In this document: positions 1 to 64,000 of the stretch, piece by piece | Layout: each line of letters opens with the position of its first letter | How positions within the stretch are numbered: position 1 is the stretch's first letter | Assembly: GCF_000374445.1 (NCBI RefSeq) | Contig: NZ_KB894406.1 | Location: forward strand, 1 to 64,000 | DNA from: Actinokineospora enzanensis DSM 44649 | Lineage (GTDB): Bacteria; Actinomycetota; Actinomycetes; Mycobacteriales; Pseudonocardiaceae | Length of the DNA stretch: 64,000 bases | Direction: 5' to 3' | Made by a program: the position numbers and the translations under genes | The notes under the pieces: model-generated | Databases searched by the model: none | What the model was told of the DNA's origin: nothing | The model's input: only the letters and a program-made list of their open reading frames with translations

Positions 1-57
1 GCCCACCCGCCCTGATTCACCAGCCCACCCGCCCGCCCGAGAAGGGATGTACCCGGC
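1..57. other. C-rich leader with a 12-bp direct repeat
   Basis: The window opens in non-coding sequence. The 12-mer GCCCACCCGCCC occurs at 1-12 and again at 23-34. A weak ribosome binding site (GAAGGG, 41-46) lies before the GTG at 58. Whether the first gene has an upstream partner, such as a dimethylformamidase small subunit, cannot be seen here. Confidence 0.5.
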
Positions 58-2226
58 GTGACCCGTCGCCCGGTCGACCACACCCACGCCCCCGTCGTGG
101 GCTACACCGACCGCCTCTCGGCCCGGCCGGGGGAGCGGATCACCGTGCACGCCAGCTCCACGGAGCCGGACGTGCGGGTGCGGCTGCTGCTGATCGACCA
201 CGACGGCACCGCGCCCGTCCGGGTGCCGGTCGCCGCCGACCTGCCGGAGCGGATCACCGTGCCGCACCGCGACCTGGACCACGGGTCCTACGGCGAGGTG
301 GCCGACCCGCCCGCGTTCGCCGGGGCGACCACGTTCGCGGTGTGGGTGTGGCCGACCCGTCCCGGCCAGGGCCGGGAGGGCCTGCTCACCCAGGCGGGCG
401 TTGCCGAGCTCGGCCTGGACGAGCGGGGCAGGCCGGAGTTCGTCGCGCACACCGACGACGGCGCGGTCACCGTGACCGCCTCCGCGCCGGTGTACGCCCG
501 CCGCTGGTACCTGCTCACCGGCTCGTACTCCGAGCGCGGCGCCCGGCTGGAGGTACGCCCCGGCGACCCGCTGGCCGAGGAGAAGGCGTCCACGGTCGTG
601 GTCGCGCCGCCGCGCGGCACCCTGGGCACCGCCGACACCTCGCTGGTGTTCGCCGCCCGCCGGGTCGACGGCGTGATCGTGGACAACCACGACGGCAAGC
701 TCAGCGCCCCCTGCCTGTTCGACCGCGCGCTGGACGCCGCCCAGGTGGCCGAGCTGGCCGCGGACACCACCGGCGCCTGGCACCGCGGTGCCGCCGCGCA
801 GTGGGACCTGGCCCAGGACATCGGCGGCGACCAGCTGCTCGACCTGGTCGACGGCAGGCACGGCACGCTGCACAACGGACCGCTGCGCGGCGTCACCGCG
901 CACGACTGGTCCGGCGACGTGCTGGACTGGCGGTTCGCCGACACCGGCTACGGCGCCGTGCACTTCCACGCCAGTGACCTGCACGACGCGGGCTGGGACC
1001 CGGTGCTGTCCGTCGACCTGCCCGACGACCTGCCCACCGGCTGCTACGCCGTCGAGCTGGCCTCGGCCGCGGGCGTCGACCGGCTGCCGTTCTTCGTGCG
1101 CCCCGCCGAGGGCGCCACCAAGGCCCCGCTGGCGTTCCTGGTGCCGACGCTGAGCTACCTCGCGTACGCGCTGGAACACGTGTACATGCCGTTCCTGCCA
1201 GAGGACCCGGCCGAGGTCGCCGCCCCGTTCGCCCGCGCCAACCAGCTGCACAGCCTCTACGACCGGCACAGCGACGGCAGCGGCGCGGCCACCGCGTCCC
1301 TGCACCGCCCGCTGCTTGGCATGCGCGACGACCACGTCTTCCGGCACGCGAGCGGCCCGCACCAGTACAGCGAGGACCTGCACCTGGTCGGCTGGCTGGG
1401 CCGCCAGGGCATCCACTTCGACATCATCACCGACCACGACCTGCACCGCGAGGGCGCGGCGGCCCTGGCGGGCTACCGGGGCGTGTTCACCGGCAGCCAC
1501 CCCGAGTACTGGACCGGCACCATGCTCGACGCGGTCACCGGGCACCTGCACGGCGGCGGCGCGCTCGCCTACCTCGGCGGCAACGGCGCCTACTGGGTGA
1601 CCGCCGTGCACCCGCGCAAGCCGCACATCGCCGAGCTGCGCCGCGGCTACGCGGGCGTGCGCATGTGGGAGAGCGAGCCCGGCGAGCTGACCCTGGCCTG
1701 CACCGGCGAGCCCGGCGGACTGTGGTCCGAGCGCGGCCGCTCGCCGCACCGCCTGTTCGGCATCGGCACCACCGCCGCGGGCCTGACCACCGGCGGCCCG
1801 TACGACATCCTCGCCAAGACCGGCGACGCCGAGATCGACGCCCTGCTGCAGGGCATCGACCGGGGCGAGCCGCTCGGCGCGTTCGGCGCCCTGCTCGGCG
1901 GCGCGTCCTCGTTCGAGACCGACGGGATCAACCCGCTGCTGGGCAGCCCGCCCGGTATCCGGCTGATCGGTCGGGCCCTGCTCGGCGAGGCCTACATGTC
2001 GGCCGACACCGGCCCGACCACGCCGCACCCCCTGTCCGACCCGGTGGACCACCGCCGGTCTGATCTGACCCTTCTGGACACCCCCGGCGGCGGCACCGTG
2101 TTCGCCGTCGGGTCGATCGGCTGGTGTGCGGCGCTGTCGCACCGCGGGGATGCCAACGACGTGTCCCGGCTCACCGCGGCCGTCCTGCGCTCGTTCAGCT
2201 CCGATCGGTATGGAAAGGAGCGCTAG
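58..2226 (+). CDS. N,N-dimethylformamidase beta-subunit-like protein
   Basis: A 722-residue protein resembling the large (beta) subunit of N,N-dimethylformamidase, which hydrolyses small amides and uses iron in the characterised enzyme. The N-terminal third is a beta-rich accessory region that includes a LamG-like stretch at about residues 190-265. The C-terminal half carries the family's large amidohydrolase domain with a SHPEYW motif near residue 480. Length and layout fit the roughly 760-residue large subunit. No separate small-subunit gene follows. The next gene, an alpha/beta hydrolase, starts on the base after the stop, so the two are almost certainly co-transcribed. The real substrate is unknown; many actinobacterial homologues are only annotated by this similarity. 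Confidence 0.85.
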   Translation: MTRRPVDHTHAPVVGYTDRLSARPGERITVHASSTEPDVRVRLLLIDHDGTAPVRVPVAADLPERITVPHRDLDHGSYGEVADPPAFAGATTFAVWVWPTRPGQGREGLLTQAGVAELGLDERGRPEFVAHTDDGAVTVTASAPVYARRWYLLTGSYSERGARLEVRPGDPLAEEKASTVVVAPPRGTLGTADTSLVFAARRVDGVIVDNHDGKLSAPCLFDRALDAAQVAELAADTTGAWHRGAAAQWDLAQDIGGDQLLDLVDGRHGTLHNGPLRGVTAHDWSGDVLDWRFADTGYGAVHFHASDLHDAGWDPVLSVDLPDDLPTGCYAVELASAAGVDRLPFFVRPAEGATKAPLAFLVPTLSYLAYALEHVYMPFLPEDPAEVAAPFARANQLHSLYDRHSDGSGAATASLHRPLLGMRDDHVFRHASGPHQYSEDLHLVGWLGRQGIHFDIITDHDLHREGAAALAGYRGVFTGSHPEYWTGTMLDAVTGHLHGGGALAYLGGNGAYWVTAVHPRKPHIAELRRGYAGVRMWESEPGELTLACTGEPGGLWSERGRSPHRLFGIGTTAAGLTTGGPYDILAKTGDAEIDALLQGIDRGEPLGAFGALLGGASSFETDGINPLLGSPPGIRLIGRALLGEAYMSADTGPTTPHPLSDPVDHRRSDLTLLDTPGGGTVFAVGSIGWCAALSHRGDANDVSRLTAAVLRSFSSDRYGKER

Positions 2227-3204
2227 ATGCCACTGCACCCCGAGGCGCGGGCCGTCATCGCGGCCACCGACGCCGCAGGCGGTCTGATCCCCGAGGGCGT
2301 CCCGGCCGCGGAGATGCGGGCCACCTTCGCCGCGAGCTGGACCATGCCGGACAACCTGGAGCCGGTCGGCCGCGTCCACGAACGCACCATCCCCGGCCCG
2401 GCAGGCGAGCTGGTCGTGCGGGTGTACGAGCCGACCGGCGAGGGCCCGTTCCCTGGCCTGGTCTGGTTCCACGGCGGCGGTTGGGTCATCGGCTCGCTGG
2501 TCGAGAACGAGGCCGCCTGCCGCACCCTGTGCCGCGAGGCGGAGACCGTGGTGGTGTCGGTGGACTACCGGCTGGCCCCGGAGCACCCGTTCCCGGCCGC
2601 CGCCGACGACGCCTACGCCGCGATCACCTGGGTGCAGGAGCATGGCGCCGAGCTGGGCATCGACACCGAGCGGGTGGCCGTGGCGGGGGAGAGCGCCGGC
2701 GCGAACCTGGCCGCGGTCGGCTGTCTGATGATCAAGGACCGGGGTGGTCGGCAGCCGCTGCTGCAGGTCATGGCCTGTCCGGTGATCGCCCCACCGGACG
2801 ACCGGCCGTCCTACCTGGACTTCGCCACCGGCCACTTCCTGACCAGGTCGAGCATGGAGTGGTTCTTCGAGCAGTACGCCAGGGACAAGTCCGACCTGGA
2901 CAACCCGTACCTGAACCCGCTCGCCGCGCCCGACCTGTCCGACTTACCCCCGGCCCTGGTCATGACCGCCGAGTACGACGTCCTGCGCGACGAGGGCGAG
3001 GAGTACGCCCACCGGCTGATGGACGCCGGTGTCCCCACCGAACTGGTGCGCTACCACGGCCAGATCCACGGCTTCTTCGCCCTCCTGGTCGACCAGCTCA
3101 GCATCTCCGGCATCGCCCACCAGCGCGCCGTCAACTCGCTGCGCAAGGCGTTCACCGCCGGACTGGAGCCCGCCGCCGACGCAGTGGACACGACCGGTCA
3201 CTGA
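2227..3204 (+). CDS. alpha/beta hydrolase, hormone-sensitive-lipase family
   Basis: A 325-residue carboxylesterase of the HSL (family IV) type. The oxyanion-hole motif HGGGW is near residue 81, the nucleophile elbow GESAG near residue 156, the acid in EYDVLRDEGE near residue 250 and the histidine in HGQIHGFF near residue 280, so the catalytic triad looks complete. There is no signal peptide, so it is probably cytoplasmic. It begins with ATG directly after the stop of the dimethylformamidase-like gene, which implies translational coupling and possibly hydrolysis of related amide or ester substrates. A terminator hairpin follows within 80 bases. Confidence 0.93.
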   Translation: MPLHPEARAVIAATDAAGGLIPEGVPAAEMRATFAASWTMPDNLEPVGRVHERTIPGPAGELVVRVYEPTGEGPFPGLVWFHGGGWVIGSLVENEAACRTLCREAETVVVSVDYRLAPEHPFPAAADDAYAAITWVQEHGAELGIDTERVAVAGESAGANLAAVGCLMIKDRGGRQPLLQVMACPVIAPPDDRPSYLDFATGHFLTRSSMEWFFEQYARDKSDLDNPYLNPLAAPDLSDLPPALVMTAEYDVLRDEGEEYAHRLMDAGVPTELVRYHGQIHGFFALLVDQLSISGIAHQRAVNSLRKAFTAGLEPAADAVDTTGH

Positions 3205-3208
3205 CCGT

Positions 3209-3225
3209 CGCGATCATTGATCGCG
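3209..3225. promoter_or_regulatory. 17-base palindrome, candidate operator
   Basis: CGCGATCA-T-TGATCGCG is a perfect palindrome just past the esterase stop codon and upstream of the LuxR gene. No bound protein is known; autoregulation by the LuxR protein is only a guess. Confidence 0.35.
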
Positions 3226-3240
3226 CGGGAACGACCGTTG

Positions 3241-3280
3241 ACCCGCAGCGCACTCCTGTGGTGCGCCGCGGGTGCTTTTC
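3241..3280 (+). terminator. rho-independent-type terminator after the amidase/esterase pair
   Basis: Arms ACCCGCAGCGCAC (3241-3253) and GTGCGCCGCGGGT (3261-3273) pair with one mismatch around a short loop. A T-rich stretch (GCTTTTC) follows. It separates the first operon from the LuxR gene. Confidence 0.7.
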
Positions 3281-3352
3281 GTGCCGGTCCTATTGCCCGC
3301 TTCCGCGCGCCCCTCGTAAGTTCTCCTGGCTTACGTGGGCGAGGAGGGGACG

Positions 3353-4381
3353 ATGGACCCGTCGATGGTGGCCTCCGCGGTGCGGATCGGGGCCGCCCTG
3401 GGCAGCAGTTCCGAGGTCGAGTGGGACGAGGTCTTCGACGCCCTGGTCGGCACCGTCCCGGACACCTGCGCCGCCCAGATCACCGGCTGGGACCCGGTGG
3501 CCCACCGCTTCGTCATCCTCGCCGAGCGCGGCTACAGCCGGTCCATCTCGCAGGACCTGGCCTACGAGCTGCCGCGCACCCGCTGGGGCGGCCAGCTGTT
3601 CGACTCGACCGTGCCGTTGCTGATGGACGACGCCCCGCACAACTTCCGGGATTCCCCGCACTACCAAGAGAACCTGCGCCCGGCGGGCCTGGAGGACGGT
3701 CTCTCGGCCGCCTTGCGGCTCGGCCCGCACCGGATCGTCGGCATGCTGCACCTCAACGCCTCGGTGGCGGGCTCCTTCGGCGAGCGGACCCGTACGTTCG
3801 TCAACGAGCTGGAGAAGGTGCTGGCCCGACGCGTCGACCCGATGCGCTCGCCCCGCTTCGAGGCCTGGTTCGGTCCGGAGTGGACGGCCAGCAGGCTGGT
3901 CCCCGGCGGCACGCCGTTGCCGTTGGGCGACCGGGATCCCTCCCCGTTGGTCGACGACCCGACGATCAACCTGCTGGGCGCGGCCTTCAACGAGCTGTCC
4001 GCGGGCATGGTCGCCTTCCTCTGGCCCGGCCCGGACGGCTGGTACCGGGTCCGGCTGCTGAAGATCACGGACGGCGTGCGCAGCGGGATCATCCTCGCCA
4101 CCGCCCCGTACGCCAACGCCATGGGCCTCACCGCCCGCGAGGTGGACGTGGCCACCGGGATCGTCGCGGGCCTGAGCAACCAGGCGATCGCCGAGAGCCT
4201 CGTCGTCAGCCGCCGCACCGTGGAGACCTACGTGGAACGCCTGCTGGGCAAGCTCGACTGCCAGTCCAGGGGCGAGGCGGCGGGCGTGGCCGCGCGCGCG
4301 GGCATCATCCGCCCGCACCCCACCGGCGGCGTCGGCGACCTGCACCGGCTGACCCGGGGCGCCGACCCGCAGTGGCCGTGA
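3353..4381 (+). CDS. LuxR-type transcriptional regulator
   Basis: A 342-residue protein with a C-terminal LuxR/FixJ helix-turn-helix (about residues 265-325). It has the usual start of that domain (LTAREVDVATGIVAGLSN) and the recognition helix VSRRTVETYVERLL. The N-terminal 250 residues look like a GAF/PAS-like sensor but I cannot name a ligand. The ATG at 3353 is preceded by a strong GAGGAGGGG site, so it is preferred over a GTG 18 bases upstream. No receiver domain or partner kinase is visible nearby. It converges on the sigma-factor operon with a 21-base gap. The target is unknown; the upstream amidase operon is a reasonable candidate. Confidence 0.88.
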   Translation: MDPSMVASAVRIGAALGSSSEVEWDEVFDALVGTVPDTCAAQITGWDPVAHRFVILAERGYSRSISQDLAYELPRTRWGGQLFDSTVPLLMDDAPHNFRDSPHYQENLRPAGLEDGLSAALRLGPHRIVGMLHLNASVAGSFGERTRTFVNELEKVLARRVDPMRSPRFEAWFGPEWTASRLVPGGTPLPLGDRDPSPLVDDPTINLLGAAFNELSAGMVAFLWPGPDGWYRVRLLKITDGVRSGIILATAPYANAMGLTAREVDVATGIVAGLSNQAIAESLVVSRRTVETYVERLLGKLDCQSRGEAAGVAARAGIIRPHPTGGVGDLHRLTRGADPQWP

Positions 4382-4402
4382 ACCCCGGGTTCGGGGCACT
4401 GG

Positions 4403-5530
4403 TCAGGAACCGCCGACTTCCCGCAACCGTCGCGACAGGAATCCCCGTTCCGCCTCGACCACGCTGAGGTCCAGCGCCCGCCGGTACTCGGCCGCGGCGC
4501 GCGGGAGATCCCCCAGCCTGCGCAGGAAGTCGCCGCGGGTCGAGTGGAAGTAGCGGTACCCGTCCAGGTCGAGCCCGTCCAACACGGCCAGGCCCGCCTC
4601 GGGCCCGGACAGCTCCGCCACCGCGACGGCCCGGTTCAGCTCCACCACCGGCGAGCCGGTCAACTCGCCCAGCCGCGCGTACAGCGTGGCGACCGCGCCC
4701 CAGTCGATCACCGGATCCGTCTGCGCCGCGGCGATCGCCGCCTGCACCGCGTAGACCCCGCGCGCTCCCCGCCGCAGCGCCGTGTCCAGCAACGCCCGGC
4801 CTTCCTCGATCTCCGCCGAGTCCCACAGCTCGCGGTCCTGTTCGTCGAGGGGCACGAACACGCCGTCCCGGACCCGCGCCCGCTTCCGCGAGTCGTGCAG
4901 CAGCATCAACGCCAGCAACGCGGCCGCCTCCGGGCCGTCCACCACCCCGCACAGCGTCCGCGCCAGGTGGATCGCCTCGGCGGAGAGCTCGACCCGCCCG
5001 TCCCCATAGCCCTGGTTGAAGATCAGGTAGAGCACGGCGAACACCCCGGGCAGCCGGGTGACGGGATCGGCCCCGGCCAGCCCTTCCACGCGGATCCGCG
5101 CCCGAGCCCGGGACAGCCGCCGCTTCATGGTCTCCTCGGCGACCAGGAACGCCCGCGCGACCTCGGCCGTGGACAGCCCGCCCAGCGACCGCAACGTCAA
5201 CGCCACCTGCGACTCCACCGGCAGCACCGGGTGGCAGCACATCAGCATCAGGTCCAGCTGCTCGTACGGCACGACCTCCGCAGGCCGCCACGACCGGATT
5301 TTCTCCGCCAGCACCTTTTCCCGCCGCAGCCGGTCGACGGCCCGGTTCCGCCCGGTCACCACCAACCACCCGCGCGGGTTCTCCGGCACCCCTTCGCGTT
5401 CCCACCGCCCGGCCGCGATGGCGAATGCCTCCTGCGCCGCCTCCTCGGCGAGATCCGCGTTCCCGAGCGTTTTCGCCAACGACGCCAGCACCCGAGGCCA
5501 CTCCGCCCGGAAAACGGCCTCGACATCCAT
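4403..5530 (-). CDS. ECF42-type RNA polymerase sigma factor with C-terminal TPR-like extension
   Basis: A 375-residue sigma-70-family factor. Region 2 (AEEAAQEAFAIAAGRW, about residues 28-43) and region 4 (VALTLRSLGGLSTAEVARAF, about 108-128) are followed by a helical extension of about 200 residues that includes the block VFAVLYLIFNQGYGDG. This long extension, and the overlapping YCII/DGPF gene upstream, are the hallmarks of group ECF42. That group works without a classical anti-sigma factor. The start codon overlaps the stop of the YCII gene by one base, so the three minus-strand genes form one operon. The regulon is unknown. Confidence 0.9.
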   Translation of the reverse strand: MDVEAVFRAEWPRVLASLAKTLGNADLAEEAAQEAFAIAAGRWEREGVPENPRGWLVVTGRNRAVDRLRREKVLAEKIRSWRPAEVVPYEQLDLMLMCCHPVLPVESQVALTLRSLGGLSTAEVARAFLVAEETMKRRLSRARARIRVEGLAGADPVTRLPGVFAVLYLIFNQGYGDGRVELSAEAIHLARTLCGVVDGPEAAALLALMLLHDSRKRARVRDGVFVPLDEQDRELWDSAEIEEGRALLDTALRRGARGVYAVQAAIAAAQTDPVIDWGAVATLYARLGELTGSPVVELNRAVAVAELSGPEAGLAVLDGLDLDGYRYFHSTRGDFLRRLGDLPRAAAEYRRALDLSVVEAERGFLSRRLREVGGS

Positions 5531-5868
5531 CAGTGCGTCACCACCGCCCGGACCTCCACGCTGCCGCCGAGCCGCACGGCCGGGAACCGGCCCGCCAGCT
5601 CCAGCGCGGCCGCCAGGTCCGGCACGTCGACCAGGTAGAAACCGCCCAGGATCTCCTTGGTGTCGGCGAACGGCCCGTCGATGACGAGCCGTTCGCCGTC
5701 CCGCAGCCGCACCGTCGCGGCCGTGTCGGCCTGGGCCAGCCGTTCGGCCGACAGGACCCGCTCGTCGGCCAGGAACGCCACGTACTCCGCGGTGATCGCG
5801 GCCCGCTCCGCCGCGTCCAGGTCGGCATAGGCGCCGACCCGCTCGTTGATCAGCAGCGCGTACCGCAA
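5530..5868 (-). CDS. YCII-related DGPF-domain protein
   Basis: A 112-residue ferredoxin-fold YCII family protein with the diagnostic DGPFADTKEILGGFYL motif at about residues 62-77. Members are habitual genomic neighbours of ECF42 sigma factors and are thought to take part in that signalling unit. The start is TTG at 5868, which gives the family-typical MRYALLIN N-terminus. It has a GAGGTAGGG site a few bases upstream and no better upstream start. It lies 9 bases downstream of the DHFR-fold gene and overlaps the sigma gene by one base. Confidence 0.92.
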   Translation of the reverse strand: MRYALLINERVGAYADLDAAERAAITAEYVAFLADERVLSAERLAQADTAATVRLRDGERLVIDGPFADTKEILGGFYLVDVPDLAAALELAGRFPAVRLGGSVEVRAVVTH

Positions 5869-5877
5869 TTCCCTACC

Positions 5878-6420
5878 TCATTTCCGCAGGTACACCGACC
5901 GCACAGCCTGCCCCACCTGCTCGGCCCGCACCAGCTCCAGGTCGGGCGCCGCGTCGGCGAACAACCGCCGCCCCTGCCCGGCGACGCTGGGGAACACCAG
6001 CAGCCGGTACTCGTCCACCAGGTCCCGCAGCTGCTCGACGATCCCGACACTGCCCGCGATCACGATGTCCCGGGACTCTGCTTTCACCGCGTCGACCAGA
6101 TCGCCCTTGACCTGCGCCGAGTTCACCCACCGGGTGATGTCCACGTCCGAACGGGACACCACCAGCTTGTCCATCCCGTTCATCCGCCGCGAGAAGTCGT
6201 CGTCCCGGCCCGGCCAGACGCCCGCGAACAACTCCCACGTGACCCGTCCGAGCAGCAGCACCCCGTCGTCCATCAGCGGCCCGAGCGCGAACTTGTCACC
6301 CGCCACCGAGTCGGGCCCGTGCCGGAACGCCCACCCGCCCCACGGCGTCCCACCCCGCCCATCCGGGTCCTCGACCACCCCGTCCACCGTCACGAACTCG
6401 ATGACCACAACGCGCCCCAT
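5878..6420 (-). CDS. dihydrofolate-reductase-fold reductase (RibD C-terminal type)
   Basis: A 180-residue protein of the DHFR/RibD reductase superfamily. The pattern GRVVVIEFVTVDGVVEDP at the start, LLLGRVTWE in the middle and IAGSVGIVEQLRDLVDEYRL later matches the NAD(P)H-binding fold. These stand-alone proteins are usually not true DHFR and have no assigned substrate. The ATG at 6420 has an ideal AAGGAG site eight bases upstream, so a longer reading frame starting further upstream was discarded. It is the first gene of the ECF42 operon, a common arrangement for this group. Confidence 0.9.
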   Translation of the reverse strand: MGRVVVIEFVTVDGVVEDPDGRGGTPWGGWAFRHGPDSVAGDKFALGPLMDDGVLLLGRVTWELFAGVWPGRDDDFSRRMNGMDKLVVSRSDVDITRWVNSAQVKGDLVDAVKAESRDIVIAGSVGIVEQLRDLVDEYRLLVFPSVAGQGRRLFADAAPDLELVRAEQVGQAVRSVYLRK

Positions 6421-6524
6421 GGCGACTCCTTCCGACACCACGGAACGAACGGCCCGGACGATCGGGGACACCCGATTGATGTGTCCCCGATCACACCTGA
6501 CGGGCTCTCGTCGGCCGCTACCGG

Positions 6525-6719
6525 CTAATCCGGTCCGCCGTCCCGTGCCCGCATCGTGCGGCGGGTGAAGTCGACCAGCCGGAATACCGCGCCGGTGGGC
6601 GCGCCCAGTATTCGTATCGGATTCTTCGAGTCCCGGACCCCGAATGTCGAAAGCTCCACGCACTTCCCGGACTCGCAGTGACTACCTTTCCGCCAACTGA
6701 CGGATTCCGCGCCTGCCAC
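6525..6719 (-). CDS. DUF397 small protein
   Basis: A 64-residue protein with the DUF397 signature: W-R-K-G near the start, CVEL in the middle, VRDSKNP after it, and a C-terminal helix ending in a conserved-looking LVDFTR. DUF397 proteins are found beside DUF5753 helix-turn-helix regulators in actinomycetes, where the pair behaves as an antagonist and repressor in developmental control. The start is GTG at 6719, or TTG one codon upstream, with a GAGGGG site just upstream. It is divergent from the DUF5753 gene at 7050. Confidence 0.8.
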   Translation of the reverse strand: MAGAESVSWRKGSHCESGKCVELSTFGVRDSKNPIRILGAPTGAVFRLVDFTRRTMRARDGGPD

Positions 6720-7049
6720 CAATACCCCTCGTCCCGTTCTCGCCGATCGGAGCCATGCCAGCCGATTGTTCCGAACCCTTCCCGGCGACGAATCCGCTGC
6801 ACGGGTGGCCGCATTTCCCGAAAGGGCTAGCCCGCGCGCGGCAAGGTGGACCCTCGCTACGCTTGGTAGCTCCTCGGTTTCGGTGTGTCCTATCGGTGGG
6901 GTGACGGCCCCGGAGGCGCACCGCCAGTACTCCACGCTGAGTGCGTGGTACTTTTCGCGGCACCCACTGCGGCCTGCAAACTGACGTGTGTCACGCTGCC
7001 GAGTGCCACACGTTCGGTGTGGGCAGCGGCACGGAAGGAGGACTCGACC
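6720..7049. promoter_or_regulatory. divergent control region with two inverted repeats
   Basis: This gene-free 330-base stretch lies between the divergent DUF397 and DUF5753 genes. It contains a hairpin-like repeat at 6926-6952 (AGTAC...CACGC against GCGTG-GTACT). It also has a spaced palindrome with 7-base arms, ACGTGTG (6984-6990) and CACACGT (7007-7013), just upstream of the regulator gene. Either could be an autoregulatory operator. I see no gene here. Confidence 0.45.
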
Positions 7050-7913
7050 TTGACTCTCACCCGGGATCCCTGGGTCGTCCGCAGGCTCGGCGGTCGTCGC
7101 CTCCGCGCGCTCCGCGAGGAGCTCGACCACACCCAGCAGGAGGTGGCGGCCGCGATGGAATGGTCGCTGTCCAAGGTGCTCCGGATCGAGGCCGGGACGC
7201 ACGGCGTGTCGGTCACCGACGTGCGCGCCCTGCTCGGGCACTACGGGATCACCGACCCGACGCAGGTCGACCCGCACCTGGAAGCCGCCCGCGCGGGCCG
7301 CGGCATCCCCTGGTACGAGCCCTACCGCGACGTGCTGACCCCGTCCGTGCGCAAGGTCCTCGGCTACGAGTCGGCCTGTGCCCGGATCCGGCAGGTCAAC
7401 CCCGTGCACATCCCCGGTCCATTGCAGACCGCGGGCTACGCGCGCGAGCAGCTCCGCCCGTACTTCAGCGACGCCCAGCTCGACCTGGCCGTCGAGGCCC
7501 GGGTCGAACGCAGACGGCGCCTGGTGGAGGACGGCGGTCCGGAGCTGACCGTGGTGATCGACGAGAGCGCCATCCGCCGGGTGGTCGGCGGCCGCGAGGT
7601 CATGCGCGAACAGCTGGAATCGCTGTTGGCGCGGGACGCGCGAGTCCGGATCCGGGTGATCCCGTTCGCCCGTGGCTGGCATTTCGGCCTGGAGGGCGCG
7701 TTCATCCTGCTCGACCTGGCGGACGACCCGCCGATGCCCAGGGAAACCGTGCTCTACCTGGAACAGGCCGACCGCGACTTCTTCGCGGGGGACGACACCG
7801 ACCTGGTGAGCGATCACGAACGGAAGTGGCAACAGGTGCTGGAGCCTGCGCTGTCGGAAGCGGAAACGCGCGACCTCATCACCGAACAGCTGCGAATACT
7901 GGGGGAGTCGTGA
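7050..7913 (+). CDS. XRE-family regulator with DUF5753 domain
   Basis: A 287-residue regulator. Residues about 12-65 form a Cro/cI-type helix-turn-helix (LRALREELDHTQQEVAAAM, then SLSKVLRIEAG). The rest is the DUF5753 ligand/partner domain with its usual opening QVNPVHIPGPLQTAGYAR. The family includes the Streptomyces WhiJ-like and Scr1-like proteins that act with DUF397 partners. The start is TTG at 7050, chosen because GGAAGGAGG lies eight bases upstream; no ATG or GTG fits as well. The divergent DUF397 gene at 6525 is its likely partner. Confidence 0.88.
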   Translation: MTLTRDPWVVRRLGGRRLRALREELDHTQQEVAAAMEWSLSKVLRIEAGTHGVSVTDVRALLGHYGITDPTQVDPHLEAARAGRGIPWYEPYRDVLTPSVRKVLGYESACARIRQVNPVHIPGPLQTAGYAREQLRPYFSDAQLDLAVEARVERRRRLVEDGGPELTVVIDESAIRRVVGGREVMREQLESLLARDARVRIRVIPFARGWHFGLEGAFILLDLADDPPMPRETVLYLEQADRDFFAGDDTDLVSDHERKWQQVLEPALSEAETRDLITEQLRILGES

Positions 7914-7958
7914 TCCGCGTCGTCGTCCGGAATCCTAGGTCAAACGGAGCATGGCCCC

Positions 7959-8303
7959 ATGGGCGAGAGCACTGCCAACCCACCCACTCCTGATCCCGGT
8001 CCACCCGCCGAGAAGACAAAGCCGGCACGGGCACCGCAAGAGGCGGAGTACACCCCGAGAAGTGGTGTCCTCCAGCAGTACATCGACCTCGCTCGCGCCA
8101 TGGTGGAGTCGAAGACCCGGAAGTCGTGGGTCGTTCTCCTCACGTTGCTCGTGCTAGCCCTCGCCGTGCCGGCGCTCGTCATCATCATGGCGCTCAAGGT
8201 CCCGGACAAGCTCGCCGGCGAGCCGTGGGCGCTCGCAGGCGTGACTGGGCTCGGTGGTGTGGCCACCACCGCGAAGCTGTACTGGAGTCGACGGCGCAAG
8301 TAG
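7959..8303 (+). CDS. small single-pass membrane protein, function unknown
   Basis: A 114-residue protein with a Pro/Lys/Glu-rich soluble N-terminus (about 55 residues), a clear hydrophobic segment SWVVLLTLLVLALAVPALVII (about 66-86) and a second weaker hydrophobic stretch before the basic tail WSRRRK. I do not recognise a family. It sits about 45 bases after the DUF5753 regulator on the same strand. Its 3' end overlaps the 3' end of the convergent gene at 8154-8546 by 150 bases. Confidence 0.65.
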   Translation: MGESTANPPTPDPGPPAEKTKPARAPQEAEYTPRSGVLQQYIDLARAMVESKTRKSWVVLLTLLVLALAVPALVIIMALKVPDKLAGEPWALAGVTGLGGVATTAKLYWSRRRK

Positions 8304-8546
8304 CGCCCGGTTGGCCGCCCACGCCAGCAGGAGCCGCGACCGCTGCCGCAGTGTCCCGGCGAACCAGCCTGCCCCGATGGCGACCGCCACCGCAACCACG
8401 AACGGGAGAAAGGACGACACGGGTGTCCCGGCGACCGCGTCCGCGGTGAGGATGCCGCTCGCCAGCGCGACGAACCCGGCGGCGATCCCGAAGACCAGGT
8501 GCCCGAGCACCACGGCCGGGCGCCTCGCGCTCATCACATCACGCAT
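8154..8546 (-). CDS. small membrane protein, function unknown
   Basis: A 130-residue protein with two hydrophobic segments in its first 75 residues (VVLGHLVFGIAAGFVALASG and FLPFVVAVAVAIGAGWFAG), then a polar tail. Codons in the first 85 residues almost all end in G or C, which supports a real gene. The tail lies antisense to the gene at 7959-8303 and looks like unconstrained sequence, so the tail is either real overlap or recent readthrough. No clear ribosome binding site. No family recognised. Confidence 0.55.
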   Translation of the reverse strand: MRDVMSARRPAVVLGHLVFGIAAGFVALASGILTADAVAGTPVSSFLPFVVAVAVAIGAGWFAGTLRQRSRLLLAWAANRALLAPSTPVQLRGGGHTTEPSHACERPRLAGELVRDLERHDDDERRHGEG

Positions 8547-8712
8547 GGTCGTCAGCGCACACCAGTCTTGATCGGCATCGGGTCCCCCGCATCATGATCC
8601 ATATCCGCCGCCCAGGCCACCCTGGTCGGCGAACTGGTCTGATTTCTGCCAAGCATAGCGGGCGGGCCCCAGCAAACGGGCCATGCTGTCGTCACCGGAA
8701 CGGATGAAATCA

Positions 8713-8746
8713 TCCCGGCGGCCGTGTGTGGACACGGCCGCCGGGA
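8713..8746 (-). terminator. terminator of the aldehyde dehydrogenase pair
   Basis: A perfect 15-bp stem, TCCCGGCGGCCGTGT (8713-8727) against ACACGGCCGCCGGGA (8732-8746), with a GTGG loop. It lies four bases beyond the stop of the minus-strand aldehyde dehydrogenase. Confidence 0.85.
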
Positions 8747-8750
8747 CGGG

Positions 8751-10178
8751 TCACGCCACGAACTCGGTCAGCACCATGACCTTCGGCTCGGTCAGGTCGA
8801 GCATCGCCGACAGCACGCCCTCGCGCCCCACGCCGGAGTCCTTGACCCCGCCGTACGGCATCTGGTCGGCCCGGTAGGTCGGCACGTCGCCGATCACCAC
8901 GCCGCCGACCTGCAGCTTCGCCGTCGCGTGCGCGGCGACCCGCAGGTCGTGGGTGAACACACCGGCCTGCAACCCGTACCGGGAGGTGTTCGCCGACGCG
9001 ATCGCCTCGTCCACCGAGGTCACCTTCTGCACCACGATGACCGGCCCGAAGACCTCCTCGGTCACCACGGCACACGTCTCGGGCACGTCCGCCAGCACGA
9101 CCGGCTCCAGCGTGTTGCCGTCGCCGCGGCCGCCGGTCAGCAGCGTCGCGCCGCGGGTGACCGCGTCGGTGACCCAGTCGGTGATGCGCCGCGCGGCGTC
9201 CCCGTTGATCAGCGGCCCGACGTGCGTGTCCTCGTCGGCCGGGTTACCGGTGCCGAGCGAGCGCACGTGCGAGACCAGCGCGGGCACGAACTTCTCGTAG
9301 ACGTCCGCGTGCACGTAGACCCGCTGCACCGACACGCACGACTGCCCGGCCTGGTGCGTCCCGAACGTCGCGACGCGCTGCGCCGCGTCATCGATGTCGT
9401 GCCAGTCCGGGCACACGATGACCGGGGCGTTGCCACCCAGCTCAAGCAGCACGTGCTTGCGCGGGTTGGCGTCGTTGATCCGCCAGCCCACCGCGTCCGA
9501 GCCGGTGAACGAGATGACCGGCAGCCGCGGGTCCGGCGCCAGCTCGGCGATCTGTTCGTTGGTCATCGGCAGCACCGACCAGGAGCCCGCGGGCAGGTCG
9601 GTCTCGGCCAGCAGCTCGCCCAGCAGCAGCGCCGAGAGGGGAGTGGCGGGCGCGGGCTTGATGATGATCGGGCAGGCCGCGGCGATGGCCGGGGCCAGCT
9701 TGTGCGCGACCAGGTTCACCGGGAAGTTGAACGGGGTGATGCCCAGCACCGGCCCGCGCGGCACCTGCCGGACCAGCGCGACCCGGTTCTCCGCGCCCTG
9801 GTCGGTGTCCAGCCGCTGCACCGAGCCGGAGAATCGCCGGGCCTCCTCGGCACCCCACCGGAACGTACCGACCGCGCGCTGCACCTCGATCCGCGCCCAG
9901 CTGATCGGCTTGCCGGACTCGGCGGTGATCAGCGCCGCCACTTCCTCCAGCCGCTCCTCCAGCCGCCGCGACACATGGTCGAGCGCGTCCGCCCGCACAT
10001 GCGCGGGCAGCGCCGCCACCTCGTCGCGGACGGCGACGGCCGCGGCCACCGCCTCCTCGATGTCGGCGGCGGTGGCGTTGCTGGTGACCCCGGCGACCGC
10101 GGCGTCATAGGGACTGCGCACGGTCACCGGGGAGTCCGAGGTGCGGGGCTTGCCCGCGACCCAGTACGGGATCGTCAC
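8751..10178 (-). CDS. NAD(P)-dependent aldehyde dehydrogenase (second of a pair)
   Basis: A 475-residue ALDH-superfamily enzyme oxidising an aldehyde to the acid. The general-base glutamate is in LLELGGNAP (about residue 246) and the catalytic cysteine in HQAGQSCVSVQ (about residue 282). The cofactor segment ITPFNFPVNLVAHKLAPA and the C-terminal EEVFGPV are present. Its GTG start overlaps the stop of the upstream ALDH gene as GTGA, so the two are translationally coupled. Sequence style is closer to the glyceraldehyde-3-phosphate/lactaldehyde dehydrogenase subgroup than to betaine aldehyde dehydrogenases, but the substrate is not identifiable. Confidence 0.92.
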   Translation of the reverse strand: MTIPYWVAGKPRTSDSPVTVRSPYDAAVAGVTSNATAADIEEAVAAAVAVRDEVAALPAHVRADALDHVSRRLEERLEEVAALITAESGKPISWARIEVQRAVGTFRWGAEEARRFSGSVQRLDTDQGAENRVALVRQVPRGPVLGITPFNFPVNLVAHKLAPAIAAACPIIIKPAPATPLSALLLGELLAETDLPAGSWSVLPMTNEQIAELAPDPRLPVISFTGSDAVGWRINDANPRKHVLLELGGNAPVIVCPDWHDIDDAAQRVATFGTHQAGQSCVSVQRVYVHADVYEKFVPALVSHVRSLGTGNPADEDTHVGPLINGDAARRITDWVTDAVTRGATLLTGGRGDGNTLEPVVLADVPETCAVVTEEVFGPVIVVQKVTSVDEAIASANTSRYGLQAGVFTHDLRVAAHATAKLQVGGVVIGDVPTYRADQMPYGGVKDSGVGREGVLSAMLDLTEPKVMVLTEFVA

Positions 10179-11626
10179 TGGCCTACCTGTCCGTAGTGCA
10201 TCCAGACACCCTTGATCTCGGTGTAGGCCTCGATCGCGTACGGGCCCATCTCGCGGCCGTGGCCGCTGGACTTGAACCCGCCCCACGGCGCGACGGCGTC
10301 CGGGATGCAGGGCATGTTCACGAACACGGCCCCGGCGCGGATGCCCTCGGTGAGCCGGTACGCGGTGCGCACGTCGTTGGTCCAGACCGCGGCACCCAGC
10401 CCGTAGGGGGAGTCGTTGACGCGGGCGAGCAGCTCGTCCTCGTCGTCGTAGTCGAGCACGGTCAGCACCGGCCCGAAGATCTCCTCGCGCACGATCGCCA
10501 TGTCGTCGGCCACCCCGGCGAACACCGTCGGCCGGTAGAAGTTGCCCGCCGCCAGCTCGCCGTCGGCCCGCGACCCACCGGCCACCAGCTGCGCCCCCGC
10601 GTCCACGCCACCGCGCACGTACCGGTCGACGTGCGCCAGGTGCTCCGCGGTCACCAGCGGCCCCATCTGGGTGTCCTCGGCGAGACCGGGACCGAGCTTG
10701 AGCGCGTCCACGGCCTTGCCCAGCTTGGTGGCGAACTCGTCCACCCGGGACGAGTCGACGTAGAGCCGCGTGTAGGCGGCGCACACCTGACCGCTGTTGA
10801 GCAGACCGCCCATGACCGACCCGGCCACGGCAGCGTCGATGTCCGCGTCCCGCGCGATCACGGTCGGGGTCTTGCCACCCAGCTCCAGCGTGACCCGCTT
10901 CAGGTCGTGCGCCGACGCCGCCACGATGTCCTTGCCCACCGCGGTCGACCCGGTGAACGAGACCTTGTCGACCCCCGGGTGCCGCACGAGCGCCTTACCG
11001 GCCTCGGGCCCACCGGTGATCAGGTTGACCACACCCTTCGGCACCCCGGCCTGCTCACAGAGCCGCACCAGGTACGCCGCACTCAACGAGGTCTGCTCCG
11101 CAGGCTTCAACACCACGGTGTTCCCGCACGCCAACGCGGGCGCCAACTTCCACACCATGATCATCAACGGGAAGTTCCACGGCGCGATCAGCGCACACAC
11201 ACCCACCGGAACCCGCTGGTCGAACTGCAACGTCTCGGGGAACGAGACCCGCCGAACCGCCCCGTCGATCTTGGTGGTCCACCCGGCGAAGTACCGGAAA
11301 TGCTCGATCGCCCCGGTGACACTGACCGCCTTGGCAATCCCCAGCGGCTGCCCCTGATCCCGAGTCTCAAGCGCCGCCAGTTCGTCCTGGTTCGCCTCCA
11401 ACAGATCGGCGATCCGCCACAGAATGGTCGCCTTCTCGGTCGCGGGCACCTTCGCCCACCCATCGAGCGCCGCCCGCGCCGCCCCGACCGCAGCGTCGAC
11501 CTCGGCCGCACCCGCGTCCACCAACGTGGCAATGGGCTCCCCGCTCGCCGGGTCGAGACTGGTGAACTCACCCGCACCGACCGGCCGAACCCACTCCCCG
11601 TCGATGTACAGACTCTCGGTGCGCAT
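10175..11626 (-). CDS. NAD(P)-dependent aldehyde dehydrogenase (first of a pair)
   Basis: A 483-residue aldehyde dehydrogenase of the broad ALDH class. It has ALIAPWNFPLMIMVWKLAPA (cofactor loop), the glutamate in LELGGKTP (about 252), the cysteine in NSGQVCAAYTR (about 286) and the EEIFGPVL and PYGLGAAVW motifs. ATG at 11626 is preceded by AAGGAAGGGGAG, so this start is preferred over a longer frame. It leads a two-gene operon with a different ALDH. Two non-identical ALDHs coupled together suggest successive or alternative oxidation of an aldehyde pathway intermediate. Confidence 0.93.
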   Translation of the reverse strand: MRTESLYIDGEWVRPVGAGEFTSLDPASGEPIATLVDAGAAEVDAAVGAARAALDGWAKVPATEKATILWRIADLLEANQDELAALETRDQGQPLGIAKAVSVTGAIEHFRYFAGWTTKIDGAVRRVSFPETLQFDQRVPVGVCALIAPWNFPLMIMVWKLAPALACGNTVVLKPAEQTSLSAAYLVRLCEQAGVPKGVVNLITGGPEAGKALVRHPGVDKVSFTGSTAVGKDIVAASAHDLKRVTLELGGKTPTVIARDADIDAAVAGSVMGGLLNSGQVCAAYTRLYVDSSRVDEFATKLGKAVDALKLGPGLAEDTQMGPLVTAEHLAHVDRYVRGGVDAGAQLVAGGSRADGELAAGNFYRPTVFAGVADDMAIVREEIFGPVLTVLDYDDEDELLARVNDSPYGLGAAVWTNDVRTAYRLTEGIRAGAVFVNMPCIPDAVAPWGGFKSSGHGREMGPYAIEAYTEIKGVWMHYGQVGQ

Positions 11627-11909
11627 CGGCTCCCCTTCCTTGCCGCCACTGGACGAACGCGCAAGCAAGTGTCAGCCCCTCCCACCCCTCCGTGATTGCC
11701 TGTCAGCGCATGGCCATTGACCGGGCGTGCCCGACCGGGGACAGCCACCCGATGATCGGACCGATCATGGTCACTACAAGCAGTCACGAGGAGACGGACA
11801 GCACAAACACCCGACAACAGCCACACCGTACTGTCGCCGGGTTCCCGAGTCTCGTTGATCAGCGCGGGTCGACCGAGGAGGTCATCCGAAGCTCAGGCGA
11901 CGTTCCGGT

Positions 11910-12479
11910 TCAACGAGGCAGCTTCGGCTCCACCAACGTGGCCAGCGTGTGCGCGGTCTCGCAGGCCTTGGCCTCGTCGACCCCGGTCGTCGCGACCACG
12001 GACACGGCGGACTTGGCCGTGACCTCCATGGTCACGGCGCAGTTCTTCGCGCCCAGTCCAGTGACCTGCACAGTGGTGCGGCCGCCGATGGGCGGGAGGT
12101 CCTTCAGGTCGTTGTAGTCGGGGATTTCCCGTACGCCGAAGTTCTCGAAGAAGGCCACATCGAAAAGGGTGGTGTAGTCGGTGCCGCGCAATTTCCATTG
12201 GCACCCTCGATACGAATTCGCCTTCACGGGCGCGCCGCTCTCCGAGAGGCCCAGTCGGGACCTGTCGGAATCGTTGAGCATCTTGCACGGATCGAGTCCG
12301 GCTAACGGGCTCTTCGGGGTCGTGGTCTTCGTCGTACGCGTCGATGTACCGGTGGTGCCCGCGCCGGTGGTGGGCTGCGGGTTCGGCTGTTCAGTGGGCG
12401 AACCGGGCGTGGAGGTCGAGCAAGCGGCCACGGCCGCGGTGAGGAGGACGGCGACGGTCGCACCAGTGATCACGCGCAT
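11910..12479 (-). CDS. DUF3558 family lipoprotein
   Basis: A 189-residue exported lipoprotein. The signal peptide MRVITGATVAVLLTAAVAAC ends in a lipobox (AVAAC, cysteine 20), followed by a Thr/Pro-rich linker and a DUF3558 domain (about residues 60-188) with the typical LDPCKML opening and paired cysteines. It would be anchored to the outer face of the membrane. It lies 15 bases downstream of an ESX-like gene, a frequent pairing in Pseudonocardiales. Function unknown. Confidence 0.88.
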   Translation of the reverse strand: MRVITGATVAVLLTAAVAACSTSTPGSPTEQPNPQPTTGAGTTGTSTRTTKTTTPKSPLAGLDPCKMLNDSDRSRLGLSESGAPVKANSYRGCQWKLRGTDYTTLFDVAFFENFGVREIPDYNDLKDLPPIGGRTTVQVTGLGAKNCAVTMEVTAKSAVSVVATTGVDEAKACETAHTLATLVEPKLPR

Positions 12480-12494
12480 GGTGTGTGTGGTGTC

Positions 12495-12881
12495 CTAGTG
12501 AGTCTTGAGCGAGTCGGCGGCGTCGCTGTCGGTGTGCTTGTAGTTCGCCATGGCGATCCGGATCGCGTCCTGCGCCTTGCCCAGGGACTCGCGCATCGCC
12601 ATCATCTGCGTGACGAACCCCTGGCTGTCGGACGCCACCTGCACCATGAACGGTTTCAGGACCTCGGCGTTGTTGGTCGACCCCAGTCGCGGCTGCTGGG
12701 CGAGCAAACGCCACCCCGCCTGGTTCTCGTCGATCCAGTCGATCATGTTGCGGATGGCGGTGAGGAGGGCTTGACCACCCTGTTCGTTGACGGCGAAGCT
12801 GCCGCTCTGGGCAGCCTGCAGGAAGTCGGCCATGCCGGTGCCCACGGCTCCGGTGGGGCCGCGGCCTTCGTCGATGTACAC
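12495..12881 (-). CDS. ESX/WXG100-like small helical protein
   Basis: A 128-residue, cysteine-free, helix-rich protein with a predicted helix-turn-helix hairpin. NQAGW (about residue 54) may correspond to the turn of WXG100-like proteins, but no strict W-x-G is present. Similar genes sit directly upstream of DUF3558 lipoproteins in related genomes. The GTG at 12881 has a GGGAGG site seven bases upstream. It would be a candidate substrate of a type VII secretion system, but no secretion component is in the window, so this is inference. Confidence 0.6.
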   Translation of the reverse strand: MYIDEGRGPTGAVGTGMADFLQAAQSGSFAVNEQGGQALLTAIRNMIDWIDENQAGWRLLAQQPRLGSTNNAEVLKPFMVQVASDSQGFVTQMMAMRESLGKAQDAIRIAMANYKHTDSDAADSLKTH

Positions 12882-12965
12882 GTCAACCTCCCCGAGTCCC
12901 CACCATCCTATCGGCGGGGTCGGCCGATGTCCGGGGATCCCGGGAACCCCCAGGTCGGGGGAGTG

Positions 12966-13934
12966 TCAGTCGGTGCGGTGGGTGGCGCTGCGCTGGCGGT
13001 ACTCGCTGGGGCTGAGGCCGTACTCGGTCTTGAAGGCGCGGCTGAGGTACGAGGCGTCGACCAGGCCCCAGCGCGCGCCGATGGCGCCGATGGCCAGTTG
13101 CTGCTTGCTCGGGTCCGCCAGATCCTGCCCACACCTCTCCAACCGCCGCTGCCGGATCCAACCGGACACCGTCACGCCCGCGTCGCTGAAGAGTTTGTGC
13201 AGGTAGCGGGTGGAGATGTGGTGGGCGGCGGCGATCTCGGTCGGGCTCAGGGCCGGGTCGTTGAGGTGGGTCTCCACATAAGACTTGATCTTCACCAGCA
13301 AGGCCCCGCGAGAGGACTCCGCAGGTACGTTCGCGTAGTCGACCCGGTCGGCCAGCGCGGTGCCCAGCAGGTCGACCACGTTGCGTGCCAGTCGGACGCT
13401 CCCGTAGACCTGCGGGTCGTCCAGGTTCCGGGCCAGCTGCACCAGGATCGAGCTGACGATCCCGCTGACCCCGGACCCGCCGCTGAACCGCGTGGCGGTC
13501 AATTGCTCCACATGCCCCGACGGCAGGCACAGCATGTCGCGCGGGAACATCAGGACCAAAGTGGACGACACGTCGTCGAAGGCCAACGTGTAGGGCCGGG
13601 TCGTGTCGTAGATGGCGAAGTCGCCGGGGTCGAGCGCGGCCTGTCGCCCGTCCTGGGAGAGTCGGGCCGATCCGTGCAGCTGTAACCCCAGCTTGTACAG
13701 CTCCGGGTTCGCACGGGCGATGGCGCGTTGCGTACGACGTACCGTGTGAGCGTCCGCGGTGGCCTCGTACACCGCCACACTGCCCAGGTTCTGGCCGCGC
13801 AGGCGGCCACGGAACGCGGCCGTGCGCTCGCCCGGCGCGGCTTCCAACGGCACGAACGTCTGCGACACGGCCGACTCCCACAGGTCGAACTGCTGCGCCG
13901 CGGGCGCGCCCGCCGTCGTCACCGAGTACGTCAA
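12966..13934 (-). CDS. AraC-family transcriptional regulator
   Basis: A 322-residue regulator with an N-terminal AraC-binding-like cupin region (about 40-190) and a C-terminal double helix-turn-helix (about 215-315), including LSPTEIAAAHHISTRYLHKLF and the closing motif FKTEYGLSPSEYRQR. The start is TTG at 13934 because AAGGAGG lies nine bases upstream; an upstream GTG lacks a site. It is divergent from the homoprotocatechuate operon with a 254-base spacer, so it is a natural candidate for its activator. The ligand would then be a hydroxyphenylacetate, which is inferred only from position. Confidence 0.9.
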   Translation of the reverse strand: MTYSVTTAGAPAAQQFDLWESAVSQTFVPLEAAPGERTAAFRGRLRGQNLGSVAVYEATADAHTVRRTQRAIARANPELYKLGLQLHGSARLSQDGRQAALDPGDFAIYDTTRPYTLAFDDVSSTLVLMFPRDMLCLPSGHVEQLTATRFSGGSGVSGIVSSILVQLARNLDDPQVYGSVRLARNVVDLLGTALADRVDYANVPAESSRGALLVKIKSYVETHLNDPALSPTEIAAAHHISTRYLHKLFSDAGVTVSGWIRQRRLERCGQDLADPSKQQLAIGAIGARWGLVDASYLSRAFKTEYGLSPSEYRQRSATHRTD

Positions 13935-14143
13935 CGCCTGACCTCCTTGCCAGAGTGACACTGCGTGACTGGGAACACTGTTACCCGGGTCCCGCTCGCG
14001 TCAATAGCTCGCCCTGCACCGAGTCCTACCCGCAACGTTGTCGATGCGCTCCGGGTCAACCTCTGTGCACAGCCTGCCAATCAACTAACGTCCGGAGTGG
14101 GTACACCTGTTCCCATCGGCGGTGTTGGCCGCCGCCGGAGTCA

Positions 14144-14171
14144 GAATCATATGCGATCCGCTACATGATTC
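14144..14171. promoter_or_regulatory. inverted repeat, candidate operator of the homoprotocatechuate operon
   Basis: GAATCAT (14144-14150) and ATGATTC (14165-14171) form a perfect 7-bp inverted repeat with a 14-base spacer, ending three bases before the ribosome binding site of the dioxygenase gene. It could be bound by the GntR regulator inside the operon or by the divergent AraC protein. The position is that of a repressor site. Confidence 0.5.
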
Positions 14172-14188
14172 CCGAGGAGGAGGTCACC

Positions 14189-15055
14189 ATGGGTGAGCTG
14201 GTCCTGGCCGCGAAGATCACGCACGTGCCGTCGATCTGGCTGTCCATCCAGCCTGGCAAGAACCACGGCATCCGCAGGCCCGCGGAGCTGGGGTTGGCCG
14301 AGGTGGGCAACCGGGCGCGGGAACGCGGCGCGGACACCTTCCTCGTCGCGGACTCGCACTGGATGAACAGCATGAGCTTCCACCTCAACGGCAAGGAGCG
14401 GCATCACGGCAGCTACGCCTCGCACGAGCTGCCGCACTTCATCCAGGACCTGGAGTACGACTACGAGGGTGCCCCCGACCTCGCCAGGCTGATCGGCGAG
14501 GAGATCAACGCCGGTGGGCAGAAGGCGCTGGTCCACGACGTCAAGGACCTGGGTCTGGAGTACGCCACCCTGGTCCCGATGCACTTCATGAACCGCCCCG
14601 AGAACACCGAGGGCGCCGCACCGATCGCGGTACTCCCGATCGGGTGCAATATCTACTCCACGATCGACGAGAACCGCCGCGTCGGCGAGGCGATGCTCCG
14701 GGCCATCAAGCGCTCGGACCGCAAGGTGGCGTTCCTGGCCAGCGGCTCGCTGTCGCACCAGTTCCCCACCAACGAGATCTCCTCGCAGTACCTGAACACG
14801 ATCTCCAACCCGTTCAACGAGCAGGCCGACCGGATCGTGCTCGACCAGTGGCGCGAGGGCCGTATCGCGGACTTCCTGGAGACCCTGCCCACCTACAACG
14901 AGCGCTGCACCGGCGAGGCCGCCATGGCCGACACCGCGATGCTGTTCGGCCTGCTCGGCTGGAAGGACTACACCGGCAAGGGCGAGCAGCTCTGCGACTA
15001 CTTCCCGAGCAGCGGCACCGGCCAGGTCATCGTCGACTTCCCGGTCCCGGCGTGA
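14189..15055 (+). CDS. hpaD: 3,4-dihydroxyphenylacetate 2,3-dioxygenase (class III extradiol)
   Basis: A 288-residue LigB-type extradiol dioxygenase that opens the ring of homoprotocatechuate to 5-carboxymethyl-2-hydroxymuconate semialdehyde. The metal-ligand histidine in ITHVPSIW (about residue 12), DSHWM (about 58), and the GSLSHQFPTNE block (about 191) match this family, as does the length (about 283 in enteric HpaD). ATG at 14189 follows an excellent GAGGAGGAGG site. The next gene overlaps by GTGA. Neighbours encoding the semialdehyde dehydrogenase and FAH-family isomerase support the homoprotocatechuate assignment over protocatechuate. Confidence 0.93.
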   Translation: MGELVLAAKITHVPSIWLSIQPGKNHGIRRPAELGLAEVGNRARERGADTFLVADSHWMNSMSFHLNGKERHHGSYASHELPHFIQDLEYDYEGAPDLARLIGEEINAGGQKALVHDVKDLGLEYATLVPMHFMNRPENTEGAAPIAVLPIGCNIYSTIDENRRVGEAMLRAIKRSDRKVAFLASGSLSHQFPTNEISSQYLNTISNPFNEQADRIVLDQWREGRIADFLETLPTYNERCTGEAAMADTAMLFGLLGWKDYTGKGEQLCDYFPSSGTGQVIVDFPVPA

Positions 15056-16449
15056 GCGCGCACCCGCTGGGCATCCAGCCGACCAAGATCATCGCGGTGC
15101 ACCTGAACTACCGCAGCCGGGCCGCCGAGCGGGGCCGGTTCCCCGACGAGCCGTCCTACTTCCTCAAGCCGCCGTCCTCCCTGTCGGCCACCGGTCAGGA
15201 CTTGATCCGACCCAAGGGCACCGTCCTCTCCGCGTTCGAGGGCGAGATCGCCATCGTCATCGGCAAGCAGGCGAAGAATGTGAAGCGCGCGGAGGCCTTG
15301 GACTACGTCAAGGGCGTCGCCGCGGCCAATGACTTCGGTGTGCACGATCTCCGCTACGCCGACCGCGGCTCCAACCTGCGCAGCAAGGGCTCCGACGGCT
15401 ACACCCCCGTCGGCTCCGTCCTGGTCGACCCGCGCACCGCCGACCTGACCCTGCGCACCTGGGTCAACGGCGTGCTGGTCCAGGAGGCCAAGGTCGACGA
15501 CCTGCTGTTCGACTTCGGCTACCTGATCGCGGACCTGTCCCGCACCATCACCCTGGAGCCGGGCGACGTCATCCTCTGCGGCACCCCCACCGGCGCCACC
15601 GTGGTCAACCCGGGCGATGTCGTCGAGGTCGCCGTGGGCGACGCCGAGCGGCTCGTCAACAAGGTCGTCGAGGCCGAGGACGAGCTGCCGAAGCCGGGCG
15701 CGCGCCCCCAGGTCACCACGACCGACAAGGCCATCGCCTACGGCAACGACGTCCCCGCCATCAAGCCGGAGACCGAGGCCGCCCTCAAGTCGGTGTCCAC
15801 GGCCACGCTGTCCAGCCAGCTGCGCAAGCGCGGCCTGAACCACACCTTCCTGACCGGTCTCGCCCCCGCCCGCCCCGACCTGCGCATGGTCGGTCTCGCG
15901 CACACGCTGCGGTACCTGCCGCTGCGCGAGGACATGTTCGACGAGCGCGGCGGCGGCATGAACGCCCAGAAGCGCGCCGTGGAGGCGGTCGGCCCCGGCC
16001 AGATCCTGGTCATCGACTGCCGTGACGAGCACGGCGCGGGCACCATCGGCGACATCCTCGCGCTGCGGGCCGCGCGGCGTGGCGCCGTCGGCATCGTCAC
16101 CGACGGCTGCCTGCGCGACAGCCCGTCGTTCGGCTCCCTGGAGATCCCCACCTACTCCGCGGGCGCGCACGCCGCCGTCCTCGGCCGCAAGCACGTGCCG
16201 TGGGAGATCGGCGTCGACATCGCCTGCGCGGGCGTGCTGGTCCGCCCCGGCGACGTGCTGGTCGGCGACGGCGAGGGCGTCATCCTGATCCCGCCCGCCA
16301 TCGTGGACGAGGTCGCCGCCGACGCGGTGGAGATGGAGCGCCAGGAGAAGTTCATCCTCGCCCGCGTCGACGAGGGCGAGTCGGTCGACGGCCTGTACCC
16401 GATGGGTCCGCGCTGGAAGGCCGAGTACGCGAAGTGGGACGGCGAGTGA
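15052..16449 (+). CDS. FAH-domain / RraA-like fusion, putative bifunctional isomerase-decarboxylase
   Basis: A 465-residue fusion. Residues about 20-225 form a fumarylacetoacetate-hydrolase fold (FEGEIAIVIGK, AANDFGVHDLRYADRGSNLRSKG, LCGTPTGATVVNPGDVVEV), as in HpaG, which isomerises (and in a second domain decarboxylates) the pathway triacid. Residues about 250-460 form an RraA-like domain with the catalytic D-X20-R-D signature: aspartate of GDILALR, then RD of CLRDSP exactly 20 residues on. RraA relatives with this motif are aldolases or oxaloacetate decarboxylases. The fusion may replace the two-FAH-domain HpaG, with decarboxylation by the RraA part; that is inference. It starts GTG at 15052, overlapping hpaD. 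Confidence 0.85.
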   Translation: MSAHPLGIQPTKIIAVHLNYRSRAAERGRFPDEPSYFLKPPSSLSATGQDLIRPKGTVLSAFEGEIAIVIGKQAKNVKRAEALDYVKGVAAANDFGVHDLRYADRGSNLRSKGSDGYTPVGSVLVDPRTADLTLRTWVNGVLVQEAKVDDLLFDFGYLIADLSRTITLEPGDVILCGTPTGATVVNPGDVVEVAVGDAERLVNKVVEAEDELPKPGARPQVTTTDKAIAYGNDVPAIKPETEAALKSVSTATLSSQLRKRGLNHTFLTGLAPARPDLRMVGLAHTLRYLPLREDMFDERGGGMNAQKRAVEAVGPGQILVIDCRDEHGAGTIGDILALRAARRGAVGIVTDGCLRDSPSFGSLEIPTYSAGAHAAVLGRKHVPWEIGVDIACAGVLVRPGDVLVGDGEGVILIPPAIVDEVAADAVEMERQEKFILARVDEGESVDGLYPMGPRWKAEYAKWDGE

Positions 16450-17108
16450 CCACCGCGCCCGCGCTGGAGGGCCGGTCCAAGACCCAGTACGCCTACGAGA
16501 CGCTCAAGCAGCGGATCGTGGACGGCTGGTACGGACCCGGCACCCGGCTGGTCTTCGACCGCATCGCCCGCGACCTGGGCGTCTCCGCCGTCCCGGTGCG
16601 CGAGGCGGTGCGGCGGCTGGAGGCCGAGGGCTGGGTGGTCTTCGAGCGCAACGTCGGCGCCCAGGTCGCGGGTGTCGACCCGGACCAGTACCGGCACGCG
16701 ATGCACACGCTGGCGCTGCTGGAGGGCCACGCCATGGCCACCTCCCGGATCACGCCCGCGCTGCTGACCCGCGCGGTCAAGCTGAACGAGCGGATGCGCT
16801 CGACGCTGACCGAGTTCGACCCGCTGGGGTTCACCCGGCTGAACCGGGAGTTCCACCTGCTGCTGTGCGGCGGGTGCCCGAACCCGCACCTGCGGGACCT
16901 GATCACCCGCGAGTGGAACCTGCTGGACGTGCTGCGCCGCTCCACGTTCAGCCTGGTCCCCGGTCGGGCGCGCGAGTCGGTGGACGAGCACGACGAGCTC
17001 TTACGCCTGCTGCGCACCGGAGCCCCCGCCGCCGAAGTCGAGGCCTTCGCCCGTCAGCACAAGCTGAACACCGTGAACGCCGTGTCCACCGCCTCCCACA
17101 AGGCATAG
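16446..17108 (+). CDS. GntR-family regulator, FadR/FCD subgroup
   Basis: A 220-residue regulator with an N-terminal winged helix (about 12-75; LKQRIVDGWYGPGTRL, VSAVPVREAVRRLEAEGWV) and a C-terminal all-helical FCD effector domain with metal-ligand-like residues (LNREFHLLL, and a late histidine in VDEHDEL). The GTG start overlaps the preceding gene as GTGA, so it is inside the catabolic operon and probably autoregulates it in response to a pathway intermediate. The inverted repeat just upstream of hpaD is a plausible target. Confidence 0.92.
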   Translation: MTTAPALEGRSKTQYAYETLKQRIVDGWYGPGTRLVFDRIARDLGVSAVPVREAVRRLEAEGWVVFERNVGAQVAGVDPDQYRHAMHTLALLEGHAMATSRITPALLTRAVKLNERMRSTLTEFDPLGFTRLNREFHLLLCGGCPNPHLRDLITREWNLLDVLRRSTFSLVPGRARESVDEHDELLRLLRTGAPAAEVEAFARQHKLNTVNAVSTASHKA

Positions 17109-17129
17109 ACCTCAAGCCTGGAGAAGTAG

Positions 17130-18056
17130 ATGAAGTTCCGTTCCACCCCCGCCGCGGTCAAGGGCTCGATCGCCCCGGTGGTCACCCCGTTCACCGCAGA
17201 CGGCGCCGTGGACCTCGACGGCCTGCGCAACCTGGTGCGCTGGCAGCTCGACTCCGGCTCGCACGGCATCTCCATCGGCGGGTCGACCGGTGAGCCGAGC
17301 GCGCAGACCATCGCCGAGCGGATCGCCGCGATGAAGGCCGTCGCCGAGGTGATCGACGACCGCGTCCCGTTCCTGCCCGGCACCGGCTCCACCAAGCTGG
17401 ACGAGACGCTGGAGCTGACCGCCGCGGCCAAGGACCTGGGCGCCGACATCGCCCTGGTCATCACCCCGTACTACAGCCGTCCGACCCAGGAGGGTCTGAT
17501 CGCCTGGTACGGCACGGTCGCCAACGAGTTCCCCGACCTGCCGATCGTGGTCTACAACGTGCCCTCGCGCACCGCCCTGGACATCGCCCCCGACACCGTG
17601 GCCACCCTACGCCGCAAGCACGACAACATCGTGGGCATCAAGGAGACCACCAAGGACTTCGAGCACTTCTCGCACGTTCTGCACAAGTGCGGTCGGGACT
17701 TCCTGATGTGGTCGGGCATCGAGCTGCTGTGCCTGCCGCTGCTGGCCATCGGCGGCATCGGTTTCGTCTCCGCGCTGGCGAACATCGCCCCCGCGGCCGT
17801 CGCCCGGATGTACGAGCTGTACGTCTCCGGCGACCACGATGGCGCGATCGACCTGCACTACCAGCTCGCGCCGTTGGTGGAGCTGCTGTTCGTGGAGACC
17901 AACCCGGCGCCCGCGAAGCATGTCCTCAAGGACCTCGGTCTCATCGAGAGCGGGTTCGTCCGCGCGCCGCTGATCGAGCCCACCCCCAAGGGGCTGGAGC
18001 GGATCAACGCGCTGCGCGCGCAGGCCGAGCACCTGCTCGTCCGCCCCGCCAACTGA
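17130..18056 (+). CDS. DapA-family class I aldolase, putative 2,4-dihydroxyhept-2-enedioate aldolase
   Basis: A 308-residue TIM-barrel lyase of the dihydrodipicolinate synthase/N-acetylneuraminate lyase superfamily. The Schiff-base lysine is in GIKETTKD (about residue 168) and the catalytic tyrosine in VVYNVPSRT (about residue 139); GGSTGEP replaces the pyruvate-binding GTTGE. In this operon the expected role is the last, pyruvate-releasing step of homoprotocatechuate breakdown, normally done by the class II aldolase HpaI. That role is inferred from context; the fold and Schiff-base chemistry are visible. It has a GGAG site seven bases before ATG. Confidence 0.85.
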   Translation: MKFRSTPAAVKGSIAPVVTPFTADGAVDLDGLRNLVRWQLDSGSHGISIGGSTGEPSAQTIAERIAAMKAVAEVIDDRVPFLPGTGSTKLDETLELTAAAKDLGADIALVITPYYSRPTQEGLIAWYGTVANEFPDLPIVVYNVPSRTALDIAPDTVATLRRKHDNIVGIKETTKDFEHFSHVLHKCGRDFLMWSGIELLCLPLLAIGGIGFVSALANIAPAAVARMYELYVSGDHDGAIDLHYQLAPLVELLFVETNPAPAKHVLKDLGLIESGFVRAPLIEPTPKGLERINALRAQAEHLLVRPAN

Positions 18057-18085
18057 CCTCCCGAACCGACCAAGGAGCTACCACC

Positions 18086-19591
18086 ATGACGATCGACGTC
18101 CCCCGTCCGGCGGACCTGCCCAGCGACCTGCGGCACTTCATCGACGGCAAGCCCGCGTCCAGTGTGGACGGTGCGACCTTCCCGGTCGCCGACCCGGTGA
18201 CCAACGAGGTCTACGGCCGGGTGGCCGCCGGTGACGCCGCGGACATCGACCTGGCCGTGGCCGCCGCCAAGCGCGCGTTCACCGACGGCCCGTGGCCGCG
18301 GCTGAGCGCCCGCGAGCGCGCCAAGATCCTGAACAAGATCGCCGACGGCATCGAGGTGCGCGCCGAGCGGCTGGCCGAGCTGGAGACCTTCGACACCGGT
18401 CTGCCGATCACCCAGGCCCGCGGCCAGGCGCACCGCGCCGCCGAGAACTTCCGCTACTTCGCCGATGTCATCGTGGCCATCCACGAGGAGTCCTACATCG
18501 TCGGCGACGCGCAGGTGAACTACTCGATCCGCCAGCCCGCGGGCGTGGCCGGTCTGATCACCCCGTGGAACACCCCGTTCATGCTGGAGACCTGGAAGCT
18601 CGCGCCGAGCCTCGCCTCCGGCTGCACGGTCGTGCTCAAGCCCGCCGAGTGGTCGCCGCTGTCGGCGAGCCTGCTGCCGGAGATCATGACCGAGGCCGGC
18701 GTGCCGGACGGTGTGTTCAACCTCGTGCACGGCATCGGCGAGCAGGCGGGCGCCGCGCTCGTCGCGCACCCGGACGTGCCGCGCATCTCGTTCACCGGCG
18801 AGAGCGGCACCGGCCAGATCATCATGCGCACCTCCGCGGACAACCTGAAGGAGGTGTCGATGGAGCTGGGCGGCAAGTCGCCGTGCGTGGTCTTCGCCGA
18901 CGCCGACTTCGACCGCGCGGTCGACTCGGCCGTGTTCGGCGTGTTCTCCCTCAACGGCGAGCGCTGCACCGCCAGCTCGCGCGTGCTCGTCCAGCGCGAG
19001 ATCTACGACCGGTTCGTGGAGGCCCTCGCGGCCCGCGCGAACGCGGTGAAGGTCGGCATGCCCGCCGACCCGACCACCGAGGTCGGCGCGCTCATCCACC
19101 CCGAGCACTACGAGCGGGTCATGGAGTACGTGGAGATCGGCAAGCGCGAGTCCCGCCTGGTCGCGGGCGGCGCGCGCCCCGAGGGCCTGTCGACGGGCAA
19201 CTTCCTGCAGCCGACCGTCTTCGCGGACGTCCGCTCGGACGCCCGGATCTTCCAGGAGGAGATCTTCGGCCCGGTCGTCGGCGTGACGCCGTTCGACACC
19301 GAGGAGGAGGCCATCGAGCTGGCCAACGCCACCAAGTACGGCCTCGCGGGCTACGTCTGGACCAGCGACATCAAGCGCGGCCACCGGGTGGCGCGCGCCG
19401 TGCAGTCGGGCATGGTCTGGATCAACTCGCACAACGTGCGCGACCTGCGTACCCCGTTCGGCGGCATCAAGGCCAGCGGTGTGGGCCAGGAGGGCGGCGT
19501 GCACAGCATCGACTTCTACAGCGACGTGCGTGCCATCCACGTGGCCGTCGGCGACCTGCACGTGCCGCAGTTCGGCAAGTCGGGCAAGTAG
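18086..19591 (+). CDS. hpaE: 5-carboxymethyl-2-hydroxymuconate semialdehyde dehydrogenase
   Basis: A 501-residue ALDH-superfamily enzyme oxidising the ring-cleavage semialdehyde with NAD. It has LITPWNTPFMLETWKLAPS, the glutamate in MELGGKSP (about 265), the catalytic cysteine in LNGERCTASSR (about 298) and the C-terminal SHNVRDLRTPFGGIKASG, a signature close to HpaE/BetB-type enzymes. The ATG at 18086 has AAGGAG ten bases upstream. It closes the hpa operon and is followed by a strong terminator. Its pairing with hpaD makes the HpaE assignment firm. Confidence 0.92.
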   Translation: MTIDVPRPADLPSDLRHFIDGKPASSVDGATFPVADPVTNEVYGRVAAGDAADIDLAVAAAKRAFTDGPWPRLSARERAKILNKIADGIEVRAERLAELETFDTGLPITQARGQAHRAAENFRYFADVIVAIHEESYIVGDAQVNYSIRQPAGVAGLITPWNTPFMLETWKLAPSLASGCTVVLKPAEWSPLSASLLPEIMTEAGVPDGVFNLVHGIGEQAGAALVAHPDVPRISFTGESGTGQIIMRTSADNLKEVSMELGGKSPCVVFADADFDRAVDSAVFGVFSLNGERCTASSRVLVQREIYDRFVEALAARANAVKVGMPADPTTEVGALIHPEHYERVMEYVEIGKRESRLVAGGARPEGLSTGNFLQPTVFADVRSDARIFQEEIFGPVVGVTPFDTEEEAIELANATKYGLAGYVWTSDIKRGHRVARAVQSGMVWINSHNVRDLRTPFGGIKASGVGQEGGVHSIDFYSDVRAIHVAVGDLHVPQFGKSGK

Positions 19592-19620
19592 GGGCCTGCC
19601 CCGGTAAGCCGGGTCTGACC

Positions 19621-19656
19621 AGGTGAACCGGCCCCGTTCGCGGGGCCGGTTCACCT
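19621..19656 (+). terminator. strong UUCG-tetraloop terminator of the hpa operon
   Basis: AGGTGAACCGGCCCCG (19621-19636) pairs perfectly with CGGGGCCGGTTCACCT (19641-19656) around a TTCG loop: a 16-bp stem capped by the very stable UUCG tetraloop. There is no T-tract, as is common in actinomycetes. Confidence 0.9.
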
Positions 19657-19768
19657 GTTCGCGGGGCGTTGCTTCAAGGTCAAGACACTGGTTGCCCGAC
19701 GGCGAACATTCGTTGTTCGGCTGCGCACTAGTGGCCCCGGGCGTGGCGGAAACCACCCCGTGGGCAAT

Positions 19769-19774
19769 TAGCGT
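19769..19774 (+). promoter_or_regulatory. -10 element of a probable leaderless promoter
   Basis: TAGCGT ends eight bases before the ATG at 19783 and no ribosome binding site is present, so transcription probably starts at or next to the start codon. Confidence 0.45.
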
Positions 19775-19782
19775 GCCCGGTC

Positions 19783-20442
19783 ATGGGCAGCATGGACGGC
19801 AAGGTGGCACTCGTCACCGGCGCGGGCTCCGCGGTCGGGGCCGCGATCGCGGCGTGCCTGGACGCCGAGGGCGCCACGGTGGCGGTGCTGGACGGGGACT
19901 CCACGGCGGCGGAGCTGGCCTCGCGCGTGCTCCGGCGCGGGATGGTCGTGCGGGCCGACGTGTCCGACCCCGTGCAGGTCGACGCCGCGGTGTCGGCGGT
20001 GGTCGACCACTTCGGGCGGCTGGACGTGCTGGTGAACAACGCGGGCGGCTGGGACTGCGGACCGGCCGCCGCCGGGTCCACAATGGACATCTCGGACGAG
20101 CAGTGGCACTCGGCGCTGGGCGTCCGGCTGGACGGCGCGTTCTACGGCACCCGGGCCGCGCTGCGGTGCATGAAGGGGCAGGGCAGCGGGGTGATCGTGA
20201 CCGTCGCCGCGGACTGCGGGCACCTGGCCCACCACGGCACGGTGGCGGGCGCGATGCGCGGCTTCACCGCCGCGGTCGCCAAGGACGTGGCCCCGCTCGG
20301 CATCCGGGTGGGCGCGGTGGCCCCGGACTGCGCCGACTTCCTGGTGCCGGACGACATCGCCGCCGCCGTGTTCGGGCTGGTCGGTCCGGGCGGCGCGCAC
20401 CTGAGTGGACAGACGATCACAACGAGAGGACAGGGCGCATGA
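19783..20442 (+). CDS. short-chain dehydrogenase/reductase homologue with degenerate active site
   Basis: A 219-residue SDR-fold protein. The NNAG motif (about residue 86) and overall length fit classical SDRs, but the cofactor motif reads TGAGSAVG instead of TGxxxGxG. Where the catalytic Y-x-x-x-K should be, the alignment gives histidine and alanine (HHGTVAGAMRGFT), and the catalytic serine position is also lost (VAADCGH). It therefore looks non-catalytic. The downstream intact SDR overlaps it by ATGA, suggesting a mixed dimer or regulatory partner. No ribosome binding site; a leaderless start is likely. Confidence 0.85.
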   Translation: MGSMDGKVALVTGAGSAVGAAIAACLDAEGATVAVLDGDSTAAELASRVLRRGMVVRADVSDPVQVDAAVSAVVDHFGRLDVLVNNAGGWDCGPAAAGSTMDISDEQWHSALGVRLDGAFYGTRAALRCMKGQGSGVIVTVAADCGHLAHHGTVAGAMRGFTAAVAKDVAPLGIRVGAVAPDCADFLVPDDIAAAVFGLVGPGGAHLSGQTITTRGQGA

Positions 20443-21227
20443 GGTTCGCGGACACGGTGGCGCTGATCACCGGGGCGGGCACGGGTATCGGCGCGGCCAC
20501 GGCCCGCCGGATCGTGGCGGAGGGCGGCAAGGTGGTGCTCTCCGGCCGCCGCGAGGCGCCGCTGAAGGAGGTCGCGGCGTCGCTTGGCGAGTCCGCGCTG
20601 GTCGTTCCCGCCGACGCGGGCGACTCGGCGGCGATGAAGGCGGTCGTGGCCAAGACGCTGGCGACGTTCGGCAGGCTGGACGTGGTGGTCGCGAACGCGG
20701 GCGGCCACGGCCTGGGCACGGCGCTGGACACCGACGACGCGGGCTGGCAGCAGGCCGTGCACACCAACCTGACCAGCGCGTTCATCACGATCCGGGAGGC
20801 GCTGCCCGCGCTGACCGAGCGCGGTGGCTCGGTGGTGCTGGTGTCGTCGCTGGCGGGTCTGTTCGCGGGTCCGGCGGTGGCGGGCTACGTGACGACCAAG
20901 CACGCGCTGATCGGCCTGACCCGCTCGATCGCACGCGACTACGGCAAGCACGGCGTCCGGGCGAACGCGGTGTGCCCGGGTTGGGTGCGCACGCCGATGG
21001 CCGACGAGCAGATGGACGAGCTGGGCAAGGTCAAGGACGTGGACCGCGACGGCGCCTACCGGATCGTCACCGAGAACGTGCCGCTCGGCCGCCCGGCCGA
21101 GTCGGAGGAGGTCGCCGCGGTGATCACCTTCCTGGCCTCGAAGGACGCCTCGATCGTGAGCGGCGCGGTCGTCACGGCCGACGCGGGCTCCAGCGCCGTC
21201 GACCTGCCGACCATCGCGTTCGACTGA
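20439..21227 (+). CDS. short-chain dehydrogenase/reductase
   Basis: A 262-residue classical SDR oxidoreductase. It has TGAGTGIG (about residues 12-19), the RR of SGRRE suggesting NADP(H), ANAGG (about 86), the catalytic serine in LVSSLAG (about 137), YVTTK (about 149-153) and the PGWVRTPM loop. The ATG overlaps the stop of the degenerate SDR (ATGA), so both are made together. The substrate is not identifiable. Position next to the hpa operon could mean a peripheral aromatic alcohol step, but a terminator separates them. Confidence 0.92.
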   Translation: MRFADTVALITGAGTGIGAATARRIVAEGGKVVLSGRREAPLKEVAASLGESALVVPADAGDSAAMKAVVAKTLATFGRLDVVVANAGGHGLGTALDTDDAGWQQAVHTNLTSAFITIREALPALTERGGSVVLVSSLAGLFAGPAVAGYVTTKHALIGLTRSIARDYGKHGVRANAVCPGWVRTPMADEQMDELGKVKDVDRDGAYRIVTENVPLGRPAESEEVAAVITFLASKDASIVSGAVVTADAGSSAVDLPTIAFD

Positions 21228-21235
21228 GATCCCGC

Positions 21236-21241
21236 TACCCT
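21236..21241 (+). promoter_or_regulatory. -10 element of a leaderless promoter
   Basis: TACCCT ends six bases before the ATG at 21248, and there is no ribosome binding site. This spacing places the transcription start on the start codon. Confidence 0.55.
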
Positions 21242-21247
21242 GACCGC

Positions 21248-21655
21248 ATGGCGACGTGGCGTGATCTGGCCCAGTACGTGCGGGAAGAGTACGACGTCAT
21301 CTCCGAGGGAGAGGACGAGATCCGGGTCCTGTTCAACTTCGAGATGCACAACGAGGACGACGAGCGCACGCAGGTCGTCATCGTGGCGCGGGAGATCCTG
21401 GACGCGAAGCACGAGTGGGTGCAGATTGCCTCGCCGGTGGGACTGGCGGACAAGGTCGACCTGAAGGCGCTGCTGGCGGAGATCGGGAACTCGTCGATCG
21501 CCTGCGGTGCGGCGATCATGGGTGAGCATGTGGTGCTCCGACACTCACTTCCACTGAAGGACCTGGACATCCACGAGTTCACGGATCCGCTGGAGTTGTT
21601 GGCGGGCACGGCGGACCAGATCGAGGAGATGTTCTTCGGCGGGGATCAATACTGA
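21248..21655 (+). CDS. YbjN / type III chaperone-like (TY-Chap) domain protein
   Basis: A 135-residue acidic protein resembling the YbjN/CesT-like peptide-binding chaperone fold common in actinomycetes (VREEYDVISEGEDEIRVLF, then VQIASPVG and HSLPLKDLDIHEF). It has no signal peptide or membrane segment. It lies 20 bases after the SDR gene but has its own probable leaderless promoter. A client protein is not evident. Confidence 0.75.
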   Translation: MATWRDLAQYVREEYDVISEGEDEIRVLFNFEMHNEDDERTQVVIVAREILDAKHEWVQIASPVGLADKVDLKALLAEIGNSSIACGAAIMGEHVVLRHSLPLKDLDIHEFTDPLELLAGTADQIEEMFFGGDQY

Positions 21656-21657
21656 TG

Positions 21658-21683
21658 AAGGGGGAGGCCACGGCCTCCCCCTT
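21658..21683. terminator. bidirectional terminator between convergent genes
   Basis: AAGGGGGAGGCC (21658-21669) pairs with GGCCTCCCCCTT (21672-21683). It is followed by CTGTTTG on the plus strand and serves both the YbjN-like gene and the minus-strand DUF397 gene. Confidence 0.85.
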
Positions 21684-21691
21684 CTGTTTGC

Positions 21692-21868
21692 TCAGCGGGA
21701 CTTCACCCAGATGAGCAGACCGATCGCGACGATCACGCCACGACTCGGTGCCTTGCTGTCGCGGAGAACCAAGGTGTCCTCGGCCACGTAGGAGACCTCG
21801 ACGCAGTCGTTCCCGCCCTGCTCGCCTCCGCCTCCGGAGAAACTGCTCTTACGCCAAGCGGTTGCCAT
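21692..21868 (-). CDS. DUF397 small protein
   Basis: A 58-residue DUF397 protein: AWRKSSFSGGGGEQGGNDCVEV then LVLRDSKAP. The C-terminal strand/helix (VIVAIGLLIW) is short. ATG at 21868 lies inside the end of the preceding DUF397 gene (20-base overlap), so the pair are tandem copies translated together. The WRKSSFSGGGG block is shared with its neighbour, indicating a duplication. Confidence 0.85.
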   Translation of the reverse strand: MATAWRKSSFSGGGGEQGGNDCVEVSYVAEDTLVLRDSKAPSRGVIVAIGLLIWVKSR

Positions 21869-22070
21869 GGTCGAGATTCTCCGCCCGGATAGCCGCAAAG
21901 CATGCCGCCATCTCGGTGGCGCCAAAGCGGATCATGCCGTGCGCGGGCGACTTGCTGTCGCGGATCGCGACAGTGCCGTCCACCAAGTGGGCGATCTCCA
22001 CACAGTCGGCTCCACCGTTGCCGCCGCCGCCAGAGAAACTGCTCTTGCGCCAGGTGGCGTTGTCGATCAT
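21849..22070 (-). CDS. DUF397 small protein
   Basis: A 73-residue DUF397 protein with TWRKSSFSGGGGNGGADCVEIA and VAIRDSKSPAHGM, followed by a longer helical tail (EMAACFAAIRAENL) than its downstream copy. ATG is 12 bases after the stop of the DUF5753 regulator. It is the likely direct partner of that regulator. A second copy follows with a 20-base overlap. Confidence 0.88.
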   Translation of the reverse strand: MIDNATWRKSSFSGGGGNGGADCVEIAHLVDGTVAIRDSKSPAHGMIRFGATEMAACFAAIRAENLDHGNRLA

Positions 22071-22082
22071 CTAGTGGCTCCT

Positions 22083-22973
22083 TCAGGATCGTTCGAAGCT
22101 CGTCGCCGCCTCAGCGATTCGCCGCACTGAGTCTGCCTGGGATAGTGACTGCTGGAGAAGGGACCCGAAGCGGAGCGTCAGCTCTCGGACCTCGTCCCGT
22201 TCCTCGACATATACCGCGCGCGACGGGCCTTCTGAATAGCCCACATCGGGCATCGGGTCGGGCAGCGTCAGCACAGAGAAGGGCCCTTCCAGAGCCGCGC
22301 TCGCGCCTGCCGCCTTCGGCAGCACCTGGATTGTGATGTTCGGCGCCTCGGTCGCCTCCATCAGCCGCCGCAACTGGTTGCGCATCACCAGCGGGGTGCC
22401 CACCGGCCGCTCAAGCAGTCCCTCGTCGAGGATGACATGCAGCCGAGCCGGATCGGAACGGATGAGGATCTGCTGGCGAGTCGTGCGAGCCGAGACGCGG
22501 CGCCCCACCTCGTCTTCCGACAGGTCCGGATGGATTCCCGAGATCAGCGCGCGGGCGTACTGGGGTGTCTGGAGCAGACCCGGTACCAGCAGCGTCTCGA
22601 ACTCGCGACGTTCCACCAACGCCGCTTCCCAGTGCAGGAACACGTGAAAGTAGGCGGGCAGGTTCTTGCGGACGTCCACAATCCACCCGCGCTCGTTGGC
22701 GGTTCCCGCCAACTCGACCAGCCAGCCGCGCACAGCCTGGTCGGACACCTTGTAGATGTCGAGCAGCTGCTCGACCTCCTTGGTCCGAACACCCTGTTCC
22801 TGGTTCTCGATGCGCGACAGCTTCGGCCTGGACCACTTGCCCTGACCGGTCGCCTTGAGCTTGGCGATCACGTGGTCGTGCGTTAACCCCGTCTCCTCCC
22901 GCAGGCGCCGCAGTGTCTCGGCAAGCTGCCAGCGTCGCACCGTCGCGTTGGCGGGGATGTTGTCGTGGTTCAA
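22083..22973 (-). CDS. XRE-family regulator with DUF5753 domain
   Basis: A 296-residue regulator: an N-terminal helix-turn-helix (about 12-70; LAETLRRLREETGLTHDHVIAKL, SRPKLSRIENQEQG) and DUF5753 (about 100-285; FETLLVPGLLQTPQYARALI). The start is TTG at 22973 with a GGAGG site upstream. A GTG at 23033 would extend the protein by 20 residues but would place one operator palindrome inside the coding region. It leads an operon with two DUF397 genes. The paired palindromes upstream are likely autoregulatory operators. Confidence 0.88.
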   Translation of the reverse strand: MNHDNIPANATVRRWQLAETLRRLREETGLTHDHVIAKLKATGQGKWSRPKLSRIENQEQGVRTKEVEQLLDIYKVSDQAVRGWLVELAGTANERGWIVDVRKNLPAYFHVFLHWEAALVERREFETLLVPGLLQTPQYARALISGIHPDLSEDEVGRRVSARTTRQQILIRSDPARLHVILDEGLLERPVGTPLVMRNQLRRLMEATEAPNITIQVLPKAAGASAALEGPFSVLTLPDPMPDVGYSEGPSRAVYVEERDEVRELTLRFGSLLQQSLSQADSVRRIAEAATSFERS

Positions 22974-23002
22974 ACCGGGTCGACCTCCGGGGAGCGGGCA
23001 TG

Positions 23003-23052
23003 CACTCTTTCGAGTGAACTTATGGACGTCCACTTTTCAAACTGGACGTCCA
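23003..23052. promoter_or_regulatory. tandem palindromic operators
   Basis: The palindrome TGGACGTCCA occurs at 23023-23032 and at 23043-23052, exactly 20 bp apart, so both lie on the same helix face. A further inverted repeat, CACTC-TTTC-GAGTG, is at 23003-23016. They lie between the DUF5753 operon and the divergent small gene at 23114 and probably control one or both. Confidence 0.65.
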
Positions 23053-23113
23053 AGTCCACTCTGGATCCTACACAACGAGTACCGACTCGAATGCGTTCTG
23101 TAGGAGGGTTCGA

Positions 23114-23356
23114 ATGCTAGACCTGCATGAGTTCGTCCATGCCCAGGCACCCCGCATGTTCGCCGTCGTCCAGGAGCTGGGCGACAGCGAGGACCATCGG
23201 GTCGCCGCCTGGGGGATCGCCTTCGAGGAGCACGCCGCCGTGGTGACCGAGGACGGGGACAGCCGGTTCGTCCTGCGCACCCCGGAGTCCGCCCTCGCCG
23301 TCTTCGGCAACCACCCCGAGGTCTCCGCCCGCCTGGTCTGGCTCGACGCCGCCTGA
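23114..23356 (+). CDS. small protein of unknown function
   Basis: An 80-residue acidic soluble protein (start MLDLHEFVHAQAPRMF; end SARLVWLDAA). ATG at 23114 has a strong AGGAGGG site. It is divergent from the DUF5753/DUF397 operon and shares its operator region, so it may be a regulated target. Similar short proteins are widespread beside DUF2630 genes, but I cannot assign a function. Confidence 0.7.
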   Translation: MLDLHEFVHAQAPRMFAVVQELGDSEDHRVAAWGIAFEEHAAVVTEDGDSRFVLRTPESALAVFGNHPEVSARLVWLDAA

Positions 23357-23369
23357 CAGGGTGGTCCGC

Positions 23370-23615
23370 ATGGACGACACGCGGATCCACCACCGCATCA
23401 GCGCCCTCGTCGACGAGGAGCACGCGCTGCGCGAGCGCACGCAGCACGGTGGCCTGTCCCCCCAGGAGGAGCAGCAGCGCCTGCGTGACCTGGAGGCATC
23501 TCTCGACCAGTGCTGGGACCTCCTGCGTCAGCGCCGCGCCCGCCGTTCGGCCGGGCAGGACCCGGACGGTGCCGAGGTGCGGCCGGTGGGCGAGGTCGAG
23601 GGATACCGCCAGTAG
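23370..23615 (+). CDS. DUF2630 family protein
   Basis: An 81-residue protein with the DUF2630 signature: IHHRISALVDEEHALRER, then a coiled-coil-prone stretch EEQQRLRDLEASLDQCWDLLRQRRA. Function unknown. The ATG lies 14 bases after the preceding small gene, so the two form an operon that ends in a hairpin terminator. Confidence 0.85.
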   Translation: MDDTRIHHRISALVDEEHALRERTQHGGLSPQEEQQRLRDLEASLDQCWDLLRQRRARRSAGQDPDGAEVRPVGEVEGYRQ

Positions 23616-23638
23616 CACGATCCTGTCGGCATCCCCCT

Positions 23639-23678
23639 GACGGCGGCCGGAAGTCCCGGCCGTCGTCCGGGGGTTTTT
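23639..23678 (+). terminator. intrinsic terminator with T-tract
   Basis: The arms GACGGCGGCCGG and CCGGCCGTCGTC pair over twelve positions (one G-U) around a short loop and are followed by GGGGG and a run of five T at 23674-23678. Confidence 0.85.
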
Positions 23679-24355
23679 CTGTTCCGTGACCGGATTTAGC
23701 GCGGCCGGGGCGCCCGTTCGGGTATCTCGCATATGGGCTCGAAGTCGGCTGGACACCTAATGGCGTGATTGTCCCACCGGGCCGCGAGGCACGCCGATCC
23801 GCCGAAAGAGATCGGATGATTTCCATTCTCCGACGCCGCGCACAAAACGCTCGATTCCGGCCGAACGGTCGCGTGGTATGCGGCGTTCGGTCCGGATCGC
23901 TTGGGTCTCAAGGGAACCGGACCAGGCATCGACTGGTGCTATGGCCTGGGGTTATACGAGTTGCCGAACTTTCGTAGGTAACCGTTCACAGTTCCACCTG
24001 TAAAGACGCGATCAGGTGTGACTACTCCCTTCGGGTAATGAGCTGTGAATTCTCCTACCCCAAAGGGTCTACGTGGGGTTAGTTAGCAACGGTTAGGTTT
24101 CGTCCGTCCGTCCACCGTTAGTGGAACCTGTGAAATCCATGAGAAAGGGATCGGGGTCATGTTCGATCGACCCGACCGCGCACCCGATCATCGGACCTGC
24201 TGTGATCACAGTGGACGCCGGATCGTCCTCACCGTCCCGAGGACCTTCCGTGAGCTGTGCGGATGTTCCTTCCCGGCCACTGCGCAACCCACCCGAAACG
24301 AGTAGCGAACGTCAGTTTCACCCCATCCTGACCACGCCATATGGGAGTCAGTCAC
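23679..24355. other. gene-free, lower-GC leader with several inverted repeats
   Basis: About 680 bases without a convincing gene. Hand counts over 23941-24120 give about 51% GC, against roughly 70% or more in flanking genes. Visible pairings are TACGA/TCGTA (23955-23976), CACCTG/CAGGTG (23995-24018), a CCC-TTC-GGG element near 24030, and CTACCCC against GGGGTTAG around 24055-24081. It precedes the aminotransferase/aspartokinase operon and could hold a structured leader RNA, a small RNA gene or the remains of inserted DNA. I do not recognise a known riboswitch. Confidence 0.5.
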
Positions 24356-25735
24356 ATGACCGACCTGATAGTCGAGATGAGCAGGCCACACGTGGAGGGC
24401 GCGCTTCCCGGCGCGCGGTCCGCGCGGTACCTGGCCCGCCAGGAGCAGACCGAGTCCAACGCGCGCAGCTACCCCCGCGGCCTGCCGATCGCCATCGAGC
24501 GCGGCCAGGGCAGCTTCGTCCGCGACGTGGACGGCAACGTCTTCATCGACTTCCTCGCCGGTGCCGGTGTCCTTTCCCTCGGACACAACCATCCCGAACT
24601 CGTGCAGGTGATGGTCGACCAGCTCGGCGTACTCACGCACGGGCTGGACTTCCCCACCCCGGCCAAGGAAGCCTTTGTCGAGACGCAGCTGGCGATGCTC
24701 CCGCAAGGCATGCGTGCTCGCACCAAACTGCACTTCTGCGGCCCCACCGGCGCCAATGCCGTGGACGCGGCCGTCAAGCTCTGCAAAACCGCGACCGGCC
24801 GCGGCGACATCGTCTCCTTCCAGGGCGGTTTCCACGGTGCGACGGCGACCGCGATGGCGTTGACCGGCCTGGTGTCGCAGAAGCGGCCGGTCGCCAACGG
24901 CCTGCCGGGCGTGCACTTCTTCCCGTACTCGTCCTGCGCGCGTTGCCCGCTCGGCCTGCGACCCGACACCTGCGCGACCAACTGCGTCGAGTACCTCGAA
25001 CGGTCCCTGCGCGACCCCAACGGCGGACTCCCGCTGCCCGCCGCGGTGATCCTCGAACTGGTCCAGGGCGAGGGCGGCGTCGTCCCCGCGCGACCGGAGT
25101 TCGTGCGTCGGGTGCGGGACCTGACCGCGGAGCTGGACATCCCGCTGATCGTGGACGAGGTGCAGACCGGCTGCGGCCGGACCGGGACCTGGTTCGCGTT
25201 CGAGCAGTACGGTATCGAGCCGGATGTCATCGTCGCGTCCAAGGCGCTGAGCGGGGTCGGCACACCGATCGCGCTGATCATGTACGACCGGAAGCTGGAC
25301 ACCTGGTCGCCCGGCGCGCACACCGGCACCTTCCGCGGCAACCAGCTCGCCTTCGTCGCGGGCACCGAGGCGGTCCGCGTGATCCGCCGCGACGACGTGC
25401 TGGGCAACGTGCGCAGGCGCGGCGAGCAGCTCGCCGCCCGGTTCGCGGAGATCGCGTGGAACCCGCTCGTGCACGACGTGCGCGGCATGGGCCTGATGTG
25501 GGGCATCGAGCTCACCGACGCCCCGGACGGCACGCCCGCGCCGGCCCTCGCCGCGCGCGTCCGCGACACCGCGCTGCACGCCGGTCTGATCGTCGAACTG
25601 GGCGGCCGCGACGACCGGGTGGTGCGGATGCTGCCGCCGCTCAACGTCACCGCCGAGGTCATCGACACCGCCTGCGACATCCTCCTGGACGCCATCGGCC
25701 GCCTCGGCGGAGGCGGCGAATGGGGGCGTGGCTGA
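24356..25735 (+). CDS. diaminobutyrate--2-oxoglutarate aminotransferase-like class III transaminase
   Basis: A 459-residue PLP-dependent class III aminotransferase. It has [16 protein letters not shown], the PLP-phosphate segment [26 protein letters not shown] (aspartate binding the pyridine nitrogen) and the Schiff-base lysine in [10 protein letters not shown] (about residue 294). Overall it follows the EctB/Dat pattern, which aminates aspartate semialdehyde to L-2,4-diaminobutyrate. ATG at 24356 has GGGAG eight bases upstream and is preferred to one 15 bases earlier. The directly following aspartate kinase supports aspartate-derived chemistry. No ectA or ectC is present, so the product is probably not ectoine. 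Confidence 0.85.
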
Positions 25736-25736
25736 G

Positions 25737-26984
25737 ATGGCCCTCGTAGTCCAGAAGTACGGCGGCTCCTCGCTGGGTACGGCCGAGCGCGTCCTGGCCG
25801 TCGCCCGCCGGATAGTGGCCACCCGCGTCGCGGGCAACGACGTCGTGGTCGTCGCGTCGGCGATGGGCGACACCACCGACGAGCTGTTGGACCTCGCCGC
25901 CCGCGTGTCCCGTTCCCCGGGCCCGGCCCGTGAGCTGGACATGCTGCTGACGTCGGGGGAGCGCATCTCCAACGCGCTGCTGGCCATCGCGTTGACCGAC
26001 CTCGGCCACCCGGCGTGCTCGCTGTCGGGGTGGCAGGCGGGCGTGTTCACCTCCCCCGACCACGGCCGCGCCCAGATCGTCGACGTCCTGCCCACCCGCG
26101 TCCGCCAGGAGCTCGACCAGGGCAGGATCGTCATGGTGGCGGGCTTCCAGGGCCTGAGCAAGGACACCGACGACGTGACCACCCTGGGCCGCGGCGGCTC
26201 GGACACCACCGCGGTCGCCCTGGCCGGAGCGCTCCGAGCCGACGTCTGCGAGATCTACACCGACGTGGACGGGGTCTGCACCGCCGACCCCAGGATCGTG
26301 CCGACCGCGCGCCTGCTGGAACGCATCGACTACGAGGACATGCTGGAGCTGGCGGCCAACGGCGCCAAGGTCCTGATGCCCCGCTCGGTCGAGTACGCCC
26401 GCAGGCACGGCGTGGTGATCCACGTCCGCTCGTCGTTCACCGACGACCCCGGCACCCTGGTGACCACACGGGAGGAGACCCGGATGGAGAAGTCGACCGT
26501 CACCGCCATCGCGCACGACCGCACCAGCGCCCTGCTCACCATCACCGGCGTCCCCGACCACCCGGCCCGGATCGCCCAGGTCTTCCGCGTCCTGGCCGAC
26601 GCCGAGATCGACATCGACATGCCCACCCGCTCCCGCACGGGCGACCTGTCGTTCACCGTCTCGCGCGCCCTCGCCCCCACGGCCGCGGCCGTCCTGCGCG
26701 CCTCGGACCTGCGCTTCGAGACGCTCACCGTCGACCAGACGATCGGCAAGATCTCGATCGTCGGCGCCGCGCTGCGCGCCGCCCCCGGCGTGGCGGCCAC
26801 GCTGTGGGAGACCTTCGCCGCCCTGGAGATCGACATCACCACCCTGTCGACCTCCGAACTGCGCATCTCCACCCTCTGCGCCGAGGACGACCTGGACCGG
26901 GCCGTCCGCGCCCTGCACGAGGTCTTCGAACTGGGCGGTGCGGGCCAGGCCACCGTCTACGCAGGCAGCGGTCGGGGCTGGTGA
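25737..26984 (+). CDS. aspartate kinase
   Basis: A 415-residue aspartokinase making L-aspartyl phosphate. It has [10 protein letters not shown] at the N-terminus, [14 protein letters not shown] (about 63-76), [13 protein letters not shown] (about 146-158) and [15 protein letters not shown], then two ACT domains (about 265-410). The ATG at 25737 is one base after the aminotransferase stop. The second ACT region lacks the usual SVVG-G run ([13 protein letters not shown]), so allosteric inhibition may differ from housekeeping LysC. As it is dedicated to a diaminobutyrate-type transaminase it is probably a specialised copy; the primary one would lie beside asd elsewhere. Confidence 0.92.
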
Positions 26985-27276
26985 CCGGCTGTAACACAAA
27001 CCCCACGTGACACGACCTGGAGAATGCGGCCCCGCCCAAGTCTCTGACCAGCCCCCCGATCAGCTGGACGGGGCCGCACCCCCGGACTTCCCGGCCATCC
27101 CCGGCCGCGAGACCTCTTCGCCGCCCCGCGACACCAGCACTGACCACAGTGGACTGTCAGCTGGCGCGCCCCACCCGAGAACGCCCACCGCCGACCCGGA
27201 CGCGGGCCACCCCGCCCTGGGCCCACAGCCGAAGTTACGCGTTCGGCGAGGGGCGTCGACACGGGATGGGCAGGGC
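26985..27276. other. intergenic stretch without recognised gene
   Basis: About 300 bases of Pro/Arg-rich six-frame translation with no gene-like codon pattern. I see no clear terminator. The paired DnaA-box-like element and the promoter of the MOSC gene follow. Confidence 0.4.
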
Positions 27277-27305
27277 TGTGGATAAGTCTTGGGGGATGTG
27301 GACAA
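27277..27305. repeat. paired DnaA-box-like element, copy 1
   Basis: TGTGGATAA (27277-27285) and TGTGGACAA (27297-27305), start-to-start distance 20 bp. It lies 19 bases upstream of the MOSC start. The same arrangement recurs three more times in the window. Confidence 0.7.
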
Positions 27306-27312
27306 CTGCCGG

Positions 27313-27318
27313 TAACGT
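27313..27318 (+). promoter_or_regulatory. -10 element of a leaderless promoter
   Basis: TAACGT ends six bases before the GTG at 27325; there is no ribosome binding site. The paired DnaA-box-like element lies directly upstream, where a regulator could control it. Confidence 0.55.
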
Positions 27319-27324
27319 GTGGTC

Positions 27325-28143
27325 GTGAGTCGGGTCGTGGGGGTCTGGAGCTATCCGGTCAAAGGGTGCGCGGGCGTGGCGCACACCGAGGCGCGCGTCG
27401 GCCGCGCGGGGGTCGAGCACGACAGGGCGTTCATGGTCGTCGGCCCGGACGGCGTGTTCCGCAGCCAGCGGCGCGACCCGCGGCTGGCGCTGATCGCCCC
27501 GGAGGTCGTCGGCGACAAGATCACGCTGGTCGCGGACGGGTTCGGCGGGGTCGTGGTGGGGATCGACATCTCGTCGGCGCGGCGGGACGTGACCATGTTC
27601 GGGGATCCGTACCGGGCGATCGACCAGGGCGACGAGGCCGCGGCCTGGCTGTCGGACGTGCTCGGCGCGCCCAGCAGGCTCGTCCGGGTGCCGCCGGAGC
27701 ACGATCGGGTCACCGACGGGGAGACCCCGGGGACCTCGGGGTTCGCCGACAGCAGCCCCATCCACCTGTTCTCCACCGCGTCCTATGACGACCTGTGCGC
27801 GCGGATCGGCAACCGGGACGTCCGGCCCGACCGGTTCCGCCCCAACCTCCTGATCGACGGCTGGCCCGACCCGTACACCGAGGACGACCTGCGTGGCTGT
27901 GTGGTCGGCACGGTCCGCCTCGGCTACACCAAGCCCGCCATCCGCTGCGCCGTCACACTCGTCGACCAGGCCGCAGGCGCGCGCCAGGGGCCCGAACCGC
28001 TGCGCACGCTGGCCGGTTACCGTCGGTCGCCGCTGGGCGGGGTGGCGTTCGGGACCAAGTTCGCCGTGGTCGAGCCGGGCCGGATCGCGATCGGCGACGA
28101 GCTGCGGCCGACCCGCTGGGAAGAATCTTCCGGCCGGGTGTAA
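27325..28143 (+). CDS. MOSC-domain protein (YcbX/mARC-like)
   Basis: A 272-residue protein with the MOSC N-terminal beta-barrel (VVGVWSYPVKGC opening, residues 1-115) and a C-terminal MOSC domain. The conserved cysteine is in AIRCAVTLVDQ (about 211), expected to bind molybdenum cofactor in YcbX/mARC proteins, which reduce N-hydroxylated compounds. There is no fused ferredoxin domain, so an external electron donor would be needed. The start at GTG 27325 fits the upstream -10 element; an in-frame GTG two codons earlier is possible. Confidence 0.88.
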   Translation: MSRVVGVWSYPVKGCAGVAHTEARVGRAGVEHDRAFMVVGPDGVFRSQRRDPRLALIAPEVVGDKITLVADGFGGVVVGIDISSARRDVTMFGDPYRAIDQGDEAAAWLSDVLGAPSRLVRVPPEHDRVTDGETPGTSGFADSSPIHLFSTASYDDLCARIGNRDVRPDRFRPNLLIDGWPDPYTEDDLRGCVVGTVRLGYTKPAIRCAVTLVDQAAGARQGPEPLRTLAGYRRSPLGGVAFGTKFAVVEPGRIAIGDELRPTRWEESSGRV

Positions 28144-28199
28144 CTCGTGCCGCGTTCCCGGCATCTGGTGATCGGACCCGGCGAACGAGAGGCACTGGC

Positions 28200-28856
28200 A
28201 TGGACACCACGGTCTACCTGTCCGACGGCAACGGCGACGGCCTGGCCGACACCACCATGGTCGACACCAACGGCGACCACGTCGCCGACTCGGTGACCAC
28301 CGACCTGAACGGCGACGGCACGGCCGACGTGGCCGTGTACGACGTCGACGCCGACGGGTACGCGGACGTGATCGTCGTCGACCCGACCGCGGTCCCACCC
28401 GACACCACCGGCGACTACACCAACGTCGACTACACCGGGGCCGACCACACCGCGGACGATCACACCGGGGGCGACTACACCAACGTCGACTACACGCCCG
28501 TCGACACCGCGACCCCGGACTACGGCAGCGGCATCTACGACATCCCCAGCGGCACCCAGGCCGTGATGGACATGACCGGCAGCAGCATGCACGACGCATC
28601 GACCATCTACCACGACGCGATGGACCCCGGCTCGGTCCCCGCGGACGACGTCGCCGCCGCGAACGAGCACATCGAGAACGCCGCCCGCACCTCGCACGCA
28701 CTGGAGGGGCAGATCTACCAGGACCAGATCTACCACGACATCGACGTGCAGAACCAGCAGCGCGCGGCCCTGGACGAGGTACACGAGACCGCCACTGACA
28801 ACGCGATCGAGACCGACCGCGCCATCTCGCAAGCCCAGGACGCACTCGACCAGTGA
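28200..28856 (+). CDS. acidic protein with EF-hand-like Asp repeats
   Basis: A 218-residue very acidic protein. Residues about 9-60 hold four D-x-[DN]-x-D-G-like loops: DGNGDGLADT, DTNGDHVADS, DLNGDGTADV, DVDADGYADV. They resemble calcium-binding EF-hand or FG-GAP loops. Residues about 70-100 contain two copies of GDYTNVDYT separated by Thr/Asp/His repeats, and the C-terminal 80 residues are helical (AANEHIENAARTSHALEGQIYQ). No signal peptide. Its stop overlaps the start of the GrpE-like membrane gene, so it is part of the same unit. In mycobacteria an equally low-complexity protein (IniB) accompanies dynamin-like IniA/IniC; the parallel is loose. Confidence 0.7.
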   Translation: MDTTVYLSDGNGDGLADTTMVDTNGDHVADSVTTDLNGDGTADVAVYDVDADGYADVIVVDPTAVPPDTTGDYTNVDYTGADHTADDHTGGDYTNVDYTPVDTATPDYGSGIYDIPSGTQAVMDMTGSSMHDASTIYHDAMDPGSVPADDVAAANEHIENAARTSHALEGQIYQDQIYHDIDVQNQQRAALDEVHETATDNAIETDRAISQAQDALDQ

Positions 28857-29773
28857 CCCGTCTCCGCACCGCCACCCGCGCGGCTCTTCTCATCCTCGTC
28901 GCCACCGCGGCCATGACCGCCCCGATCAACGCGGGCGCGGCCACACTCGCGGTGTCCACGACGACGCTTGCCCTGCCGTCGAGACCCGAGCCCACGGCAG
29001 TGCCGCAGAACCCGGCGCAGCCGAACCCTCGCGAGACCGCGGGAGCACCCAGACCCGGCGAGACGGCGGTGCAATCGAAGCCCGGGGAGACGACGGTACT
29101 GCCGAAGCCGGGCGAGGTCGGGGTGCCGTCCGGGGTCGGGCGGGTGCCGCCGAGCACGGTCGCCGAGCCGGTGACGTCGGTTGTGCTGGTGCCGTCGGAT
29201 CAGCCGCCGGTGCGGCCGCCGGAGGAGACCGGGGCCGGGCTGTTGGTGCCCGCGCTCATCGGGCTCGGGGTGATCGCGCTGGTGGTGGTCCTGCTGCTGG
29301 TGTTCCGTCGTCGGCGGCCGCCGGTGTCGATGTCGTGGCCGACGCCGGTCGCGCCGACGGCGATGGTGCCGCCGGTCGACCTGCCGGACGACCGGGTGGT
29401 GTTGGCCGACGCGTTGCGTGATGTCGCGGAGCGCGCGCCCGGTGACGCGATCCGGCAGCAGGTGGCGCGGTTGCTCGACGAGGAGCCGAAACGTGATGCG
29501 CTGGTGCTGGCCTGTGTGCGCTACCGGGACCAACTCGGCGCGCGCCTGCCGGAGTTGGCGGCGCGCTTGTACGGGGCGATGAGCCGTGTCGGGGTCGAGG
29601 AGGTTCGGTGCGAGGGGGAGCTGTTCGACCCGACCCGGCACACCGCGACGGCGACGGTCACCGCGACGCGGGCCGACCAGCATGATCGGGTCGCGGAGAC
29701 GGTGCGGCCGGGATACCTCGACAACGGTCGCGTCGTGCGGTTCCCCGAGGTCGTCGTCTACCGGGCCGGGTGA
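28853..29773 (+). CDS. membrane-anchored GrpE-like domain protein
   Basis: A 306-residue protein. It has an N-terminal signal-like hydrophobic stretch (about 9-30), a Pro/Glu-rich linker with PGET/KPGE repeats (about 40-120), a transmembrane segment GAGLLVPALIGLGVIALVVV (about 125-145) and a soluble C-terminal domain. The last 75 residues match the GrpE head: LYGAMSRVGVEEVRCEGELFDPTRHTATA and GYLDNGRVVRFPEVVVYR, the canonical GE-x-FDP-x-x-H and GY-x-x-x-GRV-x-R patterns. GrpE is the nucleotide exchange factor of Hsp70. A divergent Hsp70 is encoded 5.5 kb away in the same block. Starts GTG, overlapping the upstream stop. Confidence 0.85.
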   Translation: MTRLRTATRAALLILVATAAMTAPINAGAATLAVSTTTLALPSRPEPTAVPQNPAQPNPRETAGAPRPGETAVQSKPGETTVLPKPGEVGVPSGVGRVPPSTVAEPVTSVVLVPSDQPPVRPPEETGAGLLVPALIGLGVIALVVVLLLVFRRRRPPVSMSWPTPVAPTAMVPPVDLPDDRVVLADALRDVAERAPGDAIRQQVARLLDEEPKRDALVLACVRYRDQLGARLPELAARLYGAMSRVGVEEVRCEGELFDPTRHTATATVTATRADQHDRVAETVRPGYLDNGRVVRFPEVVVYRAG

Positions 29774-29781
29774 GGCCGGTG

Positions 29782-30330
29782 TCAGCGTTCGAGACGTTCC
29801 CGCAGCGCGCGGCGGCCCCGGTGGATCCACACCCGCACGGAGTTGACCGGCGCCTCCTGCACGGCGGCGACCTGGTCGTAGGTGAGGCCCGCCGCCCAGA
29901 GCAGCACGGCTTCGCGGTGGCGTTCGGGCAGGTCTGCCAGCGCGGCGCGCACGTCCATCGCGGACGCGACCGCGTCGGCGAACGGGGCCGCGGTGGGCTC
30001 GGCGGTGCCGTTGAGGTCGACCTCGGCGCGACGCTTGCGCGACCGCAGGATGCCGAGCGCGGCGTTGCGGGCGATCGCGTAGACCCAGACCGCGAACGCG
30101 CAGTCGCCGTTGAACCTGTCCAGCCCGCGCCACGCCGCGATCTGCGCGTCCTGCAACGCGTCGGCGGCGTCGGCGTGACTGCCGGTGAGCCGAAAACAGA
30201 GCGCGTAGGCCTGCCGCTCGGCGCCGGTCCACAGCGCACGGAAGGCGCGCTGGTCACCCGCGGCCGCGGCCCTGACCAGCTCCTCTTCGGACTCGGGGGC
30301 GTCGTCCACCGGGAACGGACCGGCACTCAC
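29782..30330 (-). CDS. ECF-type RNA polymerase sigma factor
   Basis: A 182-residue two-domain sigma factor: region 2 (about 25-85; DAADALQDAQIAAWRGLDRF, FAVWVYAIARNAALGILR) and region 4 (about 120-175; LPERHREAVLLWAAGLTYDQVAAVQEAPVNSVRVWIHRGR). No anti-sigma gene is adjacent. It converges on the GrpE-like gene with an 8-base gap and is divergent from the His/Asp-rich gene, so it probably controls part of this block. GTG at 30330 has GGAG upstream. Confidence 0.92.
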   Translation of the reverse strand: MSAGPFPVDDAPESEEELVRAAAAGDQRAFRALWTGAERQAYALCFRLTGSHADAADALQDAQIAAWRGLDRFNGDCAFAVWVYAIARNAALGILRSRKRRAEVDLNGTAEPTAAPFADAVASAMDVRAALADLPERHREAVLLWAAGLTYDQVAAVQEAPVNSVRVWIHRGRRALRERLER

Positions 30331-30431
30331 CGGCGACTCCAGGGCACGCGCGCTCCGATCCGGGGACTGCGGGACGGGTCAGCCAGTGATTCGCCGCCGG
30401 TACCCCCGGCGTTATCGCGAAAGGGTGCGCC

Positions 30432-30803
30432 GTGACCGAGGATTACGACCGGAATGCCCTGCGTGAACTCCTCTTCGACAGCGTCGACCCGCTGCCCGCC
30501 GCGCACGGGGCGGCGATGTTCGAGACGACCTTCGCGGACACCGGCGAGGTCGCGCACGACCTGTACCCGGTCGGCGCCGACTTCGGCGACGCACCCACCG
30601 AGCCGTACACAGTGGACGAACCGGACCACTTCCGGCCGGACCTCGACCACCGATCCGACCACCGATCCGACCATCAGCCCGACCACCATTTCGACCCGCA
30701 CCACGACCCGGAACCGGACCTCGACACCCACCACGACCACGGCCCGGACCACGACTCGGACCCCGGCCTCGACCACCAGCACCACATCGACCCGCCGTGG
30801 TGA
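30432..30803 (+). CDS. His/Asp-rich protein
   Basis: A 123-residue protein. The first 65 residues are an ordinary acidic sequence (TEDYDRNALRELLFDSVDP at the start). The rest is a run of Asp-His repeats such as DHRSDHRSDHQPDHHFDP, with about twenty histidines in 55 residues. This composition suggests metal binding or a disordered acidic tail. It begins with GTG and has a modest GAAAGGG site. Divergent from the ECF sigma gene, and 112 bases upstream of the first dynamin-like gene on the same strand, so it may be part of the system. Confidence 0.7.
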   Translation: MTEDYDRNALRELLFDSVDPLPAAHGAAMFETTFADTGEVAHDLYPVGADFGDAPTEPYTVDEPDHFRPDLDHRSDHRSDHQPDHHFDPHHDPEPDLDTHHDHGPDHDSDPGLDHQHHIDPPW

Positions 30804-30915
30804 CCGATTCCCCACCGACGCCCGTTGTTCGACCGGGATCGACCGGTAGCGGTTGACCGGTCGAAGTCGATGGGGAGAGTGCTGACCGGGTTCGGGTTGT
30901 TTGTGGAGTGATCAG

Positions 30916-33279
30916 GTGACGACACGTGAGCGTGCCGCCATGGTGCTGCGCACCATGTGCCGCGACGGCGCCGCGCGTGCCCACGACGCCGGGTTGCGCG
31001 CCGAACTCGCCGCCATCGCCGAACGCCTGGAGCTGCCCCTGCAACTGGCCGTCGCGGGCGCGGTCAGCGCGGGCAAGTCCACCCTGATCAACGCCATCCT
31101 GGGCCGCCCGGTGGCGGCCGTGGACGCGGGGGAGTGCACCCGGGTCGTCACCTGGTACGAGTACGGACCGGAACCCGGCCTGCTGGTCGAGGAAGTCGCC
31201 GGCCGTGTCCGCCACCTGCGCCTCCCCGACACCGGACTGCCCGAGAACCTGGGCGTCCCGACCGAGGACGTGCTCCGCCTCCGCGTCCGCCTGCCCATGC
31301 CGTGGCTGCGCACCGTGACCGTGATCGACACCCCGGGCCTGAACACGGTCGGCGCGGCCACCGAGGAAGCCACCCGCCGCCTCCTCTTCGGCGACGCGGC
31401 GGCCGAACACGCACAGGCTCTGCTGTACGTCCTCCGCTACGTCCAACGATTCGACGCCGACACCCTCACCCAGTTCCGCGCCCTGTCGGCCGCGTGCGGG
31501 TTGACGGCGGTCAACACGGCCGCTGTGCTCAGCCAGATCGACCGCCGCTCCGACGACCCCGACCCGTGGCCGGTCGCCCACCGCCTCACCGCCCGAGCGA
31601 CCACCGAACTGGGCGCCACGGTGCTGGACGTGGCCCCGGTGATCGGCCTCCTCGCCGAGACCGCCCGCGCCCGCCTCCTTCGCCCGCCGGACCTCACCGC
31701 CCTGCACACCCTGGCCGAGTGCTCACCCGCCGAGTTCGAGGACGCCCTCTTCGACCTGGAGGAGTTCACCGACGGCTACGGCCCGCTCCCCGCCGCCGAG
31801 GCCCGCGCCCTGGTCGACCGCCTCCACCGCTACGGCATCACCATCGCGGTGGACCACCTGCGCAGGCACCCGACGGCCACCCTCGACGACCTCTACCGGC
31901 TACTGGTGACCCACTCCGGCTTCGCACCGCGCACCGCCGAAGGACGGCAAGGAGTCACCGCGAACGGAGCCGCCCGCCCGGATCTCGGGCATGGGCCTCC
32001 GCCGTGGCAGCGGGGTGCTGCAACGGAGCGCGGAACCGTCCGCCCAGGTCCTGGGCAGACGAGTACTCCTTGCCAGGTCGGCGATGCTCCCGGGATCGGG
32101 ACTGGGGACGGTTGTCCCCGTCCCGGCCCCGGACCGGTCGACACGCCGCAGTCAGCGGTTTCCGCCGTCGACGGCGTGCAGGATGGCGCGGCCGCGGGCT
32201 CGGGTTTCGAGCACGACGGCACCGGACAGCGAGAGGGTCTCTCCGCTGGCGAAGGCGGTCATCGAGCCTCGGCGGCCCGGCTCAGCCCGGCCCGGTCGGG
32301 TGTTTCCCGTTCGGGGACGCCTGAGCCGGACCCGGCGCAGGGCGGTGTTCGGCGGCAGGTGTCCGGCCCCGCCCTCGTCGACACACCCGCGGGTCGCGGG
32401 GGCGGGGCCGGACATGTGCGCGTTGGTGGCGGATATGGTTCGGTGGGGTCGGACCACCGGACTTTTGTCGGTAGAACCGAGATCGGTAAAACAGGGATCG
32501 GTGGAACTGAGAGGGTCGAGGAAGACCGGGCCCGGTCCGAGGTACCGAGCAGTCCCACGGTGACGGACGTGCTCGATCGGTTCACCAGGCATGCGGACCT
32601 GCTCAAGGCGCATGCCGCTCTTGTTCGGTTGCGTGGCTTGGGCGCGCGGTTCCCCGGCTTGGCCGGGCCGGATCGCGCGCTGGTGGGGCACCTCCTTTCC
32701 GCCGTCGATGAGAACCGGCCGATCGCGGATGAGTTGGCGGGGTTGCGGGTGTTGTCGGCGTGTGCGGCGGTGGCCAAGGGCGTATTGGTACTGGACGAGG
32801 CCATGACCGCCGAGTTGCTCACCCTCGTGCGTGGTGACACGATCGCGGCCCGGTTGGGGCTAGCACCCGACGCGAGTGCGGACGAGGTCGTTCACGCGGC
32901 GCGGGCGGCGTCGCGGCGGTGGCGGCAGGTGGCGTTTATGGCGGGTTCCACCGTCGCGGGGCACCGGGCTCGGGATGTGCTCGCGGCGGTGGAGGACGTG
33001 GCCGAGGCGGCTGCGCCGGTCGGGTTCGAGCGGGCGTTGGTGGAGCGGTTGCGGGATGAGTCGACCTTGACCGAGGGTGATCGGCGGGTCGTCCGGGCAC
33101 TGCTGGACGGCGTCGATCGGCTCGCCATGACCGGCGCTGTGTCCGAAGTGGACATAGCGCCGCGGGCCGCGGCCTGTGCGGTGCGGTTTCGGGAGCTGCT
33201 GCACCGACCGCTCCCGACACCCGTTCGGCGGGCGGTCGAGGCGGCCTGCGATGCGTTCGAGTCTCTGGCTGGGACATGA
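30916..33279 (+). CDS. dynamin-like GTPase 1
   Basis: A 787-residue bacterial dynamin-family protein. The G1 loop GAVSAGKST is at about 48-56, the G2 threonine probably in ECTRVVTW, and G3 VIDTPGLNTVG at about 136. The G4 position reads LSQIDRRS instead of the usual TKxD. Helical regions follow to about residue 340. Residues about 340-550 are a Gly/Pro/Arg-rich, disordered insert with atypical codon usage; helical sequence resumes to the end. Such proteins hydrolyse GTP to remodel membranes; mycobacterial IniA is an example. The GTG at 30916 has GGAG seven bases upstream. The second dynamin gene starts 113 bases downstream. Confidence 0.9.
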   Translation: MTTRERAAMVLRTMCRDGAARAHDAGLRAELAAIAERLELPLQLAVAGAVSAGKSTLINAILGRPVAAVDAGECTRVVTWYEYGPEPGLLVEEVAGRVRHLRLPDTGLPENLGVPTEDVLRLRVRLPMPWLRTVTVIDTPGLNTVGAATEEATRRLLFGDAAAEHAQALLYVLRYVQRFDADTLTQFRALSAACGLTAVNTAAVLSQIDRRSDDPDPWPVAHRLTARATTELGATVLDVAPVIGLLAETARARLLRPPDLTALHTLAECSPAEFEDALFDLEEFTDGYGPLPAAEARALVDRLHRYGITIAVDHLRRHPTATLDDLYRLLVTHSGFAPRTAEGRQGVTANGAARPDLGHGPPPWQRGAATERGTVRPGPGQTSTPCQVGDAPGIGTGDGCPRPGPGPVDTPQSAVSAVDGVQDGAAAGSGFEHDGTGQREGLSAGEGGHRASAARLSPARSGVSRSGTPEPDPAQGGVRRQVSGPALVDTPAGRGGGAGHVRVGGGYGSVGSDHRTFVGRTEIGKTGIGGTERVEEDRARSEVPSSPTVTDVLDRFTRHADLLKAHAALVRLRGLGARFPGLAGPDRALVGHLLSAVDENRPIADELAGLRVLSACAAVAKGVLVLDEAMTAELLTLVRGDTIAARLGLAPDASADEVVHAARAASRRWRQVAFMAGSTVAGHRARDVLAAVEDVAEAAAPVGFERALVERLRDESTLTEGDRRVVRALLDGVDRLAMTGAVSEVDIAPRAAACAVRFRELLHRPLPTPVRRAVEAACDAFESLAGT

Positions 33280-33347
33280 TCTCACCTCCGGCTTCCACAC
33301 CATGATGGCCTTGGAAAACCAAGAGCCGCAACGAAAAGACTTCCACC

Positions 33348-33376
33348 TGTGGATGAATCGAGGGACCTGTGGACAA
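33348..33376. repeat. paired DnaA-box-like element, copy 2
   Basis: TGTGGATGA (33348-33356) and TGTGGACAA (33368-33376), 20 bp apart, 15 bases upstream of the second dynamin-like start. It is in the same orientation relative to its gene as copy 1. Confidence 0.7.
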
Positions 33377-33391
33377 CTCGTGGGGGCCGCG

Positions 33392-35212
33392 GTGAGCCAG
33401 GAGCTGATCCGCCGGGTGCTGCGGCTGGCCAACGACGCCCACGGCCTGGCGCGCGGCCATGATCGGGACGATCTCGCCGGGCTGTTGGCCGGTCAGGCCG
33501 CGCGCTGGTCGGAGCAGTCCGCCACGGTCGTCGTGGCCGGGGCGCAGAAGCGGGGCAAGAGCAGACTGGTCAACGCGTTGATCGGGATGCCAGGCCTGCT
33601 GCCGGTGGACGCGGACATCGCCAGCGAGACACAGGTCTCGATCAGGCGGGGGCCCGCGCTGGAAGTCACGATTCGGCGTGGGGAAAGCGTTTTCGTCATC
33701 CAGCCGGGTGAGCTGGCCGACTACGCGTCCGTGCTCGGCGAACCGGCCAAGCGACGCGACGTGACGGGTGTCGAGATCACCGTGGACGCGCCGCTCCTGG
33801 ACGGCGTCCGGCTCGTCGACACGCCCGGCGTGGACAGCCTCACGCTCGGCCATCGGCACGCCACGGTCGCCGCGCTCGGTGGGGCCGACGCGCTGTTGTT
33901 CGCTGTCAGCGCACAGGATCAGCCGATCCTGCGGCACGAACTGGACTTCCTCGCCGAGGCCGCCACCCGGATCCACACGGTCGCGTTCGTGCTGACCAAG
34001 GTGGAGGACTCGACCGGGTGGCGCGAGCTGCTCACCGAGAACCGGGAACGTCTCGCCCGGTCGGTCGTCGATCTTGATCCCCGGGTGGCCAGGCGACTGC
34101 TCGCCGCGCCCTGGCTGCCGGTCAGCTCGAAGCTCGCCGAGGCCGCGCTGTCGTCGCCGAACCCGGAGCGGGCTGCCGCGCGCCGTGAGCGCAGTGGGTT
34201 CCCCCTGCTGGAGCGGCATCTGCGCCGCTGGGCGGACCGGCGTGAACTCGTCCGCGCGGGCGGGGTGCTCGCTCTCGCGACCTCCGCGCTGCGGGAACTG
34301 GAGACGTCACTGCGCGACGCGGCCGCCGTGCAGAACGCCGACGAGGCCGGGCTGACCGCTCGGAAGTCCGAAGTGGACTGTGAGATCACGGACCTGGCCG
34401 CGCGCCGCCGGGACCGCAGGCGGCTCGGGATCGACCAGCAACTGCTCGCCCGCGAGGCCACCCGGCGCGCCAAGGCGCTGCTCGACGGCTACCGGCGCAC
34501 GTACGAGGCGGAGATCGCCGACCTGTCCGGCCCGCGCGACACCAACGCCTACGCCGCCGCGCTGCCGGACAGTCTCGACCGCTCGCTCACCGCCGCCTGG
34601 ACCGAGATCACCGCCGAGACCGCGGACGTCGCGGCTGCCGTGATCAACGAGTTCCTGCGGGCCATGGACGTCCGCGCGGCCGCCGTCGATGCCGAGCTGC
34701 TCGTCCGGCCGGACACCGTCGCCGATATCCGGACCACCCCCGGCCGGGCCCGCTTCGACCCGCTGGTGGAGGGCCTGCCCACGGTGATGATGGCGGGCAG
34801 CACCAGCTACCTCGCCATGACCCTGGGGGCCACCGCCCTGTCACCGCTCGCGCCGGTCGCGATCGGCTCCGTCCTTGCCATCGGCTTTCTCGCCCACAAG
34901 CGAAAGCTGGCCGCCTCCGCCCGCACCCGCACCGCATTGACCGCCACCGTCCGCGAGACCTTCGCTGCGGTCACCGCGGACATCATGCTCGCCGTGGAGA
35001 AGGCCGTACTGGCCTGGCGCGCCGCCGCCGAACAGGCCGTCGACGACGCATTGACCGCCCGCCACCACGACCTGGAGAGGCGCAGGCAGTCGCTCGGCAG
35101 GGGGAAGGGAACCGGCGGCGCCGCCGTCCAGGACCTCGCCGCGACGGAGAACCACCTCGCCCAGGCGGGCGACCTGCACCAAGCCCTCGACGCCGCGCTT
35201 CGGGAAGGCTGA
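33392..35212 (+). CDS. dynamin-like GTPase 2
   Basis: A 606-residue dynamin-family GTPase. It has G1 GAQKRGKSRLVNAL (about 50-63), a G2 threonine in ASETQVSI, G3 LVDTPGVDS (about 148), G4 LTKVED (about 200), a long helical stalk with coiled-coil-prone segments (about 290-420), and a paired hydrophobic region TVMMAGSTSYLAMTLGATALSPLAPVA to IGSVLAIGFLAHKR (about 465-508) that could be a membrane-inserting paddle. The GTG at 33392 is chosen because GGGGG precedes it and an upstream repeat element would otherwise be coding; an in-frame ATG at 33303 is an alternative. Paired dynamins often form hetero-oligomers. Confidence 0.9.
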   Translation: MSQELIRRVLRLANDAHGLARGHDRDDLAGLLAGQAARWSEQSATVVVAGAQKRGKSRLVNALIGMPGLLPVDADIASETQVSIRRGPALEVTIRRGESVFVIQPGELADYASVLGEPAKRRDVTGVEITVDAPLLDGVRLVDTPGVDSLTLGHRHATVAALGGADALLFAVSAQDQPILRHELDFLAEAATRIHTVAFVLTKVEDSTGWRELLTENRERLARSVVDLDPRVARRLLAAPWLPVSSKLAEAALSSPNPERAAARRERSGFPLLERHLRRWADRRELVRAGGVLALATSALRELETSLRDAAAVQNADEAGLTARKSEVDCEITDLAARRRDRRRLGIDQQLLAREATRRAKALLDGYRRTYEAEIADLSGPRDTNAYAAALPDSLDRSLTAAWTEITAETADVAAAVINEFLRAMDVRAAAVDAELLVRPDTVADIRTTPGRARFDPLVEGLPTVMMAGSTSYLAMTLGATALSPLAPVAIGSVLAIGFLAHKRKLAASARTRTALTATVRETFAAVTADIMLAVEKAVLAWRAAAEQAVDDALTARHHDLERRRQSLGRGKGTGGAAVQDLAATENHLAQAGDLHQALDAALREG

Positions 35213-35330
35213 ACGGAGCAGGGTTCAGGCGGCGACTCGAATCCGAACGCTGCCGAGTATCAAGGGCCGAGTACCAAGTGCACTGCTCCCATGCCCTTGC
35301 CGGATATGCCGATGCCCCGCGTTCGACCCA

Positions 35331-37652
35331 CTAGGAGGGCAGGCGTACCAGTGACGCCACCCCGGTGCGCCCGTCGCCCGGCGGCGCGTCCGGGGCGTGC
35401 AGCGCGAACCCCTGCCCGACCGGCTCCAGCCATCCCTGGGCCGCCGCGACCTGGTCCACCCGCACTCCGCTGACCCGCAGCACCTGCGAGGTCTCCACCC
35501 CCGCCTGCGCGCCGATCCACAGGACGTTCCCGTCCACCCGGATCCGCGGCGCCTCCGCCGGTTCCACCGATGCCAGGTTACCGAGCAAACCTGGGAAATT
35601 TCCAAGACCGCGCGGCTGGCGTTCGTCGCACATGTGCAGCGCCAGTCCCCGGTTCGGTACCAGCGACTCCTGCACCACCCCGTACATCCGGTTCCCGGCA
35701 GCCACCCACCGCGCTGTTCCCGCGCGCGGGCGCTCCACGAACAGCTTGCGGTCCGTGCCCGCGAACGTCTCCAGCCCGATATTGGTCCCCAGATACCAGG
35801 AGGACTCCCGGCGCACGACCTGGTTGACCCACAACGCTGTCGTGTCCTGCTGCTCCGCGACGACCGACAGCACGCCGTTCGTGTCGACCGTGCCCACCGT
35901 CTGGCTCGGCACGAGCACACTGCTGCGCAGGCCGGTACGCCGCTTCGTCGTACGTCCCAGGATCACCGCGCCGGAGCGGCCGTCGCCCAGGGCCGTCGGC
36001 GGAATCGAGGTCGGCATCGACGGGTCGATCAGGCGCCTGCGGGCCCCGTCCTCGTTGATGTACCAGGTGCACGACGGGCCGAGCGTGTGCGGGGCGGCGG
36101 CCACCGGGGCGAACGCCGTGGCCGGGCGGATCAGCAGGACCTGCAGGTCGCCGGTCTCGCCCCAGGGCAGCCCGACCGAGTTGTCCACCGCGCGGGTGCC
36201 CGCGCCGCGCAGGAACACCCAGCCGACGGCGCCCTGGGCGACCAGCCACGGGTCGAACGCGGTGGGAATGTCGGTGGTCGAGCGGATGATGAGCTCGGGG
36301 CTCAGCGCGTGCACCCGGATGACCTGCGCACGCCGTTCCGCGACCAGCACCAGGTCCTCGGCGATGGCCCAGCCGGTGACCTCGGCCATCGGCAGCTCGC
36401 GCTCGACGTTGCCCGCGCGGTCGAGCTTGCGCACGAGGTGGCCGCCCTCGACGGCGTTCCAGGTGTAGAGGGCGCCGTTGGTGGCCTGCGCGTCGACCAC
36501 GTCCTCGGCCAGGACAGGGAACACGCTGCCGCCGATGGTCCGGGGTGCCTCGGGGGTCGCGCGCAGCGCCAGCGAGCGCTGCGCCCAGCGGGCCGCGCCC
36601 AGCGCGACCACGGTCTTCGGGTCCTGCCAGGTGCGGACCAGGCCGTTGTACTCGCCCCGCAGGCTGTCCTGGACCAGCGGGATCCGGCTGGCACCGCCGG
36701 TCAGGAAGATGCCGCGCAGCTCGTCCGGGGCCCGGCCGCTGCCCTCGATGCTACGTGCCAGCAGCCGGGTGGTGCGGCGCACGTCCTCGCCGATCAGCGC
36801 GTCGAACTCGGCCCGGGTGATCCGGACGTCCACGTCCGCGCCCGGGACGTACTGGTTGGCGTCGTCGTAGTCCGACAGCGACTCCTTGGCCAGCCTGGCC
36901 TCGGTGAGCAGGTCGGAGGCCGCGGCCAGCCAGCGCCGGTCCGGGTTGGTGCTGACCTGCGCCCACCAGTCCGGGGCCAGCCGGTCGAGCTGCTCGCCGA
37001 AGTGGTGGAACACGCGCTCGTCGAAGGTCTCGCCGCCGATCTCCGGGTCGCCGCCGGGCGGCCCGACCACGGTGAACCCGGAGCCGTCCACAGTGAGCAC
37101 GGCCGTGTCGAACGTGCCCCCGCCCAGGTCATAGACCGCGACGCTGTCCTTGCCCCGGAGGGTGTCGGCCGCGTGTGTGTGGCTGTAGTGGACGGCCGCG
37201 GCGACGGGTTCCTCGATCAGTTCCACCGGGACACCCGGCAGCACCATCTCCGCGACCTCGGTCAGCACCTGCCGCTGTGCGGGCGTCCACGCGACCGGGT
37301 GGGTGAGCACCAGGCCGACCGGCGTGGCCCCGTCGAAGCGGCGGCGGGCCTCACCGACGAACAGCTCCAGCAGGGCGGCCAGCGCACGTTGTACGGTGAC
37401 CGGCTCGCCGCCGAGCAGCATCGGGCGCCTGCCCACGTACCGCTTCGGGTTGCGCTCCGCACGGTCCGGGGACCGGCCGACCATGCGCTGGGCCAGCGTG
37501 CCCGCGACCAGCCGACCGGACTCGTCGAGCAGCACGGTCGAGGGGATGCGGCGCTCGCCGGAGACCTCGATCGACTCCACCCGGTCCGCGGTGGCGATGG
37601 CGCCAGCCGAGAAGCTTGTCCCGAGGTCGACCCCCAGACTCCACCGTGTCAC
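35331..37652 (-). CDS. Hsp70-family ATPase with C-terminal beta-propeller-like domain
   Basis: A 773-residue protein. Residues 1 to about 375 are an Hsp70/actin-fold nucleotide-binding domain: phosphate-1 motif GVDLGTSFSAG (7-17), VELIEEPVAAAVHY (about 145), phosphate-2 motif YDLGGGTFDTAV (about 172), and adenosine motif FLTGGASRIPLV (about 328). The usual substrate-binding domain is absent. Residues about 385-770 instead show repeated short strands with G-x-x-W and DTNGVLSV-like blades (GWAIAEDLVLVAERRA, VDTNGVLSVVAEQQ, VDGNVLWIGAQ), best read as a beta-propeller. The GTG at 37652 follows GGGGAG; a GTG 18 bases upstream is possible. Convergent with the dynamin pair. Confidence 0.9.
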   Translation of the reverse strand: MTRWSLGVDLGTSFSAGAIATADRVESIEVSGERRIPSTVLLDESGRLVAGTLAQRMVGRSPDRAERNPKRYVGRRPMLLGGEPVTVQRALAALLELFVGEARRRFDGATPVGLVLTHPVAWTPAQRQVLTEVAEMVLPGVPVELIEEPVAAAVHYSHTHAADTLRGKDSVAVYDLGGGTFDTAVLTVDGSGFTVVGPPGGDPEIGGETFDERVFHHFGEQLDRLAPDWWAQVSTNPDRRWLAAASDLLTEARLAKESLSDYDDANQYVPGADVDVRITRAEFDALIGEDVRRTTRLLARSIEGSGRAPDELRGIFLTGGASRIPLVQDSLRGEYNGLVRTWQDPKTVVALGAARWAQRSLALRATPEAPRTIGGSVFPVLAEDVVDAQATNGALYTWNAVEGGHLVRKLDRAGNVERELPMAEVTGWAIAEDLVLVAERRAQVIRVHALSPELIIRSTTDIPTAFDPWLVAQGAVGWVFLRGAGTRAVDNSVGLPWGETGDLQVLLIRPATAFAPVAAAPHTLGPSCTWYINEDGARRRLIDPSMPTSIPPTALGDGRSGAVILGRTTKRRTGLRSSVLVPSQTVGTVDTNGVLSVVAEQQDTTALWVNQVVRRESSWYLGTNIGLETFAGTDRKLFVERPRAGTARWVAAGNRMYGVVQESLVPNRGLALHMCDERQPRGLGNFPGLLGNLASVEPAEAPRIRVDGNVLWIGAQAGVETSQVLRVSGVRVDQVAAAQGWLEPVGQGFALHAPDAPPGDGRTGVASLVRLPS

Positions 37653-37742
37653 GTCGCTCCCCGTCACCACTAGCCCGATCGTGTCTCCCTACAGGATCGC
37701 TCCCCACCTGGCAGCGTTTCCCGGTGGGGTCGGTCCGGTCCG

Positions 37743-37748
37743 TAGACT
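37743..37748 (+). promoter_or_regulatory. -10 element of a leaderless promoter
   Basis: TAGACT ends six bases before the ATG at 37755, with no ribosome binding site between. Confidence 0.55.
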
Positions 37749-37754
37749 CCCGGC

Positions 37755-38375
37755 ATGGCGAGGTACTTCGACGTGCACCCGGACAACCCGCAGAAGCGTT
37801 CGATCCTGCAGGTCGTGGACCTGTTGCGGGATGGTGGACTGATCGCCTACCCGACGGATTCCTGCTACGCGCTCGGCTGCGCGCTGGGCAACCGGGACGG
37901 CATCGATCGCATCCGATCGATCCGCGGTCTGGACGATCGACACCATTTCACCCTGATGTGTCAGGATTTCGCTCAACTGGGCCAATTCGTGCATCTGGGT
38001 AACGCGGTGTTCCGGGCCGTCAAATCCGCCACTCCCGGTAGTTACACGTTCATCCTGCCCGCCACGAAGGAGGTGCCCCGGCGGTTGGCGCACCCGAAGA
38101 AGCGGACCGTCGGCGTGCGTATCCCGGACCACGTGGTGACCCAGTCGCTGCTCGCGGAGCTGGGCGAACCGCTGTTGTCGAGCACCCTGCTGCTGCCCGG
38201 CGAGGCGGCGCCGATGGTGTCCGGCTGGGAGATCAAAGAGGCCCTTGACCACGTGGTCGACGCCGTCATCGACTCCGGCGAGTGCGGCACCGTGCCGACC
38301 ACGGTGATCGACTTCTCGGAGGACGAACCGGAGATCATCCGACGTGGTGCCGGTGACACCGCTCGATTCGAGTAA
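37755..38375 (+). CDS. YciO-type Sua5/YrdC family protein
   Basis: A 206-residue protein of the Sua5/YrdC (L-threonylcarbamoyladenylate synthase) superfamily. The pattern LIAYPTDSCYALGCALGN, then LDDRHHFTLMC and SYTFILPATKEVPRRL, is that of the YciO subgroup. In this subgroup the K-x-R and S-x-N motifs of the tRNA-modifying TsaC are altered, so it is unlikely to be the essential t6A enzyme. Leaderless, monocistronic, and divergent from the Hsp70 gene with a 102-base spacer. Confidence 0.88.
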   Translation: MARYFDVHPDNPQKRSILQVVDLLRDGGLIAYPTDSCYALGCALGNRDGIDRIRSIRGLDDRHHFTLMCQDFAQLGQFVHLGNAVFRAVKSATPGSYTFILPATKEVPRRLAHPKKRTVGVRIPDHVVTQSLLAELGEPLLSSTLLLPGEAAPMVSGWEIKEALDHVVDAVIDSGECGTVPTTVIDFSEDEPEIIRRGAGDTARFE

Positions 38376-38429
38376 ACGGTTGCACGGTGTGTCGATCGAC
38401 ACGATCGTTGTATAACGAGCGGATTACGC

Positions 38430-38435
38430 TACTGT
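38430..38435 (+). promoter_or_regulatory. -10 element of a probable leaderless promoter
   Basis: TACTGT ends eight bases before the GTG at 38444; no ribosome binding site is visible. Confidence 0.45.
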
Positions 38436-38443
38436 CTGCTCCC

Positions 38444-39247
38444 GTGTCGGAACTTGAACCTTCACCCGATCTGCCGATGCGCGTGCCGAAGTTCCCGCCG
38501 CGCCCCGTGGAGTCCGTCTCCGCGCCCGTCATGATCGTGAGCACGCTTCCGGACGAGCTGCCCTGGACCGTGGGCGGCCGTCAGGAGGACACTCCTCCAC
38601 CCGTCGAGCCCCCGGTCACCCTGGCGACCGTCGAGGCGCCCACCGAGGCTCCCGCCGCCGAGCGCGCGCGCCCACGGTGGTTGCTGCCCGTTGCCGGTGT
38701 CGTCGTGGCCGCGATCGTGGCCGGGCTCATCGTCTGGCTGACCGCCGGTTCGGACGACCCGCCGCCGGTCACCCCTTCCAAGCCCGATGGCGTCTACCTG
38801 TTCCAACGGATGGGCGAGACGATCGAGCCGATGCGCGACAGCAACTGCGCGGCCCACGCCTACGGCAAGGTCAGACAGTTCCTGGTCCAGAACCAGTGCA
38901 GGCAGCTCTCGCGCGCCGTCTACATCAGCAACGCCGACGACGGCCGAGTCGTCTACACGAACATCGGCGTGGTGCGCATGCCCAGTCGCGAGCTGGCCGA
39001 GCAGCTTGAGCTGCTGGTCCGCCAGGACGGGACGGGCAGCGTCAACGACCTGATACGCGAGGGCCTCGTGCGCGCGCCCGGTCTGGACCGGCTCAGCCTC
39101 GGCGGGTTCGCCGCGGCCTCGGACGGGCAGAACGTGGTCATCGCCGAGTCGGACACCACCGACAAGGACCCCGATCCGGCGGTGCACCAGAAGGAGATGA
39201 AGGACATCAGCGTCGATGCCCTCCGGCTCGGTAAAGACCTCGACTGA
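38444..39247 (+). CDS. single-pass membrane protein with extracytoplasmic domain, function unknown
   Basis: A 267-residue protein: a Pro-rich cytoplasmic N-terminus (about 75 residues), a transmembrane helix WLLPVAGVVVAAIVAGLIVWL (about 79-99), and a C-terminal domain of about 165 residues (PDGVYLFQRMGETIEPMRDSNCAAHAYG onward) with two cysteines that could pair. The domain looks like a secreted alpha/beta fold common in Pseudonocardiales, without a name I can give. The GTG at 38444 fits the upstream -10 element; an upstream in-frame start lacks support. Confidence 0.75.
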   Translation: MSELEPSPDLPMRVPKFPPRPVESVSAPVMIVSTLPDELPWTVGGRQEDTPPPVEPPVTLATVEAPTEAPAAERARPRWLLPVAGVVVAAIVAGLIVWLTAGSDDPPPVTPSKPDGVYLFQRMGETIEPMRDSNCAAHAYGKVRQFLVQNQCRQLSRAVYISNADDGRVVYTNIGVVRMPSRELAEQLELLVRQDGTGSVNDLIREGLVRAPGLDRLSLGGFAAASDGQNVVIAESDTTDKDPDPAVHQKEMKDISVDALRLGKDLD

Positions 39248-39319
39248 GCGGTCACAACCGAGCCACAACCGGGGTGCGCTAACCAGTCCCAGGGCGCTAT
39301 CACGGAGAGGGATTGGTCG

Positions 39320-40078
39320 ATGAGGGCAGTCTTGGTCGCCACGGCGGTGGTCGCCGCGGCTCTGCCGGTCCTACCGGCACCCGCGGCACTCACCTCGGGC
39401 TGCGCGCCCGCGGGCGTCGCGGTGGACGATTACCGGCAGTACGAAGGCACCGGGGCGGGCACCACGACATTCACCTTCGCCGTGACCGTCGCGCCCGCTC
39501 CCGGCTGCACGGCCGTCGGGTCGGTGGACTACGTAACCGATCCCGGTAGTGCTATCGGCACCGACTTCGTCGCGACCGCGGGCACGTTGACCTGGAACGG
39601 TTCCAACGCGACGCAGCAGGTGTCGGTGACGATCGTGCGCGACGCGGTCGCGGAGCCGGAGGAGTTCTTCAACGTCCGGCTGGTGAATCCGCACAACCTG
39701 GTCCCGCTGAGGGACAAGGCGCGCGGGCAGATCGTGGACGACGACCTGCCGCCGATAGAGACGTCCGTCGACGGCGGGAAGATCTGTTGGCGGCAACAGG
39801 GTGTCGCCGAGGTCGGCGTGCACACCAACGTGCCCGCGCGTGAGCCGATCACCGTGCACTACCGGACCATTCCCATCGGGGATGGGAAGCCTGGGTACTA
39901 CCCGGTGCGCGACGGAGTGGTGACCATTCCGGTCGGGTCGACCAAGGGCGTGGCGCCGGTGCGGCTGATCACGGACCCGTCGTTGCCGGACGAGCAGTTC
40001 GTCGTGGAGATCTTCTCGCCGTCGGCGGGGACCCTGGGTGCGACCAAGGCATTGGTGACGGTCAGGTCCCGGGGCTGA
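39320..40078 (+). CDS. secreted Calx-beta domain protein
   Basis: A 252-residue secreted protein. The signal peptide MRAVLVATAVVAAALPVLPAPAA is followed by a Calx-beta-type domain (about 30-140) with the characteristic YEGTGAGTTTFTFAVTV and AIGTDFVATAGTLTWNGSNATQQVSVTIVRDAVAEPEEFFNVRL run. A second, less typical beta domain (about 145-250) has a similar strand order. Calx-beta repeats bind calcium and occur in surface adhesins. ATG follows GGAGAGGG. A two-way terminator separates it from the convergent SARP gene. Confidence 0.88.
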   Translation: MRAVLVATAVVAAALPVLPAPAALTSGCAPAGVAVDDYRQYEGTGAGTTTFTFAVTVAPAPGCTAVGSVDYVTDPGSAIGTDFVATAGTLTWNGSNATQQVSVTIVRDAVAEPEEFFNVRLVNPHNLVPLRDKARGQIVDDDLPPIETSVDGGKICWRQQGVAEVGVHTNVPAREPITVHYRTIPIGDGKPGYYPVRDGVVTIPVGSTKGVAPVRLITDPSLPDEQFVVEIFSPSAGTLGATKALVTVRSRG

Positions 40079-40085
40079 GCGTGTG

Positions 40086-40115
40086 GCCCGGCCTGCCCCG
40101 CGGGGTCGGCCGGGC
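40086..40115. terminator. bidirectional terminator between convergent genes
   Basis: GCCCGGCC (40086-40093) pairs with GGCCGGGC (40108-40115). Inside, CCCC and GGGG pair, with a 2-base mismatch between the two stems. Confidence 0.75.
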
Positions 40116-40127
40116 CTTGCTCCTGGG

Positions 40128-40156
40128 TTGTCCACAAGGGGGCGGAATCATCCACA
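40128..40156. repeat. paired DnaA-box-like element, copy 3
   Basis: TTGTCCACA (40128-40136) and TCATCCACA (40148-40156), 20 bp apart. Unlike copies 1, 2 and 4 it lies between two converging genes, so it cannot be a simple promoter element. Confidence 0.7.
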
Positions 40157-40216
40157 GGGAACGCATTCGCGTTAGTGGCAAGGGGCCCGGGGCGATAATC
40201 TGGTCGGGCGTGCGGA

Positions 40217-43213
40217 TCAGGGGATGCGGGCGGTGAGCTCGCCGGCTTCCGAGGTGGCGTTGGCCTGGTGGTAGAGGTGCCGGGCCCGGGACCAGTGGCG
40301 CGTCGCGGTGGTCTGGTCGCCGGTCCGGGATTCCAGGTCGCCCAGGTCCTTGTGCAGGTGGGCCAGCTCGTAGTCGTCGGGGACGGCGGAGCGGACGGCG
40401 AGGCTGTGCTCCAGGTGGTGGCGGGCGGCGGCCAGGTCGCCCGCGGACAGGTGGGCGCGGCCCAGCTGGTTGAGGGCGGAGGCCTCGCCATGGCGGTCGC
40501 CGACATCGCGGCTGAGGTCGAGCGCGGACTGGAAGTGGGCCAGGGCCTGCGGCACGTCGCCCGCGTCCAGATGGGCGCGGCCGGTGTCCAGCAGGGATTC
40601 CCATTCCAGCCAGCGGTCGCCGATCGCGCGGCTGACGGTCAGCGCCTCGCCCAGGTGGGAGAGGGCGGTCCGGTGGTCGCCCCGTTGCAGCCAGGCCTCG
40701 CCGAGGGTGTCCAGGGTGGCGGCCTCCAGGCGGGCGTTGCCCAGACCGCGGAAGGTGGCCAGGGCGTCGGTGAGCGGCAGCAGGCTCTCGTCGGCGCGGC
40801 CCATCCGGACGAACGTGTGGCCGAGGTTGCGCTGGGACAGGGCTCGGCCGAGGTCGTTGCCCGCCTCGGCGCAGCGGGCGACGGCGAGCCGGTGCGCGGC
40901 GATGGCCTCGTCGAAGCGGCGGAGCTCGGCGTAGGCGTTGGCGATGTTGTTGTGCACGTGGCCCTCGCCCGCCAGGTCGCCCGCGGCGCGGACGGTGCGC
41001 AGCGCGCGTTGGTTGGTCTCCAGGGCTTCCCGCAGGCGACGGGTCATGAAGTACGCGACGCCCAGGGCGCGCAGCATCTCGGCCTCGGCGACCGGGTCGC
41101 CGGAGGCGGTGGCGGCGGCCGCGCCCTGGCGGCAGAGCTCCACGCGGTCGTGCCAGTGGCCGGTGGCGTCGTAGAAGCTGGTCAGCAGGTAGGTCAGCTG
41201 CCAGGCCGCGGTGAGCCTGCCGATCTCCCGCGCGCAGTGGGCCACCGCGCGCAGGTTGGGGCGTTCGGCGTCGAGGAAGGCCAAGGCGCCGCGCCGGTCG
41301 GTGAACGGGACCGACGGGCGCGGGCCGTGCTGCAGGGTCGGGGTCACCAGGTCGCGGTTGGGGTCGATGACCCTGTTCGCCTCGTCCGCGACCACCAGGT
41401 ACCAGTCGATCAGCCGGGACAGCGCGGGCAGGCGGTCGTCCGGGCCGACGCGTTCGGCGGCGAACTCGCGGACCAGGTCGTGGTAGCGGAAGCGGTCGCG
41501 GTCCACCTCGGTCACCAGGTGCGCGGCGGTGAGACCGGCGAGCGCCTCGCGGGCGTGCTCGACGGGCACCTCGCAGAGCGTGGCGCCCAGCGAGGTGCTC
41601 ACCGTGCTGCCCGGGGCCAGGCCCAGCAGGCGGAACATCCGGGCGCGGCCCGGCTCCAGCGGCTCGTACGCGCTGGCGAAGACCGCGCGCACCGTCCGCG
41701 TGTCGCCTTCGACGGCGAGCGTGTCCAGGCGACCGGCGCTCACCAGCTCGGCCGCCGATTCGGCGACCGATCGGCCCGGGGTGGCCACCAACCGCGCGGC
41801 GGCGAGGCGCAGGGCCAGCGGCATGCCGCCGCAGAGGCGGCCGAGGCGGGCGGCGGCCCCGGGTTCGCGACTGACCCGGGCCGGGCCGAGTACGCGGCCG
41901 AGCAGTTCCAGCGACTCGGTGTGCCCGAGGCTGTCCAGCGCGACGGGATGGACCGCGTGGCGGGTGCCTAGAGCGGCGAGAGACTGTCTGCTCGTGACAA
42001 CCAACAGTGTCTGTCCCGTCCCGGGAACGAGGGGCAGAACCTGGTCGACGTCACCGGCGTTGTCCACCAGCACCAGACAGCACCGCCCGTGCAGCAACGA
42101 CCGGTACAGCGCCGCGCGTTCGGTCAGCTCTGCCGGCATCCGTTCGTCCGGGACGTCCAGGGCGCGCAGCAGATGGGCCAGAGCGTCCGCCGCGGACAGT
42201 GCGCGGCGGGAGTCGTGGCCGCCCAGGTCGAGGAACAACTGCCCGTCTGGGAAGCGCGTGGCGACCGTGTGCGCCCACTGGACGGCCAGTGCTGTCTTGC
42301 CCATGCCCGCCGCCGACGAGATGACCACGACCGGTCGTTCGTCGCTCGGGCCGGACAGCATGTCGTCGAGCGCGGTGAGCTCGGCGGTACGGCCGGTGAA
42401 GTGGCCGACCCGGGCAGGCAGCTGCGCCGGGCCGCGGGTGGCCTGACGGGGTTGCAGCGCGGGGTCGCGACGCAGGATCGCGGTGTGCAGCTCGACCACC
42501 TCGGGGCCCGGGTCGACGCCGTAGTCGTCGGCGAGGCGGGTACGCAGCTGGCGGTAGACCTCCAGCGCGTCCGTGTGCTGGCCGCACCGGTGCAGCGCCA
42601 GCATGCACAGCGCGGCCAGGCGCTCCCGGGTCGGGTGCGCGGCGACCAGGCGGGGCAGCTCGCGGGCGGCCTCGGTGTGCCGGTGCAGGCGCAGCTCGGC
42701 GTCCCACAGGTCCTCGACGGCGGCCAGCCTGCGCTCGTGCAGGGTCTCCACCTCGCCGCAGCCCCAGCCCTCCAGGGCCGCGTCGGCGAACGCGTCGCCC
42801 CGCCACAGGCCGAGCGCGGACCGCAGCAGCGGCGCCGCGTGGTCGGCCTCGTCCCGGGTCAGGTGCGCGCGGGCGGCGCGGACCTGCTGGTCGAAGCGCA
42901 GCGCGTCCACCGTCTCCGGTTCGACGGCCAACAGGTAACCGGGCTCGCGCGTGCGCAGTACGACCGGGAACCCGCACGCGGTGAGCGCCTGTCGGATGCG
43001 GGCGACATGGCTGTGCAGGGTCTTCACCGCCGTCCGGGGCGGGTTCTCGCCCCACAGGACATCGATGAGGCGCGAGGCGGGTAACACCGTCCCGGCGTGC
43101 AGGGCCAGCACGCCCAGCACCGCGCGTTGGCGGGTGCCGTGCACCAACGCGCGCCCGGCCGGGCCGACGGCCTCGACCGGTCCCAGCACGCGCAGTTCGC
43201 CGGGTCGCGTCAC
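40217..43213 (-). CDS. SARP-family regulator with NB-ARC and TPR domains (AfsR-like)
   Basis: A 998-residue regulator. It has an OmpR-type winged helix (about 5-90; LRVLGPVEAVGPAGRALVHG, RQRAVLGVLALHAG), a bacterial transcriptional activation domain (about 95-240), and an NB-ARC NTPase with Walker A ISSAAGMGKTALAVQWAH (about 294) and Walker B LVLVDNAGDV (about 370). A TPR array fills about residues 690-990 (repeats such as GEASALNQLGRAHLSAGDLAAARHH). AfsR-type proteins activate secondary metabolism, often after phosphorylation. No biosynthetic cluster is adjacent. The GTG at 43213 has AAGGAG upstream. It is divergent from the secreted vWA gene, a possible target. Confidence 0.93.
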   Translation of the reverse strand: MTRPGELRVLGPVEAVGPAGRALVHGTRQRAVLGVLALHAGTVLPASRLIDVLWGENPPRTAVKTLHSHVARIRQALTACGFPVVLRTREPGYLLAVEPETVDALRFDQQVRAARAHLTRDEADHAAPLLRSALGLWRGDAFADAALEGWGCGEVETLHERRLAAVEDLWDAELRLHRHTEAARELPRLVAAHPTRERLAALCMLALHRCGQHTDALEVYRQLRTRLADDYGVDPGPEVVELHTAILRRDPALQPRQATRGPAQLPARVGHFTGRTAELTALDDMLSGPSDERPVVVISSAAGMGKTALAVQWAHTVATRFPDGQLFLDLGGHDSRRALSAADALAHLLRALDVPDERMPAELTERAALYRSLLHGRCCLVLVDNAGDVDQVLPLVPGTGQTLLVVTSRQSLAALGTRHAVHPVALDSLGHTESLELLGRVLGPARVSREPGAAARLGRLCGGMPLALRLAAARLVATPGRSVAESAAELVSAGRLDTLAVEGDTRTVRAVFASAYEPLEPGRARMFRLLGLAPGSTVSTSLGATLCEVPVEHAREALAGLTAAHLVTEVDRDRFRYHDLVREFAAERVGPDDRLPALSRLIDWYLVVADEANRVIDPNRDLVTPTLQHGPRPSVPFTDRRGALAFLDAERPNLRAVAHCAREIGRLTAAWQLTYLLTSFYDATGHWHDRVELCRQGAAAATASGDPVAEAEMLRALGVAYFMTRRLREALETNQRALRTVRAAGDLAGEGHVHNNIANAYAELRRFDEAIAAHRLAVARCAEAGNDLGRALSQRNLGHTFVRMGRADESLLPLTDALATFRGLGNARLEAATLDTLGEAWLQRGDHRTALSHLGEALTVSRAIGDRWLEWESLLDTGRAHLDAGDVPQALAHFQSALDLSRDVGDRHGEASALNQLGRAHLSAGDLAAARHHLEHSLAVRSAVPDDYELAHLHKDLGDLESRTGDQTTATRHWSRARHLYHQANATSEAGELTARIP

Positions 43214-43400
43214 ACTCCCCAGCTCCTTCCGCACAGCTCGGTAAAGGGAGCGTAACTAGCCCGCTGCGGTGCGCAAACACCCAACCGGCTGAGCGTGCGG
43301 CCGTCCGCCCACGGATCGGTTGCGTTCCGCGACAACCATGCCACAACCGGTGGCCTACACGCTGCGGTCAACCCTGTTCCACTCGCGAGGAGAAACCCGA

Positions 43401-45020
43401 ATGTCCCACCGCAGATCACCCGGCACCCGCCGGACACTCGTCGCCGCCACCGTGGCCATGGTGGCCGCCGTCCTGCCCGTGCTGCCCGCCGCGGCCGCCG
43501 AGAACCCGGTCGCCCAGCCCGCCCTGCCGCCCAAGACCGGGCCGTGCGGGCCGATGGACGTCACCTTCGTCATCGACGACACCGGCAGCATGGGCGGTGC
43601 CATCGCCAACATCAAGACCGGCATCAACGCCATCATCGGCGACGTCGCGAGCCTGTCCGGCGGCGACTTCAAGCTGGGCCTGGTCAGCTTCAAGGACAAT
43701 GTCCGGGTGATCAACGACCTGGCGGCAGGCAACCAGGCGGCCGTCACCACCGCGGTGAACGGCCTGGTCGCCGCCGGTGGCGGCGCCGGTCCGGAGGCCT
43801 CCGACGAGGCGCTCAACACCGTGGTCAACAACCTGCCCGCGGCGGGCCGCCCGCAGACCGGCGACTTCCTGGGCACCTGGCGCTCGAACGCGACCAAGAC
43901 CGTCGTGCTGGTCACCGACGCGCTGCCCGGCGGCTTCGACGACACGCACACCGCGGTGGACGTGACCAACGCGCACCTGCGCGCGCTGCAGGCGCAGAAC
44001 AACATCAAGATCAACAGTGTCTACGTGCCCACCGGCGGCGTCTCCGCCCCGGTCGCCACGATCATGCAGGACTACGCCAACACCACCGGCGGCCTCTACA
44101 CCCAGGCCGCCGCCGACGGCTCCAACACCGCCACGACCATCCAGCAGAGCCTGCGCAACTGCAAGCGCACCGACGTGTTCATCCGCGACCACGCCGCGGA
44201 CACCGGCGTCGAACCGCACGGCCTGAACCCGATCTGGACCAGTCCGGACATCGCGGTCTGCCCGACCACGACCCCCTGCGCGGGCACCAACCCGGTCGTC
44301 GGCGGCACCAGCTACATCCACGTCAAGCTCAATAACCCGGGCCCGAACGGATCCGGCACCGCCACCGGCAACCTGATGCTGTACTACACGGCCCAGGGCG
44401 GCGCGGCGATCTGGCCGACGCACTGGACGCACATCAACACCGCGGTCAACGTGACCGTCCCGGCGGGCACGACCAACGTGGTCGTCCCGTGGAACGGCGT
44501 GCCCGGCCCCGGCCACTTCTGCCTGCTCGCCCGCTGGGTCTCGGCCACCGACCCGATGACCTTCGCGGAGGGCCCGAACACGCTGAACAACACCCGGAAC
44601 AACAACAACATCGCCTGGCGCAACGTGGACACCGTGCGCCTGGTGCCGGGCAAGCCGGACACCCGCCCGTTCACCCTGGCCAACCCGAACCCGCGCGCGG
44701 TGACCAACCTGGTCTTCACCGCCCCGGAGGCACCGTTCACCGGCAAGCTCGTGGTGGACCTCGGACCGGAGCTGGCGGCCCGCTGGAAGGAGTCCGGCCA
44801 GCGCGGCGTCGGCGTCCGGCCGGTCGGCGAGACCCAGGTGCAGATCGTGGACCCGAAGCAGGCACAGATCATGGGCCTGGTGATCGACCCGAAGGAGCGC
44901 TTCGAGACGAAGCTGGAGTTCACCGCGACCGACCAGTCCCGGGCCGTGCTGCGGGTGAACCAGACCGACGAGAAGGGCGAGGACCTCGGCGGTGTCGAGT
45001 TCCGAGTGACCACAGGATGA
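43401..45020 (+). CDS. secreted von Willebrand factor A domain protein
   Basis: A 539-residue exported protein. The signal peptide with a long hydrophobic core (TLVAATVAMVAAVLPVLPAAAA) ends near residue 35. A vWA domain (about 48-250) follows, whose MIDAS motif reads VIDDTGSMGG, with the later acidic site in VLVTDALPGG. The remaining 280 residues are beta-rich (VHVKLNNPGP-like, then APEAPFTGKLVVDLG) and resemble immunoglobulin-like domains. It may act as an extracellular metal-dependent adhesion protein. ATG at 43401 has AGGAG upstream. A perfect terminator follows. Confidence 0.9.
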   Translation: MSHRRSPGTRRTLVAATVAMVAAVLPVLPAAAAENPVAQPALPPKTGPCGPMDVTFVIDDTGSMGGAIANIKTGINAIIGDVASLSGGDFKLGLVSFKDNVRVINDLAAGNQAAVTTAVNGLVAAGGGAGPEASDEALNTVVNNLPAAGRPQTGDFLGTWRSNATKTVVLVTDALPGGFDDTHTAVDVTNAHLRALQAQNNIKINSVYVPTGGVSAPVATIMQDYANTTGGLYTQAAADGSNTATTIQQSLRNCKRTDVFIRDHAADTGVEPHGLNPIWTSPDIAVCPTTTPCAGTNPVVGGTSYIHVKLNNPGPNGSGTATGNLMLYYTAQGGAAIWPTHWTHINTAVNVTVPAGTTNVVVPWNGVPGPGHFCLLARWVSATDPMTFAEGPNTLNNTRNNNNIAWRNVDTVRLVPGKPDTRPFTLANPNPRAVTNLVFTAPEAPFTGKLVVDLGPELAARWKESGQRGVGVRPVGETQVQIVDPKQAQIMGLVIDPKERFETKLEFTATDQSRAVLRVNQTDEKGEDLGGVEFRVTTG

Positions 45021-45037
45021 TCACGGGGTAGGGGGGA

Positions 45038-45071
45038 GCGTCCCGGTCACCGGCGCGGGTGACCGGGACGC
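45038..45071 (+). terminator. terminator after the vWA gene
   Basis: GCGTCCCGGTCACC (45038-45051) pairs perfectly with GGTGACCGGGACGC (45058-45071) around a GGCGCG loop. Confidence 0.9.
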
Positions 45072-45285
45072 TTCGTGATCCGCGCCCGGATATGCCTGGA
45101 CAAGGCGACAGAACCGCCGCCTTGTGGTCAAAAACAGGTCAATGACACGCACCTCGTCCGCGATGTTGAAACCGGCGGCCCGGTCTGCGACATTCGTGCC
45201 GACACGTCGTCGACGGGAGCCCCGCGGTGACCAGACCGCCGACCGATCCCCCTTTCCGGCCAGTGTTCCGTTTCCCGGACCCGGG

Positions 45286-47733
45286 ATGATCGGGTTCGCA
45301 GGCTGCGGCAGGCCGGAGCCGCCGCCGGTACCGCCCGCCGTGCACCGCGCCATCCTGGTCGTGGACGTGGAGAGCTTCGGCGACCACGGCCGCACCAACG
45401 CCGACCGCTGGGTGGTGCGGGACGCGCTGTTCCGGCTGGTGGCGGCGGCGCTGGCAGGCGTCGGGATCGACTGGTCGGGCTGTGATCACGAGGGCACCGG
45501 GGACGGTGTGATCGTGCTGGTGCCCGCCGAGGTCGCCAAGAGCGCGCTCGTGGAACGGTTGCCGGACGGTCTCGCGACACTGTTGCGGGCGCACAACAAG
45601 ACCCACGCGCACAGCGAACGGATTCGCCTGCGCATGGCCGTGCACGCGGGCGAGGTCAACTTCGACGCGCACGGGGTCGTCGGCGACGCGGTGAACCACG
45701 CCTGCAGGCTCGTCGACTGCGAGGAGCTGCGGCAGTCGCTGAGCGCCTCCTCCGGCGCGCTGGCGCTGATCGCCTCGAACTGGTTCTACACCGAGGTGAT
45801 CCGACACAGCCCGCGCATCGACCCGGCCGGATACCACCCGGTCCGCGTGCGCGCCAAGGAAACCGACACCACCGGCTGGATCCGCCTGCCGGACCTGGAC
45901 TCCGGCTCCGCCCCCGTGCCGCACGCGCGCGGCACGGCCCCCGACCCCGACCGTTCACTGTGGACAGCGGCGGCCGAGTCCGTCAAGCGCCTCGGTGCCC
46001 GCCGCACCGCCTACCCGCTCGACCTGAGCATAGCCGAACTGCACGCGCAGGGGCTGTACGTGGCCGCCGGGTTCACCAAGCTGACCGGCAAGCAGACCGC
46101 CGTCTCGGTGGACCGGCTGGTCGAGGAGATCGAGACCGGCTCGTCCCTGCTGATCCTCGGCGAACCCGGCAGCGGCAAGAGCGTGGCGGCCTACGCGCTG
46201 TTGCGCGCGCTGTGGCGGCGGGTGCCCGCGATCGCGGTCCGGGTGTCGGACCTCGCCGCCGCCACCCACCCGTGGCTGTCCCGACCGGACGGTGGCCCGC
46301 GCCCCGGACCGCGCCCGGTGCTGGTGGTCGACGGCCTCGACGAGGCGCAGGGCGACCTGGTGTCGGCCACCGAGCTTTCCGACCTGCTGCACCGCTTCCA
46401 CCGCGACTTCGTGATCGTGGTGACGTGCAGGCGCCGCGACTACGAGGACGACCTGGCGCACACCCTGGAGACCGGCCTGTTCGACGCGATCTACGCGGTG
46501 GACGCGTGGACGCCGGAAGACCAGTTCGCCGAGTTCGTCGACCGGCTGGTCGATGTGGGTATGCTGGACTCGCGCGCCTTGGTGGACGTCGTCGCGGCCT
46601 CGCCGGACATGGCCGGGCTGGTGGCCCGACCGCTGTACGCGCGCATGCTGACCTTCCTCGGCGCGGGCGGATCCCCGGCGGTCACCAGCGTCCTGTCGTT
46701 GTACGCGGAGTACATCGACCGGCTCGCCGCCGTCAGCGACGCCATGCTGACCCGGTTCCGGAACCCGCTCCCCGCCGCCGGGATCTGGGCGGAGGCGGCC
46801 TGGACGATCTTCTCCCGGGGCTGGCTGCGTGAGGACCGGTTCGACTTCGACGCCGTCACCGCCGAGGTCGCCGCGCGGATCGGCGGGTCCCCGAGCGGCG
46901 TGGCGCGGGCGCTGAGCCAGATCTGCGACCAGCGCCGGTCGGGCGGTCGGGTGTGGGGCACGTTCGTGCACTACTCGTTCTTCGAGTACCTGGTGGGCCA
47001 TTGCTACGCCAGGGTGTTGCGGCGGACGGCCGCGGGCGGGGACACCACCGAGCTGATGGCCTGCCTCCGGGTGGACCCGACCCCCGAGATCCGCCACTTC
47101 GTGGTCGACGACCTCGTCGCGGCCCGCGCCCCGGACCTGGTCGACGTGTTGACCCGGGCCTACGCCGTACTGTCCACAGCGGACCTGTCGACCCGGCGCA
47201 CGGCGGGCAACCTGGTGGCCTACCTGCTCTCCCGCGCCGCGGCCGAGCCGCGCCGGGCACTGTGGCGGTTGCGCGAGCACGAGACGGACGAGTTCCTGAG
47301 CCAGGCGCTCCTGTGGGGGCTGTGCCATCTCGGCGACGACACCGCGCTGACCGAGTTCGTCGAGCGCTCCCGCGCGTCCGCACGATGGCGTGCTCTCAAC
47401 CGCGGATATCTGATGTACTACTACGGAGACCTCGATCGGCGCGCGCGACCGCCTTACGTCGACGGGGAACCGCTCATGACGTGGAACCGCACGCGGGAGC
47501 GGTCGGTGGCGTTGTTGTCGGGGGCGGGTTACTCGGCGATCGCCGCCCAACGGCGTTTCCTGGACCTGTACTCGTTCTACGACTACGCGATCCGGCGCGG
47601 TGAGGAGCTCGCCGAACACGATGTCGAGGTGGCCGCGGCCGCGCTCGCGGCACTGTGGAACGGGTCGTCGATCGACGGCGAGCTACTGCTGGAGTTGCAG
47701 GCCATGCACGCGGTCGCGACCGGCGGACGGTGA
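45286..47733 (+). CDS. cyclase-homology domain fused to NACHT NTPase
   Basis: An 815-residue fusion. Residues about 20-190 resemble a class III nucleotide cyclase: ILVVDVESFG (metal aspartate), EGTGDGVIVLVP (second aspartate), GEVNFDAHGVVGDAVNHACRLVD (asparagine and arginine pattern kept). The usual substrate-selecting lysine before GDG is not evident. A NACHT/STAND NTPase follows (about 280-480): Walker A LGEPGSGKSVAAYALL, Walker B PVLVVDGLDEAQ, then TCRRRDYEDDL. The C-terminal 330 residues are helical. Such fusions occur in bacterial conflict and signalling systems. The start is uncertain; GTG at 45340 is an alternative. Its 3' end overlaps the next convergent gene by 51 bases. Confidence 0.85.
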   Translation: MIGFAGCGRPEPPPVPPAVHRAILVVDVESFGDHGRTNADRWVVRDALFRLVAAALAGVGIDWSGCDHEGTGDGVIVLVPAEVAKSALVERLPDGLATLLRAHNKTHAHSERIRLRMAVHAGEVNFDAHGVVGDAVNHACRLVDCEELRQSLSASSGALALIASNWFYTEVIRHSPRIDPAGYHPVRVRAKETDTTGWIRLPDLDSGSAPVPHARGTAPDPDRSLWTAAAESVKRLGARRTAYPLDLSIAELHAQGLYVAAGFTKLTGKQTAVSVDRLVEEIETGSSLLILGEPGSGKSVAAYALLRALWRRVPAIAVRVSDLAAATHPWLSRPDGGPRPGPRPVLVVDGLDEAQGDLVSATELSDLLHRFHRDFVIVVTCRRRDYEDDLAHTLETGLFDAIYAVDAWTPEDQFAEFVDRLVDVGMLDSRALVDVVAASPDMAGLVARPLYARMLTFLGAGGSPAVTSVLSLYAEYIDRLAAVSDAMLTRFRNPLPAAGIWAEAAWTIFSRGWLREDRFDFDAVTAEVAARIGGSPSGVARALSQICDQRRSGGRVWGTFVHYSFFEYLVGHCYARVLRRTAAGGDTTELMACLRVDPTPEIRHFVVDDLVAARAPDLVDVLTRAYAVLSTADLSTRRTAGNLVAYLLSRAAAEPRRALWRLREHETDEFLSQALLWGLCHLGDDTALTEFVERSRASARWRALNRGYLMYYYGDLDRRARPPYVDGEPLMTWNRTRERSVALLSGAGYSAIAAQRRFLDLYSFYDYAIRRGEELAEHDVEVAAAALAALWNGSSIDGELLLELQAMHAVATGGR

Positions 47734-48297
47734 CCCGTCCGGTTCGGGCACCGGGTAGAGGCGGTGCGCGTGGTCCGCGGGGACGCCGAGCACGATCAAC
47801 GCCTCGGACACCCTGGCCAGCTCCCGGACCAGGTGGTCGCCGGTGAGCTCGTCGCCGGACACGTCGGTGATCGGCAGCCCGAGGTCCAGGGCCAGCTCGA
47901 CCTCCAGTCGGGCGCCGCGGCTGTACTCCCAGCCCGCGGCGAGCGTCACCGCGCCGACGTGGTCGCGGATGACCTGCTCGCACAGCGCGTCGTAGTGCGC
48001 CTGCGACAGGCCGTCCAGCTCGAACTCCACGGGGTTGATCACCGGGCGCCCGGGGTGCCGCCGCCGGGTCCGGTCGACCGCTTCGGCGGCGGCGGCCTTG
48101 TTCGGCTCCAGAACCTCGTCGCGCCAACGTGTGACGTGCGTGGTGCGCAGGTGCTCGCGGTCGAAGACGCCGAGTCCCAGCATCAGGTCGACCTCGCGCC
48201 TGCCCGAGCTGATCGGGCAGGCGAGGTAGATCGCGTCGCGGAGGTCGATCGCCGCGAACGACCGCAATGCCGCCGCCAACGCCTGTCTGTGTTCCAT
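47683..48297 (-). CDS. nucleoside 2-deoxyribosyltransferase-like protein (DUF4406 type)
   Basis: A 204-residue protein of the nucleoside deoxyribosyltransferase superfamily: IYLACPISSGR (about 24) at the first strand, NPVEFELDG in the middle, and the signature TLAAGWEYSRGARLEVELALDLGLPI (about 131-156), in which the glutamate is the expected nucleophile. The superfamily cleaves or transfers N-glycosidic bonds of nucleosides and nucleotides. ATG at 48297 has AGGAGAG upstream. It is divergent from the thymidylate-kinase-like gene, so the two probably share a control region. Confidence 0.75.
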   Translation of the reverse strand: MEHRQALAAALRSFAAIDLRDAIYLACPISSGRREVDLMLGLGVFDREHLRTTHVTRWRDEVLEPNKAAAAEAVDRTRRRHPGRPVINPVEFELDGLSQAHYDALCEQVIRDHVGAVTLAAGWEYSRGARLEVELALDLGLPITDVSGDELTGDHLVRELARVSEALIVLGVPADHAHRLYPVPEPDGSPSAGRDRVHGLQLQQ

Positions 48298-48416
48298 GCG
48301 GTCTCTCCTGTCTGCCGCGCCCGGTTCGTGGATTGTCGGACGGTGCCGGGGTGTCCGTCGCGATGAAGGCCCGTTCGTGTGAACTCGATGTCGAATTCCC
48401 CGCCGCCGCTTGCTGA

Positions 48417-48422
48417 TAAAGT
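48417..48422 (+). promoter_or_regulatory. -10 element of a probable leaderless promoter
   Basis: TAAAGT ends eight bases before the GTG at 48431; there is no ribosome binding site. Confidence 0.5.
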
Positions 48423-48430
48423 GTGCGGGC

Positions 48431-49126
48431 GTGGCGGACGTCGGTGTGGCATCCCGACGCGTTTCCGCGACCGGGGACGGCCGCGGTGTCGGTAGCGCGG
48501 GCGGTGTCGGAGTCGGTGCGTGGGTCTGTGTCGACGGCGTGGAGGGCACCGGCAAGACGACCGTGGCGGCCCGGCTGGCCCGCGAGCTGGACGCGGACCA
48601 GGCACCCGAGTTCTCCGCCGCGGTCTTCGGTCGGGCGCTGTGTTCGGTGGTGGCGACCACACCGCACCACATCTCGACGAGCCCAGTCGGGCAGTCGCTG
48701 GTGTTCCTCGGCGACTTCTTCGAGGTGCACGCGACAGCGGTGGCACCGCGGCTGCGGCAGGGGCGCACGGTCGTCAGCGATCGCGGCTACCTGAGCAAGT
48801 ACACCTATCAGGAGGTCGTGCTCGCCGCGGAGATCGGGGCCGACGCCGCTCGCGCGTTGCTGGGTCCGGTGTTCGCGTGCCTGCCGCCGCCCGACTTGAC
48901 GGTTCGACTCGTCGCACCGACACCATGTCTGCGTGAACGCCTGCTGCGGCGCGATGGGCATTGCGACCCGGCGCGGGAGGGGTTCATCGACCGTGCCGTG
49001 CGTGCGGCAGACGAGTTCCTGCGGCGGACGCCCGGGATGGCGGTGGCGACCATCGCGGCGGACCGGTCGGTCGACGAGGTGGTGGCCGACGCGGTGGCCG
49101 CCGTCCGGGCTATTCGGCATAGCTGA
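48431..49126 (+). CDS. thymidylate-kinase-like P-loop nucleotide kinase
   Basis: A 231-residue P-loop kinase with WVCVDGVEGTGKTTVAARLAREL (about 30-52) and the DR-Y-x-S signature VVSDRGYLSKYTYQ (about 115-128) typical of thymidylate kinases, and a LID-like segment with RLLRRDGHCDP. It has a glycine/valine-rich N-terminal extension of about 28 residues not seen in housekeeping Tmk. The surrounding genes suggest phosphorylation of an unusual nucleotide. The 3' end overlaps the radical SAM gene by 17 bases, tail to tail. Confidence 0.85.
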   Translation: MADVGVASRRVSATGDGRGVGSAGGVGVGAWVCVDGVEGTGKTTVAARLARELDADQAPEFSAAVFGRALCSVVATTPHHISTSPVGQSLVFLGDFFEVHATAVAPRLRQGRTVVSDRGYLSKYTYQEVVLAAEIGADAARALLGPVFACLPPPDLTVRLVAPTPCLRERLLRRDGHCDPAREGFIDRAVRAADEFLRRTPGMAVATIAADRSVDEVVADAVAAVRAIRHS

Positions 49127-50456
49127 ACTCGCGCACGCGTTCGCGCACTGCCGGGCTGAACAGCGCCTGGGAGAGCAGATCCCGATAGCGGCTCCCGGTT
49201 TCGGTCGCGCGGACCCGGTCGGGGCCGACCTCGCATAAGCCCTCCTCGGCGAACGAGGCGAACTCGGCGGCGAAGCGGTCGACCGGGTCGTGGCCGAGCA
49301 GGGCGCGGAACCTCGGCCGGTCGAGCGCGGCGACGTTGAGCACGGCGGCTTTGTGCGTCCGTTCGTCGGCGGTCATGATGATCCCGTCGGAGACCGGCGA
49401 GCGACCGTCCGCCACCAGATCGAGGTACCGGCGCAGTGCCGCGGGGCGGGAGCGGAGGGAATACCCGTTGCGATAGTCCACTCCCCACAGGTAGCTGCGA
49501 CTCCCGGCGCCGAACCCGAGCAGGTTGCGCATGCCCCAGTGGTTGGCCTTCTGCTGGTAACCGCCGCCCGCGCGGACCCAGCGGACGTGTGTCTCGCGCC
49601 GGTACCCCGCTTCGCGTAGCAGCCGGTCGGCCAGGTCGTAGCGCCGATACAGCAGTTCGCCGTCCACTGTGGAATACCCAATGCGGTCGTAGCCGGTGTG
49701 CGGTCGGGAGGTGAGCGCGTACGCGCACACCGTCGGCGGCCCGATTGTCACGACCTGTTCCATCGAGGCCCGCCAGCTCGCGTCCGTCTGGCCCGCCAGC
49801 CCGTAGATCAGGTCGACGCAGACGTTGTCGAAGCCCGCGGCCAGCGCGTCCGTGAGCAGTCCCAGGCCCGCCGTCGGGGCTCGCCGCCTGCCCAGGCCGC
49901 GGACCTCGGCGTCGACCATCGACTGGTAGCCCAGGTTGATCCGGTTGATGCCCGCGGCACGGATCCGGTGCAGCCGCTCGGCGTCGACCGTGGCCGGGTC
50001 GACCTCCAGCGCGACCTCGCCCGGCGTCCGGCCGGGGTCCCGGGCGAACAGCCCGAGCAGTTCGGTGACCAGGCGGGCCAGGGAGCTCGGCGGGAGCAGG
50101 GACGGTGTGCCGCCGCCCAGGTAGAGCGTCGTGATCGTCTTCGGTTCGGTCAGTTCGGCGTAGCACGCGGCCTCGGTGAGCACCGCGGTGACGTAGCCGT
50201 CGAGGTCGTGCGTGGTCCCGCCGACCGCGTACAGATTGCAGAAGCGGCAGATCTGTCGGCAGAACGGGACGTGCACATAGAGGTTGAGATCGTCGAACCG
50301 GGCCAGGGAATCACTTACCAGCTCGGTGAACCGCGCGTTCGTGGGTTCATCGAACGGCCGGTAGGCCTGGCGCGGGGGATACATGTAGACGTAGTCGGCG
50401 TGTGCCTGCGCGGTGATGAGGTCACGCAGCCGCGTGTCCTCGGCGAGTATCCGCAT
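49110..50456 (-). CDS. HemW/coproporphyrinogen-oxidase-like radical SAM protein
   Basis: A 448-residue radical SAM enzyme of the HemN/HemW family. The cluster motif reads HVPFCRQICRFCNLY (cysteines about residues 63, 67 and 70), followed by LYLGGGTPSLLP (SAM binding, about 109) and EVDPATVD. A HemN-type C-terminal domain is present. HemW acts in heme trafficking; homologues in biosynthetic clusters do other radical chemistry (for example methylation or cyclopropanation). The local context of nucleotide enzymes rather than heme genes favours a specialised role. ATG at 50456 follows GAGGTG; an ATG 12 bases upstream is possible. Confidence 0.85.
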   Translation of the reverse strand: MRILAEDTRLRDLITAQAHADYVYMYPPRQAYRPFDEPTNARFTELVSDSLARFDDLNLYVHVPFCRQICRFCNLYAVGGTTHDLDGYVTAVLTEAACYAELTEPKTITTLYLGGGTPSLLPPSSLARLVTELLGLFARDPGRTPGEVALEVDPATVDAERLHRIRAAGINRINLGYQSMVDAEVRGLGRRRAPTAGLGLLTDALAAGFDNVCVDLIYGLAGQTDASWRASMEQVVTIGPPTVCAYALTSRPHTGYDRIGYSTVDGELLYRRYDLADRLLREAGYRRETHVRWVRAGGGYQQKANHWGMRNLLGFGAGSRSYLWGVDYRNGYSLRSRPAALRRYLDLVADGRSPVSDGIIMTADERTHKAAVLNVAALDRPRFRALLGHDPVDRFAAEFASFAEEGLCEVGPDRVRATETGSRYRDLLSQALFSPAVRERVREFSYAE

Positions 50457-50472
50457 GCGACACCTCATATCG

Positions 50473-50916
50473 TTAGTGCGTCGTTGCCGCTATGATTATC
50501 CGGCCGGTGTTCAGCTCCTCGATGAGCTTGCGCACGTTGGGGGACAGCGCGTCCGGCATGTCGAGGAGCTGGTCGATGCCCAGGAAGTCGCACCTGTCAT
50601 GCACGTCGGCCTCGACCGGGCGCGGTCGGCCGTGCGGGATCGAGGCCAGGAACCAGGTGTAGACCATGCACCGGCCGTTCTGCTGGAACTCCGTGCTGCC
50701 CAGTTCGCGTTCGATGTGCACCTCCACGCCGGTCTCCTCCAGCAGTTCCCTTCGGGCAGCCGCGTCGGCTTCCTCGTCCCGTTCGAGCTTTCCGCCGGGA
50801 ATCTCCCATTGGGTGAGGCTCGCGGTTCTGCGGTGCAGCATCAGCAGACGCCCCTGGGGATCCGGGATCACACAGCCTGCGAGCCGGAGAGGTTGCATGG
50901 CAAAACGTCCCATCAT
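50473..50916 (-). CDS. Nudix hydrolase
   Basis: A 147-residue Nudix protein with a full box: GGKLERDEEADAAARRELLEETGV (about 41-64), matching G-x5-E-x7-R-E-U-x-E-E-x-G-U. Nudix enzymes hydrolyse nucleoside diphosphate derivatives such as oxidised or modified dNTPs. It lies 16 bases upstream of the radical SAM gene in the same direction, so the two are co-transcribed. The start may be at 50916 or the ATG at 50898; neither has a strong ribosome site. Confidence 0.92.
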   Translation of the reverse strand: MMGRFAMQPLRLAGCVIPDPQGRLLMLHRRTASLTQWEIPGGKLERDEEADAAARRELLEETGVEVHIERELGSTEFQQNGRCMVYTWFLASIPHGRPRPVEADVHDRCDFLGIDQLLDMPDALSPNVRKLIEELNTGRIIIAATTH

Positions 50917-51081
50917 TCACAGTTGGAGGTGTACTGTGTTGCCGCCAAGGCAAGTCGTACCGCTAACTTCGGCGCCCCCGGAGGCAATCACTCGGTCTTG
51001 TCCGTGAACTGTCGTGTATTTGTCAGTCATCCGGCGAACCGGTCGCGGGAATTCGCCCAAAAGTGTTGCCACCATGGGGAA

Positions 51082-51690
51082 TCAGCCAGGTGTGTCGAGA
51101 ATCGCGCGGACGGCGGTGACCAGCTCGGGGTGGAACTGGGCGATGCCCCGGCGCGCGGCGGTGACGGTCGGCGCCTCGATCAGGGCCGAGTTGTCCATGA
51201 CCACGTCGAACACCGTGCGGTCCCGCCGGATATCCAGTCCGAGCAGGGGAAGCAGCCGTTCGGCGGTGGTCGTGTCCTTGGTGTCGAGAAGCGCGCCGCA
51301 CTCGCGCTGGGTGAGGAACGGTCCGCACGGCTCCTGCGACACCCGCGCCTTCCGCGCCCGCGATGGTCGGTCCGACTCGATGAAGACCCGCACACAACCG
51401 CCTTCGGACAACCAGGGCGCGGCCCAGGAGTCGAATACCGTGCGGTCGCGGGTGCGTAACTCGTTGCGCAGCCGATCGTTGAGATCGCGGTCGACCGGCC
51501 GCGCGTCCCGCATCCGCTCCACTGTGGACAACCCGGTCGCCCACAGTGTATTGCGTCCCCCGGCGGAGACCCCGAGCGCGGACAGCAGCAGCGAGCTCGC
51601 CGAGACGTAGTCGTAGTCCAGCTCACGGGCCAGCAGCAGTGCGTGGGTGGTCTTGCCCGCCGCGGTGAGACCGGAGATGGTGACGTTCAT
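51082..51690 (-). CDS. cytidylate-kinase-like P-loop kinase
   Basis: A 202-residue P-loop protein resembling CMP kinase/AAA-type nucleotide kinases: NVTISGLTAAGKTTHALLLARELDYDYVSASSLL (about 2-35) and TVFDSWAAPWLSEGG (about 85). A basic LID-like segment (SDRPSRARKARV) and TKDTTTAERLLPL, the usual NTD kinase C-terminal pattern, follow. ATG at 51690 with GGAG upstream. It is 165 bases upstream of the Nudix gene and in the same direction, so it likely belongs to the nucleotide cluster. Confidence 0.8.
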   Translation of the reverse strand: MNVTISGLTAAGKTTHALLLARELDYDYVSASSLLLSALGVSAGGRNTLWATGLSTVERMRDARPVDRDLNDRLRNELRTRDRTVFDSWAAPWLSEGGCVRVFIESDRPSRARKARVSQEPCGPFLTQRECGALLDTKDTTTAERLLPLLGLDIRRDRTVFDVVMDNSALIEAPTVTAARRGIAQFHPELVTAVRAILDTPG

Positions 51691-51760
51691 GCGCGGCTCC
51701 AGCAGTCGGGAGCGAGTCCACCCCTGAGGATGAACCCCGATTGCCGGTGGCACTCCGCAC

Positions 51761-53305
51761 TCAGACGGGAACGGCCAGTAATGTCTCCTCGGTGCGGCCG
51801 CGCAGGGTCACCGCGTCCGTCGTGCGCCACCGCCGGGCCTCCGCCGGGTCGGCCGCGTCGAGCGCGCGGGCCGAGGCGACGAGCAGGCCTGGCCTGGACT
51901 TCGCCAGCTCGGTGAGGCGGGCGGCCTCGTTGACCGGGTCGCCGATCACGGTGTACTCGAAGCGGCGCTCGTCGCCGATGTTGCCTGCGAAGGCGGGGCC
52001 CGCGGCGACGCCGATGCCCGCCGGGCAGTCGGGCAGCTCGGTGGGCAGGCGGGCGGCCAGGGCGCGGGCGGCGGCGAGTGCGCGGCCCGCGTGGTCGGGC
52101 AGGGTCAGCGGGGCGCCGAAGACGGCCAAGACGGCGTCGCCGATGAACTTGTTGACCAGGCCGCCGTGCGCGTCCACCTCGTCGACCACGATGGTGAAGA
52201 ACCGGTTGAGCAGGTCGACCACCTCGGTCGGCGGGCGGGTGGCGGCGATCCCGGTGGAGCCGACCAGGTCGACGAACACCACGGCCACCTCGCGCACGGC
52301 GCCGCCGAGCTGGTCGACGGCGGCGGCCGCGACCTCGTGGCCGACGTGCCTGCCGAACAGGTCCCGGAGGCGGTCGCGGTCGGCCAGGCCCGCGGCCATC
52401 CGGTTGAAGCCCGCCTGCAGCAGGCCAAGGTCGGTGCCGTCGTAGACCGGGATCCGGGTGTCCAGTCCGCCCTGTTCGACGCGGGTCATCCCATCGCGGA
52501 CCGAGCGGATCGGCGCGACCGTGGCGCGCGCCGTGAACACCGTGACCAGCAGACCGACCACGAGCGCGACCGCGGCCAGCACGATCACCGTGACGGCCAG
52601 GCGCTCGGTCGGCACGGTGCCGCGCGCGAGCGCGAACACCGCCACCACCGGCACGCCCGCGACCGGGACGCCGGTACCCAGGCACCAGAACACCAGCATC
52701 CGCACCAGCACCCCCGGCCCGCGTCGCGGCGGGGGAGCGGCGGAGAGGACACGCGCGGACACCGGGCGCAGCGCGAACTCGCTGAGCAGGTACGCGTTGG
52801 CGCACACGACAATCCCGGCGAAACCGGCGGTGAACGCGACCGTGAACACCAACGTCGGCTGCGACAGTCCAACCGCGACGGTGAACACCACCGTGGCCAG
52901 GCCCCACAGGAACGCCTGCATCAACGTCAACCGCAACGGGATCCGCAGCGTCGCCCGCCGGTCCTCGGCCGTCGGCTCCCGGTCGTCGACCGCCCACCGC
53001 AGCACGCGCAACACCCGGTCGGTGCCCCAGACACCGCCGCCCACCACCGCGGCGAGAACGTAACACGGCACACCGACACCGATGACCAGCCAGGTGCCGC
53101 CGACCGGGCCGGGCCCGGGGATGACGAACAACGCCAACGCCACCACGACCACCGCGCCGACCAGGTTGGCCAGCACGAGGCTCACCGTGAGCAGCACCTG
53201 CACCCGCAGGCGCAGCGCGAGACCGTGTTGGTCGAGCGGGCCCAACAGCCGCGAGCCGAACGGCCCGGGACCACCGCGCGGACGAGGCGCCATCACCGGC
53301 GCCAT
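51761..53305 (-). CDS. membrane class III adenylate/guanylate cyclase with HAMP domain
   Basis: A 514-residue integral-membrane cyclase. Six hydrophobic segments fill about residues 30-275, a HAMP linker follows (about 275-330; ATVAPIRSVRDGMTRVEQGGLDTRIPV), then a catalytic domain. All catalytic features are present: metal aspartates in VVFVDLVGSTG and GDAVLAVFG, the lysine in NKFIGD, and the asparagine and arginine in DPVNEAARL. It should make cyclic nucleotide from ATP or GTP. This is the Rv1319c-like mycobacterial architecture. The start is ATG at 53305, 11 bases after the GNAT stop, so they are co-transcribed; ATG at 53293 is possible. Confidence 0.92.
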   Translation of the reverse strand: MAPVMAPRPRGGPGPFGSRLLGPLDQHGLALRLRVQVLLTVSLVLANLVGAVVVVALALFVIPGPGPVGGTWLVIGVGVPCYVLAAVVGGGVWGTDRVLRVLRWAVDDREPTAEDRRATLRIPLRLTLMQAFLWGLATVVFTVAVGLSQPTLVFTVAFTAGFAGIVVCANAYLLSEFALRPVSARVLSAAPPPRRGPGVLVRMLVFWCLGTGVPVAGVPVVAVFALARGTVPTERLAVTVIVLAAVALVVGLLVTVFTARATVAPIRSVRDGMTRVEQGGLDTRIPVYDGTDLGLLQAGFNRMAAGLADRDRLRDLFGRHVGHEVAAAAVDQLGGAVREVAVVFVDLVGSTGIAATRPPTEVVDLLNRFFTIVVDEVDAHGGLVNKFIGDAVLAVFGAPLTLPDHAGRALAAARALAARLPTELPDCPAGIGVAAGPAFAGNIGDERRFEYTVIGDPVNEAARLTELAKSRPGLLVASARALDAADPAEARRWRTTDAVTLRGRTEETLLAVPV

Positions 53306-53316
53306 GGTACGGGCTG

Positions 53317-53877
53317 TCAGACCTCGGGGAATTCCCAGCGGTCGAGGTAATCCGACAGGGTCAGCCCGAACAGCACGACGTCGTGATGGCGGCCGCCGAA
53401 GAACTCGTGGTCGCGCAGCACACCCTCCTCCCGGAACCCGAGCGCGCGGTGCAGGGCGATCGACGACTCGTTGAAGCCGTAGACCTTGACCTCGCACTTG
53501 TGAAAGCGCTCCTCGCCGAACATGTAGGTCAGCAGGATCCCGATCGCCTCGGCCGCGTAGCCGTGCCTGCGGTGCGCGCGCCCGACGCCGATGCCGTACT
53601 GGAAGCGGCCCGACCGCCGGTCGACCGAGTGTGTGTTCAGGCCGCCCACGACCTGGCCGTCGGCGACGGAGACGATGGACAGGTGCATGTTCTCCGGCGT
53701 CGTCCGCACCGACCGCTCGACGGTGACCCGGCGGTACCCCTCGCTCGACAGCGGCGGGTGCACGCGGTCGCCCGCCCGCATGTCGTCCGAATGTTCATCG
53801 AATGACCGAAAAGTCTGCCAGTCCTCCGGCTCCACGCCGCGCAGCCATACCTTGGTCCCAGTCCACAGTGAGCTCAC
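53317..53877 (-). CDS. GNAT-family N-acetyltransferase (RimJ/RimL type)
   Basis: A 186-residue GNAT protein: KVWLRGVEPEDWQTF at the start, then GIGVGRAHRRHGYAAEAIGILLTYMF (acetyl-CoA loop, about 96-121) and FNESSIALHRALGFREEGVLRDHEF. The pattern fits RimJ/RimL-type enzymes acetylating protein N-termini, antibiotics or small molecules; the acceptor is unknown. The GTG at 53877 is six bases after a TAGACC -10 element, so a leaderless start is chosen over GTG 53883. Co-transcribed with the adenylate cyclase. Confidence 0.9.
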   Translation of the reverse strand: MSSLWTGTKVWLRGVEPEDWQTFRSFDEHSDDMRAGDRVHPPLSSEGYRRVTVERSVRTTPENMHLSIVSVADGQVVGGLNTHSVDRRSGRFQYGIGVGRAHRRHGYAAEAIGILLTYMFGEERFHKCEVKVYGFNESSIALHRALGFREEGVLRDHEFFGGRHHDVVLFGLTLSDYLDRWEFPEV

Positions 53878-53883
53878 GCGCAC

Positions 53884-53889
53884 GGTCTA
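53884..53889 (-). promoter_or_regulatory. -10 element of a leaderless promoter
   Basis: On the minus strand TAGACC ends six bases before the GTG at 53877, with no ribosome binding site. The paired DnaA-box-like element lies about 60-85 bases upstream. Confidence 0.5.
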
Positions 53890-53945
53890 CACGTTCCTCC
53901 CGACAGCCGCGACCGCTTTAGCGGGAAGCGAACGCGACGGGGTGG

Positions 53946-53974
53946 TTGTCCACAGGAGTGCGGAGTTGTCCACA
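53946..53974. repeat. paired DnaA-box-like element, copy 4
   Basis: TTGTCCACA at 53946-53954 and again at 53966-53974, start-to-start 20 bp. It precedes the GNAT/cyclase operon and has the same orientation relative to its gene as copies 1 and 2. Confidence 0.75.
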
Positions 53975-54077
53975 GTTGCCAGTTGTGTGATCTTGACAGG
54001 GCGCGGGATTCGGCAGTCTCGCCGTGCGGTTGGTGATCTGTGCGGGCAGGTTTCGTACAGGCGCGTGGTCGGGTGGT

Positions 54078-56177
54078 TCAGCGGCGGGGCTGGGCCGGGA
54101 CGCGACGGATGTGCTCGCGGGTGGTGGGAACGCTGCCCGGTGCGGGTTCGATCGTGTGTGTGGGCGCGGGCAACGTGAACACGACGGTGGTGCCGCCGGT
54201 GGGGGCGGGTTCGACCCAGATCGTCCCGCCGTGGCGTTCCACGATGCGGCGGCACGTGCTCAGGCCGATCCCGGTTCCCTTGTACTCGCCCGCGGTCGGC
54301 TCCCGGTGGAACAGCGCGAAGACCTGCTCGCGGCCCTCCGGGGAGATGCCGATCCCGTTGTCGGTGATGCGGATCGTCACCCAGTCCGCGTCCTCCTCCC
54401 CGTAGACGCGCACGCACGGCTCGACCTCGGGCGCCACGTACTTGACCGCGTTGCCCAGGAGGTTGGCCATCACCTGGCGCAGCAGGGTGGGGTGCGCGTC
54501 GACCAGGGGGAGCGGGCCGTGGGTGATCTCCACCCGGGTGCCCGCCGCGTCGATTTCCGTTGTCAGGTCGTCGATGAGGGTGTTCAGGTCGACCGGGCGC
54601 CTGCGCAGTGGTTCGTGGCTGGCGTGCGCGTAGTGCAGGAGGTCCTCGATCATCGAGTTCATCCGGGTGGCCGCGCGGGTGATCGCGGAGAGCGGACGCT
54701 CCTGTTCGCGCGTGTGCGCCAGTTCCGTCAGCACCTCGGCGTAGCCTGAGATGGCGGCGAGCGGGCTCTTCAGGTCATGCGCGACGATCGCGGTGAAGCG
54801 GTCGAGCTCGTCGTTGGCCGCGGCGAGTTCGGCGTTGGCGCGGGCCAGCCGCTGGCGGGCGGCCTCGCGCTCGGTGACGTCGCGCAGGAAGGCGTGGAAG
54901 CGGCGTTCGCCCTGCCAGGTGAACTCGGCCAGGCTGAGCTCCACCAGCAGCTCCGAGCCGTCCCGGCGACGGGCCGGGACCTGCACTAGGTCCGCGGACA
55001 GCCGGGCCTCGCCGGTGGTGGCGCGCCGGACCAGGCCGCGGGCGTGCGCGTCGGCCAGGTGCGTGGGGATGATCAGCTCGGTGAGCGGCCTGCCGGTCAC
55101 CTCGGCCGGGGTCCAGCCGAACATCCGCTGCGCGGCCGGGTTCCAGGCGGTGATCACGCCGGTGGCGTCGGTGGCCACGAACGCGTCCGGGGCGGTGTCC
55201 AGGATGGTCGACAGCACCTGCTCGCGGTCGGCCAGCGCCTGCTGGTGCGCGCGTTCCACGGTCACGTCGGTCATCGTCACGACCGCGCCCAGCCGGGTGC
55301 CGTCGGCGGCGCGCAGGGCGCGGCCGTTGCACAGCACGTGCACCGCCGGGCGGCCGTGCGGGGCGATGACCATCTCCACGTCGTCCACCCGGCCCTCGCG
55401 CAGCGCGCGCAGCAGCGGCACGTCCTCGGGGGCGAGCAGGGTGACGCCGTCCGGCGCGTACAGGCTGTAGCGGTCGGACCACTCGGCCGGGTCCAGGTTC
55501 GCGTCCGGGTCCAGGCCATGCCATTCCCGGGCGGCCCGGTTGAACAGCGTCAGGTGGCCTGCCGAGTCGCAGGCGACGATGGCGACCTCGATGGTCTCGT
55601 GCACCGCGTCGGTCAGCTCTTGGCGCACCTCCAGCTCGCGCGAGTAGTCCTCGGCGAGGGCGCGCTGGGCGTCGGCCTCGGCGGCCAGCGCCCGGTTCGA
55701 GCGGGCCTGGCGCCGCCGCTCGAACAGCGCGACCACCACGTTGGCCAGGTCCTCCAGCGCGGACAGGCGGTCGGTCGCCAGCTCCTTGGGCTTGTCGTCG
55801 AACACGCACAGCGTGCCGAGCACGTGGCCGTTCGGGGTGATCAGCGGGACGGACGCGTAGAAGCGCACGGCCGCGTAGTGGCCGGTGACCCAGGGGTTGG
55901 CGGCGAACCGCCCGTCCACCCTGGCGTCGGCGGTGATCGCGGTGTGCCCGCCCAGCACCACCGTCTGGCACATCGACTCCTCGCGCGGCGAGTCGCCGCC
56001 CTCGAAGCCGATGGTGGTGAGCTGGCACTGGCGGTTCTCGTCGAGCAGGTTCAGCGACGCGGTGGGCACGTTCGCCACCATGGCCGCGGCGCGCACGACC
56101 GCCGTCAGCTCGTCGTCGGCGGGTGCGTCCAGCACGCCGTACTCGTGCAGCTCCGCCAGCCGGGCAGACTCGCTCAC
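54078..56177 (-). CDS. sensor histidine kinase: GAF, two PAS domains, HisKA, HATPase
   Basis: A 699-residue soluble sensor kinase: an N-terminal GAF domain (about 25-165), two PAS domains (about 205-320 and 330-450), dimerisation/phosphoacceptor domain with FTAIVAHDLKSPL (histidine about residue 472) and an ATPase with N-box LLGNAVKYV, G1 ITDNGIGI and G2 GTGIGLSTCRRIV. There is no transmembrane segment. The HAMP/CHASE3 hybrid kinase gene follows upstream on the same strand; no response regulator gene is adjacent. The GTG at 56177 has GGGAGGG six bases upstream. Confidence 0.93.
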   Translation of the reverse strand: MSESARLAELHEYGVLDAPADDELTAVVRAAAMVANVPTASLNLLDENRQCQLTTIGFEGGDSPREESMCQTVVLGGHTAITADARVDGRFAANPWVTGHYAAVRFYASVPLITPNGHVLGTLCVFDDKPKELATDRLSALEDLANVVVALFERRRQARSNRALAAEADAQRALAEDYSRELEVRQELTDAVHETIEVAIVACDSAGHLTLFNRAAREWHGLDPDANLDPAEWSDRYSLYAPDGVTLLAPEDVPLLRALREGRVDDVEMVIAPHGRPAVHVLCNGRALRAADGTRLGAVVTMTDVTVERAHQQALADREQVLSTILDTAPDAFVATDATGVITAWNPAAQRMFGWTPAEVTGRPLTELIIPTHLADAHARGLVRRATTGEARLSADLVQVPARRRDGSELLVELSLAEFTWQGERRFHAFLRDVTEREAARQRLARANAELAAANDELDRFTAIVAHDLKSPLAAISGYAEVLTELAHTREQERPLSAITRAATRMNSMIEDLLHYAHASHEPLRRRPVDLNTLIDDLTTEIDAAGTRVEITHGPLPLVDAHPTLLRQVMANLLGNAVKYVAPEVEPCVRVYGEEDADWVTIRITDNGIGISPEGREQVFALFHREPTAGEYKGTGIGLSTCRRIVERHGGTIWVEPAPTGGTTVVFTLPAPTHTIEPAPGSVPTTREHIRRVPAQPRR

Positions 56178-56293
56178 ACCCACCCCTCCCTCGCGAGTAC
56201 TTGTGGTCGGGCAGGGGGAGCCCACCACGTCCGGTTTATTCGGCGCGGCCCGGTGCCGACGCAGGAGATTCACCCGATCGGCACAAAAGAGCG

Positions 56294-58624
56294 CTACCGT
56301 TCGCTCGGTTCGAGCCGGGCTGCCACGGCCGCGCACGCGTCCGCCACCAGCGCGTACTCGTCCCGGACGGCCACCAGCTCGGCCGTCTCCGGCAACCGGC
56401 CTGCACCCGCGTTGTCCTCGACCACGGTCAGCCGGGCGGCCAGCGCGTGTGCGCCGATGTTGCCCGCCGCGCCGCGCAGCGCGTGCGCCTCGGTCGCCAC
56501 GAGCGCGGTGTCGGCCGCGTCCGAGGCATCGGTGAGGCGGTCGAGCGCCTGCGGCGTGCGCGTGGTGAACGACCTCAGCAACCGGGTCAGCAGCGCGCGC
56601 TCCGCCTCGGGCGGGTTCGGACCGCTGATGTCGTGCAGCCGGTCCAGGATCCCCGTCGCGCGGTCGCCGGTCTGTTCGGCGGGGGCTTCGGGCGCGGGGC
56701 CCCTGGTGAACGGGGCGAGCGCGGCCGCGAGATCCGCCGGGCGGACAGGTTTGGCCAGGTAGTCGTCCATCCCGGCGGCGTGGCAGGCGGCCCGGTGCTC
56801 GACCAGCACGCTCGCCGTCATGGCGATGATGTGCGGTTGCCGCTCCACCGGCAGCTGCGCGCGGATCGCCCGCGTGGCCGCCAGGCCGTCCATCACCGGC
56901 ATCTGGACATCCATCAGCACGATGTCGTACGGCGCGCGCCGCAGCGCGTTCACCGCCTCCCGGCCGTCGGCCACGATGTCCACCCGGTGGCCGAGCTTGG
57001 CCAGCATCAGCTGGGCGACCCGCTGGTTGACCTGGTTGTCCTCGGCCAACAGGATCCGCGGCGCGCCCGCCCCGGTCCGGGCCGAGACCGTGGGCACGAA
57101 CTCCGGCTCCGGCTCGGCGGCCGCCTCGACGCCCACCGCCGCGGTCAGCGTGAAGGTGGAGCCAAGGCCCTCCCGGCTGGCCGCGGTCAGCGTGCCGCCC
57201 ATGGCCTCCGCCAGCCGCCTGCTGATCGCCAGGCCCAGGCCGGTGCCGCCGAAGGCGCGCGTGTTGGACGTGTCGGCCTGGTGGAACGAACGGAACAGGT
57301 GGTCCACCTTGTCGGCCGGGATGCCGATGCCGGTGTCCTTGACCGCCACCCGCAGGAACGCCCGGTCACCGACCACGTCCGCGCCGACGCGGACCTCGAC
57401 ACGGCCGCGGAAGGTGAACTTGACGGCGTTGCCGAGCAGGTTGGCCAGCACCTGCCGCAACCGGGTCGCGTCGCCGCGCAGCACCGGCGGGCAGTCCGGC
57501 GCGATCTCGCCGGTCAGCACCAGGCCCTTGGCCGCGGCGGACGTGGTGGCCAGCGCCAGCGCGCTGTCGAGGAACTCGCGCACGGAGAACGGCGCGTGCT
57601 CCAGCTCCAGCTCGCCGGACTCGATCCGGGAGTAGTCCAGGATGTCGTTGATGATCACCAGCAGCGCCTCGCCGCTGTCCCGCACGGTGCCGACATAGTC
57701 GCGCTGCTCGGTGCTCAGGTCGGTGTCCAGCAGCAGGCCGGTCATGCCGATCACGGCGTTCATCGGGGTGCGGATCTCGTGGCTCATGGTGGCCAGGAAG
57801 GTCGTCTGCGCCGCGGTCGCCGCGATCAGCGCCTCGGTCGAGGCGTTCACCGCCTCCGCCATCCTGGCCAGCTCGGCCGGGCCGCGCACCGGCGCCCGGG
57901 TGGCCAGCTCGCCCGCGCTGATCCGGGTGGCCGCCGTGGTCACCGCGCGGATCGGCCGGGTGACCCGGCGGGTGATCCACCACGCGCCGCCCGCCGCCAG
58001 CACCGCCGCGGCCAGCGCGCCCCACGCGATGAACGACCGGGTGCGGTCGGCCGCGCCCAGGGTCGCCCGCTGGTGCTCGGCCAGCAGCCGCGCCTCCTCG
58101 TGCTGCATCGCGTTGAGCAGGCCCTCGATCTCGGCCATGTAGCTCGCGCCGACATCGGTCGCCACGACCAGCTCGGCCGCGGCGAAACCGGTCTGCCTGC
58201 GCAGGTCCACGGTCTCGGCGAGCTCGTCCAGCTTCTGGTGGACCGGCTCGCGCAGGCGGGTCAAAATGCGTTGCTGCGCCGGGTCGTCGAAGGTAGTTTC
58301 GGTGAGGGTGGTCAGGGTGCGCGGGATGGTGGTGAGCGCGCGCTCGTACGGCGCGAGGTAGTGCTCGTCGCCGGTGATCACGAATCCGCGCTGCCCGCGT
58401 TCGGCGTCCTGCAGCTGCGACCACAGGTCCCCGATCGACTCCAGCACGTGGTGGCTGCGGTCCACCGGCGCGTACTCGTCCAGGAGTGTCCCGATCCGCA
58501 CGTACGCGGCGGCACCGATGGCCACCAGTGCGCCGATCGCCAGCACGTACCCGGCCGCGAGCAGCCTGCCGACAGTCCACAGTGGGACTCGGCGCGGGGT
58601 TCGGACTGGGCTGCTCACCGTCAC
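56294..58624 (-). CDS. hybrid histidine kinase: CHASE3-like, HAMP, HisKA, HATPase, REC, Hpt
   Basis: A 776-residue membrane hybrid kinase. Two transmembrane segments (about 17-40 and 197-217) flank a CHASE3-like sensor with [25 protein letters not shown] region and phosphoacceptor [18 protein letters not shown] (histidine near 285) follow, then ATPase motifs [18 protein letters not shown] and [10 protein letters not shown]. The receiver domain has ILLAEDN and [14 protein letters not shown]-terminal Hpt domain has the phospho-histidine in [15 protein letters not shown] complete phosphorelay is therefore in one protein. The start is uncertain: GTG 58624 or 58618. Confidence 0.93.
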
Positions 58625-58751
58625 GGTATCGGCACCACACACGCCTGGGTGAGTGGCGTCCGCGTTGCGGTCCGGTGGCCGGTGCCGCCGGCACGCCTCG
58701 GTTGCCGGGGCGGGCGGGGATGAGGGGCTGGGTGGCGGGACGAATCCACAC

Positions 58752-58757
58752 TAGGAT
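58752..58757 (+). promoter_or_regulatory. -10 element of a leaderless promoter
   Basis: TAGGAT ends seven bases before the GTG at 58765; there is no ribosome binding site. Confidence 0.55.
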
Positions 58758-58764
58758 CCTGCGC

Positions 58765-59259
58765 GTGGACCGGTGCGAGGAATGCGGCTACGAGTACGAC
58801 CCCGTGTGGACACCCGGGGCGGCCCGATCGATCGCGGAGGTGGCGGCCTCGGTCGCCGCGATCCTGCGCGGTGACGCGGACCTGCGGACGCGGCCCGCCG
58901 CCGAGGTGTGGTCCCCGCTGGAATACGGCTGCCACCTCCGGGACGTGCTGCTCGTCCAGCGTGAACGCCTGCTGGCCGCGCGCCGGGGTGAGCAGAGCGA
59001 CATCGTCCCGATGGGACGCGACGAGCGAGTGGACCACGACGGGTACGGGGAGCAGGAACCGGAGGACGTCGCGCGCCAGCTGACGGACGCGGCGGCGTTG
59101 CTGGCCCGAGTGATCGACCGCCTGGAACCGGAAGACCTCGAACGAGTAGTGCGGTATCCCTACCCGGCGCCGGTAGAGCGAACGGTGGAGTGGGTCGTGC
59201 TGCACACACTGCACGAGGGCCGCCACCACGAACTCGACATCAAGCGTCAGCTGACCTAG
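58765..59259 (+). CDS. DinB-superfamily protein with N-terminal CxxC
   Basis: A 164-residue DinB/YfiT-like four-helix-bundle protein. WSPLEYGCHLRDVLLVQRERL supplies the first metal-ligand histidine and HTLHEGRHHELDIKRQL the C-terminal histidines, consistent with a metal site. The N-terminus CEECGYEY adds a CxxC pair not typical of the core fold. Members include thiol S-transferases acting with bacillithiol or mycothiol, plausible in an actinomycete, but the substrate is unknown. Leaderless start. Its 3' end overlaps the convergent STAND-like gene by 20 bases. Confidence 0.85.
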   Translation: MDRCEECGYEYDPVWTPGAARSIAEVAASVAAILRGDADLRTRPAAEVWSPLEYGCHLRDVLLVQRERLLAARRGEQSDIVPMGRDERVDHDGYGEQEPEDVARQLTDAAALLARVIDRLEPEDLERVVRYPYPAPVERTVEWVVLHTLHEGRHHELDIKRQLT

Positions 59260-62200
59260 AAGACACCCGCGCCACCTCGTCGAGAATCGCGACCGAGACC
59301 TCCGGATCGTCCATGAACGCAGGCGCGACCACATCCAGGTGACCGCATCGTAGGGCGGCCATCAGCAACTCATGTCGGTGGTCGGCGGACGCTGTGCGCG
59401 CGAGGTCGACCAGTGCTGCGGCGCGATCGTAGCTGTCGTCGATGCGGTCGACCAGGTTCATCGCGTCGTCGTACCAGCCCACGTCCCGAGCGCCCTGCGC
59501 GACTACGGCAATAACGCGGCCTCGGCCCGCTGAGCCTGCGGCCAAGTGGGCGGCGGTCACGCCTAGATGCAGGAAGTGTCTCGCGCGCCGGTCATCGCCT
59601 GCCCGCGCAGCCGCGCGCATCAGGGCCACCGTGGCACGCCCCCGGGTGAACGGGTCATCGATCTGCGCGGCGGTGGCCTCACCCTCGCTGAACAGTCCTG
59701 CTGTGGCTTCCAAGCGGACCTTGCCGTAGCGGACATCATCGACTTCAACCGGGCTCAGTGTCTTCGCCATCAAGTCATCTGTCTCGGCGAGGAGCGCCGA
59801 GAAGTCTTCGACACCCGCTCGCTTGCGGAGATCACCAAGGTGGGCGAGGGTATCCATCCGGGTGGCGGTGGAGACGATCTGGCGGCTGGCCAGCAGCGCC
59901 TCGACTGGGTCGAGTCGGTTCGCCGCGACGACCAAGTCCACGACATGGCGATCACTTGGCAAACCAGGGGTCCGATCGTAGAGGTTGCGAGCCTCGGCCA
60001 GCAGGCGCAGGGCGAACTGGCGATCGGCACATGACTCGGCAAGGACACCGATGGTGGCGGTCCGCAGGATGAATCCGCTCAGCACTCCCACCTGTTCGAG
60101 GAGGCGCACCATCCAACCAGGCCCGCCGACGGCGAGTATCGCTTTGATCAAGGTGGGCAGCCATGCGTTCGACCTCTGTGACAGCAGCTCCGCAGGTAGC
60201 GCGTCGGCCCCGGGAAACGTGCGAACCGTCGCGCACACCAGCGAGTACAGTTCGTTCGGCCTCGACTGGCCGGTTACGGTTGGCGGCTTTGCGAGGCCCG
60301 CTACTACTGTCGCCAGGAACCCGGCCGGGCCGGCGGGATGCGCGACAGCGGTGATCGCCTGTTCGAGTTCCTCGACCAGGGCAGCCGCTTGGTCGGCGGC
60401 CACATTGCGACAGGCCACCTCGACTACCGCGATGATCGCGGACAAGCGACGCGCATGGTCGAGCCCCGTGTCGACCAACGTCCAAGCCTCGTCCACCGAC
60501 TTTACCTCGGCGACCAGTCTGACCAGGTCGACACTCCACGGTGGGTGTGCGCACAGGGCAGTGACCACCGGGCGCATCCAGTTGCGTAGCTCGGGCGCGG
60601 CGGTCAGGACCGCACTCAACTCGGCCGCCACATCCACGGCCAAGGGGTCGGATGAGATCGAACTGTCGAGGAACTTCGCGAGCTCCTCGGCTAGGTCTCG
60701 CGCCTGATCGGTCAGACCGATTGCACACAGGATGCCGGTCGCGGAGATGAGAATCTTTACGTGCGTCGCCGACGACCGCTCGTCATCCTGGTCGCCTACG
60801 ACACGCAGGATGATCGTGTGCGCAAGACGGCGCTCATCGCGCGCCGCATGGATCCGGGCAATGGCGACCAGCGCTTCGGCACGAAGGCTGCTCGAAGTGA
60901 TCTGTTCGCACATTGCCTCGGCTCGGGCCGGATCCGTACTGGTGGTTGCCAACGCCAGTCCTGCACGTCGACCTTCACCCGATAGAGGCAACCGGGACAG
61001 TAGTCCCTCCACATACTGTGCCTGGCCGGTGCGCATGGCGTGTTCGATCAGCTCTAGCACTACCGGTAGCCGCAAGTTGTCGTGCTGGATACTTCGGCAG
61101 ACCCACATCGCACGCGGCAACGTGTCACATCGCCGGATCACCCCCGTCACGTGAGATAGCAGCCGTGCCTGGTCGTAAGGGCCGAGCGAACGTGCGCATA
61201 TCGAGACCACCTCATTGACCGCGTCAAGCTCGGGCGCCACGGTGATCATGCTTGCCAAAGCCTCGGCCCGAAGCAGCGGCGTGTCGAAACCTGCCAACAG
61301 GTTGTCCGCGTGGTCTCGCCTGCCCACAGCCAGCCACAGACCGGCGAGTTCTGGCGGGATCTGGTCGCGGCGTTCGAGCAGGAGACCAGTGTGCAGCGCG
61401 AGCCTGGCCATCCGGGGCAGGTCGTTGACAAGAGCCTTGGCCAGGTTGATATCGGCCAGCGCGGCCGCACTGACGGCGATGCGGTGCAGCCATTCGTGGC
61501 GGAACTGATCGGTGGCCAGGCATACAAGGCGGTCCACGTCGTTCGTCTCCATCAACAGACGCGGGTAGCCCTCGGCCAGATAGTCCGGGGTGCTATCTGG
61601 CCATTCCGCCTCGCGGTACCGGTCGGCCCAGGTTTGCAAGCAGTGGAAGTACCCGGTCAGGGCGGCAGCGCCGATGAAGTCTTCGGCGCTGGCTTGGAGT
61701 GCTTCGTGTCCGAGGATGTAGGCCTTGTTGCCGCGCACCGAGCGTGGCATGAAGGTGCGACCCGCGACGCTGTCCAGGAGCTTTGTCGTGGTGCGGTGAG
61801 ACCAGCCCGTCAACTCGACCAGGTCCGACACGGTAAGGCCGCTTCGAGCAGCGGTCAGCAGACCCAGCAGTTCCCGTTCCTGATCGGTTCCGCAGAGCAA
61901 GCGGTCCAGTTCGCGCTCCATGTCGCGGCGCACCACCTGGGCGCGTCGGGAAGGGAGCAGGTCATGGATGTCGCGACGTCTGCGCAGTGGGTGAAGGTCT
62001 GGGACATCGCCGGGAGTGGTCGGGTTGGGGCGGGTCGACACGATAACCCGCAGGTCCCCGGGTGGGGTGCTCGGCAGCAGAGCGGCGATGCTGTGTGCGC
62101 CGGGGTCGGTGGTGACCCCACGATCCTCGTCGAGGCCATCGACCACGAGTACCGCGCGATCACCCATTTCGGTGCACTTCTCGACGGCATCCGAGAGCAT

Positions 62201-62656
62201 GCCCAGGAAATGTGCTTCCTGGGTGTACGGAGACAACGACTGCGGCAGTGGGCGCTCCAGGAAGTCGGCGAGTTGTTCGAGCAGGACGTGCAGGAAGCCG
62301 TCACGGTTGTCATGTCCGGCGAAGCGCCCGACGAAGAACGAGAATATTCGGGTGTGCGCGGGCGGACTCAGCACGAACGCTGCTAGCAGTGCCGTTTTGC
62401 CTGCCCAGGCAGGCGCTCTCCAGACCAGGTAAGGGCATGCCACCGGCTCCTGGCAGTGCGCTCGGAGCAGCCTGAGTTCGTTGTCGCGGTCCTGGAGCGG
62501 TTCTCGCGCCGCGATTTCGTCCACCCGCTCGGCATAGCGTGAGCGGGCGTTTCCTGGTGCGCCCACGTTGATGCCGCCGTGGACGCTGTCGGCCCGGATA
62601 GCGGTGGCGTGGACCGCGCCGACGATGGATTGACCATGGGTGCCCTGCTCTACCAT
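59240..62656 (-). CDS. STAND-like NTPase with long helical-repeat C-terminus
   Basis: A 1138-residue protein. An N-terminal segment with HATAIRADSVHGGINVGAPG (about 16-36) is a short motif common in actinobacterial STAND proteins. The NTPase has Walker A LVWRAPAWAGKTALLAAF (about 76-93) and Walker B RAVLVVDGLDED (about 165-176), then VIVSTRPNPTTP and a winged-helix-like block (RSGLTVSDLVELTGW). From about residue 340 to the end the sequence is repeated short helices (HEAT/TPR-like), a likely sensor solenoid. The ATG at 62656 is 31 bases after the SEFIR gene, so the two form an operon. Likely a defence or conflict signalling protein, by inference. Confidence 0.8.
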   Translation of the reverse strand: MVEQGTHGQSIVGAVHATAIRADSVHGGINVGAPGNARSRYAERVDEIAAREPLQDRDNELRLLRAHCQEPVACPYLVWRAPAWAGKTALLAAFVLSPPAHTRIFSFFVGRFAGHDNRDGFLHVLLEQLADFLERPLPQSLSPYTQEAHFLGMLSDAVEKCTEMGDRAVLVVDGLDEDRGVTTDPGAHSIAALLPSTPPGDLRVIVSTRPNPTTPGDVPDLHPLRRRRDIHDLLPSRRAQVVRRDMERELDRLLCGTDQERELLGLLTAARSGLTVSDLVELTGWSHRTTTKLLDSVAGRTFMPRSVRGNKAYILGHEALQASAEDFIGAAALTGYFHCLQTWADRYREAEWPDSTPDYLAEGYPRLLMETNDVDRLVCLATDQFRHEWLHRIAVSAAALADINLAKALVNDLPRMARLALHTGLLLERRDQIPPELAGLWLAVGRRDHADNLLAGFDTPLLRAEALASMITVAPELDAVNEVVSICARSLGPYDQARLLSHVTGVIRRCDTLPRAMWVCRSIQHDNLRLPVVLELIEHAMRTGQAQYVEGLLSRLPLSGEGRRAGLALATTSTDPARAEAMCEQITSSSLRAEALVAIARIHAARDERRLAHTIILRVVGDQDDERSSATHVKILISATGILCAIGLTDQARDLAEELAKFLDSSISSDPLAVDVAAELSAVLTAAPELRNWMRPVVTALCAHPPWSVDLVRLVAEVKSVDEAWTLVDTGLDHARRLSAIIAVVEVACRNVAADQAAALVEELEQAITAVAHPAGPAGFLATVVAGLAKPPTVTGQSRPNELYSLVCATVRTFPGADALPAELLSQRSNAWLPTLIKAILAVGGPGWMVRLLEQVGVLSGFILRTATIGVLAESCADRQFALRLLAEARNLYDRTPGLPSDRHVVDLVVAANRLDPVEALLASRQIVSTATRMDTLAHLGDLRKRAGVEDFSALLAETDDLMAKTLSPVEVDDVRYGKVRLEATAGLFSEGEATAAQIDDPFTRGRATVALMRAAARAGDDRRARHFLHLGVTAAHLAAGSAGRGRVIAVVAQGARDVGWYDDAMNLVDRIDDSYDRAAALVDLARTASADHRHELLMAALRCGHLDVVAPAFMDDPEVSVAILDEVARVSSRSADA

Positions 62657-62687
62657 CGCCTTCGCGTTCTCACGGGTCTGTGTCGGG

Positions 62688-63650
62688 TCAGAACAGCATC
62701 GGGTTTCCCCAGGCCAGTTCGGGAAGGCCCGCGGAGCGAACACCGGTTTCACCGGAACCCGGGCGTAGCGTACCGGGGCGGTGCATCTCCAGCCGCAGTC
62801 GTCGGATGCCCGCCAGTCGAACCTCGACGGTTCGCGGTTCGCCCGCGATGGCGCGGATTTCGGTGTGCCTGCCGCCGTCCAGGAAGACCTGGAAATGGCC
62901 GACCTGGAAGCTTTGCCGCGCGTCGTCGAGGACGCCGACCACGGCGGTCAGTCCGCGGTAGGCGTGCCCCAGGTCGACTTCCACGAAGCCGTGTTCCGGG
63001 GTTTTCGGGCGTAGCACCAGGCTGTTGTCGAGGGTGACGCCGTCGAGCACCGCCGCGGCGGCCGCCACCGAGGGACTGTGCGTCAACCAGGGCAGGGACG
63101 CGAGTGGCGTTCGGGTATCGGCGGGTGGGGTTTCCAATCCCTGCCGCCATTGTGCGCGCGGTGGACGGGGGTTGAGCGGTTTCCCGGTGATCGCCGAGAT
63201 GAGGCCGGAGACACCGATCTCGGTGAAGGAGTCGATGTGGTAACGGGTGGTGGAGTAGGCGTTGAGGAAGTCGGGAATGTCCTCGACCGAGCCGCCCGGC
63301 AGGATGACCGGGAGAAACCTGCGGGTTCCCGCGTGCAGGTTCCTGGTCAGCTGGTCGCGGATTCTCGCCGCCTCGTATTGCGCGCCGTTGCCCACGTTCC
63401 ACGGTGCCCGGCCCTCGGCCCGCCGCTTGTACTGCGGTGAGGCGATCACCAGGACGAAATCGGCCTCGCGCAGGTGGTCGCCCGCCCAGAGCGACCAGTC
63501 GATGCGGTGGCCGTCGGCCCACTGGTCGAGTTCGACCTCCAGGCCGATCGAGGCGTGCAGGTAGGTGGCGAACGCCAGCACCTGTTCGGTGTGGGCGGCG
63601 GACTCCTGGGCGTAGGTGATGAACACGCGCGGATCCGGGATGTCAGACAT
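62688..63650 (-). CDS. SEFIR-domain protein with C-terminal NPCBM-like domain
   Basis: A 320-residue protein. Residues about 5-150 form a SEFIR/TIR-like domain: RVFITYAQESAAHTEQVLAFATYL, LELDQW-like ELDQWADGHRIDWSLW and ADFVLVIASPQYKRRAEG. After a linker, residues about 205-315 resemble an NPCBM carbohydrate-binding module (VTLDNSLVLRP, FVEVDLGHAYRGLTAVVGV, FQVFLDGGRH). SEFIR domains act as adaptors or NADases in immunity-type signalling. ATG at 63650 has AGGAACG upstream. It leads the operon with the STAND-like NTPase and is divergent from a TIR gene. Confidence 0.85.
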   Translation of the reverse strand: MSDIPDPRVFITYAQESAAHTEQVLAFATYLHASIGLEVELDQWADGHRIDWSLWAGDHLREADFVLVIASPQYKRRAEGRAPWNVGNGAQYEAARIRDQLTRNLHAGTRRFLPVILPGGSVEDIPDFLNAYSTTRYHIDSFTEIGVSGLISAITGKPLNPRPPRAQWRQGLETPPADTRTPLASLPWLTHSPSVAAAAAVLDGVTLDNSLVLRPKTPEHGFVEVDLGHAYRGLTAVVGVLDDARQSFQVGHFQVFLDGGRHTEIRAIAGEPRTVEVRLAGIRRLRLEMHRPGTLRPGSGETGVRSAGLPELAWGNPMLF

Positions 63651-63863
63651 GGGCGTTCCTGGGGTGTGCGGGGAGCGGTTCGCCTCGCATTGTCGGGGAG
63701 GTGTGGCATCCCGCGCCCGCGTGTCAGGTTTCTGTCGCCCTTTTCCGCTCCACTGTGGAAGTGGACGGGCAACTGTCCAGGTTCTGTCGTATCCACGGCC
63801 TTTCCGGGTCGGGACGGCCGACTTACGATCGGCCCACCCGGGCGCTGGTTCGTGAGGGGAGCG
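63651..63863. promoter_or_regulatory. divergent promoter region of SEFIR/STAND and TIR genes
   Basis: A 213-base stretch separates the two divergent start codons. I see no strong palindrome and no -10 element I would trust. Confidence 0.4.
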
Positions 63864-64000
63864 ATGGCACGCGTGTACGAGTACGACGTGTTCATCAGCT
63901 ATTGCCGCCGAGGGTCGGTGATCGGGCAGTGGGTGCACACCCATTTCCACCCGCGGCTGTCGGAGTTGTTGGACGTCACGGTGGTGGAGGCGGTCAGCGT
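63864..64000 (+). CDS. TIR-domain protein (partial, runs off the window)
   Basis: At least 45 residues are in view, with YDVFISYCRRG, IGQWVHTHFHPRLSELL: the opening of a TIR domain. The ATG has GAGGGGAG upstream. It is divergent from the SEFIR/STAND operon with a 213-base spacer and probably belongs to the same conflict system. The catalytic glutamate and any downstream partner lie beyond the window. Confidence 0.75.
   Translation, partial: MARVYEYDVFISYCRRGSVIGQWVHTHFHPRLSELLDVTVVEAVS

Follow-up and report, generated by a model that had tools for sequence, protein, structure and literature searches.

The mycobacterial iniBAC operon, as set out in the available text of PMC6715688, comprises three genes, one of which encodes the glycine-rich protein IniB, and IniA is induced by cell-wall drugs. 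In a passage of PMC6104087, Liu et al. 2018 note that the dynamin gene adjoining Nostoc BDLP1 carries a DnaJ-like domain. Another dynamin pair, DynA and DynB, comes from Streptomyces (PMC8748795). Separately, Kaur et al. 2020 reported actinobacterial DO-GTPase systems with HSP70 and GrpE, including HSP70 lacking the peptide-binding domain (excerpted text of PMC7159879). Against this background, we examined a block (28200..37652) of the window, by which we mean the whole 64,000-nucleotide stretch of DNA analyzed. Pfam and gene calls place seven genes in the block, and the composition and coordinates given in an earlier note on this DNA were borne out by matches to GrpE, sigma-70, HSP70 and, twice, Dynamin_N. 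That note mentioned neither the lack of a substrate-binding domain in the Hsp70 nor an insertion in DynA.

28200-28856, + strand: Asp-repeat protein, with DxDGDGxxD repeats and a further C-terminal part
28853-29773, + strand: GrpE-TM, with an N-terminal signal/hydrophobic segment, a Pro-rich outer part, one TM helix and a cytosolic GrpE beta head
29782-30330, - strand: ECF sigma factor, Pfam Sigma70_r2 and r4_2 (sigma-70 regions 2 and 4)
30390-30414, + strand: putative promoter, TTCGCCGC-N13-GTTA, ahead of the small gene-DynA-DynB operon
30432-30803, + strand: small acidic His/Asp-rich protein, conserved N-terminus LRELLFD...MF..TF
30916-33279 (start 30916 or 30940), + strand: DynA, dynamin-like GTPase, Pfam Dynamin_N 2.7e-12
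33380-35212, + strand: DynB, IniA/BDLP-type dynamin-like GTPase, Pfam Dynamin_N 8.1e-12 (start 33380 by the gene caller, or 33332 upstream; frame read from 33332)
35331-37652, - strand: Hsp70-propeller, Pfam HSP70 2e-36 (frame read from 37670)

As in iniBAC, the dynamin pair shares one operon behind a leading gene, and DynB resembles IniA at the profile level. The leading products differ: IniB is described as glycine-rich, whereas the acidic small protein of the cassette matches no Pfam or NCBIfam family and was not recognized by either collection as an IniB-type leading gene. Unlike the cassette, iniBAC as described also lacks genes for a GrpE head, an Hsp70-propeller, an ECF sigma factor and an Asp-repeat protein. 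The Nostoc BDLP1 pair, as far as the excerpt of PMC6104087 describes it, likewise ties bacterial dynamins to the Hsp70 cycle, but there the J domain is fused to a dynamin, whereas here the GrpE head and the Hsp70-propeller are encoded by separate genes. Streptomyces DynA/DynB are similar in being an actinobacterial dynamin pair, although the words Hsp70 and GrpE are absent from the available text of PMC8748795. DnaK-DnaJ-GrpE shares the Hsp70 ATPase domain and GrpE head; in contrast, the cassette lacks a substrate-binding domain and a nearby J-domain gene, and its GrpE head is membrane-anchored. DO-GTPase/GAP1-N2 systems, in the excerpted account, also combine paired GTPases with GrpE and HSP70 (sometimes without the peptide-binding domain) in actinobacteria, but DO-GTPases form a separate TRAFAC family, and the cassette keeps its composition and has its Hsp70 joined to a propeller. 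No DO-GTPase/GAP1 gene was found among the seven cassette families with general Pfam/NCBIfam profiles and tblastn. The note's remark that no described system has this composition fits the openly licensed PMC papers, in part among the matches listed. Apart from the J-domain remark in PMC6104087, the literature searched, in the portions of text available, held no dedicated chaperone partner for bacterial dynamins.

Conservation of the gene cluster

Loci were chosen by DynB similarity alone, and 80 were kept. Window-type clusters number 31 with the window itself counted, among them a short contig (L119) and a distant member with 34% identity (L133). Because the gene caller missed genes (e.g., ECF in L120 and GrpE in L132), presence was recounted by tblastn. 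For each family, the queries of this recount were taken from at most 8 of the 31 loci, and those loci partly match themselves. The recount placed DynA and DynB in 31/31 clusters, Hsp70 in 30/31 (the lone exception stops at a contig edge), an Asp-repeat relative in 30/31, an ECF relative in 28/31, a GrpE head in 27/31 and a relative of the small acidic protein in 22/31. The clusters span three families, and their flanking genes differ between and within families. All 29 scorable window-type loci had an Hsp70 call at a distance of up to about 10 kb, versus 9 of the 50 scorable others; L105 and L158 were unscored (DynB gene uncalled), and L133, which gains its Hsp70 by tblastn, sat among the others. 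Given the nine Hsp70-like places in the 8.12-Mb genome, about 0.02 would be expected by chance per 21-kb stretch.

The Hsp70-propeller itself is rare, with 7 clear matches in 394 class genomes and 20 in 150 genomes of family f19 (Streptosporangiaceae), the marginal A4 matches G355 and G593 being left out of the counts. All 20 Hsp70-propeller genomes of f19, several of which also belong to the 31 clusters, have a window-type DynB within 3 kb of the propeller. Among 24 genomes searched (13 with and 11 without an Hsp70-propeller), a window-type DynB occurred in nine, all belonging to the 13; it adjoined the Hsp70 in eight, and in the ninth the genes lay at the ends of different contigs. Counting against strict dependence, a window-type DynB is missing from four Actinokineospora genomes that retain the Hsp70-propeller. 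On one side of the DynB tree (35 rows; support 97, midpoint root), every row has an Hsp70 neighbor, called in 34 and found by tblastn in L133. This side includes the Parafrankia, Streptomyces, Phytohabitans and Nonomuraea arrangements. Long branches of the tree are placed with uncertainty. The gene order in Parafrankia (L153) is Hsp70-WD40, then ECF-DynA-GrpE(TM)-DynB, with the main parts alike and the propeller different.

The linkage of these genes is not accidental, and the block is conserved as a unit, which we read as a functional one. The earlier note had proposed beforehand that the unit be considered accidental if Hsp70 and GrpE-like genes were not found beside dynamin pairs in related genomes; they clearly were. 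An accidental neighborhood of unrelated genes would be compatible with the retention of Hsp70 without dynamins in the four Actinokineospora genomes, but its probability is negligible: the unit is found repeatedly in three families and amid differing flanking genes, and for the window-type cluster the Hsp70-neighbor counts, tblastn presence and the 20/20 result in f19 rule it out. No GrpE gene was found in the Pseudonocardia clusters (0/6 loci by protein search of called genes, two of which, L106 and L107, were also negative by tblastn). A GrpE head is present in 29/50 other dynamin loci, and in none of the Lentzea canonical DynA-GrpE-DynB loci did an Hsp70 call fall inside a range of about 10 kb. 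Dynamin pairs with a GrpE head between them form a broader theme than the linkage to Hsp70.

Domain architectures and upstream elements

Both dynamins contain a Dynamin_N GTPase domain with a helical neck and trunk, and neither gave a J-domain match in Pfam. The DynB profile aligns with IniA (PDB 6j72) over nearly the full length (1.7e-28), and the BDLP1 profile alignment is also long. Hydrophobic segments of DynB span residues 478-496 and 527-545; when a membrane-insertion paddle was sought by simple hydropathy, a hydrophobic segment between residues 465 and 520 recurred in 9/9 DynB proteins, with none consistent in 9 DynA. The window DynA carries an in-frame insertion of ~208 aa (about 31927-32550) with weak coding signal, absent from both Actinokineospora relatives compared. 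For GrpE-TM, the Pfam match (1e-10) covers only profile positions 100-163, i.e., the head, which matches PDB 4ani GrpE (1.2e-8) and keeps the GrpE signature (alignment A3). The long N-terminal coiled coil is unmatched; hydrophobic segments precede the head, and 24 of the 27 cassette GrpE heads have two in-frame hydrophobic segments upstream. The Asp-repeat protein gave weak FG-GAP matches below the Pfam cut-off and, by eye, no signal peptide; PADLOC and NCBIfam returned no specific name for it or for the small His/Asp-rich protein.

Residues 1-363 of the Hsp70-propeller form an Hsp70-type ATPase domain with intact catalytic motifs (GVDLGTSFS, DLGGGTFD, GGETFDERV and EPVAAA). After a linker, a predicted beta-propeller (about 380-773) stands in place of the substrate-binding domain. 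Foldseek ranked prolyl oligopeptidases on top, with an rmsd of about 9 to 12, and just the general fold class, not a named subtype, is secure. Eight blades are likely, although not certain; the whole-length VIA matches include proteins with seven or eight. No J-domain gene (PF00226) lies near the cluster in 8/8 genomes; each one sits either on a different contig or at a distance above 350 kb. Remote J proteins may still take part. With the substrate-binding domain missing and no J-domain gene nearby, a complete DnaK-type cycle is rejected. The interpretation offered earlier, a complete chaperone nucleotide cycle beside a dynamin pair, stands for the conserved linkage and for a composition new to the literature searched, but not for the cycle, nor for GrpE in the Pseudonocardia clusters. 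As the note suggested, the Hsp70 may build, recycle or sense a dynamin coat. Against DnaK of this genome, the Hsp70-propeller has an IIB loop 9 residues shorter; the loop is also short by 7 in another Hsp70 of the same genome that adjoins a GrpE gene, so loop length is not decisive and was dropped as a marker of GrpE use.

The putative promoter recurs with the same motif and spacing in 8/9 Pseudonocardiaceae clusters; a two-mismatch search of the window alone was not above chance. A promoter common to the Hsp70 gene and the operon was rejected: across 17 loci, three of them duplicates of others, no Hsp70 gene was preceded by an exact copy of TTCGCSGC-N13-GTTA. Actinokineospora Hsp70 genes share their own similar upstream region, also where the dynamins are missing. 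In 15/30 loci, a conserved element, defined by a pattern written after the sequences were seen, is confined to a position 35-71 bp from the start of the ECF gene (35-38 bp in 14/15). The GrpE and ECF genes converge and belong to no common operon. No anti-sigma family match was found among the seven proteins with Pfam.

A candidate membrane-remodeling machine and its alternatives

That this gene set is kept together in many genera of soil actinomycetes suggests a membrane-shaping machine with a chaperone-type motor. We tentatively propose, at somewhat less than even confidence, an ECF-controlled, IniA/BDLP-type membrane-remodeling machine whose own Hsp70-propeller ATPase helps it assemble and is reset by the GrpE head at the membrane. 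The pair DynA and DynB would act as a hetero-oligomer on the cytoplasmic face of the plasma membrane. With its propeller taking the place of a peptide-binding domain, the soluble Hsp70-propeller would recognize some component of the machine. Its ATP/ADP switch may load or strip the dynamin assembly, by analogy with Hsc70 stripping clathrin. A membrane-anchored GrpE head would permit nucleotide exchange only at the membrane, coupling the reset step to place and possibly to the condition of the envelope. The Asp-repeat and small acidic proteins may be cytosolic accessories, possibly sensors of divalent ions or membrane charge, or adaptors, and the ECF factor would turn on its own divergent operon under envelope stress. 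Counting against such a machine are an Hsp70 gene without the operon's promoter motif and the large insertion in the window DynA, as well as the four Actinokineospora genomes with an Hsp70-propeller but no window-type DynB, the few other dynamin loci with an Hsp70 call, the rarity of the Hsp70-propeller, the missing GrpE in Pseudonocardia, the uncertain long tree branches and the absence of a J-domain gene nearby.

Other readings draw on the same parts. The Hsp70-propeller and membrane GrpE head could be an ATP switch that senses the envelope and gates the ECF factor or the dynamin GTPase, without force-generating assembly or disassembly. A GrpE protein that spans the membrane with its Pro-rich part outside, an ECF gene in 28/31 clusters with no anti-sigma family match among the seven proteins, and the post hoc element near the ECF start in 15/30 loci are consistent with such a stress sensor. 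However, the GrpE gene runs toward the ECF gene and lies outside its operon, and Pseudonocardia retains ECF without a detected GrpE gene; we consider a sensor unlikely. Still less likely is that the GrpE-like head is a mere structural adaptor between dynamins, with the Hsp70 link secondary and no nucleotide exchange. The 41/50 other dynamin loci without an Hsp70 called within about 10 kb, despite GrpE heads in 29/50, would suit an adaptor, as would the match to the head without the coiled coil and the shortened IIB loop. Yet the signature residues are conserved, the GrpE-adjacent Hsp70 of the same genome has a short loop too, and every DynB row on the Hsp70-linked tree side has an Hsp70 neighbor, making this a highly improbable reading.

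Two further readings place the cassette in other processes. In Streptomyces (L151/L152) and Phytohabitans (L134), the dynamin pair adjoins an Hsp70 and two GTPases, which we take to resemble DO-GTPases; in Nonomuraea (L180), DynA-GrpE-DynB-Hsp70 lies beside a caspase-like gene; and PADLOC gave LeoA-type profile matches for both dynamins. Together with the actinobacterial DO-GTPase systems containing HSP70 and GrpE (PMC7159879, in excerpt), these arrangements would fit a conflict or defense system akin to the GTPase-HSP70(-GrpE) systems of multicellular bacteria (Kaur et al. 2020). Its probability is low: the cassette keeps a steady composition in which no variable gene was seen to recur, a PADLOC scan of six window proteins gave no defense-specific match beyond general dynamin similarity, and the word dynamin is absent from the available text of PMC7159879. 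The pair might otherwise be a paralog of Streptomyces DynA/DynB that stabilizes septa in genera forming spores or sporangia, with the Hsp70 helping it to assemble. Many carrier genera do form sporangia or motile spores, but Pseudonocardia is not sporangiate. Although Streptomyces has such a pair, in which DynB works with SepX and the Z-ring (excerpted text of PMC8748795), the window's genome already has a canonical DynA/DynB pair at another locus, and the clusters, whose flanks carry no family-search annotation, showed no obvious division gene of a known kind. A role in division or sporulation is thus rather improbable.

To our knowledge, the disassembly and reuse of bacterial dynamin assemblies are poorly understood. 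It is possible, if doubtful, that in actinobacteria the dynamins draw power from, or are reset by, an Hsp70-family ATPase dedicated to them: a motor derived from a chaperone, with a propeller for a peptide-binding domain and an exchange factor located in the membrane. Such a motor would be a bacterial counterpart of coat disassembly driven by Hsc70, and the widespread GrpE head between dynamin genes would then mark dynamins as general Hsp70 clients. With its defined ATPase, membrane-anchored exchange-factor head and candidate promoter, the compact, conserved set of seven genes opens dynamin disassembly to direct test. The Hsp70-propeller fusion would be an unusual use of the Hsp70 switch without a peptide-binding domain. 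Replacement of that domain by a propeller apparently occurred twice, by an unnamed propeller in the cassette and by WD40 in Parafrankia.

Gene content and conservation of the block

The block comprises seven genes, which Pfam and NCBIfam searches annotate as follows.

Genes of the block (coordinates, strand, product, support)
28200-28856, +, Asp-repeat protein; NCBIfam adds nothing
28853-29773, +, membrane protein with a C-terminal GrpE head; Pfam
29782-30330, -, ECF sigma factor; Pfam, sigma regions
30432-30803, +, small acidic protein; NCBIfam adds nothing
30916-33279, +, DynA; Pfam, dynamin domain
33380-35212, +, DynB; Pfam, dynamin domain
35331-37652, -, Hsp70-type protein; Pfam, Hsp70 domain

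No anti-sigma family was matched among the seven proteins with Pfam. The DynA of the window carries an in-frame insertion of ~208 amino acids (31927-32550), with low complexity and weak codon-position signal, that is missing in both Actinokineospora relatives compared (L104 and L105) and may affect the function of this copy.

Conservation was assessed from DynB, aligned in a single scan against named genomes; at least 551 loci matched, and the 80 best were kept. Loci L104-L133 (L133 being the most distant) and the window itself, 31 clusters in all, constitute the window type. By tblastn, DynA and DynB were present in all 31 clusters, accompanied by Hsp70 (30/31; the exception, L105, ends at a contig edge), the Asp-repeat protein (30/31), the ECF sigma factor (28/31), the GrpE head (27/31), and the small protein (22/31). 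The earlier note's test, whether Hsp70 and GrpE-like genes stand beside dynamin pairs in related genomes, is clearly passed. Carriers span Actinokineospora, Pseudonocardia, Dactylosporangium, Phytohabitans, Actinoplanes, Planotetraspora, Acrocarpospora, Microbispora, Streptosporangium, Planomonospora, Planobispora, and Sphaerimonospora, as well as unclassified Streptosporangiaceae, Micromonosporaceae, and Actinomycetota, and several unrelated groups of genes flank the clusters. Gene calls placed an Hsp70 within ~10 kb at all 29 scorable window-type loci and a GrpE head at 25 of them; for the 50 other loci that could be scored, the corresponding counts were 9 and 29. Scoring was not possible for L105 and L158, and L133 was placed among the others. 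The chance expectation for a nearby Hsp70 is ~0.02, given 9 Hsp70-like places in 8.1 Mb. We are highly confident that the block is a functional unit.

Two candidate regulatory elements were observed. The motif TTCGCSGC-N13-GTTA precedes the operon of the small gene, DynA, and DynB in eight of nine Pseudonocardiaceae clusters (absent in L090). These loci contain one more exact match at another position (in L105), and no Hsp70 in the loci scanned has the motif upstream. Because a two-mismatch search of the window alone found three occurrences against 2.9 expected, which is not above chance, the weight of this motif rests on its conservation. Of the 30 named window-type loci, 15, all from Micromonosporaceae or Streptosporangiaceae, have an ATGA-N2-TCAY-like element (partly ATGA-N2-CCAY) in the interval separating the ECF gene from the operon and at no other position; the pattern was composed after viewing the sequences.

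Linkage of dynamins and Hsp70

A tree of 80 DynB proteins, built by a quick method and midpoint-rooted for drawing, places 35 rows on one side with a support of 97: the window type together with Parafrankia, Phytohabitans, Streptomyces, and Nonomuraea proteins. All 35 have an Hsp70 neighbor (34 by gene calls, L133 by tblastn). On the opposite side, an Hsp70 accompanies 4 of 45 rows, and a GrpE head is frequent. The program warned of long branches, including those of L145, L180, L133, L134, and L153.

The C-terminal part of the Hsp70 proved a specific marker when searching in the other direction. It was detected in 14 of 390 family genomes, one of them marginal (G355, 8.7e-4) and set aside. Among the remaining 13, window included, dynamins adjoin the Hsp70-propeller (an Hsp70-type ATPase domain fused to a predicted beta-propeller) in eight; in G088, the Hsp70-propeller and DynB lie at the ends of different contigs; and in four Actinokineospora genomes, window-type DynB was not found. 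Nor was it found in eleven more genomes of the same two genera in which the Hsp70-propeller is absent. Across the class, the marker was detected in 8 of 394 genomes: the window's, six Streptosporangiaceae, and one marginal case (G593, 3.9e-4) that was set aside. Within Streptosporangiaceae, 20 of 150 genomes are carriers, and DynB lies less than 3 kb from the propeller in all 20. From these linkage counts and the four orphan Hsp70 genes, it follows that window-type dynamins imply the Hsp70 within the genomes searched, whereas the Hsp70 does not always imply dynamins.

Proposed mechanism and known systems

The iniBAC operon encodes IniA, described as a dynamin that carries out membrane fission (PMC6715688). 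In our preferred reading, the block encodes an inducible IniA-type membrane machine, in which the Hsp70-propeller ATPase would serve as an assembly or disassembly factor and the membrane-anchored GrpE head would reset it. We put this whole mechanism forward tentatively, at somewhat less than even probability. Against it stand the four genomes with an Hsp70-propeller lacking window-type DynB, the GrpE gene that goes undetected in Pseudonocardia clusters, and the canonical dynamin pairs, most of which have no Hsp70 alongside.

Other GTPases have been reported together with HSP70 and GrpE (Kaur et al. 2020, PMC7159879); the word "dynamin" is absent from the text examined. The nearest printed hint of a link between dynamins and the Hsp70 cycle, among the articles consulted, is the remark that a dynamin next to Nostoc BDLP1 bears a DnaJ-like domain (Liu et al. 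2018, PMC6104087). The earlier note knew of no described system with this composition, and no description of the gene set appeared among the openly licensed PMC papers listed, so we class it among dynamin operons, as a new form. No existing name was found for the Hsp70-propeller architecture.

Other dynamin and chaperone neighborhoods

The genome containing the window (8.1 Mb, 87 contigs) has a second, canonical DynA-GrpE head-DynB locus on contig C19. At another place in this genome (L051, G000:C41:40000-59427), the gene for a dynamin-like protein of 643 aa is separated by ~2.4 kb from that for a short Hsp70-type ATPase of 422 aa, in which some motif residues are missing. Elsewhere, two Hsp70 genes cluster with a GrpE gene (L055, G000:C1:655000-671370), resembling the HSP70/GrpE theme of the GTPase conflict systems presented by Kaur et al. 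2020 (PMC7159879).

GrpE-head matches occur in 65 of 80 genomes of the window's family, part of these being ordinary GrpE. In 13 of 13 relatives' loci fetched around such matches (L056, L057, and L059-L069; 11 from the best matches and two as same-genus members), the GrpE match lies, by position, between DynA and DynB; L058, an ordinary dnaK-grpE locus, falls outside this set. Most of the 13 also contain what we take, from sequence, to be a response regulator with sensor kinase and a PEP carboxykinase. The gene after DynB in L059 (12226-12912) and other canonical loci has DxDGDGxAD stretches and a DUF6802 match, so canonical loci, too, may include an Asp-repeat partner.

At a threshold of 1e-12, 39 of 196 sampled class genomes have a DynB-type match, with a GrpE-head match less than 4 kb away in nine (G000, G444, G461, G474, G489, G531, G540, G551, and G604). 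In a family of the same order, probably Mycobacteriaceae, ten genomes have a DynB-type match, and in seven of them (G392, G471, G496, G507, G538, G548, and G577) a GrpE match lies ~7 to 22 kb from it on the same contig. This looser dynamin-chaperone neighborhood could be mere synteny. A Nonomuraea locus (L180:7939-15804) arranges DynA, a transmembrane GrpE, DynB, and an Hsp70 with a C-terminal CD225-type membrane domain next to a caspase-like gene. In two canonical Micromonosporaceae dynamin loci (L157 and L178), nearby Hsp70 genes seem, by eye, to end in a hydrophobic segment, which would seem to offer Hsp70 another route to the membrane.
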